43,231 nt of DNA from Candidatus Parepulonipiscium sp. PG-Nuni2H_MBin01 (GCA_001994995.1 MDJM01000058.1:1-43231), one strand, 5' to 3'; shown: positions 1 through 43,231, counted from the stretch's first letter. Numbers and translations are program-made. Notes: generated by a model from the sequence alone, not told the origin.

Positions 1-37
1 GAAGCCCCCACTTCTATAAGTGGGGGTAGTTCACGGG
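1..37. mobile_element. Probable right end of an IS200/IS605-family (TnpB) element
   Basis: A perfect 9-bp stem (5-13 with 18-26, CCCCCACTT/AAGTGGGGG) closes a 4-base loop and is followed by TAGTTCAC. There is no T-tract, so it is a poor terminator. Subterminal hairpins followed by a short conserved tail are typical of the right ends of IS605-type elements and of the 3' end of the TnpB guide RNA in Clostridia. The body of the element would lie before the window, so only the boundary is visible. The identification is from memory of such ends, not from a search. Confidence 0.5.
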
Positions 38-281
38 ATAACTAGATTATATTTTATCAATTAATAACACAAAAATGTCCTATTATTATCCCTAAAACAT
101 GCATTACATGTTACAAAATTAGCTAGCCCTAACGTTAAATGAAAAGTGGGACAACAGTTAAATATACTAAAATACAAGTTAAAATTTTATCAATACTTAT
201 GCCTTGAATTATAAGCTAAATTTAGTATAATTGTATTAACCGTTGAGAACGGAATTTTTAACATTTAGGAGGGAGCGCTAA
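38..281. other. AT-rich leader upstream of the alcohol dehydrogenase
   Basis: No ORF is supported here. It contains a 6-bp inverted repeat (AACATG 96-101, CATGTT 107-112) and the promoter listed separately. Nothing else is recognised. Confidence 0.5.
204..231 (+). promoter_or_regulatory. Sigma-A-type promoter for the alcohol dehydrogenase
   Basis: TTGAAT (204-209) and TATAAT (226-231) are separated by 16 bases, about 50 bases before the start codon. The ribosome binding site AGGAGGGA follows at 267-274. Confidence 0.6.
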
Positions 282-1451
282 ATGCGTTTTACATTACCAA
301 GAGATTTATATTATGGAAAAGATTCAATTGATATTTTAAAAACAATCAAAGGAAAAAGAGCTATTGTAGTTGTTGGTGGTGGATCAATGAGAAGATTTGG
401 TTTCTTAGATAAGGTAGTAAACAACCTAAAAGAAGCTGGGATGGAAGTTGAGCTATTTGAAAACGTAGAACCTGACCCATCTGTAGAAACAGTAATGCGC
501 GGGGCAGAGCAAATGAGAAAGTTTGAGCCAGACTGGATTGTATCTATAGGCGGCGGTTCACCAATAGATGCTGCTAAAGCAATGTGGATTTTTTATGAAT
601 ATCCAGACTTCACATTTGAAGAAGCTATCGTACCATTTGGTTTACCAGAGCTTAGGCAAAAAGCTAAATTTATAGCAATTCCATCAACTTCAGGTACAGC
701 AACAGAGGTAACAGCATTTTCGGTAATTACAGACTATGAAAAAGGTATCAAATATCCGCTAGCTGATTTTAACATTACGCCAGATATAGCAATTGTTGAC
801 CCTACGCTAGCAGAAACTATGCCAGCAAAATTAACAGCGCATACTGGAATGGATGCATTAACTCATGCAATCGAAGCTTACGTTTCAACTGCAAACTCTC
901 CATTTACAGACCCTCTAGCAATTAAAGCAATTCAAATGGTATTTGAAAATATAGAAGCGTCGTTTAAAGGTGATTCAAAAGCTAGAGAAAACATGCACTA
1001 TGCTCAGTGTTTAGCAGGCATGGCATTTTCTAACGCCCTTCTTGGCATCGTTCACTCTATGGCACATAAGACTGGTGCAGCATATTCAACAGGCCACATA
1101 CCTCACGGTTGTGCAAACGCTATGTATTTGCCTTTTGTAATTCAATACAATTCAAAAGAAAACACACAACGATATGTTGACATAGCTAAAAGCGTTGGCT
1201 TAACTGGTAGCGACCAAGAGTTAATAGATAAATTATGTGCTAAAATCAATGAATATAACGAAAAATTAGATATACCTAAAACTATGAAAGATTTTGGTAT
1301 AGATGAACAAGAGTTTTTAGACAAATTAGATGATGTTGCAAAAAATGCAGTAGACGATGCATGTACACTTTCTAATCCACGTAGCATAACACCAGAGCAA
1401 ATGGCACAGTTATTAAAATGCTGTTACTATGGCACAGTAGTAAATATTTAG
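282..1451 (+). CDS. Iron-containing alcohol dehydrogenase
   Basis: This 389-residue protein belongs to the group III, Fe-dependent alcohol dehydrogenases, cytosolic NAD(P)H enzymes that interconvert aldehydes or ketones and alcohols. The dinucleotide-binding GGGSPIDAAK lies near residues 90-99 and the family block IPSTSGTATEVT near 133-144. Likely iron ligands are Asp191 and His195 (in GMDALTHAIEAY), His258 (VHSMAH) and His275 (IPHG). The spacing between the last two is a few residues longer than usual because of an extra Gly-His-Ile. Length is normal for the family. A strong RBS (AGGAGGGA) precedes the ATG. It is followed by a hairpin and then nfnAB, which suggests a role in fermentative redox balance. 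The exact substrate (ethanol, butanol, 1,3-propanediol and so on) cannot be told from sequence. Confidence 0.93.
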   Translation: MRFTLPRDLYYGKDSIDILKTIKGKRAIVVVGGGSMRRFGFLDKVVNNLKEAGMEVELFENVEPDPSVETVMRGAEQMRKFEPDWIVSIGGGSPIDAAKAMWIFYEYPDFTFEEAIVPFGLPELRQKAKFIAIPSTSGTATEVTAFSVITDYEKGIKYPLADFNITPDIAIVDPTLAETMPAKLTAHTGMDALTHAIEAYVSTANSPFTDPLAIKAIQMVFENIEASFKGDSKARENMHYAQCLAGMAFSNALLGIVHSMAHKTGAAYSTGHIPHGCANAMYLPFVIQYNSKENTQRYVDIAKSVGLTGSDQELIDKLCAKINEYNEKLDIPKTMKDFGIDEQEFLDKLDDVAKNAVDDACTLSNPRSITPEQMAQLLKCCYYGTVVNI

Positions 1452-1461
1452 ATTCAAAGAT

Positions 1462-1491
1462 AAGCTGTAAACCTCGGTTTATGGCTTTTTC
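1462..1491 (+). terminator. Hairpin with short T-run between the dehydrogenase and nfnA
   Basis: AAGCTGTAAACC (1462-1473) pairs with GGTTTATGGCTT (1476-1487), including two G-T pairs, and is followed by T's. It sits only 30 bases before the next start codon, so it may be a partial terminator or attenuator. Confidence 0.55.
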
Positions 1492-1519
1492 TATAGAAAA
1501 ACAAGAAAGGTGATAAATC

Positions 1520-2347
1520 GTGTACAAAATAATTAATAAAAAACGTTTAAATAGTATGGTAGAACAAATGGTAATTCATGCTCCACATGTTGCAACAAAT
1601 TGTGAGGCTGGGCAATTTATTATTTTATGTACTAATGAAAATAGCGAACGTATTCCGCTAACAATTCAAGATTATAATAGAGAAGAAGGAACCATCTCTA
1701 TAGTATATCAAGTAGTTGGATATTCTACATTAGAACTTTCTAAAAAAGAAGCGGGCGAAGAAATCGCTCATTTCGCTGGCCCTCTAGGTGTAGAAACTGC
1801 TATATCTAAAAAGAAAAGAGTTTTAGGCATTGGCGGTGGTGTTGGAGCAGCTCCTCTATTTCCCCAAATTAGAAAATTTACAGAACTAGGAACCGAGTGC
1901 GATGTTATTTTAGGTGGACGTTCTGATGAATTTGTTATTTTAGAAGATGAATTTAAACAAGTTTGTCAAAACGTATATTGTGCAACTAACGATGGTTCTA
2001 AAGGAACACAAGGATTTGTAACTGATGTGCTAAAAGAACTATTGGATAAAGGTAATGAATATGATGAAGTAGTGGCAATTGGACCACTAATTATGATGAA
2101 AGCAGTTGTTGGGGTAACTAAACCGCTTGGCATAAAAACTATGGTTTCACTAAATCCTATTATGATTGATGGCACTGGTATGTGTGGTTGCTGTCGTGTT
2201 AGCGTAGATGGACAAACTAAATTTGCTTGTATCGATGGCCCTGACTTTGATGGTTATGGAGTTGATTTTGATGAAGCTATGGTGCGTCAAAACATGTATA
2301 AAAAGGAAGAAACTCATATTTGCAATTTAACAGGGGAGGTGCGCTAA
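1520..2347 (+). CDS. nfnA: NADH-dependent ferredoxin:NADP oxidoreductase, small subunit (NfnA/SudB type)
   Basis: The protein (275 residues, GTG start) has a ferredoxin-NADP reductase fold: an FAD-binding segment with RIPLTI at 44-49, a nucleotide-binding GIGGGVGAAP near 103-112, and a C-terminal [2Fe-2S] loop with Cys222, Cys224, Cys225 and Cys237. This is the layout of the small subunit of Nfn, the complex that couples NADH and reduced ferredoxin to NADP+ by flavin-based electron bifurcation. The large subunit follows one base after the stop codon, so the two are surely co-translated. The same fold serves as the electron-transfer subunit of dihydroorotate or sulfide dehydrogenase, but the partner gene here favours Nfn. 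An RBS (GAAAGGTG) precedes the GTG. Confidence 0.88.
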   Translation: MYKIINKKRLNSMVEQMVIHAPHVATNCEAGQFIILCTNENSERIPLTIQDYNREEGTISIVYQVVGYSTLELSKKEAGEEIAHFAGPLGVETAISKKKRVLGIGGGVGAAPLFPQIRKFTELGTECDVILGGRSDEFVILEDEFKQVCQNVYCATNDGSKGTQGFVTDVLKELLDKGNEYDEVVAIGPLIMMKAVVGVTKPLGIKTMVSLNPIMIDGTGMCGCCRVSVDGQTKFACIDGPDFDGYGVDFDEAMVRQNMYKKEETHICNLTGEVR

Positions 2348-2348
2348 G

Positions 2349-3731
2349 ATGAATAGAAGTTTAGAAAAAGTTCCTATGCCAGAACAAGCGCCTGACGTTA
2401 GAAATAAAAACTTTAAAGAAGTTGCTTTAGGTTACACACCAGACATGGCTGTAGAAGAGGCTGACCGTTGCCTAAATTGTAAGCAAAGATTTTGCGTTGC
2501 TGGTTGCCCTGTAAACGTTCCTATTCCTGAATTTATTTCTAAAGTAAAAGAACGAGACTTTGACTCAGCTTATAATATTATTACACAAGAAAATGCCTTG
2601 CCTGCCATATGCGGCCGTGTTTGTCCTCAAGAAAATCAATGCGAAGGCAAATGTATTCGTAATAAAAAGGGCGAAGCTGTTGGTATTGGTAGACTAGAAA
2701 GGTTTGTGGCAGACTACAAAATGGAACACTCTGATATATCAGTACAAAAGCCAGAATCGTTGCCTCATAAAGTTGCAGTAATCGGCTCTGGACCTGCTGG
2801 TATAACGTGCGCTGGCGAACTTGCAAAACGCGGATACCAAGTGACTATGTTTGAAGCGCTGCATAAACTAGGTGGCGTTTTAGTTTATGGTATACCAGAA
2901 TTTAGGCTTCCTAAAGATTTAGTAGAAAAAGAACTGCAAAAAGTAATTGATTTAGGCGTAACAATTGAGAAAAACGTTATAGTAGGTAGAAGTATGACTA
3001 TAGACCAGCTTAAAGAAGATGGATTTGGTGCAATATTTATCGGAAGCGGCGCGGGACTTCCTAGATTTATGAGAATTGACGGAGAAAACTTAAATGGAGT
3101 ATTTGCAGCCAACGAATTTTTAACTAGAGCTAACCTAATGAAATCTTACGAATTTCCAACTAGCCCAACTCCAATATTTACTGGAGGTAAAGTGGCAGTC
3201 GTTGGTGGTGGTAACGTTGCTATGGATGCCGCTAGAACTGCAAAAAGACTTGGCGCTGAAGAAGTTTATATTATATATAGACGTGGAGAACAAGAGCTGC
3301 CAGCCAGATTGGAAGAAATTCATCATGCAAAAGAAGAAGGCATAATATTTAAGTTATTATGCAATCCTGTAGAAATCGTTGGTCAAGACGGCTGGGTAAC
3401 AGGCATTAAATGCATCGAAATGGAGCTTGGAGAACCAGACGCTTCGGGACGTAGAAGTCCAGTTGAAAAAGCTGACAGTTTATTTGAACTGCCTATGTCA
3501 GCAGTAATAATGGCAATCGGACAAAGTCCTAATCCACTAATTAGGATGACAACTCCAGGACTAGAAACTCAACGCTGGGGAGGAATTATAGTTAATGAAG
3601 AAACTATGGCCACTAGCAAAGAAAACGTTTACGCTGGTGGAGACGTTGTAACTGGCGCAGCTACAGTTATTTTAGCTATGGGCGCTGGCAAACAAGCTGC
3701 TCAGGCTATTCATGAAAGCTTCCAAAATTAA
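2349..3731 (+). CDS. nfnB: NADH-dependent ferredoxin:NADP oxidoreductase, large subunit (NfnB, GltD-like)
   Basis: This 460-residue flavoprotein resembles the small subunit of glutamate synthase. The N-terminal part carries two Cys clusters for [4Fe-4S] centres: C-x2-C-x4-C-x3-C (CLNCKQRFCVAGCP) and CGRVCPQENQCEGKC. An FAD-binding motif VIGSGPAGITCAGELAKRG starts near residue 143, a second dinucleotide fold AVVGGGNVAMDAARTAKRLG near residue 284, and the C-terminal ATVILAMGAGKQAA is typical of GltD-like proteins. With NfnA it should form the cytosolic complex that makes NADPH from NADH and reduced ferredoxin. No glutamate synthase large subunit is nearby, which argues against a GltD role. The RBS GGGGAGGTG lies inside the 3' end of nfnA. 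A bidirectional terminator follows. Confidence 0.9.
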   Translation: MNRSLEKVPMPEQAPDVRNKNFKEVALGYTPDMAVEEADRCLNCKQRFCVAGCPVNVPIPEFISKVKERDFDSAYNIITQENALPAICGRVCPQENQCEGKCIRNKKGEAVGIGRLERFVADYKMEHSDISVQKPESLPHKVAVIGSGPAGITCAGELAKRGYQVTMFEALHKLGGVLVYGIPEFRLPKDLVEKELQKVIDLGVTIEKNVIVGRSMTIDQLKEDGFGAIFIGSGAGLPRFMRIDGENLNGVFAANEFLTRANLMKSYEFPTSPTPIFTGGKVAVVGGGNVAMDAARTAKRLGAEEVYIIYRRGEQELPARLEEIHHAKEEGIIFKLLCNPVEIVGQDGWVTGIKCIEMELGEPDASGRRSPVEKADSLFELPMSAVIMAIGQSPNPLIRMTTPGLETQRWGGIIVNEETMATSKENVYAGGDVVTGAATVILAMGAGKQAAQAIHESFQN

Positions 3732-3732
3732 C

Positions 3733-3767
3733 AAAAAAGCGTACCCCACAAAGGTACGCTTTTTTTA
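3733..3767. terminator. Bidirectional terminator between nfnB and the chemoreceptor gene
   Basis: GCGTACC (3739-3745) and GGTACGC (3753-3759) form a perfect stem flanked by an A-run and a T-run, so it works for both convergent genes. Confidence 0.85.
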
Positions 3768-3779
3768 GTTGCACAAATA

Positions 3780-5252
3780 TTAGCTAACCTTGATAGCAAA
3801 AATGTCATCACCAATTAACTCCTGATTTTTAGCAATTCCCTGAATAGCTCTAAGCTTAACAACAATATCATCCGATAAACGCTTAGCCATATCATAAGAC
3901 TTAATCGCTACATCATACTGCTGACTACTAATAGCATCAATAACAACTTGTCCTTCCTTATGAAGCCGCTTATGAATAATATCCACCTCATTCCACTTAG
4001 CTGCAACCGAAGGATGAGTCACATTAATAACATGATAATAATGACCAAACCTGCACTTATCACCATCCACCTGAATTGGTCCTATTTCATGAGTATCCAC
4101 AATAGATTTTAGCTCCTCAATCCACTTGTTATGATTTACTATAGCACTATCCAAAATCCCTAAAAATTCAGAAGTCTTAAGACAACGAGTAGTCTTTTGC
4201 ATATTACGTGACACTCCTCTTATCTGATTTACAATCTTAGTATCAAGTTCATCCAAAGTTTGTGCATACCCAAGCAACGACTTAGAATTTTGATGCACCG
4301 CATCCGCTTGCTCCTTTAACGTCTTAGCATCACCTTCCACCGTATCCATAGCGCTACTTGCTAACTGTGCCGACGTAGTAATCGTCTCTATTGCATCAGA
4401 CAAACTATTTATCGTATTAACCGAACCATCTAACTGCAAACAAGCCGTCTCAAACTCCTTACTCAAATAGTCAATCTTCTGGCTCATATGCTCTATAGAA
4501 TCAGAAGTAGACGCAACGCTAGAAATACCAGCCTTAGTTGCACTACACATATCCACAGTAAAAGTCTCCATTTCATCTAAACGCGACTGTGTATTTTCCG
4601 CCAACTTCCTAATCTCACTAGCAACAACCGCAAACCCTTTACCTTGTTCGCCCGCGCGAGCAGCTTCAATAGTAGCATTAAGAGCTAACAAATTCGTTTG
4701 ATTAGCAATAGCACGCACGCCGCTAATTATAGCACCAACCTGATTAGCTATGTATCCCAAAGTCTGGATTTTCTCCTCCATAACATGAGAATTTTCTAAA
4801 ACCAAATTTTTAATCCGATTTATCTCATTAAGCTGCTCCATATTATCTTTAGTGCTAGCTGTAAGTGAAATTGTTGTTTGCGTTACTTCTTGCAATAGCT
4901 CATTAGACACTGCAGTGGAATCTACTATAGAATTAGTAAGCCCTCTTAAATTTGAAGTTGTAGCATTAGCACTAGTTAAATTATCATTTGCCGAATTAGC
5001 TAACGATATCGCAATCTCATCTAACTGCTTAGCCGAAAAAGTAATATTTAAATCTAATGCGCTTAATTCAGAACAATCCTCTAACAAAGTAGTTAGCAAC
5101 TGAAATACATCCTGATTAGAAGCAATAAGCTGAGTAATAGTTAAAAGCAGCTTATTACTCATTGGCGTAACCATAGAAGGTCTACTTACAGGCTTACTAT
5201 TTATACCGCTTTCTATATAATTTATCATCTTTTTATTCTGTGTAGTTATCAT
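3780..5252 (-). CDS. Soluble methyl-accepting chemotaxis protein with C-terminal CZB zinc-binding domain
   Basis: The protein (490 residues) has no signal peptide or membrane segment, so it is a cytosolic chemoreceptor. Residues about 60-340 form a long helical signalling region. The conserved hairpin tip that contacts CheA/CheW ([20 protein letters not shown]) is at 196-215. The C-terminal part (about 360-450) is a chemoreceptor zinc-binding domain with all four ligands visible: His374 (NHNKW), Cys400 (CRFG), His427 and His431 (HKRLH). CZB domains are known to respond to zinc or to oxidants such as hypochlorite through the Zn-Cys site. No che genes lie in the window, so this is an orphan receptor gene. 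The RBS AGAGGAAG precedes the ATG on the minus strand. Confidence 0.9.
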
Positions 5253-5360
5253 TTCGCGTCTTCCTCTCTTATGTCCAAAATATCTTAAATTTATTACAAG
5301 TAATAATAATATTTTACATTATATTACCATAAAATGCAACTAATAAAGCTAGACTTACAG

Positions 5361-6215
5361 CTATTGCATATAGGGAATAAACTCCACAAAAATCCGCTCC
5401 ACCATAGCCTCCTCGGAAATAGTCTCTCCCACTACATACGTAGACATATAATCATCCACCGCAGTAGCTCCATATCTTCTATCTACAACTCCAACATCAG
5501 TTAAACCTAACCATTGCGCAGCCTGATTTACACTCATCTCACCCACAGTCACGCCATGATACCTAGACCCAGCAAACATCTCAATCCCTGTAATTTTAAG
5601 ATACCCTTCTGGTTGTCTTTGCAGATATAAAAACGCATTAATCCCATCTCCTATTAACTGATAAGCTAACTCCACCCCATCAACCGCAGCTGGCACATAT
5701 TCAATCCCCATATTCTCAAGCTCTGGTAACAACGTATAATAATCCACAAGTCGTCCATCCACAATTTCAGAACAATCAAATCTTGCAGGTAACTGCTCCA
5801 AATCTGCTAAAGTAGAATTAATTAAAACAGTATTCGTTAACTCATCAAAACCAACAGAAACACCAAGTGCTTGTGAAACGAAAATTAAAGGAACCATAGT
5901 AATTTCATCGCTAATTATAGGCGCAGCAGCTAATCTGTTAGAAACGCCATTAATCAACGCAGTGTCTTCAGCTATTTTAAAACTTATAACATCGTAATCT
6001 TTACTAATACTAATAGCCTCTGTATACTCATCCCACTCAACCTCAGCGCCTAACATCTCGCTAACTAATCGTACAGGCACAAGAGTTGTCCCATTAACCT
6101 CTATCACAGTTTGCGACGTTATAACTTCGCCATTTATAATTAAGTTTGTACTTGCCATCACTGGTGTTGTCGCTAACATTAATGCTAACATTGCTATAGA
6201 AAATCTTTTTTTCAT
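5361..6215 (-). CDS. Secreted protein with copper amine oxidase N-terminal-like domain
   Basis: This 284-residue protein begins with a signal peptide (Lys-rich start, hydrophobic core, cleavage probably after PVMA, residue 21). Residues about 25-130 match the copper amine oxidase N-like domain common in Clostridia: INGEVITSQTVIEVNG, then TTLVPVRLVSEMLGAEVEWD, then a second half with MVPLIFVSQALG. In these bacteria the domain is a wall- or surface-associated module rather than an oxidase. The remaining 150 residues are not recognised. The RBS AAAGGGG precedes the ATG. The gene stands alone, 108 bases before the chemoreceptor start on the same strand. Confidence 0.75.
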   Translation of the reverse strand: MKKRFSIAMLALMLATTPVMASTNLIINGEVITSQTVIEVNGTTLVPVRLVSEMLGAEVEWDEYTEAISISKDYDVISFKIAEDTALINGVSNRLAAAPIISDEITMVPLIFVSQALGVSVGFDELTNTVLINSTLADLEQLPARFDCSEIVDGRLVDYYTLLPELENMGIEYVPAAVDGVELAYQLIGDGINAFLYLQRQPEGYLKITGIEMFAGSRYHGVTVGEMSVNQAAQWLGLTDVGVVDRRYGATAVDDYMSTYVVGETISEEAMVERIFVEFIPYMQ

Positions 6216-6532
6216 AAAAAAACCCCTTTATCGTATAAATTTTTGAGAATTCACTCATTAATTTTATCGACCTAAAAGTTAACTTTTTCCAATATTAGCT
6301 CATAATCACAAATTAAAACATGAGTTGCTTCTTATAATAAAATTAAAACAGTAAACTTCACTTAAAAAAATTAATAATCTTTTAAAAAGTTGTTGCTTTT
6401 GTTAATTAAATATGTTATAGTTTAATTATTAATAGGTAAAAAATTATAGATAATAGTTAATAATAAATTTATAATTGACTTAATTGTAGCTCTTTAGTTC
6501 AAAATCTAATCGATATTAGAGGGGGAATTTAT
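6216..6532. other. Divergent intergenic region between the CuAO-N-like gene and tctC
   Basis: An AT-rich stretch of 317 bases with no supported ORF. It holds the tctC promoter (6393-6421) and the RBS region of the minus-strand gene. No riboswitch or clear operator palindrome was recognised. Confidence 0.6.
6393..6421 (+). promoter_or_regulatory. Sigma-A-type promoter for the tctCBA-kduI unit
   Basis: TTGCTT (6393-6398), a 17-base spacer and TATAGT (6416-6421) lie about 110 bases before the tctC start. Confidence 0.5.
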
Positions 6533-7501
6533 ATGAAAAAATTATTAGTAGCAGTTGCATTATCAACAACAATGGTAGCAAGTTTAACCGGTTGCACCGA
6601 TGATACAGCTTCAGATGCATCTTATCCAAACAAAAGCGTTAGTGTTATAGTACCGTTTTCAGCGGGCGGAGGAACTGACCTATGTACTAGAGCAATTGTA
6701 GACGCAGCAAAAGATAGTTTTCCAAATAACATTTCAGTTGAAAATCAAACAGGCGGAGCTGGGGCAATTGGCATGATTACAGGGGCCAACTCAGCAGCAG
6801 ATGGCTCTGTACTCACTACAATATGTGTAGAGTTAGTAACTTTACCTCATACAACTAGCGGAACAAATCTTCATCCTGATTTGTTTACCCCTGTTTTAAT
6901 GATAAATTCTACTTATTCAGCCGTTACAGTTAAGGCTGATTCTCCTTATAACACATTAGAAGATTTACTAGACGCAGCGCGAGAAGGCAACGTTCAAATT
7001 GGAAACTCCGGCGTAGGAGCTATTTGGCACCTAGCGGCAGCAGCTTTAGCTCAAGAAGCAGGAGTTGAATTTACCCACATCCCATTTGACGGCGCATCGC
7101 CAGCATTAACATCGCTATTAGGCGGACACATTGACGCAATCACAGTATCTTACCCAGAAGTTGCAGCTCAGGTAGAAGCTGGAGAAGTTAAGGTGCTAGC
7201 GTTAATGGCACCAGAAAGAAATGAAAATCTGCCTGACATCCCAACAGTTCAAGAGTTAGGATACGACGTTGCAGTTGGTACTTGGAGAGGACTTGGCGTT
7301 CCTGCTGATACTTCACAAGAAACAGTAGACACAATCTATGAAATCTTCTCTGAAGCTAGTACGCAACAATCGTTTATTGACTTTATGAATAATAACAATC
7401 TTGACATTGACATTCTAGGGCCAGACGAGTTTTCACAAAGAATTTATGAAGAATATGAATTATTTGGTGAATTAATTTCAGATTTAGGCTTAGGACAATA
7501 A
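6533..7501 (+). CDS. tctC: Tripartite tricarboxylate transporter, substrate-binding lipoprotein
   Basis: The protein (322 residues) starts with a lipoprotein signal ending in the lipobox LTGC (Cys21), so it is anchored outside the membrane. The mature part has the TctC/Bug family signature: YPNKSVSVIVPFSAGGGTD near residues 31-49, and a second ligand loop around VQIGNSGVGAIWHLAAAAL and FTHIPFDGASPALTSLLGGH. The family captures carboxylated solutes and hands them to TctAB. tctB and tctA follow at once, giving a complete system. The RBS GAGGGGG precedes the ATG. The neighbouring kduI suggests the ligand may be a uronate-derived sugar acid rather than citrate, which is inference. Confidence 0.92.
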   Translation: MKKLLVAVALSTTMVASLTGCTDDTASDASYPNKSVSVIVPFSAGGGTDLCTRAIVDAAKDSFPNNISVENQTGGAGAIGMITGANSAADGSVLTTICVELVTLPHTTSGTNLHPDLFTPVLMINSTYSAVTVKADSPYNTLEDLLDAAREGNVQIGNSGVGAIWHLAAAALAQEAGVEFTHIPFDGASPALTSLLGGHIDAITVSYPEVAAQVEAGEVKVLALMAPERNENLPDIPTVQELGYDVAVGTWRGLGVPADTSQETVDTIYEIFSEASTQQSFIDFMNNNNLDIDILGPDEFSQRIYEEYELFGELISDLGLGQ

Positions 7502-7507
7502 ATTTAT

Positions 7508-7599
7508 AAAGCTAGCATCTCTGTTTAAACATGATGGATTATTATACGCACTAAAATAAGTGGGGCATTCATTAGTTGATTTAGAGGTGCTAGCTTTTT
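7508..7599 (+). promoter_or_regulatory. Long intercistronic hairpin between tctC and tctB
   Basis: AAAGCTAGCATCTC (7508-7521) pairs with GAGGTGCTAGCTTT (7584-7597) with one G-T pair and a 62-base loop, followed by only a few T's. It could be a leaky terminator or a 3' stabiliser that lets the binding protein be made in excess of the membrane subunits. Confidence 0.5.
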
Positions 7600-7624
7600 A
7601 TACAATTACGAGTGGAGGTGTAGT

Positions 7625-8068
7625 ATGAAAAAAGGGAATTTAATTTTAGCTACAATTTGTATTATTCTTGGGCTATACGTAATATCAGTTGCAATGCAAT
7701 ATCCAGCAGGTACTGGAGGAGTGCCAGGCCCCGGCGTATTCCCCATTATGATTTCAGTAGTGTTAATAGCATCATCAATAGCAATCATTGTATCTAGCCT
7801 AAAGATGGAAGATGTGCACATTTCTTGGTTAGATGATAACACAAAAAGAGTGTACTTAAGTATGGTTGCATTGTTAGTATATGTATTTGCTATGGCACAA
7901 ATTGGATTTGTTGTAACTTCCGTAATTTTTATGACCGGCATGACACAATGGTTTAGAAAAGGCAAACCGATTGTAAACGCAGGTATTTCGGTTGCATTCG
8001 TAGCAATAGTATACTTTGTATTTGGAATGTTACTAAATGTACCACTAAACTTTGGGATATTAATATGA
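7625..8068 (+). CDS. tctB: Tripartite tricarboxylate transporter, small membrane subunit
   Basis: This 147-residue protein has about four hydrophobic segments (roughly residues 5-20, 38-56, 76-110 and 118-140). The block GTGGVPGPGVFPIMISVVL is typical of the TctB family, after which the loop before the second helix is well conserved. TctB pairs with the large subunit TctA in the cytoplasmic membrane. The RBS GTGGAGGTG lies just before the ATG, and tctA starts 15 bases after the stop, so tctB and tctA are translated from one message. Its small size is normal for the family. Confidence 0.88.
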   Translation: MKKGNLILATICIILGLYVISVAMQYPAGTGGVPGPGVFPIMISVVLIASSIAIIVSSLKMEDVHISWLDDNTKRVYLSMVALLVYVFAMAQIGFVVTSVIFMTGMTQWFRKGKPIVNAGISVAFVAIVYFVFGMLLNVPLNFGILI

Positions 8069-8083
8069 TAGGAGGGATGACAT

Positions 8084-9565
8084 ATGATAGGTGAGGTATT
8101 AAGTGCTGTATTAAACCCAATGATACTTATTTACATTGTACTAGGCGTTGCTGGCGGAATTTGTATAGGCGCATTACCGGGCTTAACCGCAACTATGGGA
8201 GTTGCGCTAATATTACCGCTAACGTTTGGTTTAGATGGCTCAGCTGGCATGCTACTACTCCTTGGAGTTTACATAGGAGCTATATACGGTGGTTCTATAT
8301 CCGCAATTTTATTAAAAACTCCAGGAACACCAGCATCAGCCGCAACAGCAGCAGACGGATATGCTTTCTCAAAAAGAGGCGAAGGCGGACGCGCGCTAGG
8401 TATTGCAACAGTATCATCATTTTGCGGTGGAGCTGTAAGTTGTATATTATTAATGCTAATCTCTCCACAACTTGCAAAACTTGCTTTAAAATTTAGCGCT
8501 CCTGAATTTTTTATGTTAGCATTATTCGGTCTATCAATTATTGCTAGCGTGTCAGGAAAATCTTTAGCTAAAGGAATTTTATTTGGCTGTATTGGCCTTC
8601 TACTAGCAATGATAGGCATTGACAGCATTACAGGTTACGTTAGATTTACGTATGGCAATATAAATTTACTATCAGGAATATCATTTATCCCTGTTATGAT
8701 AGGACTATTTGCCATGACACAAGCATTTATAGGGATTGAAGAAATATTCTTAAAAGATGAAATAGACCAAAAAATCGATAGAGTATTACCAACAAAAGAA
8801 GATTTAAAATCAATATTTAAAATTGCTCCAATAACAGGCTTAATTGGCACATTTATCGGTATAGTACCAGGAGCTGGTGCAGATATAGGTGCATTCGTAT
8901 CTTATAATGAAGCAAAAAGATTTTCCAAACATCCAGAAAAATTTGGAACAGGTATTCCAGACGCAATTGCTGCCTCAGAAGGTGGAAACAACGGCGTAAC
9001 AGGTGGAGCTATGATTCCTATGTTAACACTAGGTATACCAGGAGATGCAACTGCTGCCATAATGATTGGCGCACTAACTATCCAAGGATTACAACCTGGC
9101 CCATTGTTATTTACTGATAACGCAGTTTTAGTTTATACAATTTTTGCTGGCCTATTCCTAGCTAACGTTGTAATGCTTATTCTAGGTTTATCTGGCATCA
9201 GATTATTTGTAAAAGTATTAGCTATACCAAAAACCATCTTAACTCCAATGATTATGATACTATGCGTAGTAGGTTCTTATGCAATAAACATGAACCTGTT
9301 TGACGTTGGCGTAATGGTCGCTTGTGGTATAATAGGATACTTCTTACACAAATTAGAAGTACCAGCATCTCCAATAGTTTTAGCACTAATTTTAGGCCCC
9401 TTAGCAGAAAGCAACTTTAGACGCGCGCTACTTATGTCCGGAGGTTCCATCTCTACATTCATAAGCACTCCTATCTCAATATTCTTCTGCTTTATGTCAG
9501 TAATAACATTATTCTGGCCATTTATAGCATCTAGAAAAAAGAAAAAGGCCTCCGAAACAGTTTAA
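8084..9565 (+). CDS. tctA: Tripartite tricarboxylate transporter, large permease subunit
   Basis: This 493-residue, very hydrophobic protein has about ten to twelve membrane segments. Family blocks are visible: GALPGLTATMGVALILPLTF near residue 29, IYGGSISAILLKTPGTPASA near 67-86, GIVPGAGADIGAFVSYNEAK near 259-278, and EGGNNGVTGGAMIPMLTLGIPGD near 295-317. TctA forms the cation-coupled translocation path of the tripartite tricarboxylate transporters. The RBS (AGGAGGG) lies between tctB and this ATG. kduI follows 87 bases downstream with no terminator in between, so it probably belongs to the same transcript. Confidence 0.93.
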   Translation: MIGEVLSAVLNPMILIYIVLGVAGGICIGALPGLTATMGVALILPLTFGLDGSAGMLLLLGVYIGAIYGGSISAILLKTPGTPASAATAADGYAFSKRGEGGRALGIATVSSFCGGAVSCILLMLISPQLAKLALKFSAPEFFMLALFGLSIIASVSGKSLAKGILFGCIGLLLAMIGIDSITGYVRFTYGNINLLSGISFIPVMIGLFAMTQAFIGIEEIFLKDEIDQKIDRVLPTKEDLKSIFKIAPITGLIGTFIGIVPGAGADIGAFVSYNEAKRFSKHPEKFGTGIPDAIAASEGGNNGVTGGAMIPMLTLGIPGDATAAIMIGALTIQGLQPGPLLFTDNAVLVYTIFAGLFLANVVMLILGLSGIRLFVKVLAIPKTILTPMIMILCVVGSYAINMNLFDVGVMVACGIIGYFLHKLEVPASPIVLALILGPLAESNFRRALLMSGGSISTFISTPISIFFCFMSVITLFWPFIASRKKKKASETV

Positions 9566-9652
9566 GTATATAAGAAAAATTTACAATAAATGGAATAATT
9601 CTTAAGAATTGGTAAATAATAACAATAACATATAGCAGAAAGGACGACGACT

Positions 9653-10495
9653 ATGGAAATAAAATATGGTTTAAACCCAAAAGATATGAAGTTGTATTCA
9701 ACCCAAGAAATAAAAGAAGAAGTAACATTTAAAAATTTTTTTATACCCGATGAAATAAAATATCTATACACGCATGTAGACAGAGCGCTAATGGGTGCAA
9801 TAGTACCTAAAACAAAAGAATTATGTTTAGACGATTTCATCAACGCAAAACAAGACCTTGGCTGCGAATATCCTTTAGCCGCAAGAGAAATGGGTTGCAT
9901 AAACCTAGGCGGCGACGGTTATGTATTAGTAGATGGCAACCGCTATGACATTGGCAACACTACTGCTATCTACATTGGTAAAGAAAGCAAAAACGTAACT
10001 TTTGGTAGTGTTAACTCGGAAAACAATGCTAAATTTTATTTTTACTCAACACCAGCTCACAAGCAATATCCAACTAAAGTAATAACAAAAGAAGATGCAG
10101 TAAGACTAGAACTTGGTAGCACGCTAGACTGTAATGAAAGAGTAATCCTTCAATATATCCAACCGGCTACCTGTGACTCTTGTCAAGTTCTGCTTGGCTA
10201 CACACAATTAGCACCAGGCAGCGTATGGAATTCTATGCCAACTCATGTTCATGAAAGGCGCACTGAAACATATATGTATTTTAACATGAAAGAAACTGAT
10301 AGAGTAATCCATCTAATGGGCGAGCCTGATAATACAAAACATTTGATTATCGAAAACGAAGAACTCGTTATTTCTCCAGCATGGTCGATACACGCCGGTG
10401 TTGGCAGTGGTAGCTACGGATTTATCTGGGGTATGGCTGGCGAAAATAGAGACTTAGGCGATGCGGTAAGTTATAAAATTAGCGATTTAAGTTAA
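9653..10495 (+). CDS. kduI: 5-dehydro-4-deoxy-D-glucuronate isomerase
   Basis: The protein (280 residues, the usual KduI length) converts 5-dehydro-4-deoxy-D-glucuronate to 3-deoxy-D-glycero-2,5-hexodiulosonate, a step in the use of unsaturated uronates released from pectin, glycosaminoglycans or ulvan. The zinc site is seen in MPTHVHERRTETYMYF (two His and a Glu) with a further His in SPAWSIHAG. The N-terminal HVDRALMGAIVP and the C-terminal FIWGMAGENRDLGD are also typical. RBS AGAAAGGACGA precedes the ATG. It follows tctCBA, and a bidirectional terminator closes the unit. No kduD, polysaccharide lyase or unsaturated glucuronyl hydrolase lies in the window, so the rest of the pathway must be elsewhere. 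Confidence 0.93.
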   Translation: MEIKYGLNPKDMKLYSTQEIKEEVTFKNFFIPDEIKYLYTHVDRALMGAIVPKTKELCLDDFINAKQDLGCEYPLAAREMGCINLGGDGYVLVDGNRYDIGNTTAIYIGKESKNVTFGSVNSENNAKFYFYSTPAHKQYPTKVITKEDAVRLELGSTLDCNERVILQYIQPATCDSCQVLLGYTQLAPGSVWNSMPTHVHERRTETYMYFNMKETDRVIHLMGEPDNTKHLIIENEELVISPAWSIHAGVGSGSYGFIWGMAGENRDLGDAVSYKISDLS

Positions 10496-10496
10496 T

Positions 10497-10536
10497 AAAA
10501 AAAAGGATTGTAGCTCACGTTACAATCCTTTTTTTT
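10497..10536. terminator. Bidirectional terminator between kduI and the DNA methylase
   Basis: GGATTGTA (10505-10512) and TACAATCC (10521-10528) form a perfect 8-bp stem flanked by an A-run and eight T's. It overlaps the last codon of the minus-strand gene. Confidence 0.88.
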
Positions 10537-11587
10537 ACCTCGTTATACAATGCAAATACTCGAGAGTAGAACTAGCCTTATGAATTCTATTTTCATGCTT
10601 ATCTGCCTTAAACCTTCTATACTCCTTAGTAAAAATTTGATAATCACCATACTTACACATAATTTCCTTAATAGTATTTAATGACATTAAACCTTCATTA
10701 TTATAACTTACAAAAACATACTTAAAATTAGCCTGACTAATTAAATCCTCAAAAGTCTGTGCCACTGTTCGCTTAGAACAATACAAACTTTTCTGCGAAT
10801 CATAATTTCTTAACCCAGTTTTACCTTTAACAATAGGATTATCATATCTTGAAATAGTTTCTAACACATGATAATTCGCACAATACTGCCGTGCATTATA
10901 CGGTGGGTCTAAATATAAAATATCCCCAGCAATCTCACTAATCAAATTATTAATATTTTCATTATAAACCTTGCCTGCTGGATTACCCTCAATAATAGGC
11001 AACAACTCTAAAATCAACTCCTTTTGTGCCGACTTCTTTATATGCTTTAAAAACGCGCCATAAACAGATGCAGTATTCGCAAGCTTATCCATAGAATTAA
11101 TTAAGCTTGCCAAATAATAATAATATTGTGACTCGGAAATCTTCTTATCAATATGCAGTTTCTCTAATTCGTTCCTAATTGCATCGCACTTTTTGCCGTT
11201 ATAATCAGTAAAATAATTTCTGCCACTACCAGACCCCGCGCAATAATTAATAAATATAAACCCCTCAGTTCCTTCTAACGAATTTAAGTAATCCACTATG
11301 CTATTATCCATCTTATAATTATTTTCTATATTGTGTTTATTAACCACATAACTATAATATTGGATATCGTTAGCAATCACTTTGTAGCCTTTCTTTTTAA
11401 ACGCACTTCCCACCACTCCTGTGCCTGCAAATAAGTCTGCAAAAACTAAATTCGTTCCTTCTTTAATATTTGTTACTCCTTCAATTGTATTCAATAAAAA
11501 ATCTAACAGCGAATACTTTGACCCAATATAATTCAATCTTATCATCCTACTTTCATTTCTAAAGCTTACCATATGAAGATAAGTCAT
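10535..11587 (-). CDS. DNA adenine methylase, D12 class, solitary
   Basis: This is an N6-adenine DNA methyltransferase of the D12 (Dam/DpnM-like) class, up to 350 residues. The SAM-binding motif I is FADLFAGTGVVG near residues 48-59. The catalytic DPPY motif appears as ILYLDPPYNARQYCANYHVLETI near residues 222-244. IRLNYIGSKYSLLDF near the N-terminus is the usual opening of the class. The start is uncertain: the first ATG has only a weak AGG upstream, and an internal ATG at 11545 would begin right at the conserved region. No restriction endonuclease or specificity subunit is nearby, so it looks like an orphan methylase or half of a broken system. Confidence 0.85.
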   Translation of the reverse strand: MTYLHMVSFRNESRMIRLNYIGSKYSLLDFLLNTIEGVTNIKEGTNLVFADLFAGTGVVGSAFKKKGYKVIANDIQYYSYVVNKHNIENNYKMDNSIVDYLNSLEGTEGFIFINYCAGSGSGRNYFTDYNGKKCDAIRNELEKLHIDKKISESQYYYYLASLINSMDKLANTASVYGAFLKHIKKSAQKELILELLPIIEGNPAGKVYNENINNLISEIAGDILYLDPPYNARQYCANYHVLETISRYDNPIVKGKTGLRNYDSQKSLYCSKRTVAQTFEDLISQANFKYVFVSYNNEGLMSLNTIKEIMCKYGDYQIFTKEYRRFKADKHENRIHKASSTLEYLHCITR

Positions 11588-11736
11588 AAAAGGCCTAAAC
11601 GCAATATGGCTTAAAGTACCTTGATAAAATTATAATACTAACAATAAATACATAATTAGCTAAACTAAAATTTTAATAAATCCAACATAAATAATAGTAA
11701 AAATGGTAAATACTATAGAAGACTATGAAATTGATT

Positions 11737-11743
11737 AGGAGGG
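11737..11743 (+). promoter_or_regulatory. Ribosome binding site fixing the start of the 107-residue protein
   Basis: AGGAGGG at 11737-11743 sits 5 bases before the ATG at 11749. An in-frame ATG at 11725 lies before this site and has no RBS of its own, so it is not the start. Confidence 0.8.
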
Positions 11744-11748
11744 ATTTA

Positions 11749-12072
11749 ATGCAACAATTTAATAATTTTTGTAATCAAAATAACCTTACTTATTTATTAA
11801 ACAATCCAGGCGCAATTAGTGTATTTACATTTTTGCTTAATCGCCTAACCCCCAGCAGCAATAGGCCACCGCTAGAACCGCTAGCTTTAGGCGTGGAATC
11901 TATAATGCTAAGTAACTCAAGCTTTTCCATACACAGCAGAGAAAATAGAAAAATCGTTGGCCACATGTGCCGTTATATAATGAAGACTAAATATAACAAA
12001 TCACCTTACGATGTTGTTACATTTAAAGCTCCTAGTCCTATGTATTTTAAAAGCGGACTAACTTATAAATAA
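11749..12072 (+). CDS. Unrecognised 107-residue protein
   Basis: The start at 11749 is chosen because of the perfect AGGAGGG RBS. The product is soluble-looking, with no signal peptide or clear membrane segment. It is rich in Asn and Ser at the start (QQFNNFCNQNNLTYLLNN), has a Pro-rich middle (LTPSSNRPPLEPLALG) and a basic C-terminal third (SRENRKIVGHMCRYIMKTKYNK). No family is recognised. It stands alone between the methylase and an exported protein, with a weak terminator hairpin just after the stop. The good RBS and terminator argue that it is a real gene. Confidence 0.6.
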   Translation: MQQFNNFCNQNNLTYLLNNPGAISVFTFLLNRLTPSSNRPPLEPLALGVESIMLSNSSFSIHSRENRKIVGHMCRYIMKTKYNKSPYDVVTFKAPSPMYFKSGLTYK

Positions 12073-12078
12073 AATACA

Positions 12079-12109
12079 AAGAGCTCGCTTATTATTTTAG
12101 CAAGCTCTT
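12079..12109 (+). terminator. Weak terminator hairpin
   Basis: AAGAGCTCGCT (12079-12089) pairs with AGCAAGCTCTT (12099-12109) with one mismatch. Only a short T stretch follows. Confidence 0.5.
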
Positions 12110-12146
12110 ATTACATATATTGCCATGTCTATCTAGAGAAATAAGA

Positions 12147-12175
12147 TTGTAATTATTAGCAAATTTAGTTATAAT
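12147..12175 (+). promoter_or_regulatory. Promoter for the duplicated-domain exported protein
   Basis: TTGTAA (12147-12152), a 17-base spacer and TATAAT (12170-12175) lie about 72 bases before the start codon. Confidence 0.5.
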
Positions 12176-12246
12176 TATGTAATAATTTAAGACAAAAAAT
12201 CAATTTATTATAAACATTTATTTTATTTACATCGGGGGATAAAACC

Positions 12247-13080
12247 ATGAAAAAAACTTTATTATATTCAACATTCACTATGATAGTAGCAGCTTGTATT
12301 AATCCAGTTGTAACTTATGCTAATCCTAGTACAGTATTTAATCAAGAAGTTATTACTAATAACCAATATAGTGTTACACTTAAAGATATTAATCCTAACA
12401 ATATGTTTGGTTATAGCGTTAATGTGTTGCTAGAAAACAAATCTGCTGATACAACTTATATGTATTCAGTAGACAGCGCAACTATAAATGGAATAGCTTG
12501 CGACCCATTATTTGCCTCAACTGTTGCTCCAGGAAAAAAATCCAATGCTCAAATTATATTTAATACAGATGATTTAGAAGAAATGGGCTTAACTGACTTT
12601 ACACATATCGAAATTACTTTTCGTGTCTATGATGCTAACAACTGGTCAATTGGAGAATTGCCTATGGAAACTATCCACATCTACCCTCAAGGCGTAGAAG
12701 CAGTTACTAAATTCGTACGCACCAGTTTGCCTACCGATAAAGTATTAGTGGATAATGAATATGTTACAATTACTTTTACAGGCCAAGAAACAGACTGGTT
12801 AGGCTATAATGCTAATTTATTTTTAGAAAACAAAACAGATACAACTATTATGTTTAGCACAAGTCAGGAATCGGTTAATGGGTATATGTTATCACCTCTT
12901 TTTGCTAAGACTGTAAAGCCAGGCACATCTGCCATTGGAGCGCTGACTTGGCCTAGTACATCTCTTGAAGAAAATGATATTAACGTAGTAGAAGAGATAG
13001 AAGTGTTATTTAAAGCTTATGACTACGAAAATTTTATGAGAGATTCTTTCGTTGAAGAAGTTGTAATATTTCAACCATAA
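12247..13080 (+). CDS. Exported protein with two copies of an unrecognised ~110-residue domain
   Basis: The 277-residue product starts with an export signal. The sequence around residues 14-17 (VAAC) fits a lipobox, so it may be a lipoprotein. Cleavage after TYA (residue 25) by ordinary signal peptidase is the alternative. The mature part is an internal duplication. Copy 1 (about 37-148) and copy 2 (about 166-277) share the order VTxxF/L...GYxxNxxLENKxxTTxMxS, then NGxxxxPLFAxTVxPG, then a final strand with the pattern F(R/K)(V/A)YDxxN. The pattern looks all-beta and resembles small extracellular Ig-like domains of Firmicutes, but no named family is assigned. RBS GGGGGA precedes the ATG. Confidence 0.65.
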   Translation: MKKTLLYSTFTMIVAACINPVVTYANPSTVFNQEVITNNQYSVTLKDINPNNMFGYSVNVLLENKSADTTYMYSVDSATINGIACDPLFASTVAPGKKSNAQIIFNTDDLEEMGLTDFTHIEITFRVYDANNWSIGELPMETIHIYPQGVEAVTKFVRTSLPTDKVLVDNEYVTITFTGQETDWLGYNANLFLENKTDTTIMFSTSQESVNGYMLSPLFAKTVKPGTSAIGALTWPSTSLEENDINVVEEIEVLFKAYDYENFMRDSFVEEVVIFQP

Positions 13081-13138
13081 TACCATCATCAAAGTAATAA
13101 AGTTTTAATAATTTAATTAAATTAAAATAAATTATTTC

Positions 13139-13170
13139 AAAAAAAAGGGAGGGATTTCACCTCCCCCTCT
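13139..13170 (-). terminator. Terminator of the small membrane protein gene
   Basis: Read on the minus strand, GGGGGAGG and CCTCCCTT form a GC-rich stem around a 7-base loop and run into six or more T's. Confidence 0.75.
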
Positions 13171-13179
13171 TACAATCTA

Positions 13180-13479
13180 TTAAGCATCAACTGATTCTAC
13201 GTCAGTAACTTTTTCTACATCAGTAACTTTTTCTACCTCAGTAACTTTTTCAGCTTCACTAACCTCAGGTTCCACATGACCGTCTGCAGTAGTAGGCACG
13301 TCTAATGCAGTTGCTCCACCGAAATAATATCCTACCACAGCACTAACGATAGCAACAAACTCGGATGGCATAGTTTGGTCAAAAAATACAGCACAGCAGG
13401 CTAATACTATATATGCTCCACTAAACCCAAGCGCCATTATTCTTCGTGTATCACTAGATGATTGTTCTGATAATTTCAT
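13180..13479 (-). CDS. Small membrane protein with C-terminal hexapeptide repeats
   Basis: The product is 99 residues. Residues about 14-33 (IMALGFSGAYIVLACCAVFF) and 40-58 (EFVAIVSAVVGYYFGGATAL) are hydrophobic, giving a two-segment hairpin like that of small phage holin-like or phage-tail-adjacent membrane proteins. The last third is acidic, with tandem EKVT(D/E)V repeats ending in VESVDA. The function is unknown. No phage genes are nearby, so a phage origin is only a guess. RBS AGGGGGTGAG precedes the ATG and lies in one arm of an inverted repeat described separately. A strong terminator follows. Confidence 0.65.
   Translation of the reverse strand: MKLSEQSSSDTRRIMALGFSGAYIVLACCAVFFDQTMPSEFVAIVSAVVGYYFGGATALDVPTTADGHVEPEVSEAEKVTEVEKVTDVEKVTDVESVDA
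13203..13256. repeat. Three 18-bp tandem repeats coding EKVTDV-type hexapeptides
   Basis: Units at 13203-13220, 13221-13238 and 13239-13256 share CAGTAACTTTTTC and differ mostly at the end. They lie in frame near the 3' end of the small membrane protein gene, so copy-number change would alter only tail length. Confidence 0.8.
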
Positions 13480-13481
13480 AA

Positions 13482-13544
13482 TTACTCACCCCCTATAGCT
13501 AGTCTATACAATATTGTATTCACATGTCCTATAATGGTGAGTAA
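13482..13544 (-). promoter_or_regulatory. Nested inverted repeats over the ribosome binding site of the small membrane protein
   Basis: TTACTCACC (13482-13490) and GGTGAGTAA (13536-13544) are perfect 9-bp complements. Between them is a perfect 14-bp palindrome ATACAATATTGTAT (13506-13519). In RNA from the minus strand the outer arm next to the gene is its RBS (GGTGAG), so the structure could hide it. The palindrome alone could be an operator. Confidence 0.4.
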
Positions 13545-13592
13545 ATTTATGTCACTTTTTATCACTAGAGCCTTACGCTATTCAAATATTTC

Positions 13593-14363
13593 TCATTTTT
13601 GGAAAGACAATGCAAGCAAATTGTCCGTATCTCTAAAATATGTATTGTTAGTTAATTCTAGCTTCTGAGCAATCTCATCTACCTTACAATCATCTAAAAT
13701 TTGAATAGTAGTACTAAAATGGTTATCTTTACCGTCAAAGATATGACACTCACCATTTTCTTTTAAATACGCTACTTTATTAGAATCAGCTTTAGTCAAA
13801 GTATAATAAATGCCATTCTCTTCAATAACACTAAATATAACATTTCTATCATTATAAACCATAAGCACATGTCTACTATGCGCATATCTCTTTTTGCCAT
13901 TAAGTCCTACATCAGCAAAAGTTGTATTTAACTCAGTATCAATAAAAAATATTTCAGCTGGATTAAAATAAGCTATAGCATGCACTACACTAAGCGAAAA
14001 AAACTGCGCGCCATGATGTAGCATTTTTTTAATCATATGATTTTCGTTAGCTAGTTCTGCTACTAAATCTTTTGCACACGTATTTAGTTCAAATTCACCC
14101 GAAATTTTTGGAGTAAACTTTGGCCCTTTGCCCTCAGCTTGTAATAAGCCCGTAAACCTTGATTTATCTTCTAACTTAATAGCTGACGCTCGGCCGTGCA
14201 CAATAATATGTTCGCCCTTATAATAAATATACTCCATAGCCTCTAATTGCGGAAGACTAGCATTACTATTAACTGCCACAAAAATCTGTTTTTGACCTAA
14301 ACAAAAATCAACTACCTTATGTCGAGCATCATTCGCCGAAACTCTTTCCTTTAAAAACTCCAT
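13593..14363 (-). CDS. Unrecognised protein, possibly with a flavin-type split-barrel domain
   Basis: This 256-residue protein has no signal peptide and no membrane segment. Residues about 160-220 read like a pyridoxamine-phosphate-oxidase-type split barrel: a strand near NVIFSVIEENGIYYTLTK followed by SNKVAYLKENGECHIFD, which matches the usual pattern of a hydrophobic strand, a small turn, a T-x-S/A stretch, then a Lys and a strand. The first half (VVDFCLGQKQIFVAVNSNAS and GEHIIVHGRASAIKLEDKS) may be another, weaker copy. This is a pattern judgement, and no cofactor residues can be named. RBS TAGGAGTG supports the ATG. The gene stands alone, followed upstream by a ferredoxin remnant. Confidence 0.5.
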   Translation of the reverse strand: MEFLKERVSANDARHKVVDFCLGQKQIFVAVNSNASLPQLEAMEYIYYKGEHIIVHGRASAIKLEDKSRFTGLLQAEGKGPKFTPKISGEFELNTCAKDLVAELANENHMIKKMLHHGAQFFSLSVVHAIAYFNPAEIFFIDTELNTTFADVGLNGKKRYAHSRHVLMVYNDRNVIFSVIEENGIYYTLTKADSNKVAYLKENGECHIFDGKDNHFSTTIQILDDCKVDEIAQKLELTNNTYFRDTDNLLALSFQK

Positions 14364-14671
14364 GGTATCACTCCTACAATTGAAAATTAGTTATAAATAA
14401 CCAATTAAATTATATCCCAATTAATGGATAATGTCAATGTGAAACCTTGCTGCTCCACCCCTTCAAAATGGTACTGATTGTCTTTGTGGATTTCTTTTCT
14501 TATTCGTATCGCTTGGACAGGACACCAGTTTATGCACCCAAAACATTCCGCACAATTATTTTTTATAACCGCTTTTTTATTCTCATAAAATGTTATTTAG
14601 TTACTATAGAATAAATATTTACAAACAAGGCAAGTATCTAAAAATAGAAACTTAAGAAAGGATTTTAGAAT
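14364..14671. other. 308-base intergenic region holding a ferredoxin remnant and the dnaE leader
   Basis: Apart from the ferredoxin-like remnant (14405-14596, minus) and the dnaE RBS region (AAGAAAGGA about 10 bases before the ATG), no other feature was recognised. Confidence 0.6.
14405..14596 (-). pseudogene. Remnant of a 4Fe-4S ferredoxin-domain protein
   Basis: An open minus-strand frame of about 63 codons runs from just after an in-frame stop (14597-14599) to a TAA at 14405-14407. It encodes NNCAECFGCINWCPVQAIRI, the full C-x2-C-x2-C-x3-C-P signature of a [4Fe-4S] cluster, followed by a YHFEGVE stretch. This matches the C-terminal end of flavodoxin-ferredoxin fusion (EFR1-like) proteins, where a second cluster reads CxxC(F/I)xCIxWCP followed by a Tyr-His segment. 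There is no ATG or GTG with an RBS, and the first cluster and flavodoxin part are missing. It is therefore best read as a 3' fragment of a lost gene. Confidence 0.6.
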
Positions 14672-17368
14672 ATGCAATTAAATTATACACATCTTCACAT
14701 CCACACAGAATATAGCCTTCTAGATGGCTCTGCTAAAATCTCCGAATTGCTAGCTAGAACGAAAGAACTAGGGATGAATTCACTAGCAATCACCGACCAT
14801 GGGTCGATGTTTGGAGTAATCGATTTCTATAAAGAAGCAATGGCACAAGGGATAAAGCCAATAATAGGGTGTGAAGTATATTTAGCAAAACGAACACGAT
14901 TTGCTAAAGAGAGCCAAGACTTGCGCTCATACCATTTAGTATTATTAGCAGAAACAAATGAAGGATATCAAAATCTTATAAAAATGGTTAGCATGGGGTA
15001 TACAGAAGGATTTTATCGCAGACCTCGGATTGACTACGAACTATTAAAGCAACACAGCAACGGAATAATAGCGCTAGGAGCATGCTTAGCTGGACCTGTA
15101 TCTAGACGTATATTAGAGGAAAGTTATGAAAATGCTAGAGATACAGCATTACAACTACAAAATATATTTGGCGAAAATAATTTTTTCTTAGAAATACAAG
15201 ACCATGGAATGCAAGAGCAGAAAAAAGTTAACGAAGTAACAATTAAAATAGCAAAAGAAACAGGCATCCCCCTAGTTGCTACTAACGATGTTCACTACAT
15301 TTTAGAAGAAGATGCAAAGCCACATGAAGTATTATTATGTATTCAAACAGGAAAAACCATGCAAGACACTAACCGCCTAGTCTACAAAGGGGAGCAGTTT
15401 TTCTTAAAAAGTCCTAAGCAAATGTACGAGTTATTTCATAATATACCCGAAGCGCTAGAAAATACACAAAGTATTGCAGATAGATGTAACGTTGAATTTA
15501 CATTTGGAGAATTGAAACTACCTAAATTTAAAGTAGCTGCGAACACTACAGCCGAGGATTATTTACGCGAATTATGTTACACAGGATTAAACGAAAGATA
15601 TAATACAATTACAAAAGAATTAACTGATAGACTAGATTTTGAGTTAGAAGTTATAATCCAAATGGGATTTGTGGATTACTTCCTTATAACATACGATTTT
15701 ATAAAATTTGCTAGAGATAACTCAATACCAGTAGGGCCAGGACGGGGGTCAGCAGCCGGAAGTATAGTAGCATACACTCTGCACATTACTGACATTGACC
15801 CAATTAAGTACCAATTAATATTTGAAAGGTTTCTAAACCCGGATAGAATTAGCATGCCAGATATAGATATAGATTTTTGTTACGAGCGCCGAGGTGAAGT
15901 TATTACTTATGTAATAGAAAAATACGGCGTTGATAGAGTTGCGCAAATAGTTACATTTGGAACGATGGCAGCAAAAGCAGCAATTCGGGATGTTGGACGT
16001 GCCCTAAATATGCCTTATGCCCAAACAGATGCGATTGCTAAAATGGTACCTAATGAACTAAGAATAACAATAGATAAAGCTTTAGAGACAAATCCTGAAT
16101 TAAAAGCAGCGTATCAAAAAGATACAAGCATAAAATATTTAATAGATACCGCAAAAAAATTAGAAGGCCTACCTAGACACTGCTCAACCCATGCTGCTGG
16201 AGTAGTAATATCAAAAGAACCTATTACTAATTATGTTCCACTAAACTCAAATGATGGAGTAATTACAACCCAATTTCCTATGACCACCCTAGAAGAGCTA
16301 GGTCTATTAAAAATGGATTTTTTAGGGCTTAGGACCTTGACTGTAATTGATAAAGCTATAAAATTAGTTGATAGTGCCGTTGATTTTGCTAATATGGATG
16401 ACGAGCAAGTTTTTAAATTAATTTCTACTGGTAACACTGAGGGTATATTCCAATTAGAAAGCTCTGGAATGAGACAGTTTATGCGAGAACTTGCGCCCAA
16501 TTCACTTGAAGATATTATAGCGGGTATTTCCTTATATAGACCAGGTCCAATGGATTTTATCCCTAAATATGTTGCGGGTAAGCGTGATAAGAGTAGCATT
16601 ACTTATACTCACCCTTCACTAAAACCCATACTAGAAAACACATATGGTTGCATCGTTTATCAGGAGCAAGTGATGCAAATTGTGCGGGACTTAGCAGGCT
16701 ATAGCTTAAGTCGTAGTGATTTACTTCGGCGTGCAATGGGTAAGAAAAAAACTGATGTTATGCTTAAAGAAAGAGAAATATTCTTAAATGGTGATGGAGA
16801 AAACGTTTGTGGAGCATTAAAAAATGGTATTCCAGAAGATGTAGCAAATACAATATTTGATGAAATGATAGACTTTGCCAAGTATGCATTTAACAAATCT
16901 CATGCCGCTGCATATGCAGTTATTGCCTACCAAACCGCATATTTAAAATGCCACCATAAAGTAGAATTTATGGCAGCCTTAATGTCATCGGTTAAAGATT
17001 TTAACGATAAAATAAGACATTATATCGAAAGTTGTAAAAAACAACAAATTAGTATATTAGTACCAGATATTAATACAGCAATGTCAGAATTTTCGGTACA
17101 AGATAGTAAAATAATGTATGGCTTAAGTGCAATCAAAAGTGTAGGTGAACAAGTTGTTCATAAAATAATTAGAGAGCGTGACTTAAACGGCCCTTTTAAA
17201 AGTTTAACCGACTTTTGTGAGAGAGTGAACGAAGTTAATAAGCGCTATATCGACGGCTTAATTTTAGCTGGTGCATTTGATAGTCTTGGAGGCGCTCGCA
17301 GTCAATACCAAAAAATATTTCCGCTAATAATCAATAGGATTGCTATAAATAATAAACAAAATATATAA
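14672..17368 (+). CDS. dnaE: DNA polymerase III alpha subunit, first 898 codons (frameshifted)
   Basis: This is the N-terminal four-fifths of a DnaE-type replicative polymerase. The PHP domain starts at HLHIHTEYSLLDGSAKI (residues about 7-23). The palm contains GPGRGSAAGSIVAYTL and the catalytic PDIDIDF near residues 403-409. The fingers include LYRPGPMDFIPKY and YGCIVYQEQVMQI. The helix-hairpin-helix region with KSVGEQVVHKI follows near residue 826. The frame then ends at a TAA (17366-17368) exactly where the linker to the OB domain should be. The rest of the protein continues in another frame (next entry). Together they make about 1140 residues, a normal DnaE length. pfkA and pyk follow, the usual Firmicute order. 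RBS AAGAAAGGA precedes the ATG. Confidence 0.92.
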   Translation: MQLNYTHLHIHTEYSLLDGSAKISELLARTKELGMNSLAITDHGSMFGVIDFYKEAMAQGIKPIIGCEVYLAKRTRFAKESQDLRSYHLVLLAETNEGYQNLIKMVSMGYTEGFYRRPRIDYELLKQHSNGIIALGACLAGPVSRRILEESYENARDTALQLQNIFGENNFFLEIQDHGMQEQKKVNEVTIKIAKETGIPLVATNDVHYILEEDAKPHEVLLCIQTGKTMQDTNRLVYKGEQFFLKSPKQMYELFHNIPEALENTQSIADRCNVEFTFGELKLPKFKVAANTTAEDYLRELCYTGLNERYNTITKELTDRLDFELEVIIQMGFVDYFLITYDFIKFARDNSIPVGPGRGSAAGSIVAYTLHITDIDPIKYQLIFERFLNPDRISMPDIDIDFCYERRGEVITYVIEKYGVDRVAQIVTFGTMAAKAAIRDVGRALNMPYAQTDAIAKMVPNELRITIDKALETNPELKAAYQKDTSIKYLIDTAKKLEGLPRHCSTHAAGVVISKEPITNYVPLNSNDGVITTQFPMTTLEELGLLKMDFLGLRTLTVIDKAIKLVDSAVDFANMDDEQVFKLISTGNTEGIFQLESSGMRQFMRELAPNSLEDIIAGISLYRPGPMDFIPKYVAGKRDKSSITYTHPSLKPILENTYGCIVYQEQVMQIVRDLAGYSLSRSDLLRRAMGKKKTDVMLKEREIFLNGDGENVCGALKNGIPEDVANTIFDEMIDFAKYAFNKSHAAAYAVIAYQTAYLKCHHKVEFMAALMSSVKDFNDKIRHYIESCKKQQISILVPDINTAMSEFSVQDSKIMYGLSAIKSVGEQVVHKIIRERDLNGPFKSLTDFCERVNEVNKRYIDGLILAGAFDSLGGARSQYQKIFPLIINRIAINNKQNI

Positions 17369-18081
17369 GTGGACAACTTGACTTATTTGGTAATACTGCT
17401 CACCTAGATGAATTGCCTAACATTCCTGAATTTTCTACCCAAGAGTTGCTTAGGTATGAAAAAGAAGTGTTAGGAATATATTTAAGTGGACATCCATTAG
17501 ATAAAGTTAGCTCACAAATGGATATTTTAACTACCCATAAAGCGATAGAATTTGCTTATAATAATGAAGACGAAGTGTCAATTAAAGATAATGAAAAAGT
17601 AACAATTGCTGGCATGATTGTATCGCAAAAAATCCAATTAACTAAAACGGGTGACAAAATGGCTTTTATTGAAGTGGAAGATTTATCTGGAATAGTAAAT
17701 TGTATAGTATTCCCCAATATATATAAACAATTAGCGCAAATTCCCGAAAATGAACCTGTCATTATAAATGGTAGAGTGTCGTTCCGAGAAGAAGAGGAAG
17801 CAAAGGTAGTAATTTTTGAAATTTTAGTTCTAAATTCTCTAATAAAGGATACACTAGTACTAGAGTTAGACAAAACTCAGCGTACAGCTACGCTTAGACA
17901 AAATTTGCTGGAAATATTTCAGCGCAACAAAGGAAATACTCGCGTTATAGTGAAAAATAAGGAAGATCAAACTACAAAAGCTTTCCCAGCCAAATATAAT
18001 ATTGAGATAAGCGCCGATATTATTAATTCATTAGGAGAAATAATACCTAAAGAGTGTATTATCGTGCAGAAATACGCTTAG
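17359..18081 (+). CDS. dnaE: DNA polymerase III alpha subunit, C-terminal part after the frameshift
   Basis: Read in the frame one base back from the first part, this stretch continues with SGQLDLFGNTAHLDELPNIP, which is the conserved GQxDLF linker of DnaE, then EVLGIYLSGHPLD and an OB-fold (VTIAGMIVSQKIQLTKTGDK, then a FIEVEDLSG strand and VFPNIY). The first ATG in this frame is 17413, but it lacks an RBS, and conserved DnaE sequence already lies before it, so independent initiation is unlikely. One missing base in the A-rich stretch 17354-17365 explains the break. Since dnaE is normally essential, a sequence or assembly error is as likely as a mutation. Confidence 0.85.
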   Translation, partial: KYISGQLDLFGNTAHLDELPNIPEFSTQELLRYEKEVLGIYLSGHPLDKVSSQMDILTTHKAIEFAYNNEDEVSIKDNEKVTIAGMIVSQKIQLTKTGDKMAFIEVEDLSGIVNCIVFPNIYKQLAQIPENEPVIINGRVSFREEEEAKVVIFEILVLNSLIKDTLVLELDKTQRTATLRQNLLEIFQRNKGNTRVIVKNKEDQTTKAFPAKYNIEISADIINSLGEIIPKECIIVQKYA

Positions 18082-18178
18082 CAAACTACAAAAAAGGGCA
18101 TTATTGTTTATGAATAAGATAGTTAAAAGAATGACATTATAATATGTATAGTTTAATTTATTTATTAGGAGGCTATCT

Positions 18179-19156
18179 ATGAGCACAGAAATCAAAAAAA
18201 TTGGGGTGTTAACAAGCGGCGGCGATGCTCCTGGGATGAATGCTGCTATTCGTTCTGTTGTAAGAACAGCTATTTCATATGATATGAAAGTTATGGGAAT
18301 TAAAAACGGTTATAAAGGACTTCTTAATGGAGATATTACTGAACTTAAGTCCAAAGATGTATCTGATATTATTCAACGCGGTGGTACCATTTTACAAACT
18401 GCTCGTTGTAAAGAGTTTATGAAACCTGAATATCAAGAGCGTGGAGCTGAAATGTGTAGAGTATTTGGCATCCAAGGGCTAGTAGTAATTGGTGGAGACG
18501 GTTCGTTCCAAGGAGCAGAAAAATTAGCTAACCTAGGAATTAATACGATAGGAATTCCAGGTACTATTGACCTAGACATTGCGTGTACTGAATATACCAT
18601 TGGATTTGACACTGCGGTAAACACGGCTATGGACGCTATTAACCGAATTCTTGACACATCTTCATCTCATAGTAGATGTTCTATAGTTGAAGTTATGGGC
18701 CGCAATGCTGGGTACATCGCACTTTGGTGTGCTGTTAACACTGGTGCTGAATGTGTACTTTTACCAGAAAGAGAACGACCTAGCGATGATGAAATCATTA
18801 GAAGTATAGTAGAAAATAAAAACCGTGGGAAAAAACATTTCCTTATCGTTGTTGCAGAGGGCGTTGGCGGATGTCACAAACTGGCTAAGACTATTGAAAA
18901 TACTACTGGTATTGAATCTAGAGTAACCGTTCTTGGACATTTACAAAGAGGCGGTTCGCCTACAGCAATGGATAGGATGCAAGCATCTATGATGGGAACT
19001 CGCGCGGTGGACTTACTTCATGATGGTCATGCAAAACGTGTAGTTGCTTATGTTAAAGGTGAGTATGTTGATTACGACATTAACGAAGCTTTAGCTATGA
19101 ATAAAAACATTAATGAATTTAGATTAAGAGTTAGTAAAATATTAAGTGTAAAATAA
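18179..19156 (+). CDS. pfkA: 6-phosphofructokinase
   Basis: The 325-residue enzyme phosphorylates fructose 6-phosphate in glycolysis. It has GVLTSGGDAPGMNAAIRSVV at the start, the ATP-type GGDGS at 105-109 (Gly108, not the Asp of pyrophosphate-using forms), MGRNAGYIAL, and LGHLQRGGSPTAMDR. Two positions are unusual. The catalytic TIDND motif is TIDLD (131-133), keeping the base Asp131 and Asp133 but with Leu for Asn, and the next residues are ACTEYTIG rather than GTDYTIG. The Arg usual just before DTSSSH, a contact of the allosteric site in E. coli PfkA (Arg154), is Leu here. It sits between dnaE and pyk with pyk 27 bases downstream, so the two glycolytic genes are co-transcribed. The RBS is AGGAGG. 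Confidence 0.93.
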   Translation: MSTEIKKIGVLTSGGDAPGMNAAIRSVVRTAISYDMKVMGIKNGYKGLLNGDITELKSKDVSDIIQRGGTILQTARCKEFMKPEYQERGAEMCRVFGIQGLVVIGGDGSFQGAEKLANLGINTIGIPGTIDLDIACTEYTIGFDTAVNTAMDAINRILDTSSSHSRCSIVEVMGRNAGYIALWCAVNTGAECVLLPERERPSDDEIIRSIVENKNRGKKHFLIVVAEGVGGCHKLAKTIENTTGIESRVTVLGHLQRGGSPTAMDRMQASMMGTRAVDLLHDGHAKRVVAYVKGEYVDYDINEALAMNKNINEFRLRVSKILSVK

Positions 19157-19182
19157 GTTAAATTTAAGGAGATAATAAAAAA

Positions 19183-20946
19183 ATGCGTAAAACGAAAATT
19201 ATATCAACTATTGGGCCAAAAACTAACAGTTTAGAAGCTATTAAGAAAATCATTCTTTCTGGCGCTGATGCAATCCGATTAAACTTCTCTCATGATTCTA
19301 GAGAAAAACATGCGGACACAGCTAGACGTGTAATGCAAGCAAGGGAAGAACTAGGCATTCCTACAGCAATAATATTAGATACTAAAGGCCCTGAAATCCG
19401 TACTAGCGTATTAGCTGGTGGAGAAGATGTTGAATTAGTAGCGGGTAGCACTTTCACTTTAACTACTGATGAAATTGAAGGAGATGCAACAAAAGTTAGC
19501 GTAACTTATCAAGACCTTCCAAAAGATTTAAAAGAAGGCGCAAGAGTCCTAATCGATGATGGATTAATTGAGTTAGTTGTTAAAAGCATAAATGGCAACG
19601 ATGTTGTAACTGAAGTTATTAACGGCGGTCTACTTGGCGAAAGAAAAGGGGTTAACCTTCCTGACGTATTTGTAAACCTTCCAGCTCTAACTGAAAAAGA
19701 CATCGCAGATATTACTTTAGGTGCTGAAGTTGGATTTGACTTTATTGCAGCATCATTTATTAGATGTGCAGCTGACGTAATTGAAATCCGTAAACTATTA
19801 GAAAAAGTTGGCGGCTCTAACATTAGAATTATATCTAAAATTGAAAACCGTGATGGTGTAGATAATATTGATGAAATACTACAAGTTACAGACGCTATTA
19901 TGGTTGCTCGTGGAGATTTAGGGGTTGAAATCCCACCTGAAGAAGTTCCTATTGTGCAAAAAATGCTTATTAGAAAATGTAACGAGCTTGGTAAAATGGT
20001 AGTAACTGCTACTCAAATGCTTGAGTCTATGATTAAAAATCCAAGACCTACTAGAGCAGAAGCTAGTGACGTTGCTAACGCTATTTTCGATGGTACTTCA
20101 GCTATAATGCTATCTGGAGAAACTGCTAAAGGTGATTATCCTTATGAGTCTATCAAAATGATGGTTAGCATTGCAGAAATGGTTGAGAAAACTGATGAGT
20201 TATACAACATGACTTACGATGATTCACTAATTAACTGTATGACAACTGCGATTAGTTTAGCTACGTGCCAAGCGGCTAAAGGGCTGGATGCTACAGCTAT
20301 CATTACAGCTACAAAATCAGGACACACTGTAAGAGCATTATCTAAATTTAAACCAAAAGCTCCAATAGTAGCGTGTACACCAGACAAGAAAACTCAATAC
20401 CAGCTTAACCTAATATGGGGTTGCAAACCTTGCTTAATGAGTGTAGATGCTGGAGCTACTACTGATGAAGTATTTGCGGCTACTATTGCAACTGCTGAAA
20501 AAGAAGGCATTGTAAAAAAAGGTGACGCGGTAGTTATCACAGCTGGAGTACCTATTGGTGGAGCAGGGACTACAAATATATTAAAAGTTCAATATGTAGG
20601 AGATATTTTATCTAGTGGTAAAGGAATTTGTGATGGCGTAGCAGTAGGTACTGCTCGTGTAATTACTGAAATTGACGAGGCTAGCAAAAATTTCACTAAA
20701 GGGGATGTATTAATTGCTCATAGAACTGATGATACGTATTTACCTCTTATGAAGTTAGCAAGCGCAATTGTAGTTGAAGACCATACAAAAGCTGAAAACA
20801 ACCATGCGGTAAAAGTGGGTAAAACAATAGGAGTTCCAGTTGTATATGGAGCAGGAATTGTTACTCAAGCTGTGGAAAATGGATTATCCATTACAGTGGA
20901 CAGCAAAAAAGGGCTAGTATACAGCGGTGTAGTTACACCTCAATAA
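19183..20946 (+). CDS. pyk: Pyruvate kinase with C-terminal PEP-utiliser-like domain
   Basis: This 587-residue enzyme makes pyruvate and ATP from phosphoenolpyruvate. The barrel carries TKIISTIGPKTNSLEAI at the start, LDTKGPEIRT near residues 65-74, the active-site Lys block RIISKIENRDG, and MLESMIKNPRPTRAEASDVA. The core would end near residue 475. The extra 110 residues (GKGICDGVAVGTARVI onward) form the phosphohistidine-like domain found in Bacillus-type enzymes. Its usual TSHAA loop is replaced by ENNHAV, so a His is kept in a changed setting. In Bacillus this domain is not required for catalysis. RBS AAGGAG. Co-transcribed with pfkA, and a terminator follows. Confidence 0.95.
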   Translation: MRKTKIISTIGPKTNSLEAIKKIILSGADAIRLNFSHDSREKHADTARRVMQAREELGIPTAIILDTKGPEIRTSVLAGGEDVELVAGSTFTLTTDEIEGDATKVSVTYQDLPKDLKEGARVLIDDGLIELVVKSINGNDVVTEVINGGLLGERKGVNLPDVFVNLPALTEKDIADITLGAEVGFDFIAASFIRCAADVIEIRKLLEKVGGSNIRIISKIENRDGVDNIDEILQVTDAIMVARGDLGVEIPPEEVPIVQKMLIRKCNELGKMVVTATQMLESMIKNPRPTRAEASDVANAIFDGTSAIMLSGETAKGDYPYESIKMMVSIAEMVEKTDELYNMTYDDSLINCMTTAISLATCQAAKGLDATAIITATKSGHTVRALSKFKPKAPIVACTPDKKTQYQLNLIWGCKPCLMSVDAGATTDEVFAATIATAEKEGIVKKGDAVVITAGVPIGGAGTTNILKVQYVGDILSSGKGICDGVAVGTARVITEIDEASKNFTKGDVLIAHRTDDTYLPLMKLASAIVVEDHTKAENNHAVKVGKTIGVPVVYGAGIVTQAVENGLSITVDSKKGLVYSGVVTPQ

Positions 20947-20979
20947 GCAAGCAATAAATAGTAATAGTGTATAATGGAA

Positions 20980-21008
20980 GGCATTTCTTTTGTAGGAAGT
21001 GCCTTTTA
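20980..21008 (+). terminator. Terminator after pyk
   Basis: GGCATTTCT (20980-20988) pairs with AGGAAGTGCC (ending 21003) with G-T pairs, followed by TTTT. Confidence 0.7.
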
Positions 21009-21158
21009 TTGTATCTAAGTTAATATTTTTGATTAAAAAGGCATAATAATATAATTATAACATTTTATACCTATATAAAAATTATAAAAACCATAGTTAT
21101 ATTTACCTAAAATGCATATAATATATTATCAGTGCTGAAGATTAAGGAGGAGACAAAT

Positions 21159-22196
21159 ATGAGATTAATTCCAGTATCACAATTAAGAGTAGACTCAGTA
21201 TTGGCTCTAGATATTATTGACGAACATGCCAAAATACTCCTCGCTAAAGGGCATACATTAAACCAAATGAATTTAAGTAGACTACGTACCACTAATGTTG
21301 CCTCAGTTTATATTACTGATGAATATTGTTTTAATGATAATACAAACTATACCTCACAGCCATCAAATATTTTAAGGCGAGTAATTATAGTTAAACGTCT
21401 AATGAAAATGGTATCAGCAGGTACTACTACAAAAGAAGCAGTGTTTCATACACTTAAAGCTGTATATGAAATGGTAGATGGCTTAGATCAGCAAAAATAT
21501 AGCCTGCGCTTAGTATATGAGCCAAAAAAAATTCTCGTTAACACGTTTGAAGAAAATATTATTTATATTGCAATGATGAGCGCCTTATTTGCCCTTAAGC
21601 TAGGATTTAGCAAAAAAGAAGCTTCATATATATGTTTAGGAGCATTGGTTAGAGACATTGCATTAATATCATATAACTTTCAAGAGCAGGAAATGAACAC
21701 TCCTGCCACTAAAGAACATCCTATAAAAGGTTATAACCATTTAAAAACTAGGTATAATCTACCTGAAGAAGTGCTAGAAATTGTTATCCAACATCAAGAA
21801 ACTTATGACGGCAAAGGTTATCCTTATGGATTAAAAGGTGAACAAATATGTACAGGCGCACGAATTATTGCTATAATAGATATGTACTACAAAATTAAAA
21901 CAACAAATATGAGTAGAACAGCCGCTACATTAGAAGAGGATTTTAAAAGGTGGACAGCACACCTTGACCCTACTTATATTAAAAAATTTTTAGAATTTGT
22001 TAACATATATGATCCAGATACTTTGGTAAAATTAACCAATGGAGACTGTGCAGTAGTTACCAGTAGTAGGCCTATTAATCCATTTCGGCCTCAAATTAAG
22101 ATTGTGAAAAGTGCTAAATTTAATAAAGAAGAAATAATAAATTTATCTGATAGACCAGAATTGCATATTCATCATATATTATATTATATAGATTAA
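21159..22196 (+). CDS. Degenerate HD-GYP domain protein, paralogue 1 of 5
   Basis: The start at ATG 21159 is chosen because AAGGAGGAG lies just before it and all five paralogues begin with MR(L/M)(V/I)PV or a close variant. The product is 345 residues. Residues 1-55 form an N-terminal beta-rich module (LRVDSVLALDIIDEHAKILLAKG, then VASVYITDEY). Residues about 130-240 resemble an HD-GYP cyclic-di-GMP phosphodiesterase domain: IYIAMMS in place of the first His-containing helix, RDIA in place of HDIGK, then HPIKGY and TYDGKGYPYGLKG, and ARIIAIIDMYY. The HHE motif is HQE in this copy only, so a third ligand is lost. A C-terminal module (PDTLVKLTNGDCAVV) follows. Hydrolysis is unlikely; ligand binding or regulation is possible. 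Confidence 0.82.
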   Translation: MRLIPVSQLRVDSVLALDIIDEHAKILLAKGHTLNQMNLSRLRTTNVASVYITDEYCFNDNTNYTSQPSNILRRVIIVKRLMKMVSAGTTTKEAVFHTLKAVYEMVDGLDQQKYSLRLVYEPKKILVNTFEENIIYIAMMSALFALKLGFSKKEASYICLGALVRDIALISYNFQEQEMNTPATKEHPIKGYNHLKTRYNLPEEVLEIVIQHQETYDGKGYPYGLKGEQICTGARIIAIIDMYYKIKTTNMSRTAATLEEDFKRWTAHLDPTYIKKFLEFVNIYDPDTLVKLTNGDCAVVTSSRPINPFRPQIKIVKSAKFNKEEIINLSDRPELHIHHILYYID

Positions 22197-22214
22197 CCAA
22201 AATTATGGTTATAG

Positions 22215-22264
22215 AAAAGTTACTAATTTTGGCTGAAATTACGGTTGTAATTAGTAGCTTTTCT
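22215..22264 (+). terminator. Terminator after HD-GYP paralogue 1
   Basis: AAAAGTTACTAATT (22215-22228) pairs with AATTAGTAGCTTTT (22249-22262) with one G-T pair, followed by T's. Confidence 0.7.
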
Positions 22265-22316
22265 TGATATAATAGGATTACCATATATACGGCTTTATTT
22301 ACGCATTATTAATTAA

Positions 22317-22434
22317 ATTCGATAATACTAACACGTGGATTAACTCGTGAATATCCACAAAATAAGAGTGAGAGCAAAAATAATGATAAAATATTTTTAT
22401 GTAAAAAACTGTACAATATGGATTATTATCGAAT
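22317..22434. repeat. 11-bp inverted repeat upstream of paralogue 2, with a nested hairpin
   Basis: ATTCGATAATA (22317-22327) and TATTATCGAAT (22424-22434) are perfect complements 96 bases apart. GTGGAT (22335-22340) and ATCCAC (22353-22358) pair inside. The right arm ends 48 bases before the start codon. This occupies most of the 286-base gap between paralogues 1 and 2. Confidence 0.5.
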
Positions 22435-22482
22435 ACAATGTATTAGATTATCAATATACAAGAGAAAGGGAGGTAAAAAATT

Positions 22483-23511
22483 ATGAGAATGGTACCAGTA
22501 AGTGAGCTGAGAGTTAATTCGGAATTAGCAATAGACATTGTAGATGAGGAACATAAAGTACTACTAACAAAAGGCCATATTCTAAATCAAATAAATGTGG
22601 ATAGGTTACAATCGACGAACATAGCATCAGTTTATATTACAGATAAGTTTTGTTATAATAATACTCCTACTTATACATCGCAACCCACAAATGTTTTGCG
22701 TAAGGTTGTTACCATAAGAAATGCAATTCATAATGCAGCTCAAGGAATAGAAGCTAATGAAGCTATAGCCAAAGCCTTAAAAGCAGTAAATGAAATAGTT
22801 AGTGAATTAGATAGGCAAAAATACAGTTTAAGAATAGGATATGAGCCTAAAAAAATAGCTTTAAAAGATTTTGATGAACGAACTATATATATAGCGATGA
22901 TGAGTAGTTTATTATCTTTAAAAATAGGATTTGTTAAACAGCAAACATATTTAGTGTGCTTAGGAGCATTAATTAAAGATATTGCCGTAGTTTCTCCTAC
23001 ATTTAAAGGTCAAATAGATGAAAAAAATAAGTTTCACCCAATTAAAGGGTATAGTTATATGAAGGAGCACTATAATTTCCCAGAACCAGTGCTGCAGATT
23101 ATATTACAGCATCATGAGCTATACGATGGAAAAGGGTATCCTTATGGATTAAAAGGTGAAGAGATTTGTCCTGGGGCTAGAATTATAGCCATTATAGAGT
23201 TATATTATAAAATTAAAACCACCCATATGGAAGAAGGGGGTAGTAATTTAGAGCAAGAATTTAACAAATGGGCCTCTCACCTTGACCCAAAATACTTAGA
23301 CGTATTCTTAAAACATGCTAATCTTTTTGAGCCAGATATGTTAGTACAACTTAATAATGGAGATATAGCAGTAGTTACATCTTCACCAACAAATAATCCT
23401 TTTAAACCACGTGTTAAGATTTTAAGAAGTGAAACATATCAAGAAGGTACTATATTAAATTTAGGAGATACGAGGTTAGCAGTATATAGAGTTGTTTATT
23501 ATGTAGATTAA
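22483..23511 (+). CDS. Degenerate HD-GYP domain protein, paralogue 2 of 5
   Basis: This 342-residue protein is closely similar to paralogues 1 and 3 along its full length. In the HD-GYP-like domain Lys165-Asp166 replaces His-Asp, and the first conserved His is missing (TIYIAMMSS). His185-Pro (HPIKGY), His210-His211-Glu212 and the D-GKGYP block (215-220) remain. The Asp that would bind metal in the later ADxYD helix is Glu239 (AIIELYY). Thus about half of the metal ligands survive. The C-terminal module reads PDMLVQLNNGDIAVVTSS and ends VYRVVYYVD. RBS AAAGGGAGG, 9 bases before the ATG. It is its own unit, with a terminator after it. Confidence 0.82.
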   Translation: MRMVPVSELRVNSELAIDIVDEEHKVLLTKGHILNQINVDRLQSTNIASVYITDKFCYNNTPTYTSQPTNVLRKVVTIRNAIHNAAQGIEANEAIAKALKAVNEIVSELDRQKYSLRIGYEPKKIALKDFDERTIYIAMMSSLLSLKIGFVKQQTYLVCLGALIKDIAVVSPTFKGQIDEKNKFHPIKGYSYMKEHYNFPEPVLQIILQHHELYDGKGYPYGLKGEEICPGARIIAIIELYYKIKTTHMEEGGSNLEQEFNKWASHLDPKYLDVFLKHANLFEPDMLVQLNNGDIAVVTSSPTNNPFKPRVKILRSETYQEGTILNLGDTRLAVYRVVYYVD

Positions 23512-23583
23512 TTTATTCCACATATAAAGAATTAATAAATCTAGTTAACAGAATTCTAGATATATTAATATACTACGTAGAGT

Positions 23584-23620
23584 AACTAGCCCAAGTTTCA
23601 CCAAGGCTAGTTTTCTTTTC
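23584..23620 (+). terminator. Terminator after HD-GYP paralogue 2
   Basis: AACTAGCC (23584-23591) and GGCTAGTT (23605-23612) form a perfect 8-bp stem, followed by TTCTTTTC. Confidence 0.75.
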
Positions 23621-23716
23621 ACTAAAATATTATTATACTTTACTCCAATGTATTAATATCATTAAAAATAATAGTTGTATTTAGCAGTTTTCAATTTAAG
23701 AACGGGGGAACCAATT

Positions 23717-24745
23717 ATGAGATTAGTACCAATAGACGAATTAAAAGTTAATAGCGAGCTTGCAATAGATATTCTTGATGAGTATTCTAATGTGTTAATA
23801 GCTAAAGGCCGCATTTTAAATGAAATGAATATAGAACGATTAATTACAACAAATGTGGTTTCAGTGTATATTAAAGACCAGTATTGTTGCAATGATAATG
23901 TACAGTACACATCGGAGCCTTCTAATGTAATAGATAAAGTAGCTATTTTAAAAGATGCAATTTATGCTGCTGCTTGTGGAGAATTAAGAGGTGATGATAT
24001 AGCGTTTGCTTTAAGGACCATTAATCAAACTGTTAGTGAATTGGAAGCGCGAAAGTATACCCAAAAAATTACCTATGAAAGAAATAAAATTAGGGTGGAA
24101 GTATTAGATGAAAAAATGATTTATATTGCAATGATGAGTAGTTTATTTGCACTTAAATTAGGCTTCTCTAAACAACGAACTAGCCTTATATGCTTAGGCG
24201 CTCTACTAAGAGATGTGGTGGCTGTTGTTCCAAAATTTGCTGGCCAAGAGGACTCCTTTAGTAAGCTGCACCCGATAAAAGGTTATAATTATGTAAAAGA
24301 AAAGTATAATTTTCCAGAAGAGGTATTGCAAATTATATTACAACATCATGAGCTTTATGATGGAAAAGGGTTTCCATATGGCCTTAAAGGGAATGAGATT
24401 TGTGAGGGCGCAAGAATAGTTGCGATTATAGATATGTTCTACAAAATCAATACTATGAATATGACTAAAAACAGTAAAACGATGCAAGAAGACTTTATGA
24501 AGTGGACTTCGCATTTAGACCCTATATATTTAGAGCAGTTTTTAAAGCATGTTAGTATGTTCGCTCCAGATACGTTAGTTAAGTTAACAAATGGTGATGT
24601 AGCAGTGGTAATGCCTACTAAAGTATCCAATCCATTTAAGCCTCAAGTTAAAATTATTAGGAGTTACACTTTCCAACCTGGGATATTAATTAACTTGAAT
24701 GAATATCCGGATTTGCACATTTATAGAGTTGTTTATTATGTATAA
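23717..24745 (+). CDS. Degenerate HD-GYP domain protein, paralogue 3 of 5
   Basis: The ATG at 23717 follows GGGGGAA and matches the starts of its paralogues. Longer versions from 23675 have no RBS. The 342-residue product has Arg-Asp (LLRDVVAVV) at the HD position, HPIKGY and an intact HHELYDGKG, but GFP instead of GYP. The late Asp is kept (AIIDMFYKI). It groups with paralogues 1 and 2 by its N-terminus (LKVNSELAIDI). The C-terminal module is PDTLVKLTNGDVAVVMPTK. Two hairpins follow it, at 24766-24803 and 24887-24917. Confidence 0.82.
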   Translation: MRLVPIDELKVNSELAIDILDEYSNVLIAKGRILNEMNIERLITTNVVSVYIKDQYCCNDNVQYTSEPSNVIDKVAILKDAIYAAACGELRGDDIAFALRTINQTVSELEARKYTQKITYERNKIRVEVLDEKMIYIAMMSSLFALKLGFSKQRTSLICLGALLRDVVAVVPKFAGQEDSFSKLHPIKGYNYVKEKYNFPEEVLQIILQHHELYDGKGFPYGLKGNEICEGARIVAIIDMFYKINTMNMTKNSKTMQEDFMKWTSHLDPIYLEQFLKHVSMFAPDTLVKLTNGDVAVVMPTKVSNPFKPQVKIIRSYTFQPGILINLNEYPDLHIYRVVYYV

Positions 24746-24765
24746 CTTCTTGGTATAACAAATGG

Positions 24766-24803
24766 TAGGTCAACATCATGTATATCCAAATGATGTTGGC
24801 CTA
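24766..24803 (+). terminator. Hairpin just after HD-GYP paralogue 3
   Basis: TAGGTCAACATCAT (24766-24779) pairs with ATGATGTTGGCCTA (24790-24803) with one mismatch. The following sequence is AT-rich but has no long T-run, so termination may be partial. Confidence 0.5.
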
Positions 24804-24886
24804 ATTATAATTACCGTTTTATACAATTAACGACTAACTTACACATTTAAAAATGTTTTTATTCTTGTAGATATTATACAATTATG

Positions 24887-24917
24887 ACTAGCCAAATTTT
24901 GTTGGCTAGTTTTTTTT
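24887..24917 (+). terminator. Strong terminator in the gap after paralogue 3
   Basis: ACTAGCCAA (24887-24895) and TTGGCTAGT (24902-24910) form a perfect stem followed by eight T's. Its core ACTAGCC/GGCTAGT is the same as in the terminator after paralogue 2. Confidence 0.85.
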
Positions 24918-24940
24918 GGCTGTAAATGTGTAAATTTAGC

Positions 24941-24969
24941 TTGTATATATCAATTTTTCTTGGTATAAT
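24941..24969 (+). promoter_or_regulatory. Promoter for HD-GYP paralogue 4
   Basis: TTGTAT (24941-24946), a 17-base spacer and TATAAT (24964-24969). Transcription from it would give a leader of about 215 bases before paralogue 4. Confidence 0.6.
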
Positions 24970-25125
24970 ATTACTAGCTGAAAATCAGTTACATAGTCAA
25001 GAAGACTCTCTTAGCATTGTACATATATTGAGGTGTAGAATATTAGGCCAACCTAATGCATATACTTGTGAGGTTGGTAGGGACCACAAATTACCATTAA
25101 TTTATTAATTATAGGAGATGCGGCT

Positions 25126-25212
25126 ATGAAGTTATTATCAGAAAATGAACTAAAGCTATGTAATACCATAGTACGAAAGGAGATTAAGCATGAGATTAGT
25201 ACCAGTAACTAA
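25126..25212 (+). CDS. Possible 28-residue leader ORF overlapping paralogue 4
   Basis: An ATG with a good RBS (AGGAGA, 25113-25118) opens a frame whose product begins MKLLSENELKLCNTIVRKEI and stops inside the fourth paralogue, 22 bases past its start codon and in another frame. The opening is similar to that of the paralogues (MRLVPVTKLKLDTKIALDI), so it may be the stub of a sixth copy, reused or not as a coupling leader. It is too short for a firm claim. Confidence 0.35.
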   Translation: MKLLSENELKLCNTIVRKEIKHEISTSN

Positions 25213-26221
25213 GCTAAAGCTTGATACTAAAATTGCACTTGATATCAGAGATGAGCATGCTAATTTATTAATTACTAAAGAGAATATTATTACTCCCCAT
25301 AATTTAAAACGCTTGCGTAATTCCAATGTAAAAGCAGTTTATATCAAGGATAAGTATTGCTTTGATTATGCACCAGATACATCTGATCCATCTAAGATGT
25401 TTGAGCAAGTTGTAGCACTAAAAAAAGCTATTGAAAATGCTATGACAAACAAATCTACAAGTGAATCTATAACGGATGCTTTAAAAGCTATCCGAGTTAT
25501 TGTTAACGAGTTAGATAAGCAGAAGTATTGTTCAAAAATTTCTTATGAACCACAGAAATTGGATATAGCAGATGAATTTGGAGAAAAAACGGTCTATGTT
25601 GCTATTATGAGTAGTTTATTTGCATTAAAATTAGGATTTAGTAAGCAAGAAACGTACCTTATTTGTTTAGGAGCGCTACTTAAAGATGTTGCATTAATTG
25701 TACCAGAACTTAAAAAAACTGTTGGGGCTGCTAGTAAAATTCATCCAACTACAGGTTATGAATACCTGATTAAAAATTTTAATTTCCCCCAAGAGGTATT
25801 AGATATTGTGCAGCAACATCATGAACTTTATAACGGAAAAGGCTATCCTAATTGTCTAAAAGGTGATAGAATTTATGCGGGGGCAAGAATTATTGCTATA
25901 ATAGATATGTTTTATAAGGTTAGCAATAATTACTATGAGCAAGGTAGCAAAACTTTAGAAGAAGGTTTTTTGAAGTTTAGTGGTTATCTTGATCCTTATT
26001 TTTTACAGAAGTTTTGGGGCTATTCTCATATTTTTTCGCCAGATATGTTAGTTAAATTAACTAACAGTGATGTTGCGGTGGTTATGTCTGCTCGCAGCTT
26101 TAATCCGTTTCAACCACAAGTTAGGATTTTAAAAAGCAATACTTACCAATCAGGAACTCTACTTAATTTATTTGAAATACCGCATTTAAACATATCTAGA
26201 GTAATTCATTATGTTGAGTAG
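25190..26221 (+). CDS. Degenerate HD-GYP domain protein, paralogue 4 of 5
   Basis: The product is 343 residues. With paralogue 5 it forms a sub-pair that shares KLDTKIA(L/M)DIRDEH and NLLITK near the N-terminus. The HD position is Lys-Asp (LLKDVALIV). HP is kept (HPTTGY), and the HHE motif is intact, but the following Asp is Asn (YNGKGYP), and the usual GLKG is CLKG. The late Asp remains (AIIDMFYKV). The C-terminal module is PDMLVKLTNSDVAVVMSAR. RBS GAAAGGAG lies 9 bases before the ATG, inside the small ORF at 25126. A GAAA-loop hairpin terminator follows. Confidence 0.82.
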   Translation: MRLVPVTKLKLDTKIALDIRDEHANLLITKENIITPHNLKRLRNSNVKAVYIKDKYCFDYAPDTSDPSKMFEQVVALKKAIENAMTNKSTSESITDALKAIRVIVNELDKQKYCSKISYEPQKLDIADEFGEKTVYVAIMSSLFALKLGFSKQETYLICLGALLKDVALIVPELKKTVGAASKIHPTTGYEYLIKNFNFPQEVLDIVQQHHELYNGKGYPNCLKGDRIYAGARIIAIIDMFYKVSNNYYEQGSKTLEEGFLKFSGYLDPYFLQKFWGYSHIFSPDMLVKLTNSDVAVVMSARSFNPFQPQVRILKSNTYQSGTLLNLFEIPHLNISRVIHYVE

Positions 26222-26228
26222 GAAACAA

Positions 26229-26252
26229 TGGCCGACGAAAGTCGGCTGTTTT
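26229..26252 (+). terminator. Terminator after HD-GYP paralogue 4
   Basis: GCCGAC (26231-26236) and GTCGGC (26241-26246) enclose a GAAA tetraloop, followed by TGTTTT. Confidence 0.8.
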
Positions 26253-26286
26253 AATACATTTAGAAAATGAAGAAAGGGGTTTGATT

Positions 26287-27327
26287 ATGAGATTAATACC
26301 AGTATCTGAATTGAAGCTTGATACTAAAATAGCTATGGATATTAGAGATGAGCATCATAATTTATTAATTACTAAAGATACTTTAGTAAATCCGCAAAGT
26401 TTACAACGTTTAAAGAATTCCAATGTAATAGCAGTATATATTAAAGACCAGTATTGTTATAATAATTTGGATATTCCATATACTTCAGATTCAACTGTAA
26501 TGTTAGAGAAGGTGAATACATTACAAGTAGCCATTACTAATACAATAAAAGGGGGGGTAGCTGCTCATGACGCTATGGTGGATGCATTAACAGAAGTACG
26601 AGCTATAGTTAATGAATTAGATGATCATAGGTATGCTCTTAGAATTGCGTATGAGCCGTCTAAGATTTCTTCTTTAAATGTTATCAGCGAAAAAACTGTA
26701 TATATAGCTATGATGAGTAGTTTGTTGGCATTAAAGCTAGGATATAGTAGACAAGAGACGTATAGTATATTTTTAGGTGCGTTATTGAAGGATGTGGCTT
26801 CTATTGTGCCTGTATTAGGGGATACAGTTAATTTAAATAGTAAACAACATCCAATAATAGGTTGTACGTATATTAAAGATAATTTTGAGTTTCCACCGGA
26901 GGTTGCTAGGATTATATTAGAGCATCATGAGTTGTATGATGGAAAAGGTTATCCTTACAATTTAAGGGGAGATGAAATTTATGGTGGTACTAGGATAATC
27001 TCTATTATAGAAGCTTTTTATAAAATTAATTCTACTACTATGGCTAAAGGTAGTAAGGCGTTGCAGGAGGATTTTAAAAATTGGACCCCACATCTTGACC
27101 CAAGGTTTTTAAAGAAGTTTTTAAATCATACTAATGTATTTCCGCCAGATACTCTTGTTAGATTAACAAATGGTGATGTTGGAGTTATAATGGGAACAAG
27201 AACAACTTCACCATTTAGGCCACAAATTAGGATTTTAAAAAGTGTGACTTATCCATTAGGGACTATGATAAATTTAGCTTCTTTGCCACAGCTTCATATA
27301 TATAGATTGATGGATTATTTTGATTAG
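26287..27327 (+). CDS. Degenerate HD-GYP domain protein, paralogue 5 of 5
   Basis: The ATG at 26287 is preferred over a TTG two codons earlier, because it matches the other copies and follows AAAGGGG. The 346-residue product has Lys-Asp (LLKDVASIV) at the HD position, HPIIGC (Cys for the usual Tyr) and an intact HHELYDGKGYP. The late Asp is Glu (SIIEAFYKI), as in paralogue 2. The C-terminal module is PDTLVRLTNGDVGVIMGTR. Its coding strand is markedly G/T-rich, like the ktr genes that follow. The terminator lies just after the stop. Confidence 0.82.
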   Translation: MRLIPVSELKLDTKIAMDIRDEHHNLLITKDTLVNPQSLQRLKNSNVIAVYIKDQYCYNNLDIPYTSDSTVMLEKVNTLQVAITNTIKGGVAAHDAMVDALTEVRAIVNELDDHRYALRIAYEPSKISSLNVISEKTVYIAMMSSLLALKLGYSRQETYSIFLGALLKDVASIVPVLGDTVNLNSKQHPIIGCTYIKDNFEFPPEVARIILEHHELYDGKGYPYNLRGDEIYGGTRIISIIEAFYKINSTTMAKGSKALQEDFKNWTPHLDPRFLKKFLNHTNVFPPDTLVRLTNGDVGVIMGTRTTSPFRPQIRILKSVTYPLGTMINLASLPQLHIYRLMDYFD

Positions 27328-27334
27328 TTTTTAC

Positions 27335-27361
27335 AACGCGCGAATCTCGGGCGTTTTTTTT
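27335..27361 (+). terminator. Terminator after HD-GYP paralogue 5
   Basis: AACGCGCGA (27335-27343) pairs with TCGGGCGTT (27347-27355) with one mismatch and is followed by T's. Confidence 0.8.
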
Positions 27362-27451
27362 ATTGCAAATTTTGGATACGTATATATGTTATATTTTTTT
27401 TAATGCAAGCAATACTAAAATTAATATGTTATTAATAAGGAAGGTGGTTTA

Positions 27452-28849
27452 ATGGAAAAAGAAGTAGACGGTTTAGGTACAAAAAGCAAATTAGGACCAG
27501 CGCATGTATTAGTTTTTGGCTTTTTAGGTATTATTGTTATAGGAACTGTGTTGTTAATGTTGCCAATTAGTTCAAATGCTGGTATTGTTACTCCACTTAT
27601 TGATGCATTATTTACTGCAACTTCGGCTGTGTGTGTAACTGGTTTAGTAGTACAAAATACGTTGGAGTATTGGTCTTTGTTTGGTAAGATGGTTATTATT
27701 ATATGTATTCAGATTGGCGGGCTTGGGTTTATGACACTTGTAAGCATTATATTTATGGTAATGGGTAAGCGAATTACTTTAAAGAATAGATTAGTGATGC
27801 AGGAGGCGTTAAGTTTTAATACGCAAGCTGGAGTTGTTAGATTTACTCAGCTGATTGTAAAATTAACTTTTTTTATCGAAGGTTTAGGTGCTTTATTTTT
27901 AAGTTTTGTTTTTATACCTGAGTACGGATTAGGTAAAGGTATTTGTTATTCCATATTCCATTCAATTTCAGCGTTTTGTAATGCTGGTTTTGACATTATA
28001 GGGCAAAATAGCCTAATGCCTTATGTTGGAAATGAATGGTTTAATCTAGCAATCATGTGGTTAATTATATGCGGAGGGCTTGGTTATACTGTTTGGCTAG
28101 ATACTTATCAGGCGTTAAAATTGAAATTGAGTTCAGCAGAGCATTTTACTTGGAGGCAGGCTTTTTATAAGTTATCATTACATACGAAACTTGTATGGAT
28201 TATTACTTTATTGCTAATTTTTGGAGCCTTTATATTTTTCTTTGTTGCTGAGTTTAACAATCCGGCTACGTTAGGGCCACTATCGTTGATGGATAAAATT
28301 ACTGCTGCAATGTTCCAAGCTGTTTCTCCTAGAACTGCTGGATTTAATACTATTTCTTTATCTGATTTAACTACAGGTTCACAGCTTGCTACTATATTTT
28401 TGATGTTTATAGGCGGTTCACCAGCTGGGACTGCAGGGGGTATAAAGACTGTTACAGTGGGTGTTTTAGTAATTTGTGCCTTTTCTGTTTTAAAAGGAAA
28501 TCATACTGTAGTTGTATTTAGGAAGAAGATTGCTATTGAACAAGTATTGAAAGCTTTGACTGTTATTATTATAGCCATTCTTATTGTATCAGTAATGCTT
28601 GCTATTTTAACTTTTACTGAAGATGCAACTTTTATGGAGTTGTTATTTGAAACTGTTTCAGCATTTGCTACAGTGGGACTTACATTAGGTATTACAGGGG
28701 GATTAAGTTTTATTGGCAAGATAATTATTATAGCGCTTATGTTTATTGGTAGGGTAGGACTTATCACTATTGGGGTTGCATTAGTGGTTACTCAGTCAAA
28801 AAATCCTTCTGGAATACAATATCCTGAGGAGAAGGTATTGGTAGGTTAG
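27452..28849 (+). CDS. ktrB: Potassium uptake channel subunit, TrkH/KtrB family
   Basis: This 465-residue membrane protein has the four-fold repeated membrane-pore-membrane plan of KtrB. Pore loops are seen at TATSAVCVTGLVVQ (near residue 51), SISAFCNAGFDIIGQNSL (near 172), SPRTAGFNTISLSDL (near 293) and SAFATVGLTLGITGG (near 402). Each holds the conserved Gly of the selectivity filter. Length is that of KtrB rather than the longer TrkH. The cytosolic regulator ktrA follows 88 bases downstream, completing a Na+-linked K+ uptake system. RBS AAGGAAGGTGG. Confidence 0.93.
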   Translation: MEKEVDGLGTKSKLGPAHVLVFGFLGIIVIGTVLLMLPISSNAGIVTPLIDALFTATSAVCVTGLVVQNTLEYWSLFGKMVIIICIQIGGLGFMTLVSIIFMVMGKRITLKNRLVMQEALSFNTQAGVVRFTQLIVKLTFFIEGLGALFLSFVFIPEYGLGKGICYSIFHSISAFCNAGFDIIGQNSLMPYVGNEWFNLAIMWLIICGGLGYTVWLDTYQALKLKLSSAEHFTWRQAFYKLSLHTKLVWIITLLLIFGAFIFFFVAEFNNPATLGPLSLMDKITAAMFQAVSPRTAGFNTISLSDLTTGSQLATIFLMFIGGSPAGTAGGIKTVTVGVLVICAFSVLKGNHTVVVFRKKIAIEQVLKALTVIIIAILIVSVMLAILTFTEDATFMELLFETVSAFATVGLTLGITGGLSFIGKIIIIALMFIGRVGLITIGVALVVTQSKNPSGIQYPEEKVLVG

Positions 28850-28937
28850 ATGTGCAAATGATGGTTTTTTGTTTTAGAATTTTGGAAACTGGAATATATA
28901 TTGTTTGTTAACCGTTTTTATAAGGAGGAGTGGGATT

Positions 28938-29603
28938 ATGCGTAGTAAACAATTTGTTATATGTGGGATAGGTAGATTTGGTAGAAGTTTAGCAGTGGAG
29001 CTTGCTGAGGGTGGTTATGAGGTTATGGTTGTAGACCAATCTGAAGAAAGAATTCAGGAGATTTCGTCTATTGTAACGCATGCTGTGCAGGCAGATACGA
29101 CTGATGTGGACATTATGAAGTCGCTAGGCATTCGTAATTTTGATGTTGCTATAGTTTCTATAGGTAAGGATATTCAGTCTAGTATAATGACAACGCTTTT
29201 GTTAAAGGAGTTAGGAATTCCCTATGTAATAGCTAAGGCTAAGAGTGAGTTGCATGAGAGGGTGCTTAGGAAAATTGGAGCTGATAGGGTTATCCAACCG
29301 GAGCTTGAGATGGGCAGAAGAATTGCGACTAACCTTATTTCAGGGAATATTTTGGAGCATATTCAGCTTTCATCTGAGTATAGTATAATTGAAATCCCAA
29401 TTTTAAACGAATGGAAAAATAAAAGTATTGTGCAAATTGATTTGCGTAATAAGTATGGTATTAACGTTATAGCTATACAGCGCCAAGGTAAGATTGAAAT
29501 TTCACCACGACCAGATTTTGTGTTTATGGAAGGTGATGTGTTAATTGTTGTTGGTTCTAATATTAGGCTGAAAACTTTAGAAGGCAAGAGGTATAGTAGA
29601 TAG
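28938..29603 (+). CDS. ktrA: Potassium uptake regulatory subunit, TrkA/KtrA family
   Basis: The ATG at 28938 follows AAGGAGGAG, so the longer frame from a TTG at 28905 is not used. The 221-residue product has an N-terminal RCK domain with the nucleotide-binding VICGIGRFGRSLAVELAEGG and an acidic end to the second strand (MVVDQS), then a C-terminal TrkA-C domain (from about residue 138, IEIPILNEWKNKSIVQIDLR onward). KtrA rings gate KtrB in response to ATP/ADP, and cyclic di-AMP binds the C-terminal domain in many Firmicutes. Gene order ktrB-ktrA is the reverse of the Bacillus order but common elsewhere. Confidence 0.92.
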   Translation: MRSKQFVICGIGRFGRSLAVELAEGGYEVMVVDQSEERIQEISSIVTHAVQADTTDVDIMKSLGIRNFDVAIVSIGKDIQSSIMTTLLLKELGIPYVIAKAKSELHERVLRKIGADRVIQPELEMGRRIATNLISGNILEHIQLSSEYSIIEIPILNEWKNKSIVQIDLRNKYGINVIAIQRQGKIEISPRPDFVFMEGDVLIVVGSNIRLKTLEGKRYSR

Positions 29604-29656
29604 TATTATATGGCAATAATCTAATGAAAAAATATAAAATTAGCAAGGGAACAACT

Positions 29657-30418
29657 ATGGTAGATAAAGTTATTAGAAGTACAAATAATACGATTATTAA
29701 AAATGTACAGTTATTACAGAAGAAAAAAGCTCTACGTAAGAAGCAAGGAATGTTTGTTGTGGAAGGATTAAGGGCAGTAACGGATATTTCGGATGATGTT
29801 TGTTATTATATTGCAACGTCTAATATTAACAAATTAGATGTTACATCATCAGCTACACAATGGATTACTGTAGCTGATGATGTTTTTGCTAGTGTTAGTG
29901 AGACTAAATCACCGCAGGGAATTTTGGCGGTGGTAAAAACTGAGCGACTAAATTTAGAGGATATAGCACGCAAATCTTTTTATTTGGTTTTAGAGAATGT
30001 ACAAGACCCAGGAAATATGGGTACAATTATTCGCACAGCATATGGATTTGGGGTTGAAGCGCTGATAGTGTCAACGGGATGTGTAGATATTTATTCCCCA
30101 AAAGTGGTGAGAGCTACTATGAGCGCTATAACTAAGTTGCCAATTGTATATGATGTTGAAATAGCTGAGTGTATGGAGTTTTTAAGGGAAAACGGAACTA
30201 GGATTTATGCTACGGACCTTGAGGCTGCTCATGATATTAATGATGTAAGATTTAGTAAGAACTTAGCGCTAGTTGTTGGCAATGAAGCTAATGGAATTTC
30301 TGAATTTACTAGAGATATAGCCGATGAAAAAGTAAAGATAGTTATTGCTAACAATTTAGAGTCACTAAATGTAGCAGTTGCAACAGGGATTTGTTTATAC
30401 AAAGTGACAAATAGATAG
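29657..30418 (+). CDS. TrmH/SpoU-family RNA methyltransferase
   Basis: The start at 29657 has AAGGGA upstream. An ATG at 29624 in the same frame has none. The 253-residue protein begins with a substrate-binding domain (VIRSTNNTIIKNVQLLQKKK, then KKQGMFVVEGLRAV) and ends with the knotted SPOUT domain, whose three motifs are visible: LENVQDPGNMGTIIRTAYGFG, VGNEANGIS and LNVAVATGICLYKV. The family adds 2'-O-methyl groups to rRNA or tRNA. In Clostridia members of this type often lie next to ktrA/trkA, as here. The exact target base is not known. Confidence 0.88.
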   Translation: MVDKVIRSTNNTIIKNVQLLQKKKALRKKQGMFVVEGLRAVTDISDDVCYYIATSNINKLDVTSSATQWITVADDVFASVSETKSPQGILAVVKTERLNLEDIARKSFYLVLENVQDPGNMGTIIRTAYGFGVEALIVSTGCVDIYSPKVVRATMSAITKLPIVYDVEIAECMEFLRENGTRIYATDLEAAHDINDVRFSKNLALVVGNEANGISEFTRDIADEKVKIVIANNLESLNVAVATGICLYKVTNR

Positions 30419-30507
30419 CTTACCAGTTTTTCGCCTAAACTATATAGGGACATATTTTATCCATAATGCTACATATACTATTAAAAAAGTATAGGAGGCT
30501 TTAGAAT

Positions 30508-32772
30508 ATGGTAAAATTATATGAACATGGTGTTTTTTTGGTGGACGGGCATGAGATTGTTGAGTCGGATTTAGCAGTATCTATAGAGGATGCGAAGCGT
30601 GGTACAATTTCGTATGAGATATTACAACAACACAATATATCAGGCGATGACACTTCGCTCCAAATTAAATTTGATGCTATGACATCGCATGATATAACTT
30701 TTGTAGGGATAATTCAAACGGCAAAAGCAAGTGGGTTAACTCAGTTTCCAATTCCATATATACTAACGAATTGCCATAATAGTTTGTGCGCAGTGGGAGG
30801 TACAATTAATGAAGATGACCATATGTTTGGCTTATCAGCAGCTAAAAAATATGGAGGGATATATGTGCCACCACATATTGCAGTAATTCACCAATATATG
30901 AGAGAGATGATTGCAGGATGCGGAAAAATGATATTGGGTTCTGATAGCCATACAAGATATGGGGCATTAGGCACAATGGCAATTGGAGAAGGTGGCGGTG
31001 AGTTAGTAAAGCAACTCCTTTGTGATACATATGATATAGAATATCCAGGAGTAGTTGCTGTATATTTAACAGGTAAGCCTAATCCAGGGGTAGGACCACA
31101 AGATATTGCTCTTGCAATTATAGGTAAAGTTTTTAAAAATGGGTATGTAAAAAATAAAGTAATGGAGTTTGTAGGCCCTGGAATTGAAGAATTAGAAACT
31201 GATTTTAGAAATGGTATAGATGTAATGACTACTGAAACTACATGTTTATCTTCTGTTTGGCAAACAGATAACAATACTAGAATTTATTTAAAAGCACATG
31301 GGCGTGAGCAAGATTATAAAAAGCTAGCACCAAAGGAAGTGGCTTATTATGATGGTATGGTTTATGTGGATTTGAGTCAGATTAAACCTATGATAGCATT
31401 ACCATTTCACCCTAGTAATGTATATGAAATTGATTATTTAAATGAGAATTTAGAGCAAGTACTTAAAACTGTTGAAGAAGAGGCTAAAAGTGTATATGCA
31501 GGATTAGAATTTAATTTAACGGACAAAATAATAGATGGCAAATTAAAAGTGGACCAAGGCATTATTGCAGGATGTGCTGGTGGCACCTATAGTAATATTA
31601 TGGATGGTGCAAAGCTTATAAAAGATAATAGTTGTGGTAATAATGAATTTTCCCTATCTATATATCCATCATCGCAACCAGTAATGATGGCGCTTAGCGA
31701 AAATGGTGTATTAAATGAGTATATGGCAGCAGGGGCTATTGTGCGTACTGCCTTTTGTGGGCCTTGCTTTGGAGCGGGTGATACGCCAGCTAATGGGGCA
31801 TTATCTATTAGACATACAACAAGAAACTTCCCAAATAGAGAAGGAGGTAAACCGGGGAATGGGCAAATGAGTTCGGTGGCATTGATGGATGCAAGGAGTA
31901 TTGCTGCAACAGCAGTAAATAACGGATTTTTAACTGCTGCAACTAGTTGTAATATAGACTATACAGATTATAGCAATTATAAATTTGACCCTACTGTGTA
32001 TGATAATCGTGTATACAATGGATATAATAAAGGGATAGCAGAGCATGAATTAAAATATGGGCCTAACATTAAAGATTGGCCACAAATGAGTAGTTTAACA
32101 AATGATATATTAATGAAGGTGGTAGCTTATATAACAGACCCAGTGACTACAACGGATGAATTAATTCCATCAGGAGAGGCTTCGTCTTATCGCTCAAACC
32201 CACTAGGGCTTGCTGAGTTTACTTTATCAAGACGAGACCCGGAATACGTAGGTCGTGCTAAAGAGTTTCAAAAATTTGAGCAGTTACGTATTGAAGGCAC
32301 ACTAGACAATGAATTAAATGAGGTATTTGAAAAAATTAAAGATATTAACCCTAATATAGAGCCTTTACTAACAGGGCTTGGTTCTGTAATGTATGCAAAT
32401 AAACCAGGAGATGGTTCGGCAAGAGAGCAAGCGGCTTCGTGTCAAAGAGTTTTAGGAGGGATTGCTAATATTGCAACTGAATATGCTACTAAAAGGTACC
32501 GTTCAAATTTAATGAACTGGGGTATGATACCATTTTTAACTAAGGATGCAACTAATTTTAGTTTAAATGATTATATCTATGTACCAAATATTATTGAGGT
32601 GTTCCAAAGCGGACAGTTTAGCGATATTAAAGCGTATGTTATTGGTGAGGATATTAGAGAAATTTCTTTATATATTGCTGATATGACTGATGATGAAAGA
32701 CTTATTATCGTTGCAGGGTCATTAATTAACCATAATAAATTAAAGTTGGAAAATAAATATACAGAGGTGTAA
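30508..32772 (+). CDS. Aconitase-family hydratase (YbhJ type)
   Basis: The protein (754 residues) is close in length and motif content to E. coli YbhJ, an aconitase-superfamily hydratase of unproven substrate. It keeps the three [4Fe-4S] ligands: Cys356 (AGCAGG), Cys417 and Cys420 ([10 protein letters not shown]). GSDSHTR lies at 144-150 and [10 protein letters not shown] in the C-terminal swivel domain. The usual TNSS after the first Cys is changed (GCAGGTYSN), which sets it apart from true aconitase. The permease gene starts 3 bases after the stop, so this enzyme and the downstream transporter-like genes are one operon. RBS AGGAGG. Confidence 0.85.
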
Positions 32773-32775
32773 TAT

Positions 32776-33642
32776 ATGAATATCAAACTAAGAATATTAT
32801 CAGTCATACCATTATTATTGATTTTATCTCTAGTTTGCTTTACGTTTATTAATCCAAGTGAACAATTATTATCTGTTGCGCGTGCTAGTCACGTTGCGGC
32901 GGATTTTAATGATGTAGAGCAAGTAGAGAGCGGATTTTTTATTAGATATGGCGCTTGGGTAAGAGATTGTTTTAATTTGGACTTTGGGTATAGTAAGATT
33001 AACCCGGATGTAACTGTGGTAAGCATTATTGGAAATAGTTTTCCGGCAACGGGGAGTTTAATTATAATATCTTTTTTAATTGTAATAGGAGTTAGTGTGC
33101 CTGTAGGAATTACATGCGCAAAATATAAAAATGGGTGGTTTGATAGAATTATTAAAAGAATAACATTTGTTTTAACTATAATGCCAGTGTACTGGATTGG
33201 TCTAATTATAATATGGTATTTTCATGTTAGCCTAGTTGAGAATTATTTTATATTTCCAGCACTTGCTATAGCTTTAGCGTATGTACCAAGATGGATAAAA
33301 AATATTAGGAATTTATTTGTTGATGCTTTTGGACAAGACTATGTATTATATGCACGGGCTAGAGGGCTGAGTAATTCTAAAGTTATGGATCATATTATAA
33401 AAAATACTGCGCCCTTATTTGTAAATGATATTTTTAGAGGAATTCCTCAGTTAGCACTATGTATGGTGATTATAGAAAATATATTTGCAGTACCAGGGCT
33501 TGGCACTTTATGTACTAAAGCATTATTAAATATGGATTTTCCGATTATTCAAACTTTTGTATTATGGATTGGAGTACTTTGTATATTTGCTAATTTAGCA
33601 TTTGATATTATAAAATATGCTATTACTCCACAACATGTGTAA
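32776..33642 (+). CDS. ABC transporter permease, DppB/NikB/OppB type, without partner permease
   Basis: This 288-residue membrane protein has about six membrane segments (near residues 7-27, 90-112, 130-152, 157-175, 224-246 and 250-275). The cytosolic coupling loop with ARARGLSNSKVMDHIIKNTA (about 195-214) is the EAA motif of peptide/nickel importers. Such importers need a second permease (OppC type), a substrate-binding lipoprotein and one or two ATPases. Only a damaged ATPase follows here. RBS AGAGGTG overlaps the end of the hydratase gene, so translation is coupled to it. Confidence 0.85.
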   Translation: MNIKLRILSVIPLLLILSLVCFTFINPSEQLLSVARASHVAADFNDVEQVESGFFIRYGAWVRDCFNLDFGYSKINPDVTVVSIIGNSFPATGSLIIISFLIVIGVSVPVGITCAKYKNGWFDRIIKRITFVLTIMPVYWIGLIIIWYFHVSLVENYFIFPALAIALAYVPRWIKNIRNLFVDAFGQDYVLYARARGLSNSKVMDHIIKNTAPLFVNDIFRGIPQLALCMVIIENIFAVPGLGTLCTKALLNMDFPIIQTFVLWIGVLCIFANLAFDIIKYAITPQHV

Positions 33643-33662
33643 TTTCAAAGGAGGCAATTTTT

Positions 33663-34409
33663 ATGTTAGCTGTAAAAAATCTTGATGTGGTTTATAATAA
33701 GGTGCATTTGGTACAGAATTTATCATTTGATATTAGAGGTGGAGAATGTGTATGTATTTTAGGACCATCAGGAAGTGGTAAAAGTATATCTACAAAAGCT
33801 ATGATGGGACTACTAAGTCCAGATTTTTTTGTAGACGGTGATGTGTGTTTATATAGTAAGTCGTTATTAGAGCATAGGGAATTAGGAAAAGATATAACTA
33901 TGATAGCTCAAAATCCGTTGACTGCTTTTGATAATATGACACGAATTGGGCCACAGATTATTGAAACGATTTTAGCTATTGAAAAATTGCCTGCTGCAGA
34001 TGTTAAACAAAAAGCGATTGATTTGTTAGAAAGATTACAAATGCCACACGATACTATGAAAATGTATCCTTTAGAATTAACAGCAAGTTTACTACAACAA
34101 ATTATGGTTAAATTAGCCCAGATGATGGAGCCTGCTGTTTTAGTTGCGGATTGCCCTACTAGTGCTGCTAATGATGCTACGCGTGATACAATTGTAAAAG
34201 ACCTTTTGGGGATGAAAACTAAAAGTACTTCTATTGTACTTATTACGCAAGATTTAAGTGTGGCACAGGCGCTAGCGGATAAGGTTGTTGTTATGAATAA
34301 TGGTAGCGTAGTAGATTGTGGTACGTTTGATAAGATTATTTCCACTTCGCAATTAGATTATGCTAAGTATTCTAACCGAGCAGCTAATATAGCAGTTAAA
34401 ACAGCATGA
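33663..34409 (+). CDS. ABC transporter ATP-binding protein with degenerate catalytic motifs
   Basis: The 248-residue protein aligns with OppD/NikD-type ATPases. Walker A is intact (GPSGSGKS, 34-41), as is the Q-loop (Gln83). The rest is altered: the signature LSGGM is LTASL (139-143), the catalytic Glu after Walker B is Cys164 (VADCPT for ADEPT), the D-loop ALD is lost (SAAND), and the switch His is Gln196 (ITQDL). The C-terminal extension typical of OppD is also absent. The frame is open and has a good RBS (AAAGGAGG). ATP may still bind, but hydrolysis as a normal transporter motor is unlikely. Confidence 0.85.
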   Translation: MLAVKNLDVVYNKVHLVQNLSFDIRGGECVCILGPSGSGKSISTKAMMGLLSPDFFVDGDVCLYSKSLLEHRELGKDITMIAQNPLTAFDNMTRIGPQIIETILAIEKLPAADVKQKAIDLLERLQMPHDTMKMYPLELTASLLQQIMVKLAQMMEPAVLVADCPTSAANDATRDTIVKDLLGMKTKSTSIVLITQDLSVAQALADKVVVMNNGSVVDCGTFDKIISTSQLDYAKYSNRAANIAVKTA

Positions 34410-34462
34410 TGCAACAGTGGGCAATAACAAATATTTGTAATTGCTTGTGATTACTAAAAAAT

Positions 34463-34495
34463 AAGACCCCATGTTATATGGAGGTCTTCTTTTTT
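34463..34495. terminator. Bidirectional terminator between the ABC gene and the aldehyde dehydrogenase
   Basis: AAGACC-CCAT (34463-34472) pairs with ATGG-GGTCTT (34478-34488) around one bulged A, flanked by A-run and T-run. Confidence 0.75.
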
Positions 34496-34496
34496 G

Positions 34497-36104
34497 TTAA
34501 AAATCTTTTTTACGTATATTATTTTTTATTAATGACATTGCCATAGGAACTAGGTTTACAAATTTAGGATTTGCAGTATACTCAGCATAGTTTTTAGATA
34601 ACTTAAACCAAGCTTGCGTATTTACGCTTTTCATATGGCCAGCTGAAATAAAATTGCTATATGAAATTGACTTCTCTACATTTTGGTAGTTTAATAAATT
34701 ACCAAAGTTACCACGCCCGGAAACCAATTCTTTGCCTTCTTCATTACCACCCCAAGTTAAATACGGATTTAAGAAAATAAACGGCGGCATAGTATTTATA
34801 CCGATTGAACCATATTCTAGGTCACTAATGGCAGCGTCAATTACCTCTTTATTATTTTTCAGTGTTTCGTCATCTATAACTATACAGCTTGTCAATGTGC
34901 CTAACAGTTTATCATTTGCATATTTAACTGCCACAGGCATATATTCTTTTACATTAGCAGGAACATCTAACGCTACTTCATCCACAATTAAAGTAAATGC
35001 CTCATGTGTTGTAGCATAGCTGTCATGCCCTATATCTTCAATAAACAAAATATCAGATTTAGGGTTGTCGCTATCTTCTGCACATTTTAATACGTCTGCG
35101 TCAGGGTAAGCTTGCTTAAACTCTTCAAATGTTTTTTCGCTATTTGGATAATAGCTTGGGGTTGCAGGGGTTTCGTTAGCTAGGGCATTTTTTAGTGCAT
35201 CTAAAAACGCTCTACGCTGTTTCCAATGCTTTGAGGTTACAAAGGTTTGAGGCCTACCACAAATTGCGCCGCCATTAAACTTAACCATAGTTGCTATTAC
35301 CATAGCTTGATGGTGTATATCATCTGCTGACCAATCTTTATCAGGTGGCACTATAAAAAATGGATTGTTACCTCCGCATTCTGAAACCATAGGTATATCC
35401 GTATTTTCACCAATTGTTTTTGCAGTTTTAGCTCCGCCAGTAAAATATATTTTACTAACCCTACTATCTGTAGTTAACTCTTTACCTGAATCAGGGTCGC
35501 AAAAACTTAATGCATTGAATTCCACTAATGGTTTAAAAATTTGTGCCCATATTAGGTCAGTTTTTTCATTTATAGGATGTGGCTTATGAACTACAGCGCA
35601 GTTTTCTAAAAATAATGCGTTTATCATTTCTACAGATGAACTATAATTGCCCGCTCCTAATACTGCGATTATTCCTGCTGGATTGTTTAATGGATTGAGT
35701 TGTAGCGGTTCCCCTTTTACTCTCAAATAATCTTTTCTATCCATATACATCATTTTATCCATCTTTTTATGTGGATAAACTAATAAATCATACTTATCTT
35801 GGCTGCCTACTTTCTTTACTTCTAGCGGTTTTAACATTTCACTGTCTTTAGCAAGCTCCTTATATAAGTCTATCATAGCGTTAATCTGGCCAATAATAGG
35901 TATAACTGTAGCCTGATAACCTAAACCTAATAGAAATTTATTTTCCACATCCCAGCCTTTAGCAATTGTATCTGTTTTAGCTAATTCTTCAATATATTTA
36001 TCTACATTATCCCTAGACTTAGTGAGTAAATCCAATTTTGTGCTTGCATCTGTAGCTGCCCATTTGTCTTTGTCTAAATGACTTATAGCCTTCTCTGCTG
36101 TCAT
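34497..36104 (-). CDS. Aldehyde dehydrogenase family protein
   Basis: The protein (535 residues) shows the aldehyde dehydrogenase superfamily plan. NNPAGIIAVLGAGNYSS near residues 140-156 matches the first nucleotide-binding strand. IYFTGGAKTAKTIG near 219-232, the general base in ECGGNNPFF (Glu242), and the active Cys282 (GGAICGRPQ) follow with the right spacing. It differs from common members in a longer N-terminal part (about 120 residues before the fold) and in the Cys context, so it belongs to a distant subgroup and its aldehyde or acyl substrate is not known. RBS TTTGGAGGTG. It is the only gene of its unit and converges with the ABC genes. Confidence 0.85.
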   Translation of the reverse strand: MTAEKAISHLDKDKWAATDASTKLDLLTKSRDNVDKYIEELAKTDTIAKGWDVENKFLLGLGYQATVIPIIGQINAMIDLYKELAKDSEMLKPLEVKKVGSQDKYDLLVYPHKKMDKMMYMDRKDYLRVKGEPLQLNPLNNPAGIIAVLGAGNYSSSVEMINALFLENCAVVHKPHPINEKTDLIWAQIFKPLVEFNALSFCDPDSGKELTTDSRVSKIYFTGGAKTAKTIGENTDIPMVSECGGNNPFFIVPPDKDWSADDIHHQAMVIATMVKFNGGAICGRPQTFVTSKHWKQRRAFLDALKNALANETPATPSYYPNSEKTFEEFKQAYPDADVLKCAEDSDNPKSDILFIEDIGHDSYATTHEAFTLIVDEVALDVPANVKEYMPVAVKYANDKLLGTLTSCIVIDDETLKNNKEVIDAAISDLEYGSIGINTMPPFIFLNPYLTWGGNEEGKELVSGRGNFGNLLNYQNVEKSISYSNFISAGHMKSVNTQAWFKLSKNYAEYTANPKFVNLVPMAMSLIKNNIRKKDF

Positions 36105-36173
36105 TATTACACCTCCAAATTATATTAATATAAATAAAGTGTCCTAATTAATATAATTTTATACGAACAAAAC

Positions 36174-36213
36174 AAAAGGACTAGTATCTTGGATTGATAT
36201 TAGTCCTTTTTTG
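36174..36213 (-). terminator. Terminator after thrB
   Basis: AAAAGGACTA (36174-36183) and TAGTCCTTTT (36201-36210) form a 10-bp stem. On the minus strand it lies just past the thrB stop and before the aldehyde dehydrogenase leader. Confidence 0.7.
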
Positions 36214-36225
36214 TTTAGTGTTCAA

Positions 36226-37125
36226 TTATCTTTCAACTATAACTATAGCGCCTTTAGTATCAGCTTTTAAAATTTCCACTTTAGATTCAATATTACTTAC
36301 ACTAAAACCATTCTTCATAGCATGAGCAATTTGCTCAAGGTTATTAATAGCAAAAGCGATAATAGTAGGACCAGCGCCAGAAATCATAGAACACATAGCA
36401 CCATTTTCCACCGCATTTTTAGTAACATTATCAAAGCCAGGGATTAGAGTATGGCGAGCAGGTGTAAAAATAATATCTTGACTTGCAATATCTAACTGGC
36501 GTAAATCACCGCTAGCTAGTGCGCCAACTAAAAAGCAAGCTCGTTGCAACTGGGTAATAACATCTTTAGTGGCAAATTCAGTTGGGATAACTGAGCGGGC
36601 AAGCTTTGTAGGAAGTTCATAATCTGGAATAGCTGTGATAAATCGCAAGTCACGGTTTGGTACTATTTTATGAAAATGTACATCATCACCATCCATCATG
36701 GATATTGTAAATCCGCCTACAGCACAAGGAACTATATTATCTGGGTGCCCTTCAATGGCACTTGCCTCTGATATTAATGTATATTCATCATATAACTCAC
36801 CGAGCCACGCATTGGCTAAGTATACACCTGCAACTATTGCGCTTGCGCTACTTCCAAGGCCTCTTGAACCGGGAATGTCACTAAACATAGTTAATTTGAG
36901 TGTAGGCATCTCTTTATTTGCCTTTTGGAAAATTCGTTTAATCCCTGTGTATACTAAATTGTCTTCAAGCGGTATTTCTTTTTCAAAACCTTCTTTAAAT
37001 ATTATTTCCAGCTTATCATTAGTTTCCATTACTACCGTTAAATACTTTGATAATGCTATCCCTAAGCAATCAACCCCAGTACCAATGTTAGCGGTTGATG
37101 CAGGAACTTTTACTGTTACTTTCAT
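36226..37125 (-). CDS. thrB: Homoserine kinase
   Basis: The 299-residue protein phosphorylates L-homoserine, the branch step to threonine. It is a GHMP kinase: VPASTANIGTGVDCLGIAL at residues 8-26, the ATP-binding loop PGSRGLGSSASAIVAG near 85-100, EGHPDN (near 129) and a C-terminal MISGAGPTIIAF. Length is typical. No thrC or hom gene is adjacent, which is unusual for a threonine operon, but metY at the window's end also acts on a homoserine derivative. RBS AAAGGA on the minus strand. Confidence 0.93.
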   Translation of the reverse strand: MKVTVKVPASTANIGTGVDCLGIALSKYLTVVMETNDKLEIIFKEGFEKEIPLEDNLVYTGIKRIFQKANKEMPTLKLTMFSDIPGSRGLGSSASAIVAGVYLANAWLGELYDEYTLISEASAIEGHPDNIVPCAVGGFTISMMDGDDVHFHKIVPNRDLRFITAIPDYELPTKLARSVIPTEFATKDVITQLQRACFLVGALASGDLRQLDIASQDIIFTPARHTLIPGFDNVTKNAVENGAMCSMISGAGPTIIAFAINNLEQIAHAMKNGFSVSNIESKVEILKADTKGAIVIVER

Positions 37126-37158
37126 ATTTTTAGTCCTTTCTTTAGATAGATAATACTT

Positions 37159-37187
37159 ATAGTATCAATTTATTGACTTTTTTGCAA
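37159..37187 (-). promoter_or_regulatory. Promoter for thrB
   Basis: Minus-strand TTGCAA (37187-37182), a 17-base spacer and TACTAT (37164-37159), about 34 bases before the start codon. Confidence 0.5.
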
Positions 37188-37264
37188 GATAACATAGTTT
37201 ATCGGATTTTTTAACCTAAGTTTAACAAAAACTTAACGATTAACAAATTTATCCATGTTATATT

Positions 37265-37300
37265 TATTCTTAGAATAAGAATATTTATTCGTATTGAATA
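37265..37300. promoter_or_regulatory. Inverted repeats upstream of the SLH surface protein
   Basis: TATTCTTA (37265-37272) and TAAGAATA (37276-37283) are perfect arms with a 3-base centre, followed by a smaller TATTC/GAATA pair (37286-37290 and 37296-37300). They lie 32-67 bases before the ATG. This may be an operator; AT-richness makes chance possible. Confidence 0.35.
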
Positions 37301-37331
37301 ACAAAAACTTATATTTAAAGGAGCAAATATT

Positions 37332-40300
37332 ATGAATAGAAAAAAATTAGTTAATGGGTTGTTATCAGCTGCATTATTATTTTCAAATACTATAACACCT
37401 ACAAGTTATTTTATTTATGCTAATGAATTACACGCGCAGCTAGAAGAAATTAGTTCTAATCCTTATTATGGACTAGTAATTAGTGAGGTATATGGAGATG
37501 GCGGTAGTGACGGCTCTATATATATGCAAGGATTTATTGAGCTATATAATAATTCTTCTAATAGCATAGATTTAGATGGTGTAGTGTTAGATTATTGCGG
37601 AACGCAAATTCCGTTACCGGATGTTGTTATAAAAGCTGGTGATTATTATTTAATAAAGTGTAGTCCTAGAAGTACAGAGTCCGATTATTCATCTTTTTTT
37701 GATGGTGGAAGTGATGATTTATCTTATTTTAAAGCTGATGCTTATTTTGAATTAAAAATGGAGAAAAGAAGTGGTTGGCTTACAATATTAGCTCCTGACG
37801 AAACTGTTATAGATGCTTTATCGTATTGTCAAAGTAGTAAAGCCTCAGATTATCCTTGTTTAGAAGGCTTTACAGGAAGAACAAATACGGCTCAAGCGGT
37901 GCGTAGATTATCCAGTGAAAATGGTGGCTTGCAAGATACTAACGATAATAATGCAGACTTTTATACAGCAGATGATACTGTTGCATCTATTGCAGTAACT
38001 ACAAGTTCAGCGATTTTTTCATCTACAATAACAACAGGAGCAGCAATACATACTGTAGACCTTACAGATTATGAACTACCTTCGCCTACTATGTCTGGGG
38101 GAGTTGAGGGTACTGTGGTAGCTTGTAATGCTCAACCTATCAGCACTCTTAGTTTAAATGATGTGGGGCAATCGGTAGAGTTAGAAGTTAGAATTACTAG
38201 TATGTCTACTGCAGTTGATTTAATTACAGGTGACTCAATAGAACTTACGACGCTTCCAGCTGATGTTAATGTTGGTGATGTGGTTTTATTAACAGGCACT
38301 TTGTCATCAACAGCTGATGGATTTTCTTTAGACGTAACTTCAGCATATATATATACGCTTCTTAATGAACAGGATGAGGAGCCATACAAAGGGCTTGTAA
38401 TTAGCGAAGTTTATGGCGGTGGCGGTAAAGAAGGTGATGATGCTTCAGGTCATGCGCCTTATGTTCATGATTTTATTGAATTATACAATAATACGAATAA
38501 AGAAATTAGTTTAAACGGTCTTACATTGCAATATGTAGGTGATGATTTATACTTTTTTGAAGATGATGCTGTAATTGGTGCTTACGATTATTTATTGGTT
38601 AGATGTCAAGCGACTTTAGGTAATGAGGGCGATAAGGCTTATGGTGAATTTTATGAAGCGGATATTTACTATGATGAGTCTGGTGACATTTCGATGTCGG
38701 ATAAAAAAGGTATGGTAAAAATCTTAAATGGTGATACAGTGATTGATGGCGTTGCTTTTGGCAAGGATGAAAGTGGTATTTCAGCTGTTGAAGGCACCGA
38801 GATTCAGGCTACTACAATTTATGAAAGCGTGCGTAGATTAAGTACTACAGATAGTAATGGAAATGTTATTTTAGTCGATACCGACGATAATGCTAGCGAT
38901 TTTGAGATTGTTTCTCCATCTCCTACTAAATCAGGGTATGAAGAAGGCGAAGTGGCATTAACGAACGTTCAAAAGCTAACAGCTATTAAGGCAGATAGTT
39001 CTTTAATTGGAAAAGTTGTTGAAATTGAAGGGATTATTTCGGCATTAGATATTAAAACTTTAGATGGAGCAACTTTATCTTATATCCAAGACCTTACTGA
39101 GCATGGAATTGCATTAGAAAATGTATCAGATACTTTAGATATTTTATCTGGTCAGAAAATAAGAGTAACGGGAACGTTAGTAGAGGTTGGCGGTGAATTA
39201 AGAATTCAAACAGAAGAGTCGGTGTTGTTAGCTTCAAGAATTAAATCAACAACTCCAGTTACAGTAACTGATTTATCTGTTGTTGAAAATTACGCTGGTA
39301 GATACGTTCAAGTTACAGGTAAAGTTACGAATATTGATGATAACTTAGTTACTTTAGATAATTCGTATATTGTAGAAATGACAGCTGGAGATATTGGAGA
39401 TATTAGTGTAGGCGATAATATTAAAGCTAATGCGATTGTATCGATGGTAAACAACGAAACCGTTTTGTATGTGTATACACTTGATGATATATCATTTTTA
39501 ATAACTGATGAATCGGAAGATTTTATTGTTGATACAATTGAAACTTTTAAACTTGCGGGCTATACTGACACTACAGGTGGAAACACTGAAGTTGTTGCTT
39601 ACAATGCAGATAATTCAAAAATGTATGTAGTTAATGGTGGTTCTGGATATTTACAAATTATTGATATTGCTAATGTTAATGATACAACTTATTTGGATTT
39701 AGATGCTATTGACATTGATTTAAGTTTATTTAATATTGACGGCTTTAGTTATGGTGGGGCAACTAGCGTTGCTGTAAATACTAAAGCTCAAATAGTAGCA
39801 GTAGCGTTACAAGACGCAGATTATACTAAAAATGGTCGTATTGCTGTTTTAGATTACGACGGAAATTTAATTGACTCTTTTGAGTGTGGAGTTCAACCAG
39901 ATATGATTATCATTAGTAAAGATGGTCAATATATTATGACTGCTGATGAAGGAGAGCCTCAAGAAGGCTTAATTTTAGGCGAAGACCCAAGAGGTTCTGT
40001 AACAATTGTAGATTATTCAACTAAAGTTGCTAATACAATTTATTTTGATGATAATTCTGTAATTGATGCCGATGTGCATATTCGCGATAATACTAAAGGT
40101 GCGGAATACGACCTGGAGCCAGAATATATTGCTATTAATGAAGCTGGTACTAAAGCTTATGTGACTTTGCAAGAAAATAATTCGATTGCAACTATTGATA
40201 TTGCTACGCAAAAAGTGGAGAAAGTACAATTTTTAGGCTTTAAAGACCACTCGGTAGAAGGTAATGGACTTGACCCAATTGATGATGGTAATATTAAAAT

Positions 40301-42143
40301 TGAAACTTTACCTATTTTAGGCGTTTATATGCCAGATGGAATTGATACTATTACAATTGATGGTGTGGATTATATTTTAACAGCTAATGAAGGAGATGCT
40401 ACTGAATGGGGCAAATTAGAAAATGCTTTTGAAAACATAGCAAGCTTTGGAGATATAGCGGATAAAATTGAGTTGGATGCATCTTTATTTGGCGGTATGA
40501 CCCAAGATGAGGCTGATATAGCTCTTGAATATCTTAAAGGTACTGAATTTATGAACACGGAAGTATTAACAGATATGGGAACTGATGCAATTTATATGTT
40601 AGGCGGACGTTCTTTCGCAATTTTTAGAGCGGATGATATGGAGTTAATTTATGATAGTGGAGATGAGTTTGAGCAAATTATTGCGCAAAGATATCCAAAT
40701 AATTTCAATGCAAATAGCTCCGGTATTACTTTAGATGCTAGAAGTGATAAAAAAGGTGCAGAGCCTGAAAGTATAGTTGTTGGAGAAGTTGATGGGACTT
40801 TGATGGCATTTATTGCGCTTGAAAGAATGGGTGGGTTTATGGTGTATGATATTACTGACCCAGCAAATCCTGTATTTATTAATTATTCTAATTCTAAAGA
40901 TTATAGTGATACTAAATTAGGAGATTATGCTCCAGAAGGATTGAAATTTGTGCCTGCTGAGGATAGCCCAACAGGTGTTGCATTGTTGTTAGTGGCTAAT
41001 GAAGATAGCTCTACTGTTGGTGTTCATCAAATCGGAGATATTGTTGAACAAACAGACGATGAGTCTGATGATAATACTGATTCTGATGATAATACTGATT
41101 CTGATGACAATACTGAGTCTGATGATAATAACGAGTCTGATGACAATAACGATTCTGATGACAATAACGATTCTGATGATAATACTGATGCTGATGATAA
41201 TACTGATGCTGATGATAATACTGATTCTGATGACAATACTGAGTCTGATGATAATAACGAGTCTGATGACAATAACGAGTCTGATGACAATAACGATTCT
41301 GATGATAATAACGAGTCTGATGATAATACTGAGTCTGATGACAATACTGATTCTGATGACAATACTGAATCTGATGATAATACTGATGACGAAACTGCTG
41401 ACAATACTACAAACGTATATACAGACTATAATTTTAGTTATGCAACTCTAACTTCTACAAGTGGAACTTCTTCAACAGTTACTGAGGCAGACGAGATAAC
41501 TACAATTGATGATGAAGATACAGCGATTGAAGCGGAAGAATCTATTACAACAATTATCAATGAAACAACCATTAAATCAACAGTTAGAATAGAAGAAATA
41601 TTTACTGATATTAACAACTCTGCTTGGTATTACGCGGATGTGGCCAATGTATATAATCTAGGAATAATGACAGGCTTAACACAAAGCGAGTTTGCACCTC
41701 AATCAACAGCAAACCGTGCCACCTTAGCAGTAGTATTACACCGTATGTCTAACACACCTACAATAACTAGCACCAATACATTCGCTGATGTTGTAGCTGG
41801 TTCTTGGTATGAAGCCTCTGTAAACTGGGCTATAGGTAACGGAATTTATGGCGGTTTTGAAGATGGCACATTTAGACCAAGTGATGCAATTACTCGCGAG
41901 CAACTTGTAACGATTATGTATAACTTTGCAACATCAGAAGGTTATACTCTATCAGGCTCCAATAGCATTAATAATTTTGCTGATGCAAACGAAGTGGCAG
42001 CTTGGGCAACTCCTGCTATGCAATGGGCTGTAGGGAATGGTATTGTGAATGGAAAAGATGGCAATACGCTTGACCCTAAAGGCACAGCAACAAGGGCAGA
42101 AATTGCAACTATTATTAATAGATTTATTAACAATATACAATAA
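37332..42143 (+). CDS. Large S-layer-anchored surface protein with lamin-tail and choice-of-anchor-I-like domains
   Basis: The product has 1603 residues. A signal peptide (to about residue 31) is followed by a lamin-tail domain (about 45-165, LVISEVYGDGG and FIELYNNSSNSIDLDG), an OB-like module (about 265-345), a second lamin-tail domain (about 355-485, LVISEVYGGGG and FIELYNNTNKEISLNG) and further OB-like modules (about 545-715, VEIEGIISALD and VQVTGKVTN). Residues about 735-1235 resemble the choice-of-anchor-I family, a propeller-like repeat protein (EVVAYNADNSKMYVVNGGSG, PDMIIISKDGQYIMTADEGE). An Asp-rich repeat (1245-1352) links to three SLH domains (about 1415-1603) that bind cell-wall polymers. 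The N-terminal modules suggest contact with DNA, polymers or phosphate esters, but no catalytic site is certain. RBS AAAGGAGC. Confidence 0.85.
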   Translation: MNRKKLVNGLLSAALLFSNTITPTSYFIYANELHAQLEEISSNPYYGLVISEVYGDGGSDGSIYMQGFIELYNNSSNSIDLDGVVLDYCGTQIPLPDVVIKAGDYYLIKCSPRSTESDYSSFFDGGSDDLSYFKADAYFELKMEKRSGWLTILAPDETVIDALSYCQSSKASDYPCLEGFTGRTNTAQAVRRLSSENGGLQDTNDNNADFYTADDTVASIAVTTSSAIFSSTITTGAAIHTVDLTDYELPSPTMSGGVEGTVVACNAQPISTLSLNDVGQSVELEVRITSMSTAVDLITGDSIELTTLPADVNVGDVVLLTGTLSSTADGFSLDVTSAYIYTLLNEQDEEPYKGLVISEVYGGGGKEGDDASGHAPYVHDFIELYNNTNKEISLNGLTLQYVGDDLYFFEDDAVIGAYDYLLVRCQATLGNEGDKAYGEFYEADIYYDESGDISMSDKKGMVKILNGDTVIDGVAFGKDESGISAVEGTEIQATTIYESVRRLSTTDSNGNVILVDTDDNASDFEIVSPSPTKSGYEEGEVALTNVQKLTAIKADSSLIGKVVEIEGIISALDIKTLDGATLSYIQDLTEHGIALENVSDTLDILSGQKIRVTGTLVEVGGELRIQTEESVLLASRIKSTTPVTVTDLSVVENYAGRYVQVTGKVTNIDDNLVTLDNSYIVEMTAGDIGDISVGDNIKANAIVSMVNNETVLYVYTLDDISFLITDESEDFIVDTIETFKLAGYTDTTGGNTEVVAYNADNSKMYVVNGGSGYLQIIDIANVNDTTYLDLDAIDIDLSLFNIDGFSYGGATSVAVNTKAQIVAVALQDADYTKNGRIAVLDYDGNLIDSFECGVQPDMIIISKDGQYIMTADEGEPQEGLILGEDPRGSVTIVDYSTKVANTIYFDDNSVIDADVHIRDNTKGAEYDLEPEYIAINEAGTKAYVTLQENNSIATIDIATQKVEKVQFLGFKDHSVEGNGLDPIDDGNIKIETLPILGVYMPDGIDTITIDGVDYILTANEGDATEWGKLENAFENIASFGDIADKIELDASLFGGMTQDEADIALEYLKGTEFMNTEVLTDMGTDAIYMLGGRSFAIFRADDMELIYDSGDEFEQIIAQRYPNNFNANSSGITLDARSDKKGAEPESIVVGEVDGTLMAFIALERMGGFMVYDITDPANPVFINYSNSKDYSDTKLGDYAPEGLKFVPAEDSPTGVALLLVANEDSSTVGVHQIGDIVEQTDDESDDNTDSDDNTDSDDNTESDDNNESDDNNDSDDNNDSDDNTDADDNTDADDNTDSDDNTESDDNNESDDNNESDDNNDSDDNNESDDNTESDDNTDSDDNTESDDNTDDETADNTTNVYTDYNFSYATLTSTSGTSSTVTEADEITTIDDEDTAIEAEESITTIINETTIKSTVRIEEIFTDINNSAWYYADVANVYNLGIMTGLTQSEFAPQSTANRATLAVVLHRMSNTPTITSTNTFADVVAGSWYEASVNWAIGNGIYGGFEDGTFRPSDAITREQLVTIMYNFATSEGYTLSGSNSINNFADANEVAAWATPAMQWAVGNGIVNGKDGNTLDPKGTATRAEIATIINRFINNIQ
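41064..41387. repeat. 18 tandem 18-bp units coding SDDN(T/N)(D/E)
   Basis: Eighteen in-frame copies of TCTGATGAYAATAMYGAK-type units encode hexapeptides SDDNTD, SDDNTE, SDDNNE, SDDNND and ADDNTD. The mixture of variants in short runs suggests unequal exchange. The stretch is an extended acidic linker before the SLH domains, and copy-number change keeps the frame. Confidence 0.95.
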
Positions 42144-42167
42144 AATATAGAGCTAACCTAATTTTGG

Positions 42168-42196
42168 AAAACACCTTGATTACAAGGTGTTTTTTT
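42168..42196 (+). terminator. Terminator after the SLH protein
   Basis: AAAACACCTTG (42168-42178) and CAAGGTGTTTT (42183-42193) form a perfect stem around ATTA, followed by more T's. Confidence 0.9.
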
Positions 42197-42245
42197 GCTA
42201 ATATTTACATAGAGGTATATTATTATTCTTAAGATGTTACATCTT
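42195..42245 (+). promoter_or_regulatory. Promoter and palindrome upstream of metY
   Basis: TTGCTA (42195-42200), a 17-base spacer and TATTAT (42218-42223). A perfect 7-1-7 palindrome AAGATGT-T-ACATCTT (42231-42245) sits at the predicted transcription start, a usual place for a repressor site. No SAM riboswitch was recognised in the short leader. Confidence 0.4.
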
Positions 42246-42269
42246 ATTTTAATTCAGGAGGTTTAATCT

Positions 42270-43231
42270 ATGAATATTGCAACTCAATGTGTACAAGAAG
42301 GGTATAATCCTAAAAATGGGGAACCAAGAATTGCACCGATTGTACAATCTACAACTTTTAAGTATGACAACACCGATGAGGTGGCTAAATTATTCGACCT
42401 ACAAGCAGCAGGTCATATGTATTCGCGTATAAGCAATCCTACGTGTAGCATATTAGAGGAAAAAATTGCAGCTATGGAAGGCGGAGTAGGGGCGCTTTCA
42501 GCTTCATCAGGTCAAGCAGCTATTATGATGGCAGTTTTCACTTTAGCTACAGCTGGTGACCACATTGTGTCTATGTCTAATTTATATGGCGGCACAACTA
42601 ATTTATTTAAAACAGTTTTTAAAAACATGGGGATTGAAGTAACATTTATTAGCCCAGATTTATCAGCTGATGAAATGTCTTCTTATATTTTGCCTAATAC
42701 AAGAGCAATTTATGGTGAAACTATTGGTAATCCAGGACTTGGAGTTTTGGATTTTGCAAAGGTTAGTGCAGTGGCTAAAAAAGCAAAGTTACCTTTAATA
42801 ATAGATAATACTTTTGCCACACCTTATTTATGCAGACCATTTGAGCATGGTGCTGATATTGTTGTATACTCTACTACTAAATATCTCGACGGACACGCTA
42901 CTGCTGTTGGCGGAGTAATCGTGGATAGTGGTAAGTTTGATTGGAGAAACGGCAATTTCCCTGAGTTTACTACACCTGATGAAAGTTATCATGGCTTAGT
43001 TTATGTAGATGCATTTAAAGAGGCGGCATATATAACTAAAGCGCGTGTAACGTTACTTCGCGATATTGGTTGTACGATGAGTCCATTTAATGCATTCCTA
43101 ACTAATTTAGGGACAGAAACTTTAGCATTAAGAATGGATAAACATTGTGCTAATGCTTTAGCAGCAGCTGAGTTTTTAGCAGCTCATGATAAGATAGAAT
43201 GGGTAAATTATCCTAAATTAAAAGGAAATAG
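42270..43231 (+). CDS. metY: O-acetylhomoserine sulfhydrylase, 3' end beyond the window
   Basis: The frame starts at an ATG 8 bases after CAGGAGG and is still open at the window edge (320 codons of a usual 420-430). It encodes a Cys/Met-metabolism PLP enzyme: QSTTFKYDNTDEVAKLFDL near the start, MYSRISNPTCSILEEKIAAMEGG, SSGQAAIMMA and the PLP lysine in VVYSTTKYLDGHATAVGGVI. The long loop after it (FDWRNGNFPEFTTPDESYHGL) is typical of O-acetylhomoserine sulfhydrylase rather than cystathionine gamma-synthase. It makes homocysteine from O-acetylhomoserine and sulfide for methionine. thrB, which uses the same homoserine pool, lies on the other side of the SLH gene. Confidence 0.9.
   Translation, partial: MNIATQCVQEGYNPKNGEPRIAPIVQSTTFKYDNTDEVAKLFDLQAAGHMYSRISNPTCSILEEKIAAMEGGVGALSASSGQAAIMMAVFTLATAGDHIVSMSNLYGGTTNLFKTVFKNMGIEVTFISPDLSADEMSSYILPNTRAIYGETIGNPGLGVLDFAKVSAVAKKAKLPLIIDNTFATPYLCRPFEHGADIVVYSTTKYLDGHATAVGGVIVDSGKFDWRNGNFPEFTTPDESYHGLVYVDAFKEAAYITKARVTLLRDIGCTMSPFNAFLTNLGTETLALRMDKHCANALAAAEFLAAHDKIEWVNYPKLKGN

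Follow-up and report, generated by a model that had tools for sequence, protein, structure and literature searches.

The closest described relatives of the proteins considered here include the active HD-GYP phosphodiesterases PmGH (4MCW) and PA4781 (4R8Z). Within PmGH, H189 is a ligand at the H site, the M and H sites are bridged by E185 and the G and M sites by D222, and K225 stabilizes the center; the substitutions H189A, H221A, and K225A each abolish activity (PMC4159591). Guanine is gripped by R314 and K317, loop L7/8 adds a main-chain contact through K235, and in the c-di-GMP-bound PmGH monomer iron is found only at the G site, beside the GYP loop (PMC4159591). Bd1817 of Bdellovibrio (3TM8) has no c-di-GMP phosphodiesterase activity (PMC4159591), and DvhD of Desulfovibrio vulgaris (9RBZ), whose HD and HH motifs read SQ and MN, binds c-di-GMP at ~99 nM without cleaving it, a binding that needs R650 and Y652/R653 (PMC13090378). 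Catalytically dead HD-GYP proteins have rarely been characterized. Here, we describe a well-bounded family that probably belongs among them, marked by a clear half-site and by tandem expansions that recur, from the Epulopiscium lineage of giant bacteria, in which signaling has scarcely been studied. A search of a literature library found no paper linking Epulopiscium with HD-GYP.

Five members of the family lie in a window of 43,231 nucleotides (the whole stretch of DNA analyzed; MDJM01000058.1:1-43231) from Candidatus Parepulonipiscium sp. PG-Nuni2H_MBin01 (GCA_001994995.1), a gut bacterium related to Candidatus Epulonipiscium, with a 2.7-Mb genome in 88 contigs that is 95.6% complete. They form a tandem array of intact plus-strand paralogues of 342 to 347 aa between pyk (19183..20946, plus strand) and a ktrB/trkH-like K+ transporter gene, named by resemblance (27452..28849, plus strand); a first-pass annotation of this DNA had described the same arrangement, and coordinates, lengths, and Pfam matches agree with it. 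With residues numbered as in PmGH, by alignment, copy 1 (21159..22196, 345 aa) has Asn at H189, Arg at H221, and Gln at H277, while copy 2 (22483..23511, 342 aa) has Arg at H189, Lys at H221, and Glu at D305. Lys replaces H189 in each of the remaining copies, accompanied by Arg at H221 in copy 3 (23714..24745, 343 aa), Lys at H221 in copy 4 (25190..26221, 343 aa), and Lys at H221 with Glu at D305 in copy 5 (26284..27327, 347 aa). Identity to copy 1 among the paralogues is 45 to 54%, and all five pass the Pfam HD_5 and HD cut-offs by profile match. These short proteins gave no Pfam match to PAS, REC, or GAF domains, and the array has no PilZ or GGDEF neighbors. Membership in the NosR family was rejected at NCBIfam scores of 52 to 74 bits against a cut-off of 400.

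Terminator-like hairpins with T-runs lie on the plus strand 3' of copy 1 (22212..22266; z, -6.9), copy 2 (23580..23620; z, -3.3), copy 3 (24886..24919; z, -3.8), copy 4 (26227..26256; z, -4.7), and, weakly, copy 5 (27335..27363; z, -1.8). Because a stem and T-run follow every copy, the five genes are likely to be terminated separately, as had been proposed. A simple terminator scan, which also recovered the hairpins after copies 3 and 4, returned three matches against 2.5 expected and alone would not reveal this separate termination. Promoter scanning gave 47 candidates against 39 expected, little above chance. Riboswitch control of the array was rejected, as no Rfam match occurred across the window even at E values up to 1. 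A genome-wide search for the c-di-GMP-I riboswitch produced no match in the genome or in its controls and carries no weight.

The fold predicted for copy 3 by AlphaFold (pLDDT, 84.9; pTM, 0.85) is that of an HD-GYP protein. Its closest solved structure is Bd1817 (Z, 19.3; rmsd, 3.0 over 201 residues), with further matches to PmGH (Z, 15.2), DvhD (Z, 14.2), and PA4781 (Z, 14.0). Its relatives were compared with 36 "canonical" proteins that retain H189; the N- and C-terminal modules are common to canonical clostridial relatives and to the degenerate clade described below, with columns conserved in both.

Profile searches, the source of all genome-wide domain and copy counts, revealed three more copies in this genome, one on contig C3 and a tandem pair on C60, so that eight are present, all intact. 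A single, more distant HD-GYP-like protein is encoded on C83; proteins of this type form a separate family, also encoded in these genomes, with a mirror-image loss of residues. The five-copy profile also matched Candidatus Epulonipiscium viviparus, Parepulonipiscium, and other Epulopiscium bins. The expanded family suspected in the first-pass annotation was thereby recovered as a degenerate clade of 34 proteins from 13 genomes, including all eight copies of this one; the branch that sets the clade apart has 100/100 support, consistent with a single origin. In eight relatives, pyk is followed directly by ktrB with no array between them, which indicates that the array was inserted at this junction in the present lineage. 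Given that junction, and the location of the other copies elsewhere, we dropped the idea of c-di-AMP control hinted at by the adjacency to KtrB. An orthologue of copy 5 that is 73% identical occurs elsewhere in Ca. Parepulonipiscium (L013). Other genomes carry tandem sets of their own, with three copies within ~5.5 kb in G004 and two each in G007, G017, and G005, and tandem duplication in the family has evidently occurred repeatedly.

The metal center of this clade is altered on one side. His is absent from position 189 in all 34 members, and H221 of the HD motif has become Lys in 17, Arg in 16, and Gln in 1 (Lys or Arg in 33 of 34), with the adjacent Asp retained in all five array copies. K225, the Lys of DIGK, is gone from the clade, array included, and the invariant Gly two residues after D222 is no longer so. 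Retained are D222 (33/34), H250 (33/34), H276 (32/34), E278 (34/34), and G284 (34/34), which rank 10th, 3rd, 15th, 4th, and 5th in conservation among 343 columns, and the GxG(Y/F)P loop is likewise among the best-conserved columns. Position 277 is His in 25 members, Glu in 6, and Gln in 2, and position 305 is Asp or Glu in 31 of 34. All five array copies contain the HP, H(H/Q)E, and GKG(Y/F)P core; their motif, H(H/Q)E-x-Y-(D/N)-GKG-(Y/F)-P with an invariant Gly-Gly pair, conforms to HHExxDGxGYP, and D222, H250, H276, and H277 are present together in copies 2 to 5.

Mapped on PmGH, the pattern implies that the side proposed for hydrolysis has been lost and that the residues around the GYP loop have been kept. 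Alignment shows that metal residues of the H and M side (H189, H221, and K225) are missing and that the GYP-side D222, H250, H276, and usually H277 or a Glu are retained; from their position next to the GYP loop, H250, H276, and H277 probably share one metal site. The loss of the first conserved His, the Lys/Arg-Asp in place of HD, the missing DIGK Lys, and the preserved core were all features of the first-pass annotation and are seen in each of the five copies. Its estimate that roughly half of the ligands had gone captured a real loss, but what is missing is one side of the metal center and not a random half. It had also left room for alternative His residues that might restore the site; at the level of sequence, no conserved His substitutes for the lost ones in the clade, and there is no sign of an alternative second metal site.

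Loss of phosphodiesterase function in the clade, which had earlier been proposed for the array, is well supported and, on this pattern of residues, highly probable: H189 is absent throughout a clade of apparently single origin, and H221 and K225 have gone with it. That the array proteins are still active phosphodiesterases with an unusual site seems very improbable. Their fold and HHE...GYP core are intact, and RpfG also lacks the equivalents of E185 and H189 (PMC4159591), but three residues that are each essential in PmGH have been lost together, with no new conserved His in replacement.

The emptied positions also appear to have been refilled. Clade-specific residues include Tyr at R192 (29/34) and Tyr or Phe at D308 (33/34), and together with the Lys/Arg at H221 they suggest rebuilding and not decay. 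Orthologue pairs gave dN/dS values of 0.12 to 0.38 (a simple Nei-Gojobori estimate, with dS partly saturated), in agreement with the earlier remark that the ORFs are intact and the core is conserved, and purifying selection evidently maintains the degenerate family. It is scarcely credible, then, that the genes are functionless remnants of an old enzyme array now in decay. A 131-aa fragment of the family in L093, and a copy in G005 that also lacks the GYP-side residues, could be read in this way, but none of the eight copies in this genome is disrupted, dN/dS lies well under 1, and the retained residues hold across members whose mean pairwise identity is only 33%.

This genome encodes 37 GGDEF domains, the highest number among 41 genomes, along with 20 EAL and 2 PilZ domains; a scripted reading of the motifs gave mostly GGDEF or SGDEF, plus EALIR/EALVR, so that c-di-GMP synthesis and EAL-type degradation look intact. 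Among the hits inspected, neither this genome nor the other giant-bacterium genomes examined encodes an HD-GYP protein whose metal site is complete, and c-di-GMP degradation can therefore rest on EAL. PilZ genes adjoin the orthologue of the C3 copy in G007, G011, G017, and G020, followed in three of these by an EAL-domain gene. Copy number does not follow GGDEF number (1 copy and 10 GGDEF domains in G011; 4 copies and 5 GGDEF domains in G004). In G005, a genome that is 89% complete and contains flagellin genes, three clade members were found with no GGDEF, EAL, or PilZ match, which implies that not every clade member can need c-di-GMP. This genome offers the strongest argument against c-di-GMP dependence of all members.

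The loops that grip the nucleotide have changed as well. The R-x-Y-R guanine clamp after D305 occurs in 23 of the 36 canonical relatives and in none of the 34 clade members, and loop L7/8 measures ~18 residues in the clade versus 27, i.e., ~9 fewer. R650 and Y652/R653 of DvhD align with this clamp in our analysis. Given the missing clamp, the short loop, and the dependence of DvhD on the clamp, binding of c-di-GMP by the clade in a known mode is doubtful. The first-pass annotation had proposed cyclic-dinucleotide receptors; with the clamp gone and the L7/8 claw shortened in every member, and with G005 keeping the family, a simple receptor role of this kind appears less likely than was thought. 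One form of that proposal would make the proteins metal-independent receptors like DvhD, which have lost catalysis and bind c-di-GMP or 3'3'-cGAMP in the HD-GYP cleft so as to change dimerization. The DvhD precedent, the match of the copy 3 model to that protein, and the abundance of c-di-GMP enzymes in this genome speak for such receptors; we nevertheless consider them unlikely, because the family lacks throughout the clamp that DvhD needs, keeps the reverse set of residues (metal residues and not clamp), and persists in G005 in the absence of detected GGDEF domains.

The same observations bear on the possibility that the family senses or converts a different small molecule, as receptor or enzyme, holding a single metal on D222, H250, H276, and H277 and unrelated to c-di-GMP. 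Retention of four metal residues alongside loss of the nucleotide clamp would fit this, as would the Glu, itself a potential ligand, that replaces H277 in 6 of 34 members and the persistence of the family in G005. However, no conserved neighbor points to a substrate. The known mononuclear HD phosphatases rely on the classical H...HD...D set, the very part lost here, and we consider this possibility unlikely as well.

A regulatory, noncatalytic role for the array proteins is likely. Specifically, we consider it an even proposition that the five genes encode HD-GYP-derived pseudoenzymes, part of a single-origin Epulopiscium/Cellulosilyticum subfamily, that act as noncatalytic regulators of the c-di-GMP/PilZ network. 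The abundance of GGDEF and EAL domains and the PilZ neighbors in four genomes favor this reading; the findings in G005, the mismatch between copy number and GGDEF number, and the lack of PilZ or GGDEF neighbors at the array speak against it. In such a regulator, the set of three His and one Asp would still hold one metal and thereby stiffen the GYP loop, and the Lys/Arg that has taken over the HD His position would fill the emptied half together with the new aromatics at R192 and D308. The fold would then act as a ligand- or partner-gated switch adjusting PilZ, GGDEF, or EAL proteins, with each array copy perhaps serving a partner of its own. A bolder version, which we hold only tentatively and think improbable, is that the family is a new class of one-metal regulators, with half of the metal center dismantled and refilled with Lys/Arg and aromatics, that has taken the place of HD-GYP phosphodiesterases altogether in the lineage of giant bacteria and whose members sense some molecule other than c-di-GMP. 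The family poses the question of whether a GYP-side metal site alone is enough for control by a ligand or partner, and it cautions genome surveys against counting such genes as c-di-GMP phosphodiesterases.

Compared with PmGH and PA4781, the array clade shares the fold, the HHExxDGxGYP loop, D222, H250, H276, and mostly H277. It differs in lacking H189, H221, K225, and the guanine clamp, in its shortened L7/8 claw, and in having Lys/Arg for the HD His and Tyr at the R192 and D308 positions. Bd1817 is the best structural match to the copy 3 model, including part of the N-terminal module, but it keeps its metal center and lacks the GYP Tyr, whereas the array clade mostly keeps the Tyr/Phe and lacks the HD His. 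In PA2572, the YN-GYP protein of Pseudomonas aeruginosa, the HD motif is likewise replaced and c-di-GMP hydrolysis is undetectable, yet the protein is still regulatory; it carries a receiver domain and has a chemoreceptor as its partner, and tandem arrays are not described in that work (PMC3411652). DvhD is similarly a degenerate, noncatalytic HD-GYP fold (Z, ~14), although it is membrane bound with dCache and PAS domains, in contrast to the short array proteins, and its losses are the opposite ones: DvhD has lost HD and HH and kept the R-x-Y-R clamp, whereas in the array clade HH, H250, and D222 survive and the clamp does not. The array proteins are thus of a known kind, the degenerate HD-GYP protein, and what is new is their half-site pattern, their single origin, and their expansion in the Epulopiscium lineage.

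The source genome (2.7 Mb) encodes 37 GGDEF and 20 EAL domains in total. These counts include a cluster of approximately 13 GGDEF or GGDEF-EAL genes that lie within 38 kb of a single contig (loci L169 and L170; G000:C41:1-38000). In Epulopiscium sp. Nele67-Bin005 (genome G005; loci L106 and L107), we found three members of the main degenerate HD-GYP clade, as well as flagellin genes, and domain searches of this genome detected no GGDEF, EAL, or PilZ domains.

Within the tandem array, copies 3 and 4 are separated by a long spacer of 444 bp (window 24745-25190), for which an Rfam search returned 0 matches and in which a short possible leader ORF is located near 25127. In E. viviparus, a third tandem main-clade copy is a 131-aa fragment (L093:8861-9253, minus strand) that adjoins two intact tandem copies. 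The fragment and the neighboring copy begin with the same sequence, which points to either a recent duplication or an assembly artifact. Elsewhere, main-clade genes adjoin mutL-mutS-miaB (gene names by resemblance) in a Parepulonipiscium bin (L094:4706-8656) and in the EpuloA1 genome (L100:632-7703), with orientation differing between the two.

We also observed a second degenerate HD-GYP family, with members at L011:3791-4768 (minus strand), L202 (two genes), and L203. These proteins retain H189, H221, and D222 (PmGH numbering), but H250 is gone, as are the Tyr of GYP and the first of the two His residues in HHE; K225 is absent from the L011 member and present in those of L202 (both genes) and L203. 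Relative to the main HD-GYP clade, this family therefore displays a mirror-image loss of residues.
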